64,000 nucleotides of DNA from Myxocyprinus asiaticus (taxonomy: Eukaryota; Chordata; Actinopteri; Cypriniformes; Catostomidae): NCBI RefSeq assembly GCF_019703515.2, contig NC_059379.1, positions 26,192,880-26,256,879 on the forward strand, written 5' to 3'. The position numbers were made by a program, and so were the translations under genes. Positions 1-64,000 of the stretch are shown one piece after another (the stretch's first letter is position 1; every line of letters begins with the position of its first letter). The notes under the pieces were generated by a model that saw only the letters and a list, made by a program, of their open reading frames with translations, was not told the origin of the DNA and did no database searches.

Positions 1-353
1 TCTTGGGAGAGTCTGTTGCAGATGGTCGAGATGGCCATGTCATGTGATGACCATTAAGTGAGGGGGTATTTCCTGATTTATAAAATGAGTAAGGAGGTGT
101 CTGAAGGAAGGTTATGTGCTATCCTGAAAAGATTCCTTTGTTCAGGTAGTGGTTGAGAACACACAGATGTGCATTCTTACACAAGATTGATTCAGACTTT
201 AAGGGCACCATCTTGGCAGAGTCTTTAATATATGACATGGAGGAATTTCGGGGCAGACGCTGTATAATTTATCTTGCTCTTCTTCTGTTTCCGAGCTCCT
301 CAGATTTTATATAGTATATGTTGAAATTTACATGAACTAAGATTAATAAATGC
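1..353. other. Left flank, no gene seen
   Basis: AT-rich sequence left of the first piggyBac terminus. No open frame with recognisable similarity and no clear repeat boundary was found. It ends at the TTAA that starts the piggyBac element. Confidence 0.5.
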
Positions 354-1094
354 TTAACCCTTTAAAGTCTGAGCCCAAAATTCTGAAAATTCCATTCTGT
401 GCCAGAATATGATATTCATATCCATATTCATATAACATCACACACCTGAACTGTATATACCATATTGAAGAGAAGAACTAGGGCTTTCAAATTATATATG
501 TATGATTATTTAAGGCTAATCATCCTTTATCAATAAGATTTCACACAGCAATTTTTACAAAAATCTTCTCCGGCCATCATACATCAGACAACTGCGTTTT
601 CATCCATTTTAAATTACAAGCTAGAGGGAAACTTAGAGAGTATGAAATATACATAATTTTATGGGCAATGTAGATTAACAGACAGATTAGAAATATAATC
701 TATTGTTTAAAAGTTATGACCATTCTAGTGATTAGTGGGAAAACAGAATAAAACAAACATTTAGAATGTTAAGATATATTTCACATGACCACTCCTCAAA
801 TACTCCTTTTGAGCACCTGTAATAAATTGAGATTGTGTCCTTCAATTTCAGATGCAAACACTGAAATATACATTTTATGTGTTCAATAAAACACACACTT
901 TAATTTGAACATTAGAATTACACAGCAAAACATACAAAATCAAACTATCTACAGTAAATACATTTTTAACAAAGAGTGTAGGAACAGAATATATATAAAT
1001 TCATAAATACTCAACAACTGCAATACCTGTGGAGAGAAGAGAGGGAGAAAAGAGGGGAGGGGGAGGACAACAACACCAGTAAACACAGCCCAAC

Positions 1095-3080
1095 CTAGGC
1101 CTCTTCGCAAAACTGGTCACACTCAGCTGATTGCCAAGACTGAAAACAGATTCTATCGCGAACCAAGCAAAGTCTTTTGCCATTACATTCCGGTGCGCAA
1201 CAAGCTACTTTAGTTTTATTTTCAGTACTACTTTTCTGATAGCATATCCAACATCTCTTAGAGGACTCTTCAAATTGAGGGACATGGGCTGTGTGGAGTG
1301 ATGACGAAGGAGGGACTACAGGCTTTAGTGTATGCAAAGGGAAACTTGCGTGAATATCGATACCTCCCAGCTGACGAGCCAGGTTTTCTCTGAAATCTAT
1401 CTGGGTTAAGTTCACCTGTCTACGCTCATCCCCTGGTGCCGCATGAATGTGTTGCCATTCCTTAAACAATATGAAACTATTGACAACGGCAATGTCTATG
1501 AAGTGAAAAAAAAAAAAAAGAACGAAAGTCTTCCACCACTTCTTAGTTTTTTTGTAGGACATAGTAACATTTTATCATTTGGTCTGACCCATCAACACCA
1601 CCCATTTTTTTGTTATAATTGCTGATGACAGTGGGCTGGAGGGCTACTTCTTTTGTCCAGTCGCCATAATTTTTTATAAACCTAGTAATTTCGGTTGAGC
1701 CATTCACATTGTGGAAACTGGTGAGGCATGTAACTGCACGTGTGTCCTTCCACTGAATTACAAGTATATTCCCCTCAATCCTACACCACCTCATATCCCC
1801 ACGAGCTGTCTTGCGTTCCCATCTTTTGATGTCTTTAAATTCTGCAGTAAACAGTTTACGATTCACCTTGCATGTCCCACAGGCATTAGTTCCCATTTCT
1901 AACAACTTAACCATAAGAGCTGGGGACATGTAAAAGTTGTCAAACCAAACATTGTGGCCCTGGTATTTGAATGGCTGCAGTAACAATTCAACTGCTTTGG
2001 TGGCCAAGTCAGTGACACTCCAAACATGACTAGCTGTGTAAACATTAAAGTCGAGAGTATACCCACAGTCTGATGTTGCAATTACCCATAATTTAAAACC
2101 CCACAGAGTAGGCTTGCCCTTCATGTATTTTTTAAAATCCTGACCGAGCTTTAGACTTGACCATACGTTCATCTATTGCGAGATTTTGGTTAGGCTGAAA
2201 GAGCTGCTGGCCTTTTTGTTTGAGGTGGTCCATAAGATAACGCATCTTCCTAAGGCGATCCTGATTATCCTCTGTGGTAGGGTCTACAACATGTAGAGCT
2301 GCTAAAAGAGTCTTGTAGCAGTCACGCAACATAAATCCCCTCGCCCACGAGCCCTGAAGTGACTTGGTTCCCCTAATGATGATGGGAATCAGGGAGAATT
2401 GAAAACCCCATGTAAATGAGAAACCCAAGAAATTTGTAAAATGAATCGGGGTCACCTCCATCCAAGCTACTTGGTAGCTGGAATATGACGGACAGTTTAG
2501 GACGAGCTCCCACCCCTGATGGTTTGTAAAGCTGCATATCTCAGCAACTACAGCCGGAGTAAAAAACAGCATGAAAAAGTCAATTTCTCACAACATCATA
2601 TTGGAGGATGACCGCACAGCCTGACACATACTACCTAAGTCAATACCGAATGGACGGCTAGGCTTAAATGGGAGAGGTTTTGGTGCCTGTGAATTGGTCA
2701 AAGTATGAGCGATAAGAAACAAAGTCAGTGAAGCGTTTACGCTTCCTAGCTGACTTGGGACCTGTGTGAGCCCAAAATAATAAGAGTAACAGTGTTAGTG
2801 TTACTGTGAGTATCAGTCACATGAGAAATAGAAACAAACAATACATACACATTCATATATACCCAGTTGATGGTCTTGGCTGAGAATCAAGTTCCATCTC
2901 ATCCTCCTTCTCCTCGTGGTCTGGGTCTTCCTGCAATAGTTCCTGGTCCAGCAGATCTTCCTCCAGTGTGCTCATGCCCTCATGAGCCATGCCCTTCTCT
3001 GCTATGAACCTAAGCTCATCAGCAGTCAGCTGCCTCCTCTTCTTGAGGGTGCTGAGCAGGGAGCCACAGTCTCTATCCAT
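1095..3080 (-). pseudogene. piggyBac transposase pseudogene (PGBD4-like)
   Basis: A DDE/D transposase that would cut and paste its element at TTAA. Reading from the minus-strand start at 3080: an acidic N-terminal exon (to about 2860, with a GTATAT donor), then a poorly resolved junction near 2750. The transposase core then runs over 2572-1543 in two frames, with a Cys-rich C-terminal domain at 1340-1095. Family landmarks visible are DERMVKSKARSGF (first catalytic Asp), WFDNFYMSP (second) and GGVDGSDQM (third). The tail has paired cysteines (CWICYQK, CCAPEC, CLVRDRICF) typical of the zinc-binding C-terminal domain. Damage: the frame shifts near 2150, just after the first motif, and again near 1550; a TGA interrupts the core near 2590. 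A TTGTAG acceptor at 3083, two bases before the start codon, suggests an upstream non-coding exon. All three acidic residues remain, but the gene is not translatable as it stands. Confidence 0.88.
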
Positions 3081-3795
3081 CTCTACAACAGAAAAAAACA
3101 AAAGTACAACAGTTGGTAGCCAGCATGTTCAGTGTGTTCTTCACAAATCCATGCACTGAATAGTCACCAAAGGCTTGTAGACTAAGCAGAATTTTCAACT
3201 GCAGACAGCCCTCTCACACTTTCCTTGTGAGCAGGAAGCTACACACAATCTAAAATCATGTCTGTGTAATGGATGGGTAAGGCTAAATTATAGAAAGATA
3301 TCTACCAATTTTGTTTTATTACATGGGGAAATCAACAAGCTAGATAACTTAACTAGCAGGCCAGTTTCCAGGCAGGTCTGAACAGCGTAAAAAAAATATA
3401 AAAAAAAAAATATAAAAAAGGTCTGAACAGCGTCTGCTCTCTGCCTCACATTACTTCAGGCAAATTTTTCACAAGCGACAAAATTGGCAAAAAAACGTTA
3501 TTGATATTTAGTTTAAAATGTACATAGTATTGCTAGCTAATGTTTATTTAGCAAGTTTCACAGAAACTGCCAAAAAAAGGTTGATATAAAAAGAGGCTCG
3601 CCAATGATGGTCACAAACATTTTTCCAGAAAAAAACTAGCTAGCGCTACTCCTACAAATAAATGCTTCGTAACTAAAAAGGTTTGACTGTCTTCCACAAG
3701 TGACAAAATTGGCCAAAAAAGTTATTGGTATTTAGCTAAAAATGTACATAGTATTGCTAGCTAATGTTTATTTAGCAAGTTTCACAGAAATTTGC

Positions 3796-5742
3796 TTAAT
3801 CTGGGGTCAACGGACACGCCGGTGCGTCCTGCTGGATGTTTTCCTCATAACAGCGGAAACGACTTAAAATACTCCGTCATTTTTTGGGCATAAAGATAAG
3901 TGTAGGACATCATTAGAGACTATAAAGGGTCTACTTTTATTTGTGTACACTCACAATAACAACAAAACCTTGTACTTTTGTAAAATAAAGAAGATAAACA
4001 GGGTGTGCTTTCATCCGTCTCTGTCTACGCGAGCATCTTTCTGAAACACCTCACAAAAATAAACTGAAACTCTGCGAATTCTTATCACACAAACATGAAA
4101 CATAGGTCTAAAGAAAGCTTAAAATGTCTACTTTTAAAGAAAACAATTCAAATTTTTAAAAAAAATATTCTCCTGCAATGAAATCTGTATGAAACAAAGT
4201 GATGTACAATTTCTCCTGGCTCAGCTAATTATCGCTAATGTGATCCCACCCACCAGCAGAGTGCGCTATTCATATGGTAATGTGCTGACGCGATCAATGC
4301 AAATGGTAAATGCCCCCAACAATGCCTTAAAAACATCAAGTTCATTCACTTTTCTGTGCGTTTGGAAGATGGCAAGCTACACAGGTGAGGAAGCTCCTGG
4401 ACAGTGATGAAGAGTTCACATTTTTCTCAGAAGAAGAGTGGGAATCCGACGAGGAACATTTGCATTTTGAAGAGCGAATTGATCCAGCCGAGGATACAAT
4501 TTCGGAGGAGTAAGTCATTTAGTTTTACTTACATATTAGTTGACATGCTATTTTATATAAACATGTACATATTTTACTAGTTGGACTATTTCCAGACTTG
4601 CCAGCCAGGATTCAGTGTATTGAAATATGTCTTTATAGGCAAGTTTTAGTTAAATATTGTTTCGGCAAAAGCAGGTATTTAAATTGTATGCTGTATGATA
4701 TAAATGTGATATTCATATTATTTTTATATCATATTACATGTTTAGATTATATTTTAACTAGTGTTTATGCTGCCTCATAATCATCAATGAAGCTTGTGCT
4801 TGCAAATATCAGTTCGGGTGTAAATGTGTAAAATGTGCTGTAAATATGCCCATATTAGAAAATCAGCATATTAGAATGATTTCTGAAGGATCATGTGACA
4901 CTGAAGACTGCAGTAATGATGCTGAAAATTCAGCTTTGATCACAGGAATAAATTGCATTTTACAATATATTCAAATAGAAAACAGTTATTTTAAAATTGT
5001 AAAAATATTTCACAATATCACTGTTTTTGCTGTATTTTGGGTCAAATAAATGCAGCCTTGGTGAGTAGAAAAGACTTCTTTTAAAACATTAAAAAATCTT
5101 ACAGATCTAAACTTTAAAACGGTAGTGTAGGTCTAAAGTTTTTAAGTAAAGTCTTTCTGTGAAGAAAATGTATAGTCAGATTACTTTTAACTTAAACTTG
5201 ATTTTGTGAATAAGCTACAAACAATACATTCAATCATTAAGTCTCCTCACATTCATTCTCTCTCAGGGGAGGGGTCTTTGTCTCCTCAGTGTGAATCACA
5301 TCAATATTCATGATCATCCACGCCTCGCCGCATATGGCCTTTCTAACACTAAAAGTGTCTTACAAAAGTTAAATGGCTATATTGTTTTGTATGAATGAGT
5401 GATCAGGATGGTTTTCACATCATTTTTGTAGCAAAAACTCTAAGCTACAAGATCCAGTTCTCAAAAGTCTTGTGAACAAATTTTTAGTATGTGTTATATG
5501 GCCTTATTTCAGTGACTTAAAATTTTTGTTTTTTCAAAAACCATGCATAAACGTTATTTTCTCAATAATACAAACATGTACATACATGTTGTTCACATAT
5601 TATTGTAGCCCATTTTGTGCTGAATACAGTGTTATCAGACTTTAGCCATTAATATGTTTTAAGCAACTGAAAAAAGTACAAATGTCAAGGCATGTCAAAA
5701 CTTCTCCAGAGCCCAAAACACTCTCAGACCCCAGAGGATTAA
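3796..5742 (+). mobile_element. Non-autonomous piggyBac derivative, copy 1 (nested)
   Basis: The element is flanked by TTAA at 3796-3799 and 5739-5742. Ends share a CTGGGGTC core (left TCTGGGGTC, right on the opposite strand CCTCTGGGGTC). It matches, in inverted orientation, the two arms of the larger copy at 17344-25015. It carries no transposase core, only one exon-like stretch (4369-4509). It is therefore a deletion derivative moved by another element's transposase. It serves as the empty-site reference for the DIRS insertion in copy 2. Confidence 0.85.
4369..4509 (+). pseudogene. Relic first exon of a piggyBac-type transposase (copy 1)
   Basis: ATG at 4369 opens a short acidic reading frame that is followed, after a frame slip, by a Glu/Asp-rich stretch. 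It ends in a consensus splice donor (GA followed by GTAAGT at 4510). The acidic N-terminus is what piggyBac transposases usually have. The homologous exon in copy 2 (24330-24448, minus) has the same start, the same donor and a different breaking mutation (in-frame TGA). The rest of the transposase is missing from both copies. Identity is inferred from composition, the splice site and the TTAA/TIR context, because no catalytic domain is present. Confidence 0.5.
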
Positions 5743-5892
5743 AAATAGAGGCTAGCTGCCTTTCCGATGAATGCCGACAGTCATTTTTCCAGAAATAACT
5801 AGCGTTACTCCTACAAATAAATGATTCGTAACTAAAACATTTTAACTTTCAATAGACAATATTGACAACACATGTTAAATAACTTGTCTTAC

Positions 5893-6010
5893 CTCGAAAG
5901 ATCCCCTCAGTTTTCAATTTGAAGCAGTGTCCAACACTGGAGGTAATCTCCCGGCGTATCCTCTCTGGCTCCGCTCAGGCAAATGGAGGATGATGCTGAT
6001 GCTGATGATG
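5893..6010 (-). other. Probable 5' untranslated exon of the piggyBac transposase
   Basis: On the minus strand the sequence ends CTTTCGAG followed by GTAAGACAAG, a strong splice donor at 5892. The matching acceptor would be the TTGTAG at 3083. Short open frames here end before the donor, so the exon looks non-coding. The upstream boundary is not visible. If right, the nested piggyBac derivative lies wholly inside the intron. Confidence 0.4.
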
Positions 6011-6191
6011 ATACATTTATTATTCATGCCCAGTAACCCCATAACCAATCATATGTGCTTTTAGCTTATATTGTCATGAGTATCTGGCAGTTTTCAGAAA
6101 TAAAATCGGTGATTGGACGGCGAAGATACTGAGACAGGAACCATGGGAAAAATTGTTCCCAAATTTGAACGCTCCGACTGGTAAGGGTTAA

Positions 6192-6440
6192 TAAGCATTC
6201 ATTGTTAGTTAATGTTAACTTATGTTGTTAACTAATTTTAACAAATGGAACCTTATTTTAAAGTGTTACCCAATTATTTCCTCAGCGGAGAAATCAAGAA
6301 TATAGGATTGTTTCTGTTATGGTCAATGAAGCGGTTCAATGAATTTGTCTGCATGACCTGTAAGGATTTATTATTTTCTGTTCTTAATTTGTAAGTCGTT
6401 TTGGATAAAAGCTTCTGCTAAATGACTAATGTAATAGCAA
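6192..6440. repeat. Fragments of common teleost interspersed repeats
   Basis: Around 6225-6272 the sequence ends in AAAGTGTTACCC, the inverted terminus of a widespread fish repeat whose other end begins GGGTAACACTTT. At about 6385-6430 the motif GTAAGTCGTTTTGGATAAAAG followed by GCTTCTGCTAAATGAC is the 3' tail shared by V-SINE and L2/CR1-like LINEs. Both are fragments without target duplications I can define. Confidence 0.5.
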
Positions 6441-6740
6441 ATGACTTGCGCAGCTTCAGTCATTATAATGGGAGTGATCTACTGTCTACTGGGGGACCCC
6501 ACCACCAATATAAAAAGAGCTGTGGAAGACTCTGAGGTAAAGGCAGCTGGGGACACAGAGGTCAAGGCAGCTGGGGGCACAGAGGGCTCAGTGGTCAAGG
6601 CAGCTGGAGATGCAGAGGTCAAGGTAGCTGGGGATGTAGAGGCTCAGTGGCAGGGAATCTCAATCCAGTGGCACTCAAGATTCAAGATTTTTGAAGTCCC
6701 AACCAGAATATTGTTCAAAGTGTCCTTTCCGGCATAATAG
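6441..6740 (+). repeat. Degenerate minisatellite with open frame
   Basis: The core at about 6530-6645 repeats a GCAGCTGGGGACACAGAGG-like unit of about 27-30 bp. The 98-residue open frame here is mainly EVKAAGDT-type repeats and has no recognisable domain. Similar units occur near 41290-41400. The open frame is a by-product of a repeat whose length is a multiple of three. I do not treat it as a gene. Confidence 0.5.
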
Positions 6741-8540
6741 TCTGAGATGCTAACCTCCAAAATTCCAAGCTGTATTCCACTACCGACCTGGATCCCTGGC
6801 AAATTTGGCCAATTTTTTTCTGCTGGTTTCATGGTAGAGTCTTGCATTCTGTAATGTAGATGTAAGGCTGGCACCAGAATGTCTACAACCAAAAGGCGCC
6901 ATTTCTGGTAAAAGTCAAAGAACTCTGCGAGAATCAATGTCATAGAACTCTCTCACAAAAGCTATAATCTACACCTGAATATCACCACAGTGTGATAGAT
7001 TGCAAATCACCTTGCTGCCCCCCCTTCTCTCTCCCCTTCTCCCCTCCAACAGCTCTGGACCAACACAAAGACATAAGATTTATATGTACAAAATATAACA
7101 AATAACATGAAAACAAAGAATGCAACTGTATGTGTTTGATATCATTTAAGAGGTCTCTGTGCGACTGGTATAGTGGTCTCTTTCCCATGTTGATAAAACT
7201 AATGGTAACAAAGTTATAAGGTCTTTGCCAAATACTGCATAATTCTGGAGGTCTATCCCCCTCCTTGACCTAGAATTGAAATTATCTCCTGTATGTTAAC
7301 AAGGTTAAACCCCAGGAAGTCAAGAACCCATTCACCCCCAAATCCTCATTGTCCATAGGATAATACCATTTGGTACACAATGTTTATTCTGTCTAGATAT
7401 TTAAGGGAAGTTGGCATGAAGCTCTGGGAATCTGTATGCAGATCTCCCATGCTGTACCGCTGCATGTAGTTTTGTCAGGTATGTTTCTTTGACTTGTCTT
7501 TTATTTTTAGTAATGCTTGTTTATTCTGATCATGTGAAATTGGCTTTGATTTGAATTTCTGCAACAATGTTTTATATCCTACCTGACAAATAAATTGTTA
7601 TTATTTGATTTATTCTGAATTCCTCTGAAATCATTACTGGAGCTTTAATATAGGAGGAAGCCATTTAAAGACTCTCAGTTTGAATTTAAACCACTCAGGA
7701 CAACCAGGTAGGACAACCACCTAGGACAGCCGGGTAGGATTTGAATTTCAATAGACCAGGGTAGACCATACTGGAGCTTTAATATAGGAGAAACCACTCA
7801 GGACAACCAGGTAGGAGAAAGCCATTTAAAGACTCTGTCACTGCTCACCACCCGTCTTAGCAAGTTGTATGTATGTGACAAAGCGGCAATATCGTCTGGT
7901 TATGAGAAAAGCCAAACCAGACGATATTAGTTAGCCCTACAACCACTGACTAAGAACGGAACTGGCTATCCATTTTCGGGAGGTTTACGTAATTTAATAA
8001 CGGCCGGCGTAAGTCTCCAAAGATCAAAAGGACAATGAATAGAAGAGGATTTAGAGTAATCAATAACCTAAAAATGTTAAATTAAAAGAATGATCAGAAA
8101 TTAATTTGAGCTTAAATATAAATTAGAGGTCAACTTAAAATTGGAGTCAGATTAATATAAAATTGGAGTCAGATAAAATGAATAACGGAATTAAATGTGT
8201 GAATTAACAATAATTGATTTGCTTCAGCGCTCAGAAAAAACAGAACAACGCAGAGACCTTCAAGGGCAATTTATTGAAGTTCCACTCCGGAACGGATATG
8301 AAAATTATTAACCATATATTCTTCTTATTTTTTACATAGATAGTCTGGTGAGTGAAGGTTTAGAACCCAATTGCAGAATCTTCTTTATTAAAAATAATAG
8401 AGTAAAAGGAAAAGTTTTGCGTGACAGTTAAGCTCAATCGACAGCATTTGTGGTATAATATTGATTTGATTACCTCAAAAATAAATTTGATTTGTTCCTA
8501 CTTTGCTTAAAAAAACAAATAAATAAAAATAAAGATCAAA
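6741..8540. other. Non-genic stretch, possible LTR-like fragment
   Basis: No gene. Between 7630 and 7850 a block of about 130 bp is imperfectly duplicated: ACTGGAGCTTTAATATAGGA occurs at 7638 and 7770, and CCACTCAGGACAACCAGGTA at 7692 and 7796. AATAAA at about 7589 and the pyrimidine-rich tract near 7015-7050 would fit an LTR or its remnant, but I cannot define ends. Confidence 0.3.
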
Positions 8541-8930
8541 TTTGAGATACAGTGAGGCACTTACAATGGAAGTGAATGGGGCCAATACATAAACGTTAAA
8601 AAACTCACTGTTTCAAAAGTGTATCAACAAGACGTAAACAATATGTGTGTTAATATGATTTTAGTATGATAAAATCACTTACTAAACTTTTCTGTGTAAA
8701 TACTGTATCCAATTTGTATCTTATTTTAGAATTTGTTGCCATGACGATGCAACACTGTAATGGTGCATTCACGCCATATCGGAATTACCATAATTACGAG
8801 ATTCTGACTCATAAAAGGGCTCACTTTTTCATAGAACTCAAGTTAATTACAAGTTGCAAACTTGGAATTCTAAGAAAGCTTCCACTTGACAGTCATGATG
8901 TCATGTAAAAAGAACCAATATGGCAGCAGC
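8541..8930. repeat. Dispersed cyprinid repeat (family uncertain)
   Basis: The segment starting at CACTTACAATGGAAGTGAAT, and the adjoining one at AATGGTGCATTCACGCC, are stretches I recognise as high-copy, non-coding repeats in cyprinid genomes. No terminal repeats or target duplication are visible here. Recognition rests on memory of the sequence type, so a library search is needed for the family name. Confidence 0.45.
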
Positions 8931-9089
8931 CTCAACAGTTAAGGGTAGTGAATACATATTTCTGTTTTATATGCATTTTATTATGCCATTGATGCCTGAA
9001 GCATTTTTGTTTTGTTTTTGTTTTTGTGTTGTGTTCTAAAACATTTTGCGAGAACATACAGAGGTGAATTAATAAAGTAATGTTGTGAT

Positions 9090-9632
9090 TAATATTTTGT
9101 TGCCCTTCTGGTCTTCCCCGCCTTTTGGAGCCCTGGGAGAGATGAGGGGAGGGAAAGGGGAGAGGGAAAGAGTGAGGCAGAGTGACAGAGAGAGAGAGAG
9201 AGAAGAACTTGCTCGCCGGCTCCCTGGCACGCTGTTGTTCGCTCCTCCCCCGGTGGATAGCAACGAGTCCTCTGGCCCCTGGCGGACAGAACCGCTCCTC
9301 CCCTTCTTTGGTGGACAGCAGCAGTTCCTCCGGCTCTCGGCAGCCAGCAGCGACCCCTCCGTCCCCAGGCAGATGGCCGTGGCTGATCCCCTGGTGGATG
9401 GAAGCGCAAGGACTCCGCGACAGCGCATCCCTCCTCCCTCCCGGCACCAATGTAATGAGGTAAGGTAGGCAAGGAGGTGGCAGGAAACGGCTAAACAGTC
9501 AACGTAAAGATTAATGATAAAACTCTCTCAAACTGGTGCCTCCGGCTCATCTTAATCCCCCTCCCAGCTGATTAGCCATTCCAGGGACGGCCTTGTGTCC
9601 TCATGGCCCGGCCCCGCCCTCCTCCTCGTCAC
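9090..9632. repeat. GC-rich repeat fragment, end related to the foldback element at 55.2 kb
   Basis: A GC-rich island with a (GA)n run at 9188-9203. Its right end, CCTCCTCCTCGTCAC at 9618-9632, and the preceding GCTGATTAGCC and CCCGGCCCCGCC motifs match one arm of the foldback element at 55229-55750. The left arm is not recognisable. Overlapping open frames on both strands here are compositional. Confidence 0.4.
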
Positions 9633-10980
9633 GTACACAAGTGAATGCTGTGACAGCTTCCCTTCATGAATATGTTGGGCCTCATGTATTCAGATATAAG
9701 ATAAAGGCAGGCCTAACACAGTCGTAAAAAGCCTGACTGAGGTCCATACACAAAGTCATAAATCTTACTGATAAAAACAAAGGGAGTCCAAAACAGACTA
9801 CAAATCCCATGAAGCCTTGCTCACTAAAGGATCAAACACTCAACTCTTATTGGATGAGGCACACAACAGAATGCCCCTCAACCATGAAGTCATCGGGAGT
9901 AGAAATACCTCTGAGATCCTTCCGGGCATTGCTTCCAGCAACTGTGCTCGCCGTGTACAGATGCAGCTCATCGCTGCTCTCAGGTGTAGCCTCGTGGCAC
10001 AAGGAAGTAACATCCGACTTGAAACTGTGGTCATACAATCTCCATTTCGCTGGACGAGTTGAGATTACTCTGTGTTCCACCGTACACTCTAACGGATCCG
10101 AAGGAGACCGCCGAGCAATCCGCATCTTCATCCGTTTGCCTGCAGAAGTTAAGAGAAAAAGATTTCTCTTCCCAATTCAATCAAGTCGACGTCGCTGATT
10201 TCTCCACCAGCCCGCTGAGAATCAGCAGCCGTACCGCCTGCCGACAGAGCGAGGAAATGACCTCCTGTCATCACCCGAGCCTCGAGGAACTGAGTCGGAG
10301 TTAAAGGATGGATGAACACACATTCTACCTGCATCCTCATGCGATTCAAGTTAGAGGTTTACGTCTGGGCAGAGATAGAATATTATTGTGTGTTATTCTT
10401 TTGTATCAAGGTTATTACTTGTACAGTTTACGGACTGTTGAGTCCACTCATTGCTGCTAATAATACTCAAGGTATTACTGTAATGTACTGTTATCATGAA
10501 TGAGATCTGCTGTGTTGTAGTCCAACCACATTGGACTGTTGTGTATTTCCGCCATCACGGAAGTACACTCAGTGTGTGAGACCGGCACACTGAGTTTATC
10601 TATTAAAGAACCAAAGACCGCGGGATGGTTTATGAGCCGTCCACCGTGTCTCTGAGTGATAAACTAACAGCTGCTTTCTGTCCCACGATCGCGAAACCGG
10701 CTTTGGTGCTGCCACTTTATTCTCTCTCTCTCATACTAACCACACACACACGCGACCCCTCACAAACATTCTCGCACACACTTTTGGCTAGTAGATAACT
10801 TCGTGATAAAGCTCAGCTTTGTCCCTAAGTTATCGTACAAGTGGAGACATGCGGTAAATGGGCAGACGCCATTAACCGGCTTCTCTCCGCCCACATTCGC
10901 GGCCATATTCTCTGGCCGGAAATCTCACGTGACATACTCTCCACGAGAGTCACGTCCGCCATTTTGTGCATGTCACTCCT
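9633..10980. other. Non-genic stretch
   Basis: Several overlapping open frames of 60-130 codons occur on both strands at 9809-10350, with no motif and no agreement between frames. GC is higher than around it. It may be leader or LTR sequence of the retroelement whose primer-site-like motifs appear at 12660 and 13427. No gene is supported. Confidence 0.3.
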
Positions 10981-10982
10981 TA

Positions 10983-10996
10983 CACACACACACACC

Positions 10997-11049
<53 letters not shown>
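10983..11049. repeat. (CA)n microsatellite
   Basis: Nearly uninterrupted CA dinucleotides with one CCATT interruption near 10996. Short open frames covering it are translations of the repeat. Confidence 0.9.
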
Positions 11050-11051
<2 letters not shown>

Positions 11052-12236
11052 TCCTTTCATGTGTTATGGGATTATTTTGGTTACCATAGGTGTAGGGCCT
11101 TGGCCCACTAAAAATGGCAGCAGAGACCTCATGGCCCTTTGTTCTATAATCAAAGGAGAGACATTGAACTCAGTTTCCCAGGATCCTTCACAAATTCACA
11201 ACTGGATGCGAAGTCCCGCCCATGGACCCAGTCTCAAACGCCATTGGTCGAAAGTGGCCTACGACCGATGTCGTCATCTTGTCAATAAAACCAGCGGACA
11301 GATGTAGTTCGGCCTCTCTGTGCTAAGCTCTGCCTAGCTGTTAAGGGACATCTGTACTGTGCACGTACTAAAGGAGTTTTCCCTCCGTTTTGGACTGAGA
11401 ACAAAGAGACCACGTTTTTCTAACCTCACCATTTGGCCACGGTAGAGTAAGATTAACTTAGCTTTGTTCAAGTCTTATAGTATACTTAAAACAACCGGTT
11501 CAGTTTCACTGTAAAGCAACAGTGAATTTATTTTGAAAAATGGAAGGCGACCAGTTTCCCTTCTCCCTCTTTTTCATTCAACGTTGACTACCTTCTGCAT
11601 TCTTCTCCATCACTGGATCCGAAGAATAAAGCAGAGACGCGTCTTTTCGCTGAGGAGCGTAAGACAAGGGACCATCCAGACCGTTTCTCCTGACCGCTCA
11701 ATGCAACAGGAATTCCAACGGACAACCCTACTGAAATCACACAGGATTTCCCAAGTAAGGCTTGATATCTGGGCAGATTTAGTTTAGAAACTGTGATTTT
11801 TCTTGTGAAACTAAATCGTATTTTTGATTCTAAATGCTGATGTTTTGAGTATATTTGTATGTTAAACTCTGCTTGCCGTTTGCTGTTTCGAGTTGGGAGA
11901 TTTGTATTTAGTTTTCTTTTGGGGTTACGTTTGTTTTGTTGAGTGATCTGAACTAGTAATTCAGTCCCGCTGTTACAAGCGGTTACCCTTAATTAAATTG
12001 CATGCACTTTTCCTCTCTCTCTCGCTCTCATTCTCTCTCTCTCACTGATATTCATTGAGTGAGCGGCGCCACGGTTTATGTTCGACTCAGGCTGGTGAAC
12101 CAAATTCTCCCGCCTGTTTCGTCAGTTCCTTTGTGTGTCCGCTCATTTCCACCTTCACGTGGTATCAGCTCCATTTTGGATCTAACCCTCCATTTTGAAC
12201 CTGATCCTCCATTTTGATTCCTTTGTTACCGCATCT

Positions 12237-12238
<2 letters not shown>

Positions 12239-12272
<34 letters not shown>
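12239..12272. repeat. (CA)n microsatellite
   Basis: About 17 CA dinucleotides without interruption, inside the LTR-like region. Confidence 0.9.
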
Positions 12273-12275
<3 letters not shown>

Positions 12276-12659
12276 CATATAGCTCCACTGTTAGTTTAGG
12301 ATTTCCTTGATTTATTTTTGTATTATATTTGGATAGTATTGGCTGTGTTCACTACTGCTTGATTATAATAAATCTTGTTATATTATAATAAGTACTCCTG
12401 TTTGTTTTGTTTGAATATTGTGTTGAAGCCAACCTCTGCCACGTGAAGAACTCCCAAGTTACCTCAGAGTACTGTTATTTTATTGGTGTTAGAAACTAAC
12501 TGTAACTAGATTACTATTAGATTTGTATAGCAATAATTTAACTAGTTTTTCCCCTTTTTAATTATTTTGATTAACAATTAAGATACTAAACCTACAGGGT
12601 AGATTTTGTTTTGTGAGACTCAATCAGTAACTTGCTATCATTTTTCTCTTTTCAAAGAG

Positions 12660-12676
12660 TGGTGCCCCGAGAATAG
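12660..12676 (+). promoter_or_regulatory. Candidate primer-binding site 1 (tRNA-Met-like)
   Basis: TGGTGCCCCGAG: its first ten bases are complementary to the 3' end of vertebrate elongator tRNA-Met, including CCA. It is followed by an AT-rich leader also found after the second candidate site, including TTTCTGATAGTAA and then ACTGAT.TAAACAAC. Confidence 0.4.
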
Positions 12677-13099
12677 AATTTAATGAGTTATTTTCTATTT
12701 AATTATTATTTAATTATTATTTAATTGTTATTTAATTATTCCATAATTAAAAACAATTAATTATTGAATATTTCTGATAGTAAAACTGATTTAAACAACC
12801 AGTAGCACCTACATATCTAATTATGTCACTGTTTAGTTTGTAGTTGTAAGTCGGAAGTTTATTGACTGCATTGTATTGATTATTAATTGATATTACTGCA
12901 TAAATAAACTTTGTTATATTTCAAAGAGAAGTGTTTTGGTTTGTTTTGCATACACCTGTGTCAAATGCTGGCAGGGGATGTCAGTGCTCGGATTCAAGCC
13001 TTCACTGTTTCCTTTTGAATGTCGATTTTCCTAAGACAATAATCTAATATTGAGACTGTTATACTGTCTGGTTATAAGTCCCTGATTCCAGGGTGGTGC

Positions 13100-13390
13100 C
13101 CTGGCGATATTAATCCTTATTAATATTCTATTGATTTTGATAATTGATAATTATCTTTGATGATTGTTGAATTTGAAGGATCAATAAGCTAGTGTTAATT
13201 CTAATCAATGTTCCATTGATTTTAATAATTAATTATTATCTTTGATAATAATTCATATTCTATTGAATTTGATGGTTATCTTTGATTGTTGATGTGAAGG
13301 ATTAAAAGAGCTAACATTGATTCTCATCAATGGTCTATTGATTTTAATAATTGATAATTATCTTTGATAATTATTAATTATTGCTAATAA
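13100..13390. repeat. AT-rich degenerate tandem repeat
   Basis: Three to four imperfect copies of a unit containing TCTATTGATTTTGATAATTG followed by ATAATTATCTTTGAT, starting near 13125, 13205, 13255 and 13330. Non-coding. It lies just upstream of the second candidate primer-binding site. Confidence 0.6.
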
Positions 13391-13426
13391 TCAAACATGC
13401 TCCTGAACGTAGCGCACTACATTTAC

Positions 13427-13443
13427 TGGTGCCCCGTATGAGG
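13427..13443 (+). promoter_or_regulatory. Candidate primer-binding site 2 (tRNA-Met-like)
   Basis: TGGTGCCCCGTATGAGG matches the expected tRNA-Met complement at all but one of 17 positions. It follows ACTACA, a plausible LTR end, after five bases. The region downstream repeats the leader after site 1. A duplicated LTR-leader junction is the simplest reading. Confidence 0.5.
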
Positions 13444-13788
13444 CTTTAATGGGTTAGATTTTATTATTTAATTTAAATATTAATTAATAACTAAAGAAAT
13501 AATTATTAATTATTTCTGATAGTAACACTGATCTAAACAACAAGTAGAACCTACAAATATGATGATGGCAGCAAAGAGTAACTCACAGAATTTCTCCTCA
13601 GCAGCTGGGAGGGGAGAAGTCTGCATGTGCTCTCGTCCTCCTCTTTGAGTGTGGACTGCAGGACTGTTTATGTGACAGTGAGCTTCGTATTCAATCTCCC
13701 ATTGAAGACATGCTGTGAGTCCTTAAACACCTCACTCATACTGTCTATACTGTTCCTCAATTCTGGCCTCTAAGTTTTCTGGTAAATA

Positions 13789-14095
13789 TTAACCCTCATA
13801 GACCCAATCTTTGATATTGAGGATATATTTTCTTCTTTGTTCCTCCTTGAAAGTGTTTTTGGAAGCGACTAATTATGAAGATCTTTGTTTTGGTGTGCAT
13901 TTTCAGACAATTCTGCAAGCTGTGACATTGAATTAGCCTTTTTTCTCACCAAAACTGGTGTTGTTATATAGTTCAGAGTGTCAGCTACCATTATGTGTAC
14001 CCTCTATTTACTACAAAAATTAAAACAAATACTATTGCAGTATAATTCTTAAAACAAACATTACAAATCTGATACACTGGGTTTTAGAGGGTTAA
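13789..14095. mobile_element. piggyBac-type MITE
   Basis: The 307-bp segment begins TTAACCCTCATAGACCC and ends GGGTTTTAGAGGGTTAA. The ends are inverted repeats starting with CCCTC, bordered by the TTAA duplication. There is no coding capacity. It belongs to the same broad superfamily as the elements at 354-6191 and 17344-25015 but has its own inner sequence. Confidence 0.8.
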
Positions 14096-15045
14096 ATGCT
14101 TTTGTGGCAAAATCAACTGTGTTAAATTGAGGTTGGTTGACATACAGGCAGAGGGCTTAAATTCCTAAGGACATTACTTTTGTCATGGAGTAATTGAACA
14201 AAGTTTGCTGACAGCACCCTGGAGTGTTTTTACATTTTCACATACACTGTTCCAACATGGTGATTAACAGATTTTAAAGTTTGGAATAGTGTTCCAAAGA
14301 CTCTTACAATGACATATAGTGTTTAGATGTATCTTGGCTTAGAATGTGCTTTGGGATTTTTGGTGTGTGATGTAAATGAATATATTTAAAAATATGATTA
14401 TCAGTCAAAAGTGTAACTCAAGGAATGTGTAGATGTCTTGGCAAGGACAATGCCTAAAAGCCGTCCGCTAAGTAACAATAAGATTGGTTGTTAATAGAAG
14501 TTGAAGTGTTCAGAAGGACCGTATCTTCGGGGATGATCCCAGGAGCCAGTCCTAATTAAAAGCTAATGGTCAAAATTCACTTTAGTGGAGCCATGGATCT
14601 GTCTTTTATGTTGTTTGGCAAATTGTTTGCCTTTGTCAGCTGTAGTCTATCCCTTCTAGCTTCTCTCTCTCCCAGACTGCATTTGTGTGTTTCATGTAGA
14701 CTCAGACTGCAAAGCTCTTCCTCCTTTTGAGGCCCAGTTCAGAAAACATGTTAGAAACACACTTGTCAGGTACAATCTGTTTTTGATTATCTTCTTTTTC
14801 AAGTGTTTTTTGCTTGCCCCATTGCCTTCTAGAAACATTACATCATTGAGCAGAGTAGTTAAAAGTAAGAACAAAAGAAGCTTTCTGGCATTCTATTTCT
14901 ATTGTCCTAGATGATAGGAGCTTGATTACAAATATATGACTTAAACAAGGCACAATGTAACATTCCGGTTCAGAAGATTAAATATAGTACATGTATCTTC
15001 AGTTTATTATTGTTGACAATGAACATATGATAATTATATACCTGA
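14096..15045. other. Non-genic stretch, nothing recognised
   Basis: AT-rich DNA without a defined repeat. Two overlapping open frames of about 60-75 codons on opposite strands (14687-14914) have no motif. Confidence 0.4.
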
Positions 15046-15048
15046 CTG

Positions 15049-15512
15049 GCTCCAAAAAGTATTTGGGCACTTAAGCCACACTTAAAAATGTACACATTTT
15101 ATTGCATAGACAACAACAACAACAACAATCAAACCAAGTGGCATCTGCAAACAAATGATGCTATTTTGCAATTACTTTTAACCAACTGGCCAAGAATATT
15201 TTTACACACAGGTGTCCTAGCAGACATCACATTATTATAGGGCATGTGCTAAGTTTGACAACCAGAAAGTGCGCAAATACTTTTTGTCTTTGATTTAAGC
15301 AGTATTGTATGTTTTTATTTGTATTTTATTTGTTTATTTGTTTATTTAAAGCCTAGCAAAATTCTTTTTGTGAAATGTCTTGCTTGAAAACTGTGATTGT
15401 GCTGTCTTTCTTTGAAATAAATTATACTTTATTTATCTATTTATTTATTTAGATATTTTGTAATGTAATGCAATTAAGTGTGGCTTATAAGTACCCAAAT
15501 ACTTTTTGGGGC
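15049..15512. mobile_element. Tc1/mariner-type MITE
   Basis: Terminal inverted repeats of about 35-40 bp: the left begins CTCCAAAAAGTATTTGGGCA, and the right on the opposite strand begins CCCCAAAAAGTATTTGGGTA. Both run on into GCCACACTTAA. The interior is AT-rich and non-coding. The exact boundary and TA duplication are not certain. Confidence 0.75.
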
Positions 15513-16716
15513 AAATATATATAGTGTACACCTGTGCCCATATACAGTATAAATTGAATATTATCACAGTGCCTACCATGGACACTCATTATATAAACAC
15601 TCATTTTCGTATTTCATCTAATTGTGACTTTGTCTTTTAGACTTTCATTTAGTTAACTAAATAATCAAGAGAGGTTTTCGTTTCTTAATTATATTGCAAA
15701 GATGTACCGAGACAGGATATCTTGTCAATCTCAATAATTGCTATCTTTCTTAAGCTATGTCATCTCAAAACACAGAACAAATTAAAACTTTATTATAATT
15801 CATCAATCAAATGTTTAGAATGGAGATATTGAAATATTACATTCCATTCCCACCCAAACATTGTACAGAGGTCATGAATAATTTACTACTGTTTGTATGA
15901 CTATGTGACTAATAGCATTAATGTAATGGCAATATGCCAGTTATACATTCTTCAAGTGATCTGCTTGGATTTTTATTTTTTTTATTTTCTTTGTTTTAAG
16001 ATACAGTTAGACAAAAATAAGTTCTCATCAGACTTTGTAGTATTAGTTGTCAAAGGCAATACTGTTACTTTATTAGTAACAAATAAAGGTATTAAAACTG
16101 TTGCACCCTAGTGCAGCTTGTAATGTATACATGTAAACCTCAAAAGAGTCAAACAACATCATGTTATTTGAGAGTATAGGGCAATAAATAAATAAATAAT
16201 TCACCAAACGAAAAATATGGTTTCATTATGATCCGGCAAACAAACATATTATGCATAACACAATGCAGCAGTACTATATCATCTGCTACTCTGTCTGAAC
16301 ACCTGGGGTTTAACTCACTCTGGACAGTATGAAAGCCGTGGTGTCACTGAGGCTGATAAAGTCATAAAGTCTTATTGAAAAGTAGTCAGGTGTTGCTCTG
16401 TAGGCTTATTAGTTGGGATGTTCTATATATTTAGTGTCTGCTGTTAATGTAAACTATAATGCCCTCTCTACACCAACCTCTTCCATATACAATTAAGTTA
16501 TTCATCCTCACTTTACTGAAATTCATTCATTATTTATACTGTAAATTAATATGAATTTCAGTTCAACTTTAGCTGGTCATCCCTATTATGCATAAATTTG
16601 AAGCAGAGTCAGATTAACTTTGTGAAGTTCACCTGCTGGTCATTGTTCATTGGAGCTGACAATACAGTCACAGTCAAATAGAGCAACGTTAGTACATCAC
16701 ATATGCACTGTAAAAA
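15513..16716. other. Non-genic stretch, nothing recognised
   Basis: AT-rich DNA up to the target duplication of the LTR element at 16717. No gene, no clear repeat boundary. Confidence 0.4.
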
Positions 16717-16721
16717 GTGGT

Positions 16722-17212
16722 TGTCACGTCTAGATGTGTTTTTGTTAATGTTTTGTGTTCATGTCTTTTCTTTTGAAAAGTGTCTCCTTGTCATGTTATT
16801 TCTTGCTTCCATGTTTGTTCCTGCTTCCTTGGTCATGTGATTTCATGTTTCCCTCCATGTTCATGTGTCTTGTTTTCATTGGTTTATTGTCTTGTTACCT
16901 TGTAATCAGTACCGTCTTGTCATTGTTTATCATTGTCATGTTTCTCCCTTGTCCATGTATTTAAGCCTCATGTTTTCCATTGTCCATTGTCAGGTATTGT
17001 GAATGTAACTTTGTTGGATTGGTCATGTCATGTCATGTCATGTCATGTCAAGTTTAGCCAAGTCAAGTCAAGTCAAGTTAAAGTCAAGTTCATGTTTTTG
17101 TATTTTTGTTCACGTTGGGAGTTACGGTTTTTGGATTTCACAATTGATAATAAACTGCACTTGGGTTCATCACACATCGTTGTCTTCATCATCTGCCTAT
17201 CATTGCCATACA
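16722..17212 (+). repeat. Left LTR (LTR A)
   Basis: Starts TGTCACGTCTAGATGTG and ends with ACA. It has the same landmarks as the right LTR: GTATTTAAG (TATA-like), a run of CATGT and CAAGT pentamers near 17025-17085, and AATAAA near 17148. At 491 bp it is close to LTR B (483 bp). Confidence 0.85.
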
Positions 17213-17343
17213 GAATACCTGACCGACCTAAATCAACCCAGCAATCCAGCTTCTTCGTTTTCACCAGGGGAATCATTCCCTGGAAAATTATGTGGAGGAC
17301 TTCTGCGCTCTGGCCTTCCGGGTGGACTTTAATGAAGTCGCCC
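17213..17343 (+). pseudogene. gag-like N-terminal fragment, interrupted by piggyBac
   Basis: After the LTR, one reading frame encodes a gag-type stretch containing HSLENYVEDFCALAF. The frame runs straight into the TTAA target and resumes after 25012. The same stretch recurs, with changes, at 26380-26450 and 28470-28560. In those copies the frame breaks soon after, so none is intact. Similarity to gag is inferred from its place after the LTR and from the sequence type. No zinc knuckle is seen. Confidence 0.6.
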
Positions 17344-17584
17344 TTAACCCTCTGGGGTCTGAGAGTGTTTTGGGCTCTGGAGAAGTTTTGACATGCCTTG
17401 ACATTTGTGTGTTTTTTTTTTTTTTTTCAGTTGCTTAAAAACATATTAATGGTTAAAGTCTGATAACACTGTATTCAGCACAAACTGGGCTACAATAATA
17501 TGTGAACAACATGTAAGTACATGTTTGTATTTTTGAGAAAATAACATTTTTTATATAAATAGCATGGTTTTTGAAAAAACAAAA

Positions 17585-17780
17585 GTTCCCTATCTGTCAC
17601 TCACTCGACGTTGGTGTCGATGTAGTGACACTAGGGGTAACTCTTGGGAGCCCGAGACACCTCTGGTCTTTGATAAAAGGCCAATGAAAATTGGCGAGTG
17701 GTATTTGCATGCCACTCCCCCAAACATACGGGTATAAAAGGAGTTGGTATGCAACCACTCATTCAGATTTTCTCTTCGGA
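17585..17780 (+). repeat. DIRS left inverted terminal repeat
   Basis: Begins GTTCCCTATCTGTCACTCAC. From GACGTTGGTGTCGATG (17608) on it is the inverted match of the right repeat. It contains GGGTATAAAAGG near 17730, a likely TATA box for element transcription. Confidence 0.9.
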
Positions 17781-18023
17781 GCCGAACGGTCATGCTCATT
17801 GAGCTGAATACTACTGTTCATTCACCTGCTGGATCTGACGTTGCATTTCAGCGGCTTCTCCCTCCTCTGCACTGGTGCACTGCAGAGAATGCCCCTGGAC
17901 GCTTCGGCAGAAAAACTAGAGAGTATATTTTCTGAAAGAGCATTTTTCCCCTCTAAAAGAGTATATATTTCTCTAAAAGAGCACACACACGGAACGTCTT
18001 TTTAAAGACGCGTCTTTTTAAAG

Positions 18024-19240
18024 ATGCTTTTCCGATTGTGTGTTATTCCTGGTTGTGCTCGTTATCTCTCGCCTTCTAATGGTCACGATCACTGTCTTTC
18101 GTGTCTGGGCACTGCTCACGCGGAGACAGCGTTCGTGGATGGTCACATTCTCATTGCGAGAATGTGTCCATGGCAACGTTGCGGTCGCGGCTCACCTTCG
18201 TAAGGAAGCGAGCCACCCCAGAGGCTCCCGCCTCGGTCCTTTTACCCACGGGTTTGAGGCCAGCGCGGCTAGCACTGGGGGCGATTTGGGGATCCCAATG
18301 TGACCGCCTCCACCGGGTATCCCCCCGCGGACCTCCCATTCCCCAGCACGCTCGTCTGCCCCGATCGGGCTTCCGGGTGAGTCCGCCGGCTCGTCTCACG
18401 GCGAGTTCGACCTCTTATTCGGAGCCCGCGAAAGTGATGAGCTCTCGAGCGCAGCATCGGAGAGCGGGCTCGTCCAGTCGGAAGCCTCAGCTGGGCTCCT
18501 CCCTTCGGGGTCGATCGCCCAGTCACAGGCTGACGCAGAGATGACGACATGCTTTCCCAGACAGCCGCGAGCGTCGGTTAGAGTGGATTTCACCGCTCTT
18601 CCCTGAACCCTCGCGGCTCTGTGATTGGTTCCTGGGCTCGCGGCGCCGCTCAAAGCCACGCCCCGCCCCGTTCCTTTCTTCCCGGAAGTGCATGAAGAGC
18701 TGACAAGGTCGTGGGAGGCATTTCTTACTACCCGGTCCCGATCTTTTCAGCTTCCCCGCCCTCACTACCCTTGATGGTGGGGCGGCCAAGGGTTATTCGG
18801 CAATCCCCAGGTGGATAAAGGCGCTCGCGGTGCACCTATGCCCGCAGAGCGCCACCACCTGGCGCGGGTGCCCAAAGCCCCCGTCCAAGGCCTGTAGGTT
18901 TACGTCGTCTCTGACGGTCAAAGCCTACGGCGCTGCTGGACAAGCCGCCTCCGCCCTGCACGCCATGGCTCTCCTGCAAGTCCGCCAAGGCGCTAAAGGA
19001 ACTGCACGAGGGTAGTTCCGCCCCGGGATTGATGCAGGAACTGTGCTCGGCGACCGACCTCGCTCTCCGAGCGACGGAGGTCACGGGCGTCCCCCTGCGG
19101 TGACTGCACCGGCTCCGCCGCAGCCCGCCCCTCCGGCCCGGCCCCGGCGTGGAGCCCACCGCAGGAAGCCGACGCCACCCGTCTCACAGCCGGCACCGAA
19201 GAACTCACGGAGGTCTTCGAAGCGCCCCTGAGACGGGCGA
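18024..19240 (+). pseudogene. DIRS gag (ORF1) pseudogene
   Basis: The first frame from ATG at 18024 has a Cys/His cluster (CARYLSPSNGHDHCLSCLG) and stops at about 18203. The neighbouring frame continues as a basic, Ser/Pro/Arg-rich stretch to about 18543. Further downstream, 18880-18990 encodes SSLTVKAYGAAGQAASALHA, a motif I associate with the conserved central part of teleost DIRS gag. At least three frame changes and several stops separate these parts. The protein would package element RNA. The call rests on order in the element and on that motif. Confidence 0.7.
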
Positions 19241-19279
19241 CCCAGGGACAACGACACCCGCTGCTCTGGAGCTGGTAAG

Positions 19280-20860
19280 CAGATCTTCTTTTTGTTACCT
19301 TTTGCATTTAATTGCGCTGCATGCCCAAGTGGCTGCAGTACTCAAGAGCTCCGCAAGAGTGGTTTCCTTGTTCCCTGGGTCACATATTCGGTGTGTACGG
19401 CTGGCATCACGACCACGTACACCACTCCATTTGGCAGGTTGGCGCTCCAGCGGCGGTCTCCCGCCCTGAGCGCCCAGCTGTGGCACAAATCCGCCCCCGA
19501 TGTGACAGTCTCCACGGGTCATGAGGACAGACCTCTTCCTCCCCCGTCCCAGGCTGTTGTGGCTGGGGTGGTCACAAGGAGCCAGGTAAGTGCTTCGATG
19601 TCCTCGGACTCAGCACGGCCACGATGTGGTGTGGCACCTCAAGCTCCGCCCCGCCGCGAGGCCCCACCCGCCGGTACAGTACCGCAAAAAGGCGGTGGGT
19701 TGCGGCCAATCTTGGACCTGCGAGTACTGAACCGGGCTTTACACAGACTCCCGTTCAAGATGCTGACGCAAAGACGCATTCTAGCGAGCATCCGGCATCA
19801 AGATTGGTTCGCGGTGGTAGACCCGAAGGATGCGTACTTTTCACGTCTCGATCCTTCCTCGACACAGACCCTTCCTGCAGTTTGCGTTCGTGGGTCAGGC
19901 GTATCGGTACAAGTCCTCCCTTTCGGCCTGTCCCTGTCTCCTCGCATCTTTACGAAGATCGCAGAGGCTGCCCTTGCCCCGTTAAGGGAGGTGGGCATTC
20001 GCATTCTCAACTATCTCGACGACTGGCTAATCCTAGCTCACTCTCGAGACGGGTTATGTGCACACAGGGACCTGGTGCTCTCACACCTCAGCCGACTAGG
20101 GCTTCGGGTCAGCTGGGAAAAGAGCAAGCTCCTCCCGGTTCAGAGCATCTCTTTTCTCGGTTTGGAGTTGGACTCAGTCTCCTTGACGGTGCACCTTACG
20201 AACGAGCGCGCCCAGTCGGTGCTGGCCTGTTTGAAGGCGTTCAAACAGAAAACAGCGGTTCCACTGAAACATTTTCAGAGGCTCCTGGGGCATATGGCGT
20301 CCTCGGCGGTGGCCACCCCGCTCGGGTTGATGCATATGAGACCGCTTCAGCACTGGCTCCAGACTCGAGTCCCGAGACGGGCATGGCGCCACGGGACACA
20401 CCGCGTGGCCATTACGTCGGTCTGTCACCGTCTTTTCAGCCCTTGGACCGACCTCTCGTTTCCATGAGCAGGTGTTCCGCTAGAACTGGTCTCCAGGCAC
20501 GTCGTGGTCACAACAGACGCCTCCAAAATGGGCTGGGGCGCTGTTAGCAACGGGCACGCAGCCGCCGGCCTCTAGACGGGTCCGCAGCTGCATTGGCACA
20601 TCAACTTCCTCGAGTTACTGGCAATTCTGCTCGCCCTGCGGAGGTTCCGGCCGTTGATCCAGGGCAAGCACGTGCTAGTTCGGACAGACAGCATGGCAGC
20701 GGTAGCATATGTCAACCGCCAAGGCGGTCTGCGCTCCCGCTGTATGTCATAACTCGCCTGCCGTCTCCTCCAACGGAGTTAGCAGCACCAAGTCGCTGCA
20801 AGCCACTCACATCCCGGGCAACCTCAACACTTCGGCGGACGCACCGTAACAACAGGTTAC
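19280..20860 (+). pseudogene. DIRS reverse transcriptase/RNase H pseudogene
   Basis: The RT region runs in one frame to 20467. Visible landmarks are GGGLRPILDLRVLNRAL (fingers), FAVVDPKDAYF (first catalytic Asp), VLPFGLSLSPRIF and ILNYLDDWLIL, the YxDD box. A CGA-to-TGA type stop at about 20465-20467 ends the track frame. The same frame continues past it into RNase H with TTDASKMGWGAV, INFLELLAILLAL and RTDSMAAVAYVNR, the acidic residues of that fold. A TAG lies between these motifs and the frame decays after about 20740. This protein would make element cDNA. Catalytic residues are present, but stops make the gene inactive. Confidence 0.9.
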
Positions 20861-20891
20861 CCTCAAGGGAGAGTGGAGACTCCACCTTCAG

Positions 20892-22366
20892 GTGGTCCAG
20901 CTGATTTGGAGTCTATTCAGTCAGGCACAGGTGCACCTGTTCGCCTCCCAAGAATCCTCCCACTGCCCGCTCTGGTACGCCCTCACCGAGGCCTTCCTCG
21001 GCATAGACGCGCTGGCACACAGCTGGTCCCCTGGCATTCGCAAATATGCGTTTTCCCCAGTGAGCCTGCTCGCACAGACCCTGTGCAAGGTCAGGGAGGA
21101 CGAGGAGAAGGTCGTCCTGGTAAGCACCCTACTGGCCCGCCCAGATGTGGTGCTCGGACCTCACGCTCCTCGTGACAGCTCCCCCCGGGCAAACTCCCCT
21201 GAGGAAGGCTTTTCTTTCTCAGGGAAGGGGCACCACCCGGCACCCGCGCCCAGACCTCTGGAATCTCCATGTCTGGCCCCTGGACGGGACGTGGAAGACC
21301 TAAGCTGTCTCCCACCTGTGGTGGTAGACACGTTCACTCAGGCTAGGGCTCCCTCTACGAGGCGCCTGTATGCCTTTAAGTGGTGTCTGTTCGCTAAGTG
21401 GTGTTCTTCCCATCAGGAAGACCCCCAGAGTTGCACAGTCAGATCAGTGCTTTCCTTCCTGCAAGAGAGGTTGGAAGGGAGGCTGTCCCCTTCCACCTTG
21501 AAGGTGTACGTTGCTGCCATAGCAGCACACCATGACGCAGTCGACGGTAAGTCCTTAGGGAAGCATGATCATCAGGTTCCTAAGAGGCGCCAGGAGGCTG
21601 AATCCCTCCAGGCCACGCCTTGTTCCCTCATCGGACCTCTGTAGTTTTTCAGGGTCTACAGAGAGCCCCCTTTGAGTTTTGCAGTCAGGAGGGCAGTCTT
21701 CAAGGAGAGTGCCTTAAGCCCAGCTGACTGCAAAACTCAAAGGGGGCTCTCTGTAGACCCTGAAAAACTACAGAGGTCCGATGAGGGAACAAGGCGTGGC
21801 TCACTTCCATCAAGAGGGTAGGTGACCTGCAAGCGTTCTCTGTCAGCGAAACGTGCCTGGAGTTCGGTCCGGGCTATTCTCACGTGATCCTGAGACCCCC
21901 GACCGGGCTATGTGCCCAAGGTTCCCACCACTCCTTTTAGGGACCAGGTGGTGAACCTGCAAGCGCTGCCCCAGGAGGAGGCAGACCCAGCCCTGTCGTT
22001 GCTGTGTCCGGTGCGCGCTTTACGCATCTATTTGGATCGCACGCAGAGCTTTAGAATCTCTGAGCAGCTCTTTGTCTGCTTTGGTGCACAGCGGAAAGGA
22101 AGCGCTGTCTCCAAGCAGAGGATCGCCCACTGGCTCATTGACGCCATAACTATGGCATGTCTCACCCAAAACGTGCCGCCCCCGGTAGGGCTACGAGCCC
22201 ATTCTACCCGTGGTGTAGCGGCTTCTTGGGCCCTGGCCAGAGGTGCCTCTCTAACAGACATTGCAGAGCAGCGGGCTGGGCAACACCCAACACCTTTGCA
22301 AGGTTCTACAACCTCCGGGTGGAACCGGTTTCGTCCCAGGTAGTGGCACGCAACACAAGCGGATAA
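20892..22366 (+). pseudogene. DIRS tyrosine recombinase pseudogene
   Basis: The upstream frame (20892-21644) contains VDTFTQARAPSTRRLYAFKW, the start of the SAM-like DNA-binding domain, and STLKVYVAAIAAHHD. The frame slips near 21570 and is then destroyed by the inverted duplication at 21612-21800. Sequence similar to the family resumes with TSIKRVGDLQAFSVSE (from about 21802). The catalytic part (21912-22343) includes LCPVRALRIYLDRT and LRAHSTRGVAASWAL, the HxxR box. A one-base loss near 22262 then moves the catalytic tyrosine segment (TFARFYNLRVEP) into another frame. The enzyme would have integrated circular cDNA. Confidence 0.88.
21612..21800. repeat. Perfect 77-bp palindrome with 35-bp spacer
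   Basis: Left arm 21612-21688 and right arm 21724-21800 are exact inverted copies over 77 bp. The 35-bp spacer, read on the opposite strand, gives the sequence expected of the recombinase gene at this point (Leu/Lys/Ala-rich, joining to the segment before TSIKRVGD). The spacer is therefore in flipped orientation. The structure lies in the recombinase gene and removes part of its coding sequence. Confidence 0.92.
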
Positions 22367-22921
22367 GCCCGGGATAGCCGGCCGGGTGTATCGCTTGCAA
22401 ATAGCGCCTTCCACCTCCTTTTGAGCTGAAGACGTGCGCTGTTAATTCCCAGTAGTGTTCACAAAAGTTGTTCCCTGGTTGACTTCCTCCGAGCCCTGTG
22501 GCAGTCGAGTTTTCGGAGAGACTCGCTGCCGGCCCAGTACACGCGCTAACTAAGAGCCTGGTTCTGGGGTAGGTGCTCCGCATGTGGCGGTTCCCTGTAA
22601 GGCTAACCCCATGCGATCTATATCTTCCGCTAGTTCGTTTCCCTACTGGCATACTGCGTCTTCCTTGGGCAGAGCCCCTCAGTCTCCATGTTGTAGTAAC
22701 TCCTCCCCCATTGGGCAGGATCTACCTTGAAGGCTCTCCACATGGTTGGAAAGACCATGTGATGTATTCTTCCACTTAAATATCCCCCCCTCTCTTGGGG
22801 CGAGGTGTGGTCTCCTTGTGAGGCACACAGCAAGTCTGTGTTTGAGGCACACAGCAAGTCTGCCCACCACACACCGCCAGTTCACGTAACACAGTTCAGC
22901 CTTGTGGCGTTTTGTATAGGG

Positions 22922-23029
22922 ACCCCTAGTGTCACTACATCGACACCAATGTCGAGTGAGTGACAGATAGGGAACGTCATGGTTACTGGTGTAACCTCCG
23001 TTCCCTGATGGAGGGAACGAGACGTTGGT
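22922..23029 (+). repeat. DIRS internal complementary region
   Basis: 22922-22975 is the reverse complement of the extreme left terminus (from 17585). 22976-23029 is the reverse complement of the extreme right terminus (to 23304). The two meet at GGAACGTCATGG, the sequence expected at the junction of a circular intermediate. This is the template-bridge feature of DIRS elements. Confidence 0.92.
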
Positions 23030-23082
23030 CCCTCCTGCCACAACGCTGAACTATCCGCTGAAATGGCCGGACCTTATATCGG

Positions 23083-23304
23083 CTCCTCAGCGTAAAACCT
23101 GAATGAGTGGTTGCATACCAGCTTCTTTTATACCCGTATGTTCGGGGGAGTGGCATGCAAATACCACTCGCCAATTTTCATTGGCCTTTTATCAAAGACC
23201 AGAGGTGTCTCGGGCTCCCAAGAGTGACCCCTAGTGTCACTACATCGACACCAACGTCTCGTTCCCTCCATCAGGGAACGGAGGTTACACCAGTAACCAT
23301 GACG
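23083..23304 (-). repeat. DIRS right inverted terminal repeat
   Basis: Matches the left repeat in inverted orientation over about 165 bp and adds about 45 bp at the outer end (GGAACGGAGGTTACACCAGT region). Unequal termini of this sort are restored through the internal complementary region. Confidence 0.9.
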
Positions 23305-24329
23305 TTTTAAGTCACTGAAATAAGGCCATATAACACATACTAAACATTTGTTCACAAGACTTTTCAGAACTGGATCTTGTAGCCTAGAGTTTTTGCTAAA
23401 ATGATGTGAAACCATCCTGATCACTCATTCATACAAAACAATACAGTCATTTAACTTTTGTAAGACACTTTTAGTGTTAGGAACGCCATATGCGAGGAGG
23501 CGTGGATGATCATGAATATTGATGTGATTCACACCTGAGGAGACAAAGACCCCTCCTCTGAGAGAGAATGAATGTGAGGAGACTTAATGATTGAATGTAT
23601 TGTTGTAGCTTATTCACAAAATCAAGTTTAAGTTAAAAGAAATAATCTGACTATACATTTTCTTCACATAAAGACTTTACTTAAAAACTTTAGACCTACA
23701 CTACTGTTTAAAAGATTTTAGATCTGTAAGGTGTTTTAATGTTTTTAAAAGAAGTCTCTTTTGCTCACCAAGGCTGCATTTATTTGATCCAAAATACAGC
23801 AAAAACAGTGATATTGTGAAATATTTTTACAATTTAAAATAACTGTTTTCTATTTGAATTTATTGTAAAATGCAATTTATTCCTGTGATCAAAGCTGAAT
23901 TTTCAGCATCATTACTGCAGTCTTCAGTGTCATATGATCCTTCAGAAATCATTCTAATATGCTGATTTTCTAACATGGGCATATTTACAGCACATTTTAC
24001 ACATTTACACCCGAACAGATATTTGCAAGCACAAGCTTCGTTGATGATAATGAGGCAGCATAAACACTAGTTAATATATAATTCTAAACATTCATATTAT
24101 TTTTATATCATATTACATATCATATTTATATCATATAGCATACAATTTAAATATCTGCTTTAGCCGAAACAACACTTAAAATGTAACTAAAACTTGCCTA
24201 TTAGGACATATTTCAAATTTCAATACTCTGAATCCTGGCTGGCAAGTCTGGAAATAGTCCAACTAGTAAAATATGTACGTTTATATAAAATAGCATGTCA
24301 ACTAATGTACGTAAAACTAAATGACTTAC

Positions 24330-24448
24330 TCATCCGAAATTGTATCCTCGGCTGGATCAAGTCACTCTTCAAAATGCAAACGTTCATTGGATTCCCGCTC
24401 TTCTTCTGAGGAAAATGTGAACTCTTCCTCACCTGTGTAGCATGCCAT
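24330..24448 (-). pseudogene. Relic first exon of a piggyBac-type transposase (copy 2)
   Basis: Minus-strand ATG at 24448 opens an acidic frame broken by an in-frame TGA before the splice donor (GTAAGT from 24329). It is homologous to 4369-4509. No downstream transposase exons remain in the element. Confidence 0.5.
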
Positions 24449-25015
24449 CTTCCAAACACGTAGAAAAGTGAATGAATCTGATGATGAACTTGATGTTTTT
24501 TAAGGCACTGTTGGGGGCGTTTACCATTTGCATTGATCGCCTAAGCATATTACCGTATGAGCAGCACGCTCTGCTGGTGGGTGTGATCACATTAGTGATA
24601 ATTAGCTGAGCCAGGAGAAACTGTACATCGCTTTGTTTCATACAGATTACATTGCAGGAGAATATTTGTTTTAAATTCGAATTGTTTTATTTAAAAGTAG
24701 ACATTTTAAGTTTTCTTTAGACATATGTTTCATGTTTGTATGATAAGAATTCACAGAGTTTCAGTTAATTTTTGTGACGTGTTTCAGAAAGATGCTCGCG
24801 GAGACAGAGACGGCTGAAAGCGCACCCTGTTTATTTTATTTATTTTACAAAAGCACAAGGTTTTGTTGTTATTGTGAGTGTACACAAATAAAAGTAGACC
24901 CTTTATAGTCTCTAATGATGTCTTACACTTATCTGTTTGTCCAAAAATGACGGAGTATTTAAGTTGTTTCCGCTGTTATGAGGGAAAATTCCAGCAGTCG
25001 ACCCCTGAGGGTTAA

Positions 25016-25182
25016 GGACATTTTCCTGGTGGGATTGAATGAGCCAATCTCTTCCCTGATAACTGGCGGGATAAGGTATCGACCTTGCCCTGCAGATAAG
25101 TGGTTCTACGTTCACTGTGGGGGAGGCGGATGCCGAGCCGGAGTCCCACGTCATGGCCGCCAAGTCCGAGTCCCACGTCATG
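25016..25182 (+). pseudogene. gag-like fragment, continuation after the piggyBac insert
   Basis: The frame that stops at the TTAA target at 17344 continues here (from the TTAA, GGACATTTTCCTGG) for about 40 codons, with LNEPISSLITGG. It then reaches the first units of the CCGAGTCCCACGTCATGG minisatellite. It ends abruptly at a join to mid-LTR sequence at about 25183. Confidence 0.6.
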
Positions 25183-26344
25183 TTACCTAGTTATCAGTTC
25201 TGTCTTGTCATTGGCAGGGTTGGGGAGTAACGAAATACATGTAACGGGAATACGTATTTAAAATACAATATATTAGTAACTGTATTCCACTACAGTTACA
25301 ATTTAAATCATTGGTGTTTAGAATAAATATTTTGATTACTGAAAAGATTACTTTGCATTTTATTGTCATTTGTTTAATTTAATATTTAGTCCTTTCAGAT
25401 GGAAAACATTTATACATATAAATGATGCGATCCAAAGTGCATTTGAAAAGCGGTGAAACACTTTCTAATGATGTGTTACATTCATACGAGCAGACAGAGA
25501 AGTTTGAAGTTTGGAGCAGAAGAAACAGAAATAAACCTTGTGTAAATTGTCAGCTTTACGCTAAGCTAAAATGCTATTTCTAGTCATTTTTCATGCACAT
25601 GTTGCCAGGCACGATCATATTTTTTGTCAAGAAAATTCATGTTAGATCATAATTTCTTTTTTTCTAGTAAGACCTTTGATATTAGGGCAAAAATAATATT
25701 TTTGATAATAATTTTAGTATTGTTTTCCTGTAAAAATATTTAAAAATCCTTAAAACGAGATCAATTTGATTTATCTTGTTTCAGAAACAACACTGCATAA
25801 GATATTTAGGTTTTTCAGAGAATGTATTTTTAACATGTGTATTTTGTCTTACTGTACTGGCAGAGTTTTTATAGTCAAAACAAGTGAAAAAAATCTATCA
25901 GTGCTGAAGAAGTAATCCAAAGTATTTAAAATATGTTACTGACCTTGCGTAATCTAACAGAATACGTTACAAATTACATTTTACAGCTTGTATTCTGTAA
26001 TCTGTAGTGGAATACATTTCAAAAGTAACCCTCCCAACCCTGGTCATTGGTTATCATTGTCATGTTTCTCCCTTGTCCATGTATTTAAGCCTCATGTTTG
26101 CCATTGTCCATTGTCAGGTATGTAATGAATTAATGTAACTTTGTTGGATTATTCATGTCATGTCATGTCATGTCAAGTCAAGTTTAGCCAAGTCAAGTCA
26201 AGTTAAAGTCAAGTTCATTTTTTGGTATTTTTGTTCACGTTGGTAGTTACAGTTTTTGGATTTCATGATTGATAATAAACTGCCCTTGAGTTCATCACAC
26301 ATCATCGTCTTCATCGTCTGCCTAACATTGCCAGCATCATTACA
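25183..26344 (+). repeat. Middle LTR (LTR C), 5'-truncated and split by a hAT MITE
   Basis: 25183-25214 and 26043-26344 together match the 3' part of LTR B (from about 27812). The join with gag is at a shared TGTTACC. It ends ATTACA and is followed by GAATACCTGACC, as in LTR A. The hAT insert lies in the middle. Confidence 0.8.
25207..26050. mobile_element. hAT-type MITE with 8-bp target duplication
   Basis: The element spans 25215-26042. It is flanked by GTCATTGG at 25207-25214 and 26043-26050. Terminal repeats are CAGGGTTGGGGAG on the left and CTCCCAACCCTG on the right. The next inner bases also pair loosely (GTAATGGAATACAT-like). An 8-bp duplication and CAGGG ends are hAT traits. The 828-bp interior has no transposase. 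The uninterrupted sequence GTCATTGGTTATC in LTR B shows the empty site. Confidence 0.9.
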
Positions 26345-26460
26345 GAATACCTGACCAACCTAAATGAACCCAGCAATTCAGCTTCTTTGTTTTCTCTAGG
26401 GGAATCGTTCCCTGGAAAATTATGTGGAGGACTTCTGCGCTCTGGCCTATGTGTCATGTC
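26345..26460 (+). pseudogene. Second gag-like N-terminal fragment
   Basis: Starts after LTR C with GAATACCTGACC and includes the GAAAATTATGTGGAGGACTT segment (ENYVEDFCALA). It then runs, out of frame, into the minisatellite. It matches 17213-17343 closely at DNA level. Confidence 0.6.
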
Positions 26461-27555
26461 ATGGCCACTGAGCCCGAGTCCCACATCATGGCCGCCGAGC
26501 CTGAGACCGCTGAGCCAGAGTCCCACGTCATGGCCGCCGAGCTCGAGGCTGCCGAGCCAGGGTCTCACGTCATGGTTGCCGAGCCAGGGTCCCACGTCAT
26601 GGTTGCCGAGCCAGGGTCCCACGTCATGGCCGCCGAGCCATGGTCCCACGTTATGGCCACCGAGCCATGGTCCCATGTTATGGCCACCGAGCCAGGGTCC
26701 CACGTCATGGTCACCGAGCCAGGGTCCTAAGTCATGGTTGCAGAGCCAGGGTCCCATGTCATGGTCACAGAGCTTGCGCCACCTTCTGCCCCGGATCCTG
26801 AGTCTACTCCATGCCATGTCACAGCCACGCCAGAGTCAGCTCCATGCCATGTCACAGCCACACCAGTGTCAGCTCCATGCCATGTCACAGCCACGCCAGA
26901 GTCAGCTCCATGCCATGTCACAGCCATGCCTGGGTCTGCTCCATGCCATGTCACAGCCACACCAGTGTCAGCTCCATGCCATGTCACAGCCACGCCAGAG
27001 TCAGCTCCATGCCATGTCACAGCCATGCCTGGGTCTGCTCCATGCCATGTCACAGCCACGCCTGAGTCTGCTCCATGCCATGTCACAGCAACGCCTCAGC
27101 CTGCTTCACACCATGTCACAGCAAAACCTCAGTCTGCTCCATGCCATGTCACAGCCAAGCTTCAGTCTGCTCCATGCCATGTCTCAGCCAAGCCCCAGAC
27201 TGCTCCATACCATGTCACAAGCAAGCCTTTGCTCCATGGTCCAGGCCCACCTCTGTTCCAAGGTCCAGGCAGGCCTCTGTTCCAAGGTCTAGGCATGCCT
27301 CTGTTCCAAGGTCCAGGCAAGCCTCTGTTCCAAGATCCAGGCACACCTCTGTTCCAAGGTCCAGGCCCACCTCTGCTCCACGGTCCAGGCCTGCCTCTGC
27401 TCCACAGTCCAGGCCTGCCTCTGTTCCACAGTCCAGGCATGGCTTTGCTTTACGAGCCAGCACTCACGCCTGCCACGGCCAACAAGTCAGCATCCACACC
27501 TACCATGGCCAAGTCAGGATACTGCCTTACCATGTTACCACGTCATGCCATGTAG
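26461..27555 (+). repeat. Coding minisatellite tail: 30-, 33- and 24-bp arrays
   Basis: Three arrays follow one another. 26461-26760 has a 30-bp unit (VAEPGSHVM type), 26795-27220 a 33-bp unit (APCHVTATPES type), and 27235-27440 a 24-bp unit (PLFQGPGK type). All unit lengths are multiples of three and the same frame reads through all three, with one TAA near 26728. The predicted product is Pro/His/Ser-rich with no known domain. Overlapping long frames on both strands are consequences of the repeat. The position, between gag start and 3' LTR, suggests a degenerate gag tail. Confidence 0.75.
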
Positions 27556-27636
27556 CCACGTCAAGTCACCATGCCCCCCCCCCCAGCTCCCTCTTGAACT
27601 CTGTGTTTTTGTTTTGGGGCGTCGGGAGCCACACCT

Positions 27637-27650
27637 GGGGGGGGGGGGGG
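27637..27650 (+). promoter_or_regulatory. Polypurine tract candidate
   Basis: A run of Gs ends three bases before the TGTCACA start of LTR B. This is where plus-strand priming would occur. Confidence 0.5.
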
Positions 27651-27653
27651 ATA

Positions 27654-28136
27654 TGTCACATCTAGATGTGTTTTTGTTCATGTTTTGTGTTCATGTCTTT
27701 TACTTTGAAAAGTGTTTCCATGTTTCCATGCCATGTTTGTTCCTGTTTCCTTGGTCATGTGATTTCATGTTTCCCTCCATGTTCATGTGTCTTGTTTTCA
27801 TGGGTTTATTGTCTTGTTACCTTGTTATCAGTTTTGTCTTGTCATTGGTTATCATTGTCATGTTTCTCCCTTGTCTATGTATTTAAGCCTCATGTTTGCC
27901 ATTGTCCATTGTCAGGTATTGTGAATGTAACTTTGCTGGATTGTTCATGTCATGTCATGGCATGTCATGTCAAGTTTAGCCAAATCAAGTCAAGTTAAAG
28001 TCAAGTTCATGTTTTTGTATTTTTGTTCACGTTGGGAGTTACGGTTTTTGGATTTCACAATTGATAATAAACTGCACTTGGGTTCATCACACATCATCGT
28101 CTTATTCGTCTGCCTATCATTGCCAGCATCGTTACA
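27654..28136 (+). repeat. Right LTR (LTR B)
   Basis: TGTCACATCTAGATGTG to CATCGTTACA, 483 bp. It has a TATA-like GTATTTAAG and AATAAA near 28067. It is followed by the GTGGT duplication. It is the most complete copy and the reference for LTR A and C. Confidence 0.88.
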
Positions 28137-28229
28137 GTGGTAGCCTGCAATTGTTATTATAAGAATTTCAACTTGATCTAACCCTTAAAAATTAGTTTTA
28201 CTGGAATAACCTAATGTATTCAGGTTGTT

Positions 28230-28621
28230 TTAATGATGTTAAATTGTATTCTGTAACACTTTATAATAACTATAAGGTATAAAGTATTTGTAAAACATTA
28301 GTTGGTAGTTAACTGATCATTTATAAATTATTTGTTATTGTTTAATATGTTCATTTCACGATTGATAATAAACTGCCCTTGGGTTCATCACACATCATCG
28401 TCTTCATCATCTGCCTAACATTGCCAGCATCGTTACAGAACACCTGACCGACCTAAAAGAACCCAGCAATCAAGCTTCTTCGTTTTCACCAGGGGAATCA
28501 TTCCCTGGAAAATTATGTGGAGGACTTCTGCACTCTGGCCTATGTGTGAAGTCGCCCTTAAGGACGTCATGGCCGCTGAGCTCGAGTCCCACATCATGTT
28601 AAATGATGTTAAATTGTATTC
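28230..28621 (+). repeat. Rearranged block: TIR fragment plus fourth LTR/gag fragment
   Basis: 28235-28345 is a shortened copy of 28605-28810. Between them, 28350-28436 is the last part of an LTR (TTTCACGATTGATAATAAAC to GTTACA). 28437-28602 is a third gag-like start (ENYVEDFC) ending at CACATCATG. This LTR/gag fragment lies outside the GTGGT duplication and so is a separate event. Confidence 0.65.
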
Positions 28622-30840
28622 GGTAACACTTTATAATAACTATACGGTATAAAGTATTTGTAAAGCATTAGTTTGTAGTTAATTGATCATTTATAAATTA
28701 TTGTACCTACATTATTAATACATTAATAAGCTACATGAAAAAGTATGTTATTTGTTTCTATTCACTTTAGCAAATTATTTGTTATTGTTTAATAAGTTCA
28801 TATATGGGCAGTTTGATAATGTTTTTTTTTTTTTTTTTTTAATCCTTAGTAAACAACTGGTTAATCATACCTAACTGATGTATTTTAGTTGATGCAAACC
28901 AGTGGTAAAGAAGTGTTTATGAGAACATTAAGAAAGCATAAATTCATAGTTAATAAAGATATTAAATATGTAATTAATTGGATAGACATTTCTGCTTAAT
29001 GTGTTTATTAATGTTGTAGGAACACTTACTATTAAATCAATTAATGCTTAATAAAGGCTGTAATAAAGCACTTACTAATGGCTAGCTAAGCATTTTGCGT
29101 GACCTAAACTAAAGTGAGAACTATATATTCCTAATTAAACATTTATTAACATGGTTCAACAGTAAGTATGGCCAGCTGGCCTGGGGCCAGTGTGAGAGTT
29201 TCGCCTTTTGGGTCAGTACTGCGTTGTCACAAAATCTTCCGTTGATCTTGTAAATGTGTTGTACATGTGTCTTAGTCTGATTATTAAACCACAGCAGCCT
29301 GCGATTTCATTTAAGAAATATCCAGTTCTCTTGTGTTGCACGCTTCAAAGTGATGAAGGCGTTGAACCACTAACATCATCACATTATGACTTATGTAATA
29401 TGTGTATTAGATTACAGAAAGCAAAACGCTCATTTAATGTGAAGCGTGCAGCACATTCCAGACTATTCATTTAATGAAACTGCAGCCTCTTATAGTGTAA
29501 CAATCAAGCAACCACATAGCGAACTGCTTGTCCAGAAGTGTGAAACTTCCGTCAAACAGACACAGAAACTGACACAGTGATTCATCAAAATAAAAGTTAG
29601 GTTTAAATGGACGCAGGAAACTGAAGAAATTATGACAAAAAATATATTGCTACTGCACAGTAAATATTTAATATTATTTTTAATAATAATAATAATAATA
29701 TTACTATTATATCAGGAATAATTAAATTTAAGCAAATTTCACAAGCAAGTGTCCTGTTGTACTGAATGTACAGTACTGTAAGTTTTAAATTTATACAGTG
29801 ATTCTCTGTTATTGAAGCACTTTATATGATCAAATAATTTCATTTGATGAACTCTTTATGAATTCATTTGATTAGTCATATTTTTGATATAAAAATTAAT
29901 CTTGTAAACATGGAATTCAGAAAAAATATAATGGAAAACAGAATTTGGGAAAACAAAGCAGAATTAGGAAAAAAATATTACATCGGGTCCTAATTTTCCA
30001 ACTTAAACATTTGAATTTTCTTTGAAGTAATAAAAGTTGTTCATGTATTGAATATCTAATTTTGCTCATTGAAACTTTGGCTAAAAATTGCTTTCTATAA
30101 GAGACAATTTTGTCTTCCTTAAGGGGGTGCCTGAATCCTGAAAGCTGAATTCTTTGTTGATCAGCATTCAAATCTTTTTTGAAATCTTTTTTGAAATTTG
30201 CCATACTGCAGACATTTGTACATTAAATACTGTGCTTGCATCATTTTACTACAAGGATTGGTACCTGAGATACAAATCTGCCCCTGCAATCTCCGGAAAA
30301 TATTTACATAAAATGCCCTAATCAGTAACCACAAACTACTGTTATTGTTCCACCCGGCCCAGCGATGAGAGAAGTAACATATATGGTGTGACAACGTCGC
30401 TTGTAAACTTCAGCAACACAGTAAGGAAATTTTCACTAATGAGGTTTAATAGGCACTGAATTGGCAAAATATTATTTAAAGTCAATAATATAACGTTACA
30501 TGCTCATTCCTATTTCTGTATTTATTTTTTATTTTTTTTGCACTGTCATGTGACCGTGGTGACGTCATGTGACCGTGGTGATGTGCTGCCTGTTTCCAGA
30601 GCACACACACAGAGACTGTAGCGGGATTTTTGGACTTTCCTTCTGTAGTCCGATTAAATTAAATGAAATATTTATAGTTGGTCCACTGGTGAAACTGAAT
30701 TAAACAGAAACTTTAATTGGTAATAATGAGAACAAGTCGGCTCATAAAACTTAATAGGATGGAAAATACTAAAGTGGCGTTTGAGCAATTAGAGGATCAC
30801 TTTTAATAAACTGTGGATTTTCCTGTACTTTTGTTGTCAT

Positions 30841-30902
<62 letters not shown>

Positions 30903-31199
30903 GCTATAATTGTAAGTATTACTAAAACAGTAACAAATACATGAATTACGTTTAAATGTAAATCCAATTAATTACATATATAATTTCTTTATTTAGTATG
31001 AATATAAAACATTATCAAACTTCCTATAACTGAATTTATTAGACAATAATAAATCATTTGCTACAGTGAATATAAACAAATAACAAACTATTTGTATGTA
31101 GCTTATTAATGTAGGAACAATAGTTTATAAATGATCAATTGAATATAAAGTAATGCTTTACAAATACTTTATACCATTTAGTTATTATAAAGTGTTACC
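28622..31199. mobile_element. DNA transposon with about 190-bp terminal inverted repeats, non-coding
   Basis: The left arm begins GGTAACACTTTATAATAACT. The right arm on the opposite strand begins identically at 31199. The arms match with scattered changes for about 190 bp, to a shared AGTTTGATAATGTTTT. The interior (about 28820-31000) has only short open frames and includes a (TA)n tract. No target duplication is obvious, so I do not assign a superfamily. Confidence 0.75.
30847..30898. repeat. (TA)n microsatellite
   Basis: About 26 TA dinucleotides, inside the long-TIR element. Confidence 0.95.
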
Positions 31200-32277
31200 T
31201 TATGTTCTTGAATAAAACCAGTAATTTTGGATGTTTTTCACATGTTTTTCGGGTAAAAACATTTCAGTATGGCCTGTAGGCTGTGGCAGCAGTATGTCTA
31301 GTAGTGATAGACCGATATCCATTAATCAGGTAATATTTGTCCATTTTGAGATTGTTGGCATTGGCCAATTTGAAAAGCTATTGACAGCCTTGACAATGAA
31401 TAATGCACATTCACTGTTCAGATGTTTTGAGTGAATTCTGAGTAAATATTGTGTAAAATTTTAGCAATGTTTTACATACATCTCAATTGCTAACATTTAT
31501 ACCACAGGTCTGTTGAATGCTTGATTCTGATGGGTTATGCAAATGTTTTTAAAGTAAACGCATGGCTATGAAGTAGTTCCAGGTCTTGATCCTATAACGG
31601 TTCCATATCACTTCGCCAAATAATTTCAGTTATTTCAAAGAGCCCTACAAGCTACCACAACAAAATAACCAATTAAAACACGTCACTGGTTAAAGTAAAT
31701 CGGTTAAGAATGTCAAACAATGCCTACAATATCCTACATTTATTTCAATTTCAGTTGAAAAGCGCCCTCGCGCTCCTCGTCTCATCCACACTTACACACA
31801 AACACATACATATGCGCACGCACACACACACACATGCGTGCACGCGAACTAGCAACGAAGGCTTGAGCTGTATCAAAGCTAGATACACTTGATCAATACA
31901 ACAGTTTCTATATTATCTGAAATATCTGTGGGAAACACCCTCACACTCCCCCTCTCTTAAGGCCCAAACATACTTTAACGGAGATGCACCTTGCTATGCA
32001 AGCTCATTTTCACACGTTGTTGCATTGTGAAATGTGTCAGCGCTGAATTCATAACACAACGCAAGTACGTGCTGCATTCTCAGCGTTGCTGCAAGGGGTG
32101 CTAGAGTGGATTTTCTTCTTTCAATCAACGACTGTCATCGCAGACTCGGGCAGCAAATTGAGTTGAATCTTTTCAAAAAATATATAAGAATTTTTGTCCC
32201 CAGTCCATTCAAATGAACTTGTTTTTTCTCCATGTCTCTCCCCACTCCTCAACTATCGACCCATTTACCACATCTGG
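31200..32277. other. Non-genic stretch with a repeat end
   Basis: No gene. TGATAGACCGATATCC near 31305 resembles the terminus of a common fish repeat (GACCGATAT). A facing end (ATATCGGTCGGCC) occurs at about 33463, so 31305-33475 may be a degraded element, though the repeat between is not convincing. A short CA-rich tract lies at 31790-31840. Confidence 0.3.
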
Positions 32278-32461
32278 GCTGCATCCGAAAACGCAGGCAG
32301 CTGACTTGCTACCTAATCAGTTAACGGCTTAACTGACAGCTGTTTTCAATGAATGGAACTCTTAAGGAACTGGTCTTCGAACAGTTTGAAAAGCACCATA
32401 TTTTCATCCTGCCTCCGTATACAGCCTCCGAAGGCAGCATTTTCCTAGTTTCGGATGCAGC
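32278..32461. mobile_element. Short foldback MITE
   Basis: GCTGCATCCGAAA at 32278-32290 is the exact inverted copy of TTTCGGATGCAGC at 32449-32461. The 184-bp size and the GC-T-GC-TCCGAAA end fit a high-copy fish MITE often grouped with hAT or Harbinger. No target duplication could be set. Confidence 0.65.
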
Positions 32462-33259
32462 ACCGGTTTTGTGGTCACGCCTAAGAAATCTGTTAACCTC
32501 TTGTGGTCTGAGGTTTGTAACCACCAGAGCTACGCAAGAGCGTGTAATGTATGCACAAGTGTTCGCGTCTGCATTTGCGTACTTGCGTGAAGTATGTTTC
32601 AGTCTTTAAGCTCTCACACACGTGGACACACACGCATTATACGTATTACGCACACACTTACTCACGAGCGAAAAACAGAGTGTGCTTAAACTTACATCTT
32701 GGCGATTTTGAAGCGATGATACTTCTGACGAGATCTGCAACAAAAGGTAATCCCAGAAGCAATCGCTCTCAGTTTCTGAGTTTCTCTCTTTCGATCACTA
32801 AAACACACACACAAAGGCACTACCTTTTAACTCCAGTAAGTGCTCCAGTAAAGCAGCGCAAGCTTTGCTATCCTCCGTTGCTAGTTCTAAAGTTACATTT
32901 TCGAACTAGCAACTTGAAGGCTTCAGCGTAAACTGTAATCTAGGCCAAGGGTTTTCAACTGGGTTCCGGGGACCCCCAGAGGGCTGTGAAAAAGTGAAGT
33001 GTGAAGTGAGAACAAAGTGTAAAAATAAAATAAAAATGAAAATAAATCAATAAACTTACAACAAAAGTTCATAACATTTGCAGAATTAACAGAACTTCTA
33101 TTTCATTCTGAAATTCTGATATTAATAGTTAATGAATGGTCATATCTCCTTCCTTGCAACAACATACATTCTATCAAGAATTAGTTTGTATTTAAGTTAC
33201 ATCTTCCACGGATGAAAACAACTGATCTATTTTTATTAGTTAGTTTCAACAACTTTACT

Positions 33260-33264
<5 letters not shown>
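32462..33264. other. Non-genic stretch
   Basis: At 32947-32990 the motif GGGTTTTCAACTGGGTTCCG followed by GGGACCCCC resembles the end of a hAT-type repeat, without a partner. Otherwise AT-rich DNA with short meaningless frames. Confidence 0.35.

Positions 33265-33338
<74 letters not shown>
33265..33338. repeat. (AT)n microsatellite
   Basis: About 37 AT dinucleotides. Confidence 0.95.
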
Positions 33339-33341
<3 letters not shown>

Positions 33342-35135
33342 TAATAAAATTAGTGTGTTCAAACTTTTCATTGGTTGTGAATATATCTATATATTAGCAT
33401 TAACATTGGCTAACCTGCAGATATCAGCATCAGCAGCGATTATTGAAAATCCCATATCGGTCGGCCACTCATTTCTAGCAATCAAATGGTTTACTGGAAA
33501 ACATTCTACATCACACAGAAAATCAATTTGCATCAATTCAAATGTGATCATCTTTCCCTCTAGCACTACTGATAGGCTAGCATGTTGTGCGAGCAACTTC
33601 TGAGACATGGATTCTGGGTGCTTGAAAACCAGGAAGTATTCACGTTCACATAAACAATGGTGAGCATAATTCGGAGGTTGCATTTTTGCTCTAAAATTAC
33701 ATTTTTAATCCACTGACTTTTAGGTTTAGGGTTGGGGTATGGGGGTAGGGTCAATGAAATATGCATTCCTGTTGACTAAAAATAAATAAGTCGCTTTTGG
33801 CACCACTCTGTGGACATTTCAGCCGGAAACTGGCGTTCACACATGCACGTACTTTCAACAACACTTCCAGCTTCAGCCATTGGAGGACAGTGATTCGAAT
33901 TTCAGTAAGCACATATTGATTTCAGCTTAAGAGCATTAGAACTACTGTTGTCAAATTCACAGAGTGGTCGGTCTGTAACATTTTATCCCCATGGCAAGGC
34001 TCTTAATTTTGTATAGCATTCCAAGATATATAGTGGCAGACATACAGTATCAAAATGTGGCTAGTTTGTGCATGGGCATCCGCAGCTACACAAATAAGCT
34101 AAAGCTCAAATACTTGAAGCTCATCTTTTTTGGCTCCCTGGCTGGAATGTCTGCAGCCTTCAATGATGTTTGCATATCACTTTGAGAAGGAACAGGTTTT
34201 ATTGATGAAACATGCAAAGGAAACTGCAGTGTGCGTTGACTGATCCGATACCGTGCAATCAGACCTTTCATAGTAAAAGACTGAGACCCTTTGATTGGCC
34301 AAAAGAAGCTGCCTGGAGTGTTTAAATATTTGTCTGATTTAAAAAGAGGTGATGAGTCATGATACAACAATGTAAGTTGAATGAGCGTTAACACTTTTCC
34401 CCCAAAGTGAGAATGAAAAACAAAATACATTCTCCTTGTATGCATAGCATCACAGAGTACATGTAATCCATCCAAAAGAAACCTGACTGAAATAGCCATT
34501 CTATTTTTGGCTCATCTTAGCACTTATTTTTAGAAAAGGTGGCATAAACAAAGTTAATATTGAATACGATAAGGTTATTCCATTTTGTTCATTTTTTTTT
34601 CTCTGCAGCTGTGATTCATTCAAATGTGATGACATAAGTCCAGTTATTTGTATAGTTCTTGGCAATTCCTTGTTGATGATCCACACATTCATCCCATTTA
34701 GTCCAAATTACAGACTGCTCGCTTCCCAACCCATGCATCATTATACATCTTTAGGGAATTGCTATAACTGATAACAGACTTTCTCTCTTTTTAACTTCTG
34801 AAGAAGCTGTTTTGTAAAGTAGGACATAATTAAAGAAATAACCTACAACTATAACCTATAGTTGTTCTAACTATATTACTATAATTACATATCTGTTAAC
34901 TGACTTTGTCACATTCATTCCTATTGTTACAATGTTTCGAACTAGCAACTGCAGCTTGGGCTGTCAAGCAAGATACTTACTATAATTGGTGGCATGTGGA
35001 ATTAGTTCTACACACAAGAGCATGTCAGGGACGAAAACCCAAAAAAACTTTTGAGATAAACACAGGTACATGTTGTAACTCTGGTATAAGCGGAACAATT
35101 TACTTATTGAAAATGAATGCAAATACTTGACATTA
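33339..35135. other. Non-genic stretch, nothing recognised
   Basis: Open frames of 60-137 codons, mostly minus strand, lack motifs and codon structure. No repeat boundary found apart from the possible GACCGATAT end near 33463. Confidence 0.35.
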
Positions 35136-35400
35136 GCCTAGTTTCCATCCACTTTTCGCGCTATTTTGTTATCGACAAAGTGAAAATGCGTAAAAAAATG
35201 TTTGCGAAATTTGCCGGCTTCTGCCTGTTTCCATTCAAATGGCCTTTTATCGATAAAAATGGTGTGCGTGATGACGTCATGCCTAAAAAAAAAAAAAAAA
35301 AACTTTGTCGCATAAATTTTGGTTTAGCGTAAAAGAAATCTGCCCTGAAGCCGTTTCCATTCAGAAATGTGTGTTTATCGCTAATTCACCTGTCAGATGT
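35136..35400. repeat. Degraded MITE related to the element at 46.2 kb
   Basis: CTAGTTTCCATCCACTTTTCG near 35140 and CCGTTTCCATTCAG near 35350 are variants of the TTTCCATCCA terminus of the MITE at 46222-46614. The interior shares TTTATCG and GCGCGA-type stretches. Confidence 0.4.
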
Positions 35401-38400
35401 CCCATTTTATTTTCCTCCGAGGTTTTGGTAAAATGGGGAGAGTATTGAGACAATTTATTGAAATTAACCAGCTTACTGTCATTTTAATTCACAAATAAAT
35501 GCAACCAGAAGATGAGGAATTGCAATCAAAAGGGAGCAGTTGCCCTTCTGATAGGACTAATATTGGTCCTAATGTTGCGCCTATTGCAAGTTGCCATCGG
35601 TTCCGACCCGAAAGCGAATCGTCACGGCCCTGTTCAAGCTGGAAACCTGCACCAAGTAGTGGGGGAATTTTCAGTCTTAGTATAAGGACCGTCCATCCAT
35701 GTGTATATGCTGTGTGCACAGCTATTAAAGAAACACTGATGCGGTGTAATATCAGGGTTTACATATAAGATACATTCCTGATATTCAGTAGGCTATTTTG
35801 AACAATCATTTAATCTAAAGCATCGCCATCACAACTGCATTATGTCCTGCATATTTGTCCAGCAACTTTTAACGACCAACTGAACTTGATTATCATCTAA
35901 AATTAATTTTAGCGTCATAATGCAATTTACATTTTCTGAAGAAGCTCAGCAAATGCGATCCGAGGTAAAGAGGGTTAGATTAAAAAAAAATTTAAACGTT
36001 TTAAAAGGTTCAAAAGCTCGTTTTCTGAAAGTGAACTCCGCATTGGACAAATAGTTCTGATAGTTTATAGTCTTGAAGTGTAGAAAATGTCATTCAGCCG
36101 ACTTTATTCGTCTACAGAACAGGGTACGGCTAATTTATGTTTGTGTAAAAAAAAAAAAAAAAAAAAAATGGCATATATAGGTCTAAAAATATATATTTTT
36201 GTTGTTTTTTAATTTTTTTTTTTTTTTAATTGAATGCGTTTTTCGTTTGGTAATTTAATTAATTTAATATAGGGAATTTTGCCAGCGTTGTTTCAAAAGC
36301 TAAACAATAATTTTATTGTTAGTGTTCCAAAAAAAAGCACACTGAAGCTATTATCAGATGACGTGTGAAAATGATGCCAATTTGACTTGCCTGAAGTTGG
36401 TTTCTTAACACTAAATTGACCATTTTCTAGTTCGAGTTTCAAATCCTTTGATGACAGAGTGCACTTTGCTCTGACTACCTGTCTGCCCGCTCTCTTCCAC
36501 ATCTCATGGAAGTACCGTTCGCTCCCAACCTTTAACTCGGAAATTTAATCCCGCACTGCAAGAAATCTAATCCGGTCCTGCGGGTGCTGCAGGAGTTCCG
36601 CGGCAATGTAAACCTCTACTTCCGTGGAACACAAAATGAGAATTTTTTAAGAATTGTACTGATCTTTTTTACCATGCGATAACAATTAATGGACTGAGGC
36701 TTTCGAAAAGTAGGTAGCTAAAAGAATCCAACCATAAATGTATCCAAAAAACATAATAATGTTTACGAGTTAACCAGATGGAAAAGTCAAAGATATTACT
36801 CGAATTGGCTCGAAAAAATACAGCTTTTATTCCCACTGAGACAAACCCATCAGTAAATACAATTTTAAATCGATACAACACAGACATAATATTTTAGGTA
36901 GCTTTCTATCTAATATTTTATATTAAGAAAGATAAAGTCAGTGAACAAATTTAGTTAATTTTTCCATATTTAAGCAATACAAATGACAAATGGACCAGTA
37001 TGTCAATAACCTGTAGGTTCAGTAATATGATTACCTTGTGTCTTTCCAAACTTGTATGTTTCTCTTTCTTCCATGGAACACAAAAGCTATTAAATGAATG
37101 AGAAATGAGACTGTTGAGCACAAAACAAAAAAAAACAAACAAACAAACAAAAAAAAAAAGTCAAATCTGAATAAACTGTATCCATGCAAGTCGTGCGGTA
37201 TATTTCAAGTCCTCTCTGAAACTATATAATAGCTTTCAAATTAATCATTAATTAATCATTTTTAATCATTCAGATTAAGTTTAGGTTTAGGGTTAGGTTA
37301 GGAGTTAGATTTAGGAAAAATTAGGTGATCAGGTACCAAATTTGATTGTTTAGGAATTGTGTTCATTGGTTAGTTGAATTTTCTCTATAGTAATAAAAGT
37401 CATACAATTTTGTATGAGCCAACGTAAATGATTTCTTTCGATTTTGCCATCTGATTACCTCCTACAAATTAATTCATTGTGACCTCAACATGAGACAGTA
37501 TAATGACAAAAAGTATCTAAAAAGTAATCCAAATGACCCATGCTATATTCCAAGTCTTCTTAAGCCACTATCTTAAGCCAATAGTTTTTTTTGTATGGAA
37601 CAGGCTGAAAGTTTAATCATTATTCACTGATAATCTCCAAATACAATCAAGTCAGATCATGGAGTCAGTGAGCTGAACTCAAGTATCAGATCAGTCCAGT
37701 TCATAAGTGAATCAGTACATTTGCATGCACTTTAAAAGGTTTGATTTCAGTTAAACTAAAACAATAATTTATCTTTAAAAAAAGCATATACTTTAGTCCA
37801 ACTGAAATCATACCAGTCCGATTTTTGCTTCATCCTTCATGAATACACGTTAATCAGTCAACAATTGGACCTTTGCTTTTAGTGGTTGCTTTGAAAGGCA
37901 GTGGTGATACTCAGTGTGTATATAACAGTTAATCTGCTGTCGTCCTTCCTTCATATTCGATTATGCATTGTGTCATGTATACTTGGTCAGAGAAATGAAG
38001 ACTTTAGCTCGACTATGCAAAAATCCATTCTAGCTGGATTGTACTATAACTGCGCATGTAAACTTGCTGAATAATTCAGACCTATTTCTTTAATTGGGTT
38101 AACCAATTCATTGAAAAGATCCAACTTAAAAGAACGATTTGTTCATGAACACATTCTCTAATGAATGTGCCAAGGGGAGCTCCAGCAGATGTCAAGACCA
38201 GTACAATTTTTCAAAATTTCTCCATTGGTCTTCCATGGCATAAAGACACTCATATTGGTTTGGTAAGGCAAGAGAGTGAGTAAATAATGCCTTTTCCTGT
38301 AATGGTCATCAAATATCAAATAAATCAACAAGCATTCTTTATACGTTGCTTATCGAATAGCTTCATTCTGTGGAAACATTCCAAATCCAAAGCACAAACA

Positions 38401-39945
38401 TCCATTAGTCCTGGTTTTATTGCCCTGTGACTCTAGGTTAAAATTTGCATAACAGAAATAAATGCTGCAGATTCTAGTTTGTAAAGGTCAAACAATGAGA
38501 TATGCTGGGTTTCAGATAAGGTGAATGGTGGTGTTGTTTTGGGCAATAAGTTTTACACTGCCACTGTGCATACAGCCAAATATGACAAAGTCATAAGGAG
38601 GAATAGGTACTTCATTTACAACACAACAAGTTTGTTAAAACAAAATATAAATGTGATATGGTTGAATTGTCAGCGTGTGAAAACACAGGCCTGTGGGATG
38701 TCTTTCTTTGACCGAAGGGTCAAAGGCGTGTGATGTGCAAGATGCATGTAGACATTTTGTTTGTTGCTCTCTGTTTTGTGGAGTCTCCAGTTGCTTTGCA
38801 GATCCTCCAGGGGTTTATCTTTTTGAGTTACTGCCCATAAATTCCTATGTGTTGAAGTAACAATATTGTTTTGTCTCAAGTTTTCTTGAAACTCTAACAG
38901 AGGACTCAAAGGGTTCTGCAGATGATGAATATTGCTGAAGGTTTTTAGGATGGAGTTATTTTAGGATGTGGAGTTCTCTTTGTTTTTATTAAATGCTCTA
39001 ATGGGTTACTTTGATAAAATGAGTTTGAATTGAGAAGTGAAGGCAAAAATTTTATGAGGCACCAAACCAGGAATTTAGATTTCTGTGCACACCATCCATG
39101 TCTAGATTCTAGACCCCATCTAAAGGGGCTAAATCCTTCTTGACTTCAAAATTAGGGGGTAGAGTGAGTATTGAACTGACTATATCTCACACCAAAAACA
39201 AGGAATATATAGACCAATATAGACCCAAACATCTCATATACGACTTGGGGCTGAGCCCTCCTTAAGACAAAAATCCAACAGTTACTCTTGTTGACACGCC
39301 AGCAACGTTTATAATGTACAGTTTTTTGCCACATCACTAAGAACATATTCTTTTTTTAAGAGCTTGACACTGCAATGTCACTTGACCACTTCCCCCTGCC
39401 TAGAGTGAAATACAGCTCTGACATTTCCCTCTTATCTCTGTCTCTGAATACAAACACATACAATACACACACCAACAGGCAGGCGCAAATACTGTATGGC
39501 TGCATATTGAGGGAGTTTCTCGTCAGTGGGATCCAAATTGTGAGTTTCATGCTACGGTTTATTCATTTAAAGCTTTCAATTATTAGTTTTAAATCAGGCA
39601 TGAATATTTCTGAAATAACATTTTGAATGGTCCTGTTTGCCATTTGGGTTTCTACTGGTAATGTTGTTCTCTTATAAACTGTGCTACCACACAATGATCA
39701 ACATGAAATATGGAGTTTAATTATGCAGTTGCAGGACTCAATGGCAAAACATCTGTTTCCCCGAACTGTATGAATTGTATCAAGATTGAATCTGTATTGT
39801 GTGAGGCACTGTCAATTAATTTTTACATTCATACCATGCATAGCAATACTGATTATTTGAGGGAGTATCTGGGAGTATCTGTTTTTGCTGTGGCCGTAAA
39901 GCTGTTGAGAATTATACAGTTCATGAGCACTGCATTGACAAAATT
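35401..39945. other. Long non-genic stretch
   Basis: About 4.5 kb of AT-rich DNA with poly(A)/(T) runs (36148-36170, 36215-36230) and a TTAGGTTTAGGGTTAGGTTA patch near 37280. No exon with supporting splice signals or homology was recognised. Unseen short exons or regulatory DNA of a neighbouring gene cannot be excluded by eye. Confidence 0.35.
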
Positions 39946-40462
39946 GCAGAAAGGAGTATGGTCTGACCACAACATTAATTGGGGTTAGACCAACAATCAT
40001 GCTACGGTCCAAAACATTGAGATCACATTTTTTCCCCATTCTGATGGTTGATGTGAGCATTAACTGAAGCTCCTGAGGTGAATCTGCATGATTTTATGCA
40101 CTGAACTGCTGCCACACAATTGGCTGATTATATAATTGCATGGATGATTGTTGGTGCCAGGCAGGCTGGTTTGAGTATTTCTGTAACTGCTAATCTCCTG
40201 GGATTTTCACCCACAACAGTCCCTAGAATTTACTCTAAATGGTGCCAAAAACAAAAAAACATCCAATGAGGGGCAGTTCTGCGGATGGAAACGCCTTGTT
40301 GATGAGAGAGGTCAACAGAGAACAGTCTATGGTAACTCAGATAACCACTCTGTACAATTGTGGTGAGAAAAATAGCATCAGAATGCTATTCTGCGATGCG
40401 GGTTGGTGCTGTTTTAACACACAAGGGGGACCTGCACGATATTATGCAGTAGATACTGTGTA
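39946..40462 (+). pseudogene. Tc1-like transposase fragment (internally deleted)
   Basis: From about 40160 the frame reads ARQAGLSISVTANLLGF, the first helix-turn-helix of a teleost Tc1 transposase. An added A near 40255 then shifts the frame. In the next frame follow FCGWKRLVDERGQ-like residues and TQITTLYNCGE, the second helix-turn-helix region. After about 40395 the sequence jumps to what looks like the C-terminal end (GGPARY near 40432). The whole DDE catalytic part is therefore absent. TGGTCTGACCACAACATTAA near 39960 may be the 5' end. Non-functional. Confidence 0.75.
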
Positions 40463-41215
40463 AATTGTCTTCTTTACATTCTGAATTTTTTCAGATAATG
40501 CACTAACATGCTATACACGGCCATAATATGCACCGATTACACTCTGTTATTGTAATTTACGATGACAATGATACTACTGCAAAGATGGGTGTATAAAAGA
40601 GTGTTAATGGGTAGAATACAGTCAAAAGAATGATGATAGGCATATCTTACTTTGGGCAGATGTGTGAATGACTTTTGCTGCAGAAGGCACATGAGTGAAG
40701 CAGCATATCAAACAACAGAGTGAAGGGGGCACTTAAGAGTATTTGAGTAGATTTAATTCCTTCTGTAGAATAATGAAAAAAAAAATGCATGACATGGTCT
40801 TGGAAAATGTCTCTACTTGAGCAATCATACTGATCTAGGTACATTTTTACTAGCTCACTAATAACTCTGTACGCTGATGTGTTGATGTTGACTGATCTTA
40901 ACTGACTGAATGGGAATTAGCTGTCAGCCTCAAAGTAGGTGGAGCTCCAGGTCACACCTACCGATGACGTGGACCAATGGCGGTGAGAAGGTGTTTAGCA
41001 GCTGGGAAGAAGTTTTCCTGAAAGTTCGCTGTTACAAACTACCAAAAACAAATTTAAAAACACCTTTATTTTGGCCAGATTGTTTTCTAAATGACATCAC
41101 ACCTGTTTGTTCTTTGATTTTGTAGGAATTATGCAGAAGTCTTAAAGATGTCTATTGTGGTTATCATCAGTGAAATCCTCATGGTGATCTCATAGTTATG
41201 CATCAACCAATGTTA
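40463..41215. other. Non-genic stretch, nothing recognised
   Basis: AT-rich DNA with short unrelated frames. No repeat boundaries seen. Confidence 0.35.
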
Positions 41216-42275
41216 AGCAAGGGGGTCCATTGGTGTAAGGTGCAGGAGCAGGAGGCAGAAGCCCAGGGGCCGGAGCCACAAGGGGCAGAGCCGCAGGAGT
41301 CTTAGAGGTCAGGGCAGCTGTGGGTGCAGAAGTCAAGGCACTAGGGGACTCAGGGAGCGAGGCACTATGGATCAAGGCAGCAGGGAACTCAGAGGGCTCA
41401 GGGCGCAGGGAAGTGGAGAATTCAAGGGGTAGAGCCATGGAAGACTCGAGGGGAGGAGCCATGGAAGACTCGTTTGTCGCTGGGGGCTGGACAGGCTCGT
41501 CGACAGCCACAGGGAACTGGACAGGCTCGTCGACAGCCTCAGGGAACTTGACAGGCTCGTTGACAGCCTCAGGGAACTGGACAGGCTCGTCAACAGCCTC
41601 AGGGAATGGGACAGAGTCAATGTCTGCAGGGAACAGTTCAGGCTCGTCGACAGCCACAGGGAACTGGACAAGCTCGTTGACAGCGGATCTGGGACGACTA
41701 AGGCTTCAGGCGCTGGCTTTGGGATGGCCGAGGCTTCAGGCGCTGGCTTTGGGACGGCCGAGGCTTCAGGCGCTGGCTCTGGGACAGCCGAGGCTTCAGG
41801 CGCTGGCTCTGGGATGGCCGAGGCTTCAGGCGCTGGCTCTAGGAAGGCACTGACCATGGACCGTGGCAGGCGTGGGCGCCGGCTCGTGGACCATGGCAGA
41901 CGTGGGCGTGGGTGTCGGCTCGTGGACCATGGGAGGTGTGAGCACGTCTTGTGGACCGTGGGAGGTGTGGGCGCTAGCAGGTGGACCGTGGGAGGCGTGG
42001 TTTCTGGCAGTGGCAGGCGTGGCCGCTGGCTCAAGGACCGTGGCAGGCATGGGTGCTAGCTCGTGGGCCGTGGCAGGCATGGGCGCTGGCTCGTGGAAGG
42101 CATGGGCGCTAGCACATGGGCCGTGGCAGGCATGGGCGCTGGCTTGTGGAAGGCGTGGGTGCTAGCTCATGGGCCGTGGCAGGCGTGGGCGCTGGCTTGT
42201 GGACCGTGACAGGCGTGGGTGCTGGCACGTGGGCCGTGGCAGGCATGGGCGCTGGCTCGTGGGCCACACACAGCA
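41216..42275 (-). repeat. Three consecutive 30-bp coding minisatellites (minus-strand peptides)
   Basis: 41490-41680 repeats a unit encoding AVDEPVQFPE on the minus strand. 41690-41850 encodes EASAVPEPAP and 41860-42270 encodes ATVHEPAPTP. All are 30-bp units with point changes. Block order on the minus strand (VHEP, then EASAVPEP, then the rest) parallels the plus-strand ORF at 47590-47900 (VNEP, then EASSVPEP). Both loci therefore derive from one element family in opposite orientation. Open frames on both strands are repeat by-products. Confidence 0.75.
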
Positions 42276-42824
42276 GGGAGAAAACCAACGTGGTCTCATA
42301 GTGAAAACATGACTCTATATAAATTTTTGCAAAAATTGTTATATATGTCTCCAGGTACAATTCCCTTAAGTTTTCAGGAGAAATGAACACTATAGGTGCT
42401 ACAACAACTGCATGTTTTCTTCTCTTTCACTCAAATCATGACTTTAATGGCTGATTATGACTTTATAAATACATATTTTTCTCTCTATTATTCTAACCCA
42501 GCTATTTTATATCCACACACTTTTACTCAAACAGATCTTTTGAAAAACATTACATTTTAATGCTTGTATTACAGATTCACCTACATAGATATGCAACGGT
42601 AGCCAGCTGGTATGTGATAGCTGTGCGGAATGAGTAAAAACGTACTAACCTGGCCTCAAGAGGCACACTAGCGACTGACGCTAGAGGCTGTAGCCTTTAG
42701 CCTCCTTGTTAGTGCGCTGACACCAACATGATCCAGGTTGTGGGATATGCCTTTATTCTCGAAAATGTTGACTGAATTCAACACAATGGCAGTACATAGT
42801 GACTTACTTTATAATTGTATTTAT
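42276..42824. other. Non-genic stretch with duplicated flank
   Basis: 42271-42345 (GGGCCACACACAGCAGGGAG onward) is repeated at 45331-45410. The rest, AT-rich, shows nothing recognisable. Confidence 0.45.
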
Positions 42825-43035
42825 TTATCACACATTTTGCACATATACAGTGAAATTCTTTTTTTTCACATATCCCAGCTAAGCTGGGGTCTGAGTGCTG
42901 GGTCAGCCATGATATGGCACCCCTAGAGCAGATAGGGTCAAGGGCCTTGCTCAAGGGCCCAACAGTGGCATCTTGGCAGTGCTGGGGCTTGAACCCCCAA
43001 CCTTCTGATCAGTAACCCAGAGCCTTAGCTGCTGA
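42825..43035 (-). repeat. Dispersed teleost repeat (CTTGCTCAAGGGCCCAACAG type)
   Basis: The sequence AAGGGCCTTGCTCAAGGGCC followed by CAACAGTGGC, then GCTTGAACCCCCAACCTTCT, is a high-copy non-coding repeat I recognise from many teleost genomes. It is probably the 3' part of a retroposon. Strand and family are uncertain. Confidence 0.5.
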
Positions 43036-44984
43036 GCCTCCACTGCCCCAACATTTTAATGTTTAATAAAGCACTTAAAAGTGTCATAAAAGTAGTTCAT
43101 GCAACTTGTTTGTCAAGGCATTTGATCAGTTTATATGGGATGATGAACAGAGTGCAGTTTAAGTCCTTACTCACCCTCAATTCAAATCAAATCATTTAAA
43201 AAGTCCATGAACAACACTGAAATCCAATATGGCGGCTATGTTGAAACATCATACCTCATTTGTTCTTGCATGTTTCGTGACCAAACTTCATGACATCATG
43301 TCGAAAGAACCAATGAGGAACCAGTTAATACATTTCAATGTTTGATTTTAAGGACACTATTGTTTATGTATTGTTGCAACTAAATGTCTAATATTAAACC
43401 TGGGTCCTGAAGCAAAACCAATTGAGAACCACTGATATAGAGATAAAGAGTAATCCACTCCATAACTTTGTCCATATTAGTCCATATTTGTTTATCTGTT
43501 CCAGTTTGATCTGCATGTGGGAATCATGGTCGAAAACATTGTGCCTTTTAAGAGCTAGATATGTGATATAATCTGATGTTTCTAGCGTTTGTGTAGTCAA
43601 GAGGACCTGATCAAAACATCATAAATTATTTGCAACAAAGACTAGCTTAATTGCTTTGACCGCAGACCTCTTGACTGTCCATGACTCATTTTACCCCTGT
43701 ACGTTTCTGGCAGTTCTCTCGGCTTAAGTACAATGTCCATTGCTGACCACTAGGATTAATAACAGTTGTGGCAACAAATGACTGCATGGTTCAGAGGCTT
43801 AGGTGATATTTCTTGTTGAATGCCACTTGGTTCCTTTGTGGTTGTGGCTAAATGATTCACAGTGCCAAGGAGATAATTCAACAACTGTTTTGCTCTGTTC
43901 TGTTGGTTTCTGAGTATCTCAGTGTCAAAAAGGAAACGGTTCAGAGAGGAGGCCTTAAGGTTATCATTGAAGACAAAATCATCCTACAGGTATTGGTAAA
44001 CACACATTTTATACATAAATGTTGCATTTGCCATAACTCTTTTCCAGTGGTGGGCCATGCATTTAAAGTCTAGGCCTTCAGTGTGATTCATGCCATTAAG
44101 AAAACACAGTTTCACAATGAATAAGACACCCTGTGCCTTTGGGCATCATACATTATGTCGCAGCTAACTAGTAATACCAATTGACATTTTAAAAACACAT
44201 CCACGAATGAAAGCCAGAACTTGAAACGACACTTAATGCTCAAGCAAGCCTAATTTTAACTGCAGCATGACTGTTTTGTGAAATGAAAGTCTCCCGAACA
44301 GACATTCAAGAATCATAATTTTTCATATGAATCTACCAAGGTGGTCTATAATACCTGGAAAAATCTATCTAATAATATTTGCAATTTAAATGTTGCTTGC
44401 AATAAATTATCTAATAATATTTGCGATTTAAATGTTTCTTGCAATAAATTTCGTTTCGTCAGGGTACACGGTTATGCTGCATTCCATTCAAGTTGACAGC
44501 CGACTCCTCAGACATCTTGATCTTATGCTTTTCACTCTTGAATTATGAACATTACTTAAAGCTTGATTGCGTCACTCAAGGCCAGCTAGAAGGCCTCGAC
44601 TGGGACATATCCTGAAGATCACACCCACCAAGAACAAATAAATAAATCTGATTGGCTGATGAATCTGACAGTCTGACTTTAGTTGCTATTCATTTGCACT
44701 GTTGAGGGATTCGTTGGAAATTCTGAAGGCCTGAGGGGGTGGAGCTCAGACTCGCACTGCTTCAGCTAACGAGCTCAGCTTCGGGCATGCGATTTCTGAA
44801 ACAGTTGTCACACTTTGCTTGTAAGCATCAAGGAATAAATTCTGACTGGATAAACTTTTTGTTTTTCTCTATTTGTTTGTAGATTAATTAAGAGTGGAAA
44901 GCGATTAAAAATACATAAAGGTGATTGAGAATGAAAGATAAAAATGTTGAAAAATATGTATTTATTTGGCATGATAGGCCAGGT
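43036..44984. other. Non-genic stretch
   Basis: Near 43412-43433 the inverted motif CAATTGAGAACCACTG is a typical hAT-like repeat end without a visible partner. Nothing else recognised; no exon signals. Confidence 0.35.
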
Positions 44985-45340
44985 GAGGTTTCAGGCGCTG
45001 GCTCTGGGAAGACACTGACCATGGACCATGGCAAGCGTGGGCACCGGCTCGTGGACCGTGGCAGGCGTGGGTGTCGGCTCGTGGACTGTGGGAGGCGTGG
45101 GCGCTAGCAGGTGGACCGTGGGAGGCGTGGGCGCTGGCAGTGGCAGGCGTGGCAGCTGGCTCGAGGACCGTGGCAGGCATGGGCGCTAGCTCGTGGAAGG
45201 CATGGGCGCTAGCTTGTGGGCCGTGGCAGGCGTGGGCGCTGGCTCGTGGACTGTGGCAGGCATGGGCGCTGGCTCATGGAAGGTGTGGGCGCTAGCTCGT
45301 GGGCCGTGGCAGGCGTGGGCACTGGCAGGTGGGCCACACA
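44985..45340 (-). repeat. 30-bp minisatellite, second copy
   Basis: Units of the GTGGCAGGCGTGGGCGCTGG type, the same as 41820-42270. Both flanks match the earlier locus: GGCGCTGGCTCTGGGAAG before, and the CACACAACAGGGAGAAAACC block after. This indicates duplication of the whole segment. Confidence 0.8.
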
Positions 45341-46221
45341 CAACAGGGAGAAAACCAACGTGGTCTCTTAGTGAAAACATGACTCTATATACATTTTTGC
45401 AAAAATTTTTATATATATATATGTTGGAAACTACATATCCAAAAGCAGAACTTTTGCTATGTTTTCTTATTTCCTTGAAACAGTCTGCACTAACTTTCTG
45501 CATACTGTACATAAGAGTTTCTACACATTTTACTCTGTTTTTCTGTGTAATTTCTGTACAATCGGTCACAGAGACTGTTGCACCATTATTTAAATCAATA
45601 CTTAGCAGGTAACGTTTGCAGAGCAGCTCCCTGTGCTATACTTGTAGCCAGTCCCCTCTTACTCCAGCTGCTATATCTGTCTGCATGATAGAAATAAGAT
45701 GATCTGTGTGGTGGATTGCCCATTAAAAATGTCTCTCCATGATTACAACAATATTACTATAGTAAAATCATGGTTAACTTTACCTGGATCAAACCTTTAT
45801 CCCAACTCCCTGATCTTCACCGTGGCCAAATCACTGAGAGGAAATCCACCTTTATTTAAATTCTTATTTAATAATATAAGAGGTATTAAAGAAAATATTA
45901 AGAGTGGAGACAAGAAACAGGATGGGAAAAAGAGGGACAAAAGGTGGAATTGAAAAAAGCACATCAACAACATCATTACCGGTTACACCCCACACCACTG
46001 AAGTGACAGTAGGGGTGCAGTTTGTCTTCAATTTCTGTGTTTCCACCAGACTTTTGGGGAGCAAATAGCTGCACTGTGTGGCAGGTATTTATACCTGGTG
46101 CAATAATCACTCTGGATCACTAAATAGAATGCACCTGGCACATAATATTTCTCTACTGATATGTAGTTAAAGTTTATCTTTTTATATATATAACATTTTC
46201 ATAATTTTGAGATGTTTCTAT
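45341..46221. other. Non-genic stretch
   Basis: 45341-45425 is the duplicated flank noted at 42271. The remainder has no gene or repeat that I can name. Confidence 0.4.
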
Positions 46222-46614
46222 AGCTATGTTTCGATCCACGTTTTTTTATGCACATTTTGGGAAATCGCATAAAAACTGGTGGATGGAAACACCAAGATGT
46301 GAATAAAAAATGTATACACTCGCTTGAGGTGGATACCTTTTTTAATCGATAAGAAGAAATGTGCATAAACTATGATGGAAACACATTTACCAAATAAACT
46401 TCTATAGAACATATTAGGAATAAAAGATGTGCATCAAAAAAAGTAATGTGACTGAATAACTTGTTCAGAACTGGTCTAACCAGCAGACCAACCATCACAT
46501 CTGAAATGTTGCTCAGGTCAGGCCTGGATGTAAAATGCAGCTTTATTTGCACATTGTTTTTGCAAAAATATGGTTTTTCGTATAACTATTCGCAACTTGG
46601 ATGGAAACATAGCT
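46222..46614. mobile_element. MITE with AGCTATGTTTCCATCC-type ends
   Basis: Left AGCTATGTTTCGATCCA, right on the opposite strand AGCTATGTTTCCATCCA. The 393-bp, non-coding interior has matching sub-terminal stretches. TAT occurs on both sides and may be a 3-bp target duplication, as in PIF/Harbinger elements. Confidence 0.7.
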
Positions 46615-47215
46615 TATGAAACTTTCGGCTCATGTGTTGGCTCGTGTGCTCTTCAGGACTTGCGTCACAAGTGCAATGCTCTATCAAATAAGCTACTGTA
46701 CAATTTGATCTAATCTGTCATATTACTCGGGATTTGTGTGAAAGGAAATTAAAGTTGTTGTTGTAGCATCTCTAGAGTTAATTTCTCCAGGAAACTGCTG
46801 TGATACATACAACGAGCCACATAGAAACAAATTGCAGTAATGTAAGTATAGTAATGTGTTTCTATTATTTATTTATTTTCTAGGGTGTGGGGCGGTTGGG
46901 GGGTCTTCATGCCTGATCTCGCCTAGAGCACCATGCGAATCGGGACTGCTACTGTTTATTTGATGGTTTAGTTAACCAGATCTGCTGGCATGGAGACTTG
47001 TTACAGCTTAACACACCAGCAGTTCTAAGAGTGTTTTAATAAAGACTGTGTGAACAGCACTTTGTTATGGCTGTGATCTGTGATTGGTTATAATTAGAGA
47101 CAGAGTCCAGTACTAACATTTGCAACATTTGCCCTAGCGGCCACTAGAGGTCGCCCCCGTGTTCTTTCTATCTTTGTCAGTTGTTAAACCTGTATGGAAG
47201 TTTGGTGTGTTCTTC
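46615..47215. other. Non-genic stretch, possible U3-like segment
   Basis: No gene. 47045-47215 may belong to an LTR upstream of the element below (GCGGCCACTAGAGGTCGCCC motif near 47138), but no second copy in the window confirms it. Confidence 0.35.
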
Positions 47216-47324
47216 TGTTATGTTTTGAGTTACATGTGTTTAGTTTTATGAATAAAAGCCTGCACTTAGATCCTCCTTCTCACACCTCGTTCCTACAGAT
47301 ATTACAGAACAACTGACCCTTACT

Positions 47325-48820
47325 ATGGATCTAGCGGCTTTTCATCTATTTGATCTCAAACAGGGAGAGGGGACCACAGAGCAGTTCTGTGGTCTCGCCC
47401 AGGTTCTCAGTTGGGGAGCTACTGAATTCAAGGACTGTTATCAGTTCTGACTCAACGAGCCAGTGAAGTCATGTCTGCCAGGAGGCAGATGTGATCTTTC
47501 GTTAGTTGAATTCACTGACTATGCTTTGAGGCGTGCATTCTCCCCTTACACTGTGGGGTATGGCAGTAATCCCATGCCGCTACCAGCACCCACACCTGCC
47601 ACGGTCAATGAGCCAGTGCCCACGTCTACCACGGTCAACGAGCCAGCGGCCACGCCTGCCACGGTCAACGAGCCAGCGGCCATGCCTGCCACGGTCAAAG
47701 AGCCAGCGGCCATGCCTGCCATGATCAATGAGCCAGCGGCCATGCCTGCCACGGTCAATGAGCCAGCGGCCACGCCTGCCACGATCAACAAGCCTACGCC
47801 CACGCCTGCCACGGTCAACGAGCCAGTGCCCACACCAGCCATGGTCAACGTGCCAGTGCCTGAAGCCTCGTCCGTCCCAGAGCCAGCATCCTCATCCACT
47901 GAGGCCATTCCCACAGCAGTGCCCCCAGCCGTCTGGAAGAGGAGGAGAAGGGCCCCAGTTGCTGCCAGTGTTCATGGCCACGGCGGCCATTCCCCTGTCA
48001 CTGCCAGTGTTCATGGCCACGGAGGCCATTCTCCTGTCACTGTCAGTGCTCATGGCCATGGAGGCCATTCCCCTGTCACTGTCAGTGCCCATGGCCACAG
48101 AGGCCGTTCCCTTGTCACTGTCAGTGCCCACGGCCACGGAGGTTGTTCCCATGTCACTGCCAGTGCCCACGACCATGGAGGCTGTTCCCCTGTCACTGCC
48201 TGTGCTCACAACCACGGAGGTCATTCCCCTCTCACTGCCAGTGCCCACGGCAATGCAGGTCGTTTCCCTGTCGCTGCTAGCACTCCCTCTCACGGAGGCC
48301 ATTTCACAGCTCCTGAACACAGTGAACATCGACGTCGATCTATTTCTCTGTCCCCTGGGCCTCTGCCTCCTGTGGCTCCGCCTCTTGACCCTCCATGAGT
48401 TCTGTCCTGGTCTCCTGACCCTCCGCCAGTTCCCTTCTTGGAGCTGCCTCCCAAACCACCGGAACTTGTTCCCTTCCTGGAGCTACCTCCCAAACTACCG
48501 GACCTTGTTCCCTTCCTGGAGATGCCTCCCAAACCGCCGGACCCTGTTCCCTTCCTTGAGCCACCTCTCAAACCTCCAGACCCCACTCACTTCCTGGAAC
48601 CACTACCCTGGCCTCCTTGGTCTCCTGACCATCCACCTGATCTGCCCTGGCCTGCCTGGTCTCCTGGTTCATGTCGGTCTTTGGACTCCCCATTCGCTTC
48701 ACCCTGGCTGCCTGGTCTGTTTTGTCCTCTCGTTTCCCCTGTGCTTTCTTGGTCTTCCGGTTCCATGATGTCCTGCTCTTCCCATGAATGTTTTTTTTTT
48801 TTTTTTTTTTTTTATTGTAT
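47325..48820 (+). pseudogene. gag-like ORF with three in-frame repeat blocks
   Basis: From ATG at 47325 (MDLAAFHLFDLKQGEG) one frame runs to about 48820, with only two stops: TGA at 47448 and TGA at 48396. The first 85 codons resemble a retroelement gag start (CDLSLVEFTDYALRRAF). There follow a 30-bp array (ATVNEPAATP, 47590-47860), a 39-bp array (SAHGHGGHSPVTV, about 47955-48300) and four 39-bp units (FLELPPKPPDLVP, 48430-48600). The tail ends in a poly(T) tract. No protease or polymerase follows. The product would be Pro-rich and low-complexity. Its function is unknown; structural gag drift is my preferred reading. Confidence 0.65.
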
Positions 48821-48824
48821 GTTT

Positions 48825-49285
48825 AGAATTGCCAGGATTTGGGGGCATGGGTAGCTCAGCGAGTATTGATGCTGACTACCACCCCTGGAGTCGTGAGTTT
48901 GAATCCAGGGCATGCTGAGTGACTCCAGCCGGGTCTCCTAAGCAACCAAATTGGCCAGGTTGCTAAGGAGGGTAGATTCACATGGGGTAACCTCCTCGTG
49001 GTTGTGATTAGGGGTTCTCGCTCTCAATGGGGTGCGTGGTAAGTTGTGTGTGGATCACGGAGAGTAGCATGAGTCTCCACATGCTGTGAGTCTCCGCAGT
49101 GTCATGCATAATGAGCCACGTGATAAGATGCGCTGACTGACTGTCTTAAAAGCGGAGGCAGCTGAGACTTGTCCTCCGCCACCCGGATTGAAGTGGGTAA
49201 CCATGCCACCATGAGGATCTACTAAGTAGAGGGAATTGGGCATTCCAAATTGGGAGAAAGGGGGATAAAAAAAAAAGAATTGCCA
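48825..49285 (+). mobile_element. tRNA-derived SINE with target duplication, copy 1
   Basis: Flanked by AGAATTGCCA at 48825-48834 and 49276-49285. The head GGGGGCATGGGTAGCTCAGC holds a box A-like TAGCTCAGCGAGT. A box B (GAGTTTGAATCC) lies about 40 bp on. The body is about 350 bp and ends in an A-rich tail after GGGAGAAAGGGGG. Pol III promoter boxes, the direct repeats and the A tail together are diagnostic. The same family recurs at 52.6 and 55.9 kb. Confidence 0.92.
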
Positions 49286-49350
49286 TGAGTTGCTCCTTAA
49301 AGGGAGTGTGGGGGAGGGGGGGTGGTGATCTTCTGTTATGTTTTGAGTAC

Positions 49351-49560
49351 GTGTGTGTGGCGAGAAGGGCGGGGCCGAGCACCGTCTGGGCAGAGCGAGG
49401 CCGGGAAGATAAGTGGTGAATGAGGTCCACCTGTGTGCCACACCGGTCTCTTGTTCCAGTGAGGGACAGCAGGAGTATTTAAGGAGAGGAGACAGCGGCA
49501 GATGAGAGAAAGACACATGAAGCTGTCTGTCTGTGTGTTAGTGTCGTTTATGTGCAATAT
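49351..49560 (+). repeat. GC-rich LTR-like fragment
   Basis: TGTGTGGCGAGAAGGGCGGG onward with TATTTAAGGAGAGG near 49476 looks like the U3/TATA part of an LTR common in cyprinids. No second end is visible. Confidence 0.4.
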
Positions 49561-50785
49561 GTGCAAGTGCAAATAACATTGTGTGACATTACACTGTAGT
49601 GTGTTAAAGTTTGTCTGTTGAAGCCATCTGGTGCATGCTTGTAAACAGTCGCTGTCATCAGAAAGCGGTTTAGAAAAATATTAAATACACCACTTTGTGG
49701 TAATTTCACACTAAACTGTTTGGTAGCTCTTATCACATGGGAACAAGCATGCTTATCTGATGATATCAGTCTATGCAAGCAAGAGCACAGTTTCCAAAGT
49801 ATTCCAAAAGTCAGTATTTTTTTAAAGTTTTAAATTTTTAGTATAGTTTCATACTATAAACATGACTATAGCAGACTTTTAACCATAAATTGCTCAAATT
49901 TGACTCTTTGTGCAAGCATTTTTACTTGCTCTTTCATAAAGCTGTTAAGCAAGAAATTGATAAAAGAAAATCTATGATGACAGCTTGTTATCTTTGTCGT
50001 TCTATGCAATAAAATGTTGGAAAAGTGCTTTAAGAGATCAAATGCTCAGGCTACATGTAGAATACATAAGCATGAAAGGTAATCGCATTGAACTCTGTTT
50101 ACAATGAATATAGCAGACACTGACAGCCTCAAAGCTGGCAAAGTCCAACTTCATTTCCTACTGGTTATTCAGCAGTCTAATTTTCTAAGTCAAAACAAGT
50201 ACTCATATTGCATAATGGACCCTGGCATGTGAATCCATATATTGAGTCTCCTGTGAACTGTGAGACTGGCAGTCCTTCCTCCTATCAAAAGGGTGAGCTG
50301 ATGCCATTGGTATCTGGGTGACAGCACTTATGTGAACTTGATGACAAAAATTATGTGAACGGTTTTATCGTGCTGTTTATCATGAATATTAGAGCAATCA
50401 CACCAGCTATTAGGCTACTTGGCTACAAAACGTTGTTTACATGGCTATGGCTGAAACCAGGATTGATGAATGTTGATAGCATTTCAAATCCAAATACACA
50501 AAGCTAACACTGAAAAAAGCCATGGGAGATGTTTTTGTTTGGGGCTTCGTCTTAAAAGTAAAGTGTGTAATTTCTGCACTAACCAGAATTGCAAAGATAA
50601 TGACACACATTCTCAAACATATTTCTCAAACACTCACCTCTCACCTTTTCCATTGTTTGGATAAACAGACGGACCCACCCCAAACTCACGCCAATGCAGT
50701 AGCATTAGACAGACATGTTTGGGTGGGTGGGCCAAGAGAAATGATCAATTGTTTGAGACCTGTACACTTTTTATTGATTTAATTA

Positions 50786-50818
<33 letters not shown>

Positions 50819-51365
50819 GTTTTTGAAGTTTTGCTAATTGTTTCGAGGGGCATATGTAGGACAATAAGCTTGAAGAATATGTCAAGATTGATCAACAATA
50901 TTCATGTTTGAGTACATTCAGATATTTTTTTATTTTATTTTCAAGCATAACATATTGAATGCTAGGAGGCCTTGTGGCTGAAAACAAATATTAATTATTA
51001 TATGGGAATTTGGGGGATTTACCCTTGACGTGTTTGAAAATTTAAAAACAGAATGAACATTTTAACTATAGAATGGACCAATATTTTTTTCCTAGCGCAA
51101 TTTGCTGGCATGTCTTTTGACGGGTGAAAATGACAGATAAAAGTGATGGTTATGGATATTGTCGCTATGTCTCTGCTATGGTTTACTGTCAATAAAACAA
51201 CTTTATTTTACTAATAATGTCACTGCGTCCCAACTCTACTCTCATTAAAGTAGGGGAGAAATGATGCTGCTGCAATACAGATATAGAGAAAAAGCATAAA
51301 GGAATCAGGTTCTGAGGTAGAGAAAACATATTCTGAGCTATAGTCTGACCATTTCCCTAAGTTAT
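49561..51365. other. Non-genic stretch
   Basis: AT-rich. Contains (ATT)n at 50786-50818. A segment with AAACACTCACCTCTCACC and GGGTGGGTGGGCC near 50630-50740 may be a repeat. No gene. Confidence 0.4.
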
Positions 51366-51370
51366 GATGT

Positions 51371-51860
51371 AAAATTCATAACAATACATTCACGCATATG
51401 ATAATTAGATTTTATTTTAGTTGTAGGGGAAAAAAGAGACCAGAGTTTAAAATTCTTAGGAGTTTTCAGAGCATATTTTATCATCCAAACTAATTTATTT
51501 CAGTGTGCTTAAATGCTGTCACCAGCTGCTTTTGGAGCAACTAATAGAAGTTATGAATAATAAAATTCATAATTAATTCATGCATATGATGTTATTAATT
51601 AACATTTTTTTATCTTAAAATTAAATTAAAGTGGATGGAGTTTAAAAGTTTTTGGAGTTTTGAGAGCATTTTAACATCCAAATGTATTTAATTGAGCATC
51701 TTGTGTCAACTCAATCTTGTTTTGATGAACAGGTTAGAAGTTATTTCAATATATACCCTAAAAACAATTCATAGTAATCAATTCACATATATGACATTTG
51801 TTACACATATTTTATTAGACAGGGGAAAATAAAGTGGTTGGAGCTGCTGCAGCATACAGG
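51371..51860. repeat. Degenerate tandem repeat, period about 200 bp
   Basis: Unit starts at 51371, 51562 and 51771 (AAATTCATAA..AATTCA..CATATGAT-like). Each is followed by an AAATTAAAGTGG-type stretch, a GAGTTTTGAGAGCATTTTAA-type stretch and ATCCAAA.TAATTTA. The third unit is partial. Non-coding. Confidence 0.7.
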
Positions 51861-52593
51861 ATGCCCATCAATTGAACGTGCATCTCATCACCGCATCACC
51901 GTAACTGTAAATAACTTCGTAATAATGAAAGCGATCTAGTTTTGTTTTTTGAGCTGCTATTGTTTTGAAAGCTTTGATGCTGACATTATGTAGCCCAACA
52001 GCGTCTGATGTTAGCGGTTTGTGGTTCGAGGCCAGCAAGCTTTTGGTGGACCAGGGGCATTAGACAACAATTTGGTGGGCCTTAATGCTAATAGTGGTAT
52101 CGTCCCACCCTTGGCTACACCAGTGTGCAACTGGTTGATTTATATACTCAAGAAAACAGAGCAATGTTTTGATTGTTTGTGGTTGCACCACAGAGCCACA
52201 GTGTTTACACATTTTTGGAGAAAATTGATGAGCGACTTACATATAATTGACTCTGCACATTAAAATGGTATAGGAAAAAGTATTTAAACATAAAAAAATA
52301 AACACTTCACCTTTAACTATCAGATATACTCTTCATCCAATAAAAAAGATTTTTCTTTCTTTTTTCTTAATTGCAGTGGATGTCATAACTATAAATCGGG
52401 GGTGTTTTTTTTGTACCTCTAGTTAAAATTTATAATATTGGATACAAAATTGTACCATAAGGACCTATTGTACATTTATATGTTTTATTCCTCTGGAAAA
52501 AAAAAAAAAAAAAAGCCTTTTTGTCTCCTTAAGGCTACAAATTTGTAACATACCCAAAACAAGGGTACCGTTCCATTGATGGCATTGTACCTT
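51861..52593. other. Non-genic stretch
   Basis: 52430-52600 contains GTACC-rich motifs (GGTACCGTTCCATTGATGGC, TTGTACCTTAAACAGTACC) known as a dispersed fish repeat, into which the SINE inserted. No gene. Confidence 0.4.
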
Positions 52594-53057
52594 AAACAGT
52601 ACCTTTTTTTTTTTTTTTTTATCCCCTTTTCTCCCAATTTGGAATGCCCAATTCCCACTACTTAGTAGGACCTCGTGGTGGCGCGGTTACTCACCTCAAC
52701 CCAGGTGGTGGAGGACAAGTCTCAGTTGCCTCCGCTTCTGAGACCGCCAATCCACGCATTTTATCATGTGGCTAGTTGTGCATGACATCGCGGAGACTCC
52801 ACATGTGGAGGCTCATGCTACTCTCCGCGATCCACGCACAACTTACCACGTGCTCCATTGAGAGCGAGAACCCCTAATCGCAACCACGAGGAGGTTACCC
52901 CATGTGACTCTACCTTCCCTAGCAACCGGGCCAATTTGGTTGCTTAGGAGTCTTGGCTGGAGTCACTCAGCATGCCCTGGATTCGAACTTGTGACTCCAG
53001 GGGTGGTAGTCAGCGTCAAGACTCACTGAGCTACCCAGGCCCTAAACAGTACCTTTT
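52594..53057 (-). mobile_element. tRNA-derived SINE with target duplication, copy 2
   Basis: Flanked by AAACAGTACCTTTT at 52594-52607 and 53044-53057. On the minus strand the head (GGCCTGGGTAGCTCAGTGAG) carries box A, and box B lies in GAGTCACAAGTTCGAATCC. The body matches copy 1 throughout, and the poly(A) appears as T at 52601-52620. Full length, about 436 bp. Confidence 0.93.
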
Positions 53058-54765
53058 TATTCTGAGAGTGTACAAATAGAACCATTTCCCAGATCTATGC
53101 TCATTTTTGCAGTTATAGTAAAGGTCAGCTGGTCTTTGCAATGTCTATGCAAAATGATTCTTGTTTCAAACTCTGTGGTGTCAGGAGACGCACAACAGTG
53201 ACCCAGCACCAGTAAATTCCCCTCTGGAAATCTCTCTGGATTCTCTATATCTGTTTTTATTTACATATCTCACATTCTCCCGTTTCTTAATTGTTAACAT
53301 CAGATTACATAGGAATCGACAGTAACCTCCTTCCTCAGCTTGAAATGTAACCGAATGGGTTAAGGAACTGACGACACCTCAGAACAAATTGCAGGATGAC
53401 TGTTAACTTGAAGCTCTGGCTGAACGTTAAAGAGAGCTCATAGTTGTCTGCTCATTTATCATCAGTAAAGAAAACTAAACTGTATCTTCAAAATGTACAA
53501 CCTTTTCCATTGAATATAGGTTGTATATGTCAACATTTCTATATAGGACATATGTGTATATATCACAAATAAAATACAGAAGACTTTGGGAGCATACACA
53601 GATGAAACAGTAGAAGGGTAAAAAAAGATCTGATTATAAAACTTGCCTGTTTCCAGTGATCATAAAGCATTTGACAGTAATCTAAACACATATACACAGT
53701 GTACAATATTTAGCTTTGTTGTCCAGAGAAGAAAACCATTCCTCGGGAGTGGTTTATAGTAAGAGAATACAGGATAAACAGGTGGAACATTCCGATGTTC
53801 TCAGCTGGAGAAAGAAAGCAAGTGCCTTTGCATTTGTCAGGTAGTAGCTAAACTAGATTTAGTGGAAACATGATTTGTGATTCAGAGGCCTTTGGATGCA
53901 GATGGAGTATCTGTTTGAAGATTCATAGCGGAGGGATTGACTCAAGTTTGCTTTGACAGCCATGCATTACATCTCATGTTCAATAGCTCACAAAGTCACT
54001 GATGGAAAATCATGTCAGACTCGTTGCTGTGTAATGTAAGGTCAACACAGAGGATCCCACTGTAATGTGCTGTGTAGACAACAGCCCCACCTTCAAAAAG
54101 TTATTGAGGGCTGAGGGTTACCCTGCCACTTGATTTGATGTACAGTATCATGGAACATCATCAAAAACAAAGTGCAGATGTTCATCAGCAAGGGCTAGAG
54201 GAGAGTAATGCAATTCAGGTGGTGGGAGAAAGATATGTGTCGAAGATCCATGGGAAAGGGGCTGACAGGAGGAAGGAGATATAGCCAGTGCTGTACCACA
54301 GCATAAAGCATTGGCTGAGCAATAAATCCACATACTCAAAAGTGGATTTTACTATACTAAATTAACTTGAAGTTAAAAACAGCATCTTGCAGATTAGCTG
54401 TGGGGCCTCAGATGCATATTGCACACATAAATAACTAGAGCTTTTCCAAATTTACAAGCTCCATTCCAATTGGCTGTCTTTTATGCAATTTCTGGGACTC
54501 TAGCTAAACAGACTTTTATCAGTCTGCTGGTAAATGAAGTTTTGTAGATCATGCCACATGTTCCCTGGTTTTCTGGCCGCGTGTCTGCTAGCGCGACATG
54601 CCAGCTCAACTCGAGGCCTGCGCAGAGGCATAGCCGATGGAGTGCGAGCAGCAGGCCAATCTTTGGTTGTGTCTTTCGCCCTCCACTGACTTGGTTTGAC
54701 ATTCACCTGATGAATTTGCACACTAGAGTTTGTGTCACAGCCCCAAGGCCCACACCACAATTTTT
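53058..54765. other. Non-genic stretch
   Basis: AT-rich, no gene. The open frame starting at 54551 only becomes gag-like after about 54770; the earlier part has no similarity I recognise. No left terminal repeat of the DIRS remnant below could be found here. Confidence 0.4.
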
Positions 54766-54769
54766 TTTG

Positions 54770-55260
54770 GTGCGGTGGATGAGGATGGCAGCCTTGGATT
54801 CGGAAGAGTTTACTGTTGGTCAGGCCGAGGCCTTGCCTCCCAGTGGTCAGGTTTCCAGACTCTTGGTGACTTACAAAGAGTTATTCAAAGACTTTACATG
54901 TGCAGTGGAAAAGCTGCACCTGGATTGGCCGAATGAGACCCAGTTAGAAGAATTAAAGTCCATCCTGGATGACTGTTTTCTAGCGAGCCAATGTGCAACA
55001 ATGCCTCGCAGGGTACTTCCCTTTTCTCTATTTGGCAAGGCTTACTAATCCTTCGGCCTTGGGTTTTTGTAATGTATGTCGAGTGGCAGAGCATGGATAA
55101 ACTTGCTTCAGGCCAAGTAGTTTTGGCTTTGCACACTCTAGAGGTTTTGCAAACCTACCAAGCCCATTTCATGAGGGATTTATATGAGGGAGTTGGACTT
55201 GATGCAGAGGTTGTCACGGTGTTATGCTGTGATGAAGAGGAGGGTCGGGCCGGGCTGTGA
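54770..55260 (+). pseudogene. DIRS-like gag fragment
   Basis: One frame runs to 55048 with a Glu/Leu-rich stretch. Then, in another frame, LASGQVVLALHTLEVLQTYQ (about 55097-55155) mirrors the AAGQAASALHAMALLQ motif of the 17.6-kb element's gag. It is cut by the foldback insertion. Frames and stops show it is dead. Confidence 0.6.
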
Positions 55261-55750
55261 ATGTGCATGCCCAGCCCCCAATCGGGCTAATAAGCCGAGG
55301 AGAAGGATAAAGATGAGCCGGATGTGGCAGTTCGAGAGAGAGAGAGCCACACGCAGCTGCCGTGTGTGTGTTTACAGTATGTTTGTGTCTTAGTTTTGCC
55401 AACCTGGGGGGGATAGTGGAGGGAGACAGGGGGAGTATGAGGGACAGACAAGGGGACCATGGATGGGGTTTGGGTGGGGCTTCTCCCCACTTCTGGGGAG
55501 CCGGAACTGAGTGGGACTGGGAGGGATGGGAGGGGGGAAGAGTGACACACAGGGGGTGGAGAGAGAGCAGAGATAGAAGAGCGAGAAGAAAAAACACTGC
55601 ATAAACACACACATGGCAGCTGTGTGTGGCTCTCTCTCTCTCGAACTGCCGCATCCAGTTCGTCTTTATCCCTCTCCTCGGCTGATTAGCCCGATTGGGG
55701 GCCGGACGTGCACACTCACAGCCCAGCCCCACCCTCCTCCTCCTCGTCAC
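55229..55750. mobile_element. Foldback element with about 150-bp inverted repeats
   Basis: 55229-55380 and 55600-55750 are inverted copies with few mismatches: GTGATGAAGAGGAGGGTCGG at the left, and on the opposite strand GTGACGAGGAGGAGGAGGGT at the right. Both continue through CCCCCAATCGGGCTAAT and AGTTCGAGAGAGAGAGAGCC. The interior (220 bp) is purine-rich and non-coding. No clear target duplication. Related arm at 9540-9632. Confidence 0.8.
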
Positions 55751-55867
55751 ATATGCCAAGCCTTGGATTTGGGCTACCAAACATCTGTTGGATGGAACAT
55801 GGAGGGGCTGAACATCAATTTTGGCTTATTCTCATAGAAATCCATGAGAGTGTCTCATAAAAAAAAA

Positions 55868-55999
55868 CTCTCTAGCAACTGGGCCAATTTGGTTGCTTAG
55901 GGGACCTGGCTGGAGTCATTCAGCATGCCCTGGATTTGAACTCGTGACTCCAGAGGTGGTAGTCAGCGTCTTTACTCGCTGAGCTACCCAGGCCCCCCA
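55868..55999 (-). mobile_element. tRNA-derived SINE fragment, copy 3
   Basis: Only the tRNA-related head remains (GGCCTGGGTAGCTCAGCGAG to GGCCCAGTTGCTAGAGAG on the minus strand), about 130 bp, with box A and B. It adjoins an A-run at 55859-55867. It is 3'-truncated relative to copies 1 and 2. Confidence 0.85.
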
Positions 56000-56469
56000 A
56001 TTTCACCATTATTAACGGTTGAAAGCTCTGCAACCATTATCAAAATATACAGTAGTTCAGTTTCCCCTGCAGCTTGCGCTGGGGAGCAAGCGCTGATAAC
56101 TCTCAGCTTGAGTTTTGTCTCTGCCTCCATGGACAAAGGTCTCAGGGTACTCATAATAAACTTAATGTACAACAAGCACAAGTAAACAAAACACACTGTT
56201 ATAAACACCACAATCTGTCCCCCCATTATAAATGCAGGGGCCGTTGTGAAAGACCAGTTTGTTCCCAAGTCCCTCCATGTTCACACACTCCTCCACATTC
56301 AAAATACCAGAAAAGAGAATGTGTGAATGAGCTGTCCTGCTGTAGCATTATTCTGTCTTGCAGAAAGGTATAATAAAGAAGATTTCCCCTTCTCATAGAG
56401 AGAGAGAGAGAGAGTTTTTTTTACAGCCATTATTTCCTAGTTCCAAAAAAAAAAAAAAAAAAAAGACAA
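56000..56469. other. Stretch inside the DIRS remnant, unassigned
   Basis: Between the gag-side SINE and the RT fragment. It contains (GA)n near 56395-56415 and an A20 run near 56443. No similarity recognised; it probably represents decayed or inserted DNA. Confidence 0.35.
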
Positions 56470-57005
56470 TTACATCCCATTCTGTATCTGAGATGTTTGA
56501 ATTTCACTCTAATGAAATGTTTATTCAGGATGCTGACACATTCAGAGAGAGCTTTCAGATTCACATTCAGATTGTGCAAAGCAAGGGAAATGAAATGCAT
56601 GGATGCAGTTCTGGCACTTTTGAGGCTCCAGGGTATCTGCATTTTGAACTACCTCAATGATTGGCCCACTCAGAGAGTTTGGCTGCCCAACACCAAGATG
56701 TCGTTCTCAGCCATTTGGACAGTTTAGGGCTGAAAGTCAACCTAGACAAGGCCAAGGCAACAAACTCTCTTTCTAGGTGTGGAACTGGACTCACTGGCAA
56801 TGTGGGCGTGCCTGTCTCTAGCTCACGTTCAGTCATTATGCCAGTGTATAGCAATGTTCAGAGAAGGATGTGTTCTCCTGGCAAGAGCGCTTCACAGGCT
56901 GTTGGGGCTTATAATTGCACCATCCGCTATCATTTTCCTGGGCATGTTGCTTGTGAGGCCTTTCCAGTGTTGGATGAAATCCATAAAGTGATTTCAACCG
57001 CTTAG
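56470..57005 (+). pseudogene. DIRS-like reverse transcriptase fragment
   Basis: Starts with a fingers-like segment (PILYLR-type, then LMKCLFRMLTH). It jumps over the region holding the first catalytic Asp, and continues as CMDAVLALLRLQGICILNYL with NDW, where the usual YxDD would be. Downstream, LGVELDSLAMWACLSLAHVQ and ALHRLLGLIIAPSAI follow in other frames. Loss of the first Asp region and the D-to-N change in the second box mean no activity. Confidence 0.8.
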
Positions 57006-57094
57006 GCAAGTGTATCATCCCTTCAAAGTGACGTGTGGATTTTGCCAAGCTCTGTTGCAGAGGAAACAGGCCCACTTTCTGATGTTAGGCGCTC

Positions 57095-57750
57095 TGTTGG
57101 GACAGGTTTGATGCTGCAAAAGTGGTGAACACAGACACCTCCTATGTGGGTTGGGAGGGTTGTGTATGAAGGTTGTCCAGCTTGTGGAGTGTAGATGGGC
57201 CAGTGGCTAGATTAGCATACAAATTGCCTGGAAATATTGGTGGTGCTGTTAGAACTGAGATTTTCCTTCCAGAGATTCAAGGAAGTCATGTCCTCAACTG
57301 GTCAGACAACAGAACATTGGCATCATTTAAGAGGGTTGGTGATTTGCATGCCCTGTCGATCAATCCATCGTGTATGGACTTTGCATCAGGTTTATTAAGA
57401 GTAGTGTCGAGACCTCGTTTGGGGTTTTTACCCAAGGCCGTTTCTACACTGTTCCGCTCACAGGTTATTACTTTGAAGTCCTTCTCTCCTCCCCCATTTT
57501 AGTTGGATGAGAGTTAGAGGTTGCATACACTGTACCCTGTTAGGGCTTTGTGAGTTTATGTTGACCATACTAGCCAATAGTGTATGTGAAAACATCTGTT
57601 TGTATGCTTTGGTGCCCACAACAGAGTTTTTTCGGTCACTAAGCAGAGGCTGTCTCATTGGCTTGTTGACGCAATTTCGAGTGCTTTTGGGGCACACAGT
57701 TTGCTTTCGCCTTTAGGCATTCAGGCTCATCCTATGAGGAGTGTGGCATC
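57095..57750 (+). pseudogene. DIRS-like RNase H and tyrosine recombinase fragments
   Basis: NTDTSYVGWEGCV (57130-57170) is the first RNase H motif, and VLNWSDNRTLAS (about 57290-57330) the last. It then passes directly to the recombinase stretch FKRVGDLHALSINPSCMDFA (57325-57385), so the part between is deleted. Later LYALVPTTEFFRSLSRGCLI (about 57600-57660) and QAHPMRSVAS (about 57722-57751) match the segment ending at the HxxR box. The tyrosine region is not recognisable. Confidence 0.75.
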
Positions 57751-58039
57751 ATTGTGAGCTTTGGCTATAGGTGCGTCCATGTAGGGTGTTTGTATGAAGG
57801 CAGGTTGGTCCTCTCTGCATACTTTTGTCCGATTTTATCATCTGGACAAGGGTTTAGCTCCTGCTTCCCATGTTCTCTCTGTCAGAACAGGGGTAAACTT
57901 ATAGTTCTTATATGCTTTGTCCACTTGTGCACTGCTATATGCTTCCCACACGGGCTGATACCAATGGCAGCTACTGTTCGCATGGCATTATGGTATATTG
58001 TTCCACATTGCGTCAGCCGACGCAACGTTGAGTGATCTA

Positions 58040-58312
58040 CAAAAGGGAATGTCTTGGTTATGTATGTAACCCTGGTTCTCTGAGTAGGAATGAGACACTG
58101 CATCAGAAAATCTGAGTGATGATGCTGGAGCGAGCGCTTATAAGGAGCCCATGATGTAGCTCCTTGGCGGTGTCAAATAAGAATCATAAGCCAATAAATT
58201 AGCATGCTTGTATAAGGGCTTCAGACCACATGACCACTTGCGTGATACCCATTGCATCAGCCGATGCAGTGTCTCATTTCCTACTCAGGGAACCAGGATT
58301 ACATACATAACC
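58040..58312 (+). repeat. Internal complementary region and right terminal repeat of the DIRS remnant
   Basis: 58045-58108 (CTTGGTTATGTATGTAACCC to GAGACACTGCATC) is the inverted counterpart of 58262-58312 (GATGCAGTGTCTCATTTCCT to ATAACCAAG). Between them lies the GCTTATAAGGAGCCCATGAT-type body of the terminal repeat. Confidence 0.75.
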
Positions 58313-59329
58313 AAGATGTTTACAAGTTCCAGCACTGCTGCGCTGAGCGCATCTGAGGAGGAACTCATTGCTAGATGTGACAGAATTTTTGAGGATTATG
58401 GCATCATATCTTTGAAAGATTTTCACATATTCACCTTTAGTAAATTATACATTATATTTTAAGAGTTTTGGCCACCTTGCAAAGTAATTGTAGCCAGCCA
58501 CCTAATTCATATTCATTAGCCAAGCTGATAAGGCTTATAATGTGACCTGTTTCAGATCGTTTCTACGTCTTTGTTTGTAACACTTAGTAAGACTTTTGCA
58601 ACCATTTTTCCTAACAGTGTGATTAAACTTTGCAAGAGGTCACACTGGTGTGACTATAAAGTTTTTCCGACTCTCTGATTATGCACTGTTGTTTTTTGTT
58701 GCGTATGAGAAATAGCAAACGTTCCAAAAGCAAAATGAAAAAGCTCTACCCGGATCAGTCACCGTGGCTCAATGGACAGATCAGCACAGAGCACGTGTGT
58801 TTACACATGGACTGGTCTCGAGCTCTCACTCGTGCAGATCATCATAAATAGCGCTGAGAGAAGCGTGGGCTGGATCACGGATTCGGTATTGATTATTTGT
58901 TTAAAACCTCTATGAAATCCCTTATTGTACTGGTGCTTGAACTAGTTTAAAAAATTTTGTCCAACATAAAAAAGGTGTTAATGTTTTACAGATTACTTCT
59001 GTAATATCAGTAAAATTACAAAATATCAAAATCAGTGATTTACTTTCAAGAAGGCATTTCAATAGGACAAAAAAAATCATTTTTATTGGAAATTTACTTA
59101 TTTGTAATATTATTAGTTTTTGTCCATATAATTTAAATTTTATTGACACTACAGAGTCTACAGATTGTCTCACCAGCATCTGAGTGCCACCGGTGCCACC
59201 AACACAGGTGCTGGTGTGACCATCTGTAGAACTGGATGGCACAGGTGCTACAGCTCTCAAATATTAGTCTGGGCAGTTATCCTTGAGAACACCTTTATAT
59301 TCCACTTTGTTTTCAGAGTTATATCTGAT
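58313..59329. other. Non-genic stretch, nothing recognised
   Basis: Right flank of the DIRS remnant. AT-rich, with no gene or named repeat. Confidence 0.4.
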
Positions 59330-59445
59330 TTCATGTCATTTTTATTTGTATAGTGCTTTTCACAACATTCATCGTTTCAAAGCAGCTTTACAGAAAATCT
59401 TGCTTTAACAGAAAATGAAACTGTAATATCCATAAAGTCTTAAGA
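59330..59445. repeat. Dispersed teleost repeat fragment
   Basis: ATTTGTATAGTGCTTTTCAC with TTTCAAAGCAGCTTTACAGA is a high-copy fish repeat (TATAGCGCTTT type). Fragment only. Confidence 0.55.
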
Positions 59446-59480
59446 GTCAACATTGTGTATCCCCAAATGTTATTAAAATG

Positions 59481-59553
<73 letters not shown>
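59481..59553. repeat. (TA)n microsatellite
   Basis: More than 35 TA dinucleotides. Confidence 0.95.
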
Positions 59554-59555
<2 letters not shown>

Positions 59556-60077
59556 TGTCATTTGCTAAAAAAAATGTAATACACTTTATTTCAATCAATA
59601 ATTTTCAGTAACTTGTGGCAGCCAGACATATTTGGAATTCCTCAAATGTGCAATTACAAAAATCTGGAGCACATTAATTATAACAAGGTCAGTGCATTTT
59701 AGTGAACCGAACTCTGAGTACATCTGTTAAAAGAACCGATCTGAGACCACTGAAAACACTGTATCATGAGCCTAATGTGTGCTATGAGTATGTGTAATAT
59801 GCTACAGACACTGAGAGACAGAAACCATGATCTCGGACTAAATACGAAAATTTGTATAGCCCTGCCTTATGCTTATAGTGAAAAGTATTGCTATGCAAGA
59901 CAAGGCCTAGAATGGCTCAAAGTGATACAAGCAAAATGGTGAGAGGATAACTAATCCTCAGTATTCCTTAATACTTTTTTTATGGTTACATAAATAGGTC
60001 AGCCATATTTTATATACAGTATATAGCCTACTGTATACGTGTACATATATTGTATATATATGTCTATTGTATATATA

Positions 60078-60080
<3 letters not shown>

Positions 60081-60144
<64 letters not shown>

Positions 60145-60146
60145 TA
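60081..60146. repeat. (TA)n then (CA)n microsatellite
   Basis: TA repeat to about 60135, then CACACACACA, abutting the TA target of the Tc1 MITE. Confidence 0.95.
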
Positions 60147-60665
60147 CCGGTCAAAAGTTTTGAAACACTTGAAAGACTGAAATGTTTCTCATGATCTTAA
60201 AAATATTTTGATCTGAAGGCGTATGCTTAAATGTTTGAAATTAGTTTTGAAGACAAAAATATAATTGTGCCACCATATTAATTTATTTCATTATAAAACT
60301 AAAATGTAATAAAAAAATTTTTTAAAAAGTTTTTGAAATTGATGACTTGAAAAGCATCCAATAAGTGCCCCACATAGATGGGAACTCCTTAAATACTGTT
60401 TAAAAAGCATCCCAGGGTGATACCTCAAGAAGTTGGTGAGAAAATGTCAAGAGTACATGTCTGCAAATTCTAGGCAAAGGGTGACTACTTTGAAGATGCT
60501 AAAATATAACACAGTTTTGATTTATTTTGGATTTTGTTTAGTCACAACATAATTCCCATAGTTCCATTTATGTTATTCCATAGTTTTGATGACTTTACTA
60601 TTATTCTAAAATGTGAAAAAAAATTATAATAAAGAATGAGTAAGTGTTTCAAAACTTTTGACCGG
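60147..60665. mobile_element. Tc1/mariner-type MITE
   Basis: Terminal inverted repeats of 24 bp start CCGGTCAAAAGTTTTGAAAC, identical at both ends. They are flanked by TA at 60145-60146 and 60666-60667. The 519-bp interior is non-coding and I recognise it as a frequent fish MITE. Confidence 0.92.
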
Positions 60666-60667
60666 TA

Positions 60668-60719
<52 letters not shown>
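60668..60719. repeat. (TA)n microsatellite
   Basis: About 25 TA dinucleotides between the MITE and the Tc1 copy. Confidence 0.95.
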
Positions 60720-60723
<4 letters not shown>

Positions 60724-61783
60724 AAAGTCATTTTTGATCAAATCTAGACAGGCCCCATTTCCAGCAGCCATCACTCCAACAACTTATCCTTGAGTAATCA
60801 TGCTAAATCACTTGCCATTATATCAAACACAGCTGAAAGCTATTTGGTTCATTAAATGAAGCTTAACATTGTCATTGTGTTTGTTTATGAGTTGCCACAG
60901 TATGCAATAGACTGGCATGTCTTATGGTAAATATTAGGTAAAAAATTTCAAAAAAGAAACAGCTATCTCTAGAAACTCGTCAGTCAAACATTGTTTTGAG
61001 GAATGAAGGCTATACAATGCTTGAAACTGCCAAAAAACTGAAGATTTCATACAAAGGTGTACACTACAGTCTTCAAAGACAAAAGACAACTGGCTCTAAC
61101 AAGGACTGAAAGAGATGTGGAAGGCCCAGATAGAACTAAACAAGAGGATAAGTACATAGTTTGACTCTAGTTTGAGAAATAGACACCTCACATGTCCTCA
61201 ACTGACAGCTTCATTGAATTCTACCCACTCAACACCAGCTTCATGTACAACAGTAAAGAGAAGACTCAGGGGTGCAGGCCTTATGGGAAGAATTGCAAAG
61301 AAAAAAAAATCACTTTTGAAACAGAAAAACAAAAAGAAAAGGTTAGAGTGGGCAAAGAAACACAGACATTGGACAACAGATAATTGGAAAAGAGTGTTAT
61401 GGATCTTAACCCCATTGAGCTTTTGTGGGATCAGCTAGACTGTAAGGTGCATGAGAAGTGCCCGACAAGACAGCCACATCTATGGCAAGTTCTACAGGAA
61501 GCATGGGGTGAAATGTCACCTGAGTATCTGGACAAACTGACAGCTAGAATGCCAAGGAACTGTAAAGCTGTCATTGCTGCATGTGGAGGATTCTTTGATG
61601 AGAACTCTTTGAAGTAGTTTAAGTTGTAATTGTAATAATTAAATTGTAATAGTATTTTTTTCACATTATTATTGTCCTGACTATACATTGTGTTCAGCTG
61701 AATGCCATTTGGTGAATAAAAGTACTAATTTCTTTCCATAAGACAAAATCTGTACATTATTCCAAACATTTGGACACCAGTGT
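60720..61783 (+). mobile_element. Tc1-like transposon, internally deleted
   Basis: Contains the transposase pseudogene below. The right end shows CCAAACATTTGGACACCAGT (about 61762), close to the usual fish Tc1 terminus. The left terminus seems replaced by the adjoining microsatellite. No matching left inverted repeat found. Confidence 0.7.
60950..61617 (+). pseudogene. Tc1 transposase pseudogene lacking the catalytic centre
   Basis: Broken N-terminal helix-turn-helix sequence from about 60960 (QLSLETRQS-like, damaged). Then one frame from 61172 holds RHLTCPQLTASLNSTHST, TTVKRRLRGAGLMGR and LEWAKKHRHWTTDNWKRVLW. At about 61397-61406 it joins directly to DLNPIELLWDQLD, in another frame, and runs to 61617 with LTARMPRNCKAVIAACGGFF. 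In intact Tc1 enzymes more than 100 residues lie between these points, including the first two catalytic Asps. Only the segment with the third acidic residue is kept. Confidence 0.88.
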
Positions 61784-61796
61784 GTGTGTACATACA

Positions 61797-61799
<3 letters not shown>

Positions 61800-61854
<55 letters not shown>
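61800..61854. repeat. (TA)n microsatellite
   Basis: About 27 TA dinucleotides immediately right of the Tc1 end. Confidence 0.95.
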
Positions 61855-61857
<3 letters not shown>

Positions 61858-62049
61858 GTATTTACAGTATATGTACACATTATGAAAAATTGGTATAATA
61901 AAATTGTAGAAACTAGTGGCGTTAAACGATGGAAACCATAGCCTAGTTCATGAGAAGCTAGTCAATTTGTGCAAGTGCCACTAATGTCACATGCATTGTA
62001 GTAGAACATGCCCGCAAAGCACATATAGAGCTCTGTTTGTTAGTGCATT

Positions 62050-62670
62050 AGCCACTGATCTCCACCTGGTCGTCTAATGGTTAGAGGAGACCTGGAGAGG
62101 CCTTCAAGCCACAGTGTCTGGCACCCGCTGTGAAATTTGGTGGACAATCGGATATGATCTGGGGGTGCTTCAGCAAGGCTAGAATCGGGTAGAATTGTCT
62201 TTGTGACGCATGCATCAAGCCACATACAAGGTAATCCTGGAAGAAAGTGGAGTGGAGTGGCATAAAGTCATCCATCAGCAATGTGAAAGACTGGCAGAGA
62301 GTATGCCAAGACGCATGAAAGCTGTGACTAAAAATCAGGGTTATTCCGCCAAATATTGATTTCTGAACTTTTCCTAAGTTAAAACATTAGTATTGTGTTG
62401 TTTAAAAATGAATATGAACTTATTTTCTTTGCATTATTCGAGGTCTGAAAACATGGCATCTCTTTTTGTTATTTTGACCAGTTGTCATTTTCTGCACATA
62501 AATGCTCTAAATGACAATATTTTTATTTGGAATTTGGGAGAAATGTTGTCAGTACTTTATAGAATAAAACAAAAATTTTAATTTTACTCAAACACATACC
62601 TACAAATAGTACATCCAGAGAAACTGATAATTTTGCAGTGGTCTCTTAATTTTTTACAGAGTTGTATATA
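62050..62670 (+). pseudogene. Second Tc1-like transposase fragment with 3' end
   Basis: The sequence starts in the catalytic domain (GGGGTGCTTCAGCAAGGC region near 62160). It jumps at about 62240 from the VILEE segment to WHKV, then reads QQCERLAESMPRRMKAVTKN and ends near 62360. The typical 3' region follows, ending in CTGATAATTTTGCAGTGGTC and CTCTTAATTTTTTACAGAG. Both the N-terminal half and a central block are missing. The sequence type differs from the 60.9-kb copy, so it is another Tc1 family. Confidence 0.82.
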
Positions 62671-63324
62671 TACAGTATAATGAATTAAAGAATAAATAAA
62701 TAAATAATACATCTTTTTTCAAAGTTCAGCCAGATCTCCTTAAAATGTTAAAGGACAGTCCTGTGTACAAAGAACAGTCAGGGTCTTTTAGAATTAGACT
62801 CTGGCCCCAGCATGGTTAGTCCATTTGTTTTATCATATCTTTTGTAGCTATCTACATCCATTTTTTATTCTGATCTTCCATAAAAACATAAATAATTGAC
62901 TCAGCAAGGCATGCTTTAAAAGCTTGCTTGCCCATTAAAAAGAAGATTTGGCATAAAATCTGTCAATTTCCACATTTTATCTGGTCTCTCTTGTAGGGCT
63001 CAATGTATCTGGGCAAGAACTGCCCACCCAAGTTGCCTCGCAAGCTATGACAATCCGGGACTCTTGTCCTGCCAGCATATCTTGAGCGACCTCAAAGTAA
63101 ATACACTCCTTTTCTAGGGATGCATGGAAACTTATTATTACACCAGATGACTGAACCATTCACTTCTTTGGATGACAAATTTAGAATCCACTTGCACAGC
63201 ACAACAATGAGTTATTGAGCAATTATGAATAACTAAATAACTCAAAAGGAACAACATGACCAACTGCTACATTCTCAGATTCAAAAGAAAGATTCGGCCT
63301 TCAGCAGAGAGGAAGTTGAACTGA
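62671..63324. other. Non-genic stretch, nothing recognised
   Basis: AT-rich DNA without recognisable repeats or genes. Confidence 0.35.
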
Positions 63325-63560
63325 TGCTTAAAGGGATAGTTCTGTCATTATTTTCTCACTTGTTCCACCTGTATGACTTTCTTCCATGGAACACAAAAGG
63401 AGAAACTTTGAAGGATGCACTGGTCGTTTTTTCCTTGCAAATGCAAAGAATGGGAACTGGAGTTTTCAAGCTTCAAAAAGGACCATTAAAGTGTCATAAA
63501 AGCAGTCCACATGACTTGTGCATTAAATAAGTCTTCTGTAGCCATATTAGATGTCTGCAA
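63325..63560 (+). repeat. Dispersed teleost repeat (AAAGGGATAGTT type)
   Basis: AAAGGGATAGTTCTGTCATT, TATGACTTTCTTCCATGGAA and the following ACACAAAAGGAGAAACTTTG belong to a very common fish repeat. A shorter relative occurs near 37030-37090 (CTTTCTTCCATGGAACACAA). Non-coding. Confidence 0.6.
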
Positions 63561-64000
63561 CCCAGTCCGACAGCACCCGAGAACCCGACTGGTTTCGGGC
63601 CAGTTTTTCAAGTAGGATTTCGGGTTCAGTTCGGGTTTGTAATTAATGAAAAAATAAACAGGCCTACCAAACTTATTTTGCGCAATCGCTCTCACTCACA
63701 GACACGCGAACAGATGAGTTAGGGGCCGTTCACACCGAATGTGTTTTTGCGCGTGTCTGTTCTATTTCCCCATTGTTTTCCTATGTAAACACATGCTGGA
63801 CAAATGTCTTTGACTGTTGCACCGCGTCTCGCTGTTTCGTCAGTGTTTCGTGCAGGACCGCACATTTTAAACACCATCAAATTTTTTTTTTTTTTTTTAA
63901 ACGCATGTCTAAACACCTGCAATCTGTTTCATTTGTTGTGCTGTGTCTAAAGTGTGTATAAACAGTAAGGCAATGTTTTTTTTTCCCTTCTGCTCTAATG
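63561..64000. other. Right flank, no gene seen
   Basis: Contains a CGGGTTC-rich patch near 63590-63640 and a T18 run near 63880. GTTCACACCGAATGTGTTTT (63729) is similar to another widespread repeat head. No gene. Confidence 0.35.

Follow-up and report, generated by a model that had tools for sequence, protein, structure and literature searches.

The window, a stretch of 64,000 nucleotides from Myxocyprinus asiaticus, holds at 16722–28136 a broken and rearranged representative of an abundant LTR element that encodes only half of a gag domain, and a second such element lies at 47.3 kb. We consider it probable that the two belong to related LTR families of the Ty3/gypsy type, A and B, which are non-autonomous and self-primed, carry gag only, are mobilised in trans and tolerate a repeat tail. 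The initial annotation had proposed that gag-only retroelements with repeat-bearing coding tails form a family here, and a family of such LTR elements, present in many copies and with tails of tandem repeats, was upheld: both LTRs were found in 13 of the 17 family A copies whose insides were read, and none of these 13, which were chosen by LTR likeness among the best-scored candidates and do not give a genome-wide share, had room for pol.

The window insertion of family A exceeds the span originally annotated, and its outermost parts are LTRs of the form TGTCAC...TACA (Table 1). Two tandem units lie between the outer ends, the first consisting of an LTR, the half gag and two 27-bp units, and the second of a truncated middle LTR, gag, the arrays, a G-rich tract and an LTR. 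The identity among the LTRs inside the insertion was 90–92%, indicating that the insertion is old. The single outer target duplication suggested that the dimer was inserted as one piece, and exchange between neighbouring copies after insertion is a possible alternative origin. A second dimer-like place, with gag, LTR and gag in succession, was seen at locus L006.

Table 1. Features of the family A and family B elements in the window (window coordinates).
Feature	Position	Strand	Remarks
Left 5-bp target site duplication, GTGGT	16717–16721	.	Identical bases at 28137–28141
Family A 5' LTR (TGTCAC...TACA)	16722–17212	+	92% identity with the 3' LTR
Family A presumed RNA start, GTCAGGTATT	16989–16998	+	31 nt past the start of TATTTAAG; start inferred
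Family A self-primer site, AATACCTGAC	17214–17223	+	Perfect 10-nt complement of 16989–16998
Half gag of unit 1, first part	17235–17345	+	Without ATG in the window copy; Retrotrans_gag 52–84 of 97, 14.3 bits (cut-off of 24.1 not reached)
Piggybac-like later insertion (presumed class)	17348–25011	.	TTAA on both flanks; contains a DIRS-like element
Remainder of half gag of unit 1 and two 27-bp units	25014–25182	+	Frameshifted
Middle LTR	25177–26344	+	Truncated; interrupted by a hAT-like insertion (presumed class)
Unit 2 primer site and gag start	26346–26468	+	TAG stop; frame change ahead of the arrays
27-bp array, AEPGSHVMA type	26468–26773	+	First units 42 bp; one internal TAA
33-bp array, PESAPCHVTAT type	26797–27219	+	
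24-bp array, PLFQGPG type	27221–27439	+	
End of array frame	27440–27555	+	Stop TAG at 27553–27555
Family A 3' LTR	27654–28136	+	G-rich tract before it
Right 5-bp target site duplication, GTGGT	28137–28141	.	
Family B presumed RNA start, GTCAGTTGTT	47176–47185	+	
Family B self-primer site, AACAACTGAC	47308–47317	+	
Family B half gag	47325–47579	+	One TGA stop; small deletion relative to other copies
Family B arrays	47583–48582	+	30 bp, 47583–47856; 39 bp, 47962–48277; 39 bp, 48429–48582

A reverse transcriptase sequence, an RVT_1 match at 19232–20464, lies together with a weak integrase SAM-like (recombinase) match at 20850–21641 within the later nested insertion at 17348–25011, in agreement with the earlier statement that neither window element contains pol. 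This insertion, with ends of the form CCCT(C/A)... and TTAA duplications, we take to be piggyBac-like and to be interrupted by a DIRS-like element carrying the reverse transcriptase and recombinase pieces, the classes being assigned from end sequences and duplications. The insertion in the middle LTR (25215–26042), with an 8-bp duplication GTCATTGG and the ends CAGGGTTGGG, is presumably hAT-like, a class again assigned from ends and duplication. A further family A fragment (LTR end, primer site, gag start and array unit) was seen at 28353–28598, bracketed by near copies of one stretch of about 120 bp (from 28226 and 28596), and another piggyBac-type transposase lies in pieces at 1546–2587 on the minus strand (DDE_Tnp_1_7). 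Searches of the window with Rfam (gathering score) and ARAGORN gave no matches.

In the element at 47.3 kb, the array periods of 30, 39 and 39 bp given in the initial annotation were confirmed. The first of the 39-bp arrays is His/Gly-rich in the gag frame, whereas repeats of the SLPVPTATEAVPL type stand there in several other copies; even after a frameshift, a long open frame remains. A protein database search with 47451–48395 gave no match at an E value of 0.001 (7995 candidates scored). Array fragments with a 30-bp unit resembling the first family B array were observed on the minus strand at 41196–42330 and 44990–45380; they have a common upstream stretch, and no gag or LTR was recognised in them. 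The family B element also contains a SINE-like insertion (48840–49279) with a relative in L052 (87%); its head looks tRNA-like by eye, and ARAGORN and Rfam gave no match.

To place these elements in the genome, we searched the window's own assembly (2.34 Gb, 345 contigs). The LTR query yielded at least 43 matches from the 40 scored of 5977 first-look candidates, and fifteen 10-kb stretches and 30 short loci, some of them overlapping, were compared with LTR, gag and end pieces. Other family A copies show the plan: an LTR, a primer site of 10 nt, a half gag of 82 aa and 27- and 33-bp arrays, followed by 24- or 30-bp arrays or a proline-rich tail and then by an LTR. In the 13 two-LTR copies the LTRs are 575–2014 bases apart, and 0.6–2.0 kb is too little to hold pol. 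One of them, L039, has no gag start, and another, L042, apparently carries a further insertion. The LTR pairs of 11 other copies were 89–97% identical in their best stretch; the copies seen are old. An autonomous partner was not found in a limited search: no full-gag place lay within 10 kb of a primer site when 150 of 5272 candidates were compared with 50 of the 191 A sites and 50 of the 59 B sites, which is a weak negative.

In both families, the site directly after the LTR has its complement within the LTR. Of the 23 sites compared in family A, 17 retain a complement of 10–11 nt, as do 7 of 12 family B loci. In the 17 A sites, it begins 31 nt after TATTTA in 14 and 30 nt after it in one, TATTTA not being found in two, and the position of the RNA start was inferred from this distance. 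Two of the remaining six A sites keep 7–8 nt, and in the other four the LTR start is missing, altered or beyond the locus. Exact pairs at the right spacing numbered 191 (A) and 59 (B) genome-wide, compared with 32 and 0 matches, respectively, for a reversed-pattern control. These 32 matches are far over chance and probably represent another repeat family. The A pair sites listed (50 of the 191) have many differing LTR sequences, and a typed half-gag place lies within 600 bases in 8 of these 50.

Two positions, each matched on both sides, distinguish the primer pair of A from that of B, and L055 has one further matched swap; unmatched changes occur in single copies (L016, L018, L049, L052 and L054). 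A change at the RNA start that is copied into the primer site during the replication cycle would explain the matched changes. In the predicted folds of the A and B RNAs, the 5' end lies against the primer site; the stability of the whole-RNA folds was not unusual (z of 0.31 and −1.09), and 5000 shuffles produced a 10-nt complement 25 and 58 times. Complementarity between the primer site and the presumed RNA 5' end, by which Tf1/sushi priming is recognised, is present in both families, and the elements appear, from their sequences, to be primed by their own presumed RNA 5' end.

The gag is not a whole one; of the Retrotrans_gag domain it covers only the last half. Five of the eight proteins sent to Pfam matched Retrotrans_gag, all five spanning profile positions 52 to 97 of 97, with scores of 16.2–21.0 bits, under the curated cut-off of 24.1. 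The half gags are 82–84 aa long, and a zinc knuckle or a complete capsid was not seen. A search of PDB sequences with the 37-aa gag start gave nothing credible. Fuller gag domains are common elsewhere in the genome, 148 of the 150 scored beginning at profile position 7 or before and the others at 16 and 26. The half gags of A and B are 39% identical, and they share a start point in the middle of the domain, since the matches in both begin at profile position 52. The suggestion of a related second family at 47.3 kb is borne out. The half gags of L021 and L026 are apparent chimeras of two family A subtypes, with one type first and the other after it, suggesting template switching or recombination.

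Two further readings can be considered. It is possible, and we hold this only tentatively, that A and B go back to a long-lived line of self-primed parasites from which pol and the initial half of the capsid domain had disappeared before the two families split. This line would since have persisted by joining the remaining half capsid to rapidly changing tandem-repeat tails, each family expanding its own repeats in frame, with the tail as a working module. The elements might also be ordinary deletion derivatives of an autonomous family, in which the half gag and tail are functionless leftovers and spread occurs purely as RNA templates; the partial gag match, lacking a zinc knuckle and a complete capsid, and the weak constraint on the tail are consistent with this. 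Against it, the same start point is found in two families of such low identity, the dN/dS of the family A half gag was 0.39 (10 copies) and 0.41 (15 copies, compared with 0.62 and 1.08 in the other frames), and among the best-scoring 150 of 7804 candidates, 133 half-gag places were stop-free and 17 had internal stops. We therefore regard simple deletion derivatives as rather unlikely. In the same set, the open frame holding the half gag reached 300 aa or more in 63 cases and 450 aa or more in 21. The family B half gag gave a dN/dS of 0.71, from four copies only.

The window copy has three successive arrays between the gag-like start and the 3' LTR, as annotated, with units of 33 and 24 bp in the second and third (12.8 and 9.1 copies); the unit of the first is 27 bp (26551–26773, 8.3 copies) and not 30 bp, and this array is preceded by a 42-bp period at 26468–26585. 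Spacings of 27 and 33 bp were present in all 18 family A copies examined, the window copy among them, and the unit length is therefore fixed within family A and the copy number variable, ranging from 2.0 to 12.7 units in the first array and from 2.1 to 16.1 in the second (TRF, where called at 27/33 bp). TRF called the second array at 66 bp in L005 and at 153 bp in L034 and left the first array uncalled in L016. The likeness of units was 0.900 and 0.872 within copies versus 0.848 and 0.851 between copies. The expectation that array units vary between copies thus failed within family A and was correct between the families, whose unit lengths differ.

These arrays could be non-coding minisatellites that grew where the element is dead or untranslated, as near the 3' ends of plant Ogre elements, and be open only through stop-free units; untranslated arrays have a precedent in the available part of that description (PMC9659126). 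The window arrays share one frame with one stop within, and all three forward frames are nearly open (2, 1 and 5 stops over 26461–27555), so that their openness is weak evidence of coding and was rejected as proof by itself. The dN/dS of the repeat units, 0.59 and 0.75, was likewise indistinguishable from 1, as both ranges include it. In contrast, the TRF periods were divisible by 3 in all 64 arrays of 17 family A copies and in 62 of 66 arrays of 12 family B loci, that is, in 126 of 130 inside the elements compared with 22 of 50 outside them; the Fisher p value of 3e-15 is too strong, because the copies share ancestry. The phase from the gag end to the first array was also equal in all 15 copies with a gag end found (three of 18 rows had none), and the gag frame was the poorest in stops, with one in 738 codons of the first array (other frames, 4 and 6), none in 1441 codons of the second (1 and 52) and seven in 2072 codons of the tail (23 and 57). 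On this evidence, we consider non-coding arrays unlikely.

The claim that the frame is kept from the gag start through the arrays accordingly applies to the window arrays among themselves and to other genomic copies; the window gag has a TAG stop and lies in a different frame. The phase from the last match of the first array to the first match of the second was equal in 14 of 18 copies and that from the second array to the tail in 9 of 10, frame changes occurred inside the first array of several single copies, and two copies are open from the gag Met through the arrays (478 and 465 aa). Judged by these copies, gag and arrays were formerly in one frame in the family of the window copy. The tail had a dN/dS of 0.67, versus 0.78 and 0.87 in the other frames (10 copies). 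At the level of codon substitutions, selection is visible on the family A half gag, not clearly on the repeats, and weakly in B; the repeats and tail are distinguished by their paucity of stops, not by dN/dS. An origin as a domesticated gag or as a host gene containing mucin-like repeats has in its favour only the abundance of proline, serine and threonine in the repeats. It is hardly conceivable given the many genomic places, LTR pairs, primer site and target duplication, and was rejected because of the copy number and the LTRs.

For related gag-only families mobilised in trans, the reading we prefer, the cycle would run as follows. The RNA would start at the GTCAG... site within the LTR, and its first 10 nt would pair with the site just past the LTR, from which minus-strand synthesis would be primed in the manner of Tf1/sushi. 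A single ORF, beginning a few bases after the primer site, would encode the last half of the capsid domain (82–84 aa) and continue in frame through tandem repeats that gain and lose whole units. Another element would have to supply reverse transcriptase and integrase in trans, and probably the greater part of the capsid as well, and the repeat tail would be a tolerated, length-variable and probably disordered extension. The window copy is a tandem dimer, best read as recombinant, which is bounded by a single outer target duplication and has since decayed.

Gag-only elements and self-priming are each already known. The first 11 RNA bases of Tf1 pair with its primer site (PMC7175516), and self-primers are reported for Tf1/Sushi elements in yeast and vertebrates (PMC6317226), in the parts of these papers available. 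As excerpted, the description of Sushi LTRs gives TGTYANR...CNTNACA ends, AATAAA near the 3' end and a T-rich U3 (PMC3601003). Family A is similar, with TGTCACA...CGTTACA ends, AATAAA at 411 of 483 and a U3 of 51% T, but its ends also match the rGmr1 motif of the same source, and the family B LTR end in the window, TATTACA, is without the C of CNTNACA. Unlike Tf1/sushi, both families have no pol, a half gag, a repeat tail and a primer of 10 nt, not 11.

Plant TR-GAG elements (Chaparro et al. 2015, cited in PMC10552921) have, in the portion accessible, terminal repeats and gag without pol, as do the two-LTR family A copies (13 of 13). A recognisable GAG domain characterises TR-GAG, and our families have only half of one (profile 52–97 of 97, 16.2–21.0 bits versus the cut-off of 24.1). 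They further differ by their self-primer, by a repeat tail that stays in frame and by occurring in an animal. The zebrafish families Bik-1 and Bik-2 are described, in the available text, as gag-only families able to move, for which a partner must have existed, and as Lokiretrovirus-like and recently active, with a Bik-1 gag of 617 aa comprising a coiled coil and a capsid domain (PMC10996621). The half gag of 82–84 aa, with a partial Retrotrans_gag match only, sets A and B apart from the Bik elements as so described, and repeat arrays are unmentioned in those parts of the description (PMC10996621). The minisatellites of plant Gmr9/Ogre elements lie, according to the sections available, in the 3' untranslated region (PMC3305785, PMC9659126); the arrays of A and B have a similar place, ahead of the 3' LTR and after the coding part, but their periods and phase preserve the reading frame.

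A high-copy family uniting gag-only content, a self-primer, half a capsid and an in-frame minisatellite tail was not found in searches of open-licence papers. The half gag, if working, would show how little capsid suffices for a parasite. Because the ten-base primer pair is exact at as many as 191 and 59 sites, self-priming can be put to a natural test in a genome of vertebrate size. If the tail is a working module, it might, for example, enter or disturb the particles of other elements and evolve by the gain and loss of whole units, and if it matters, the copies would form a natural series of repeat-length variants.
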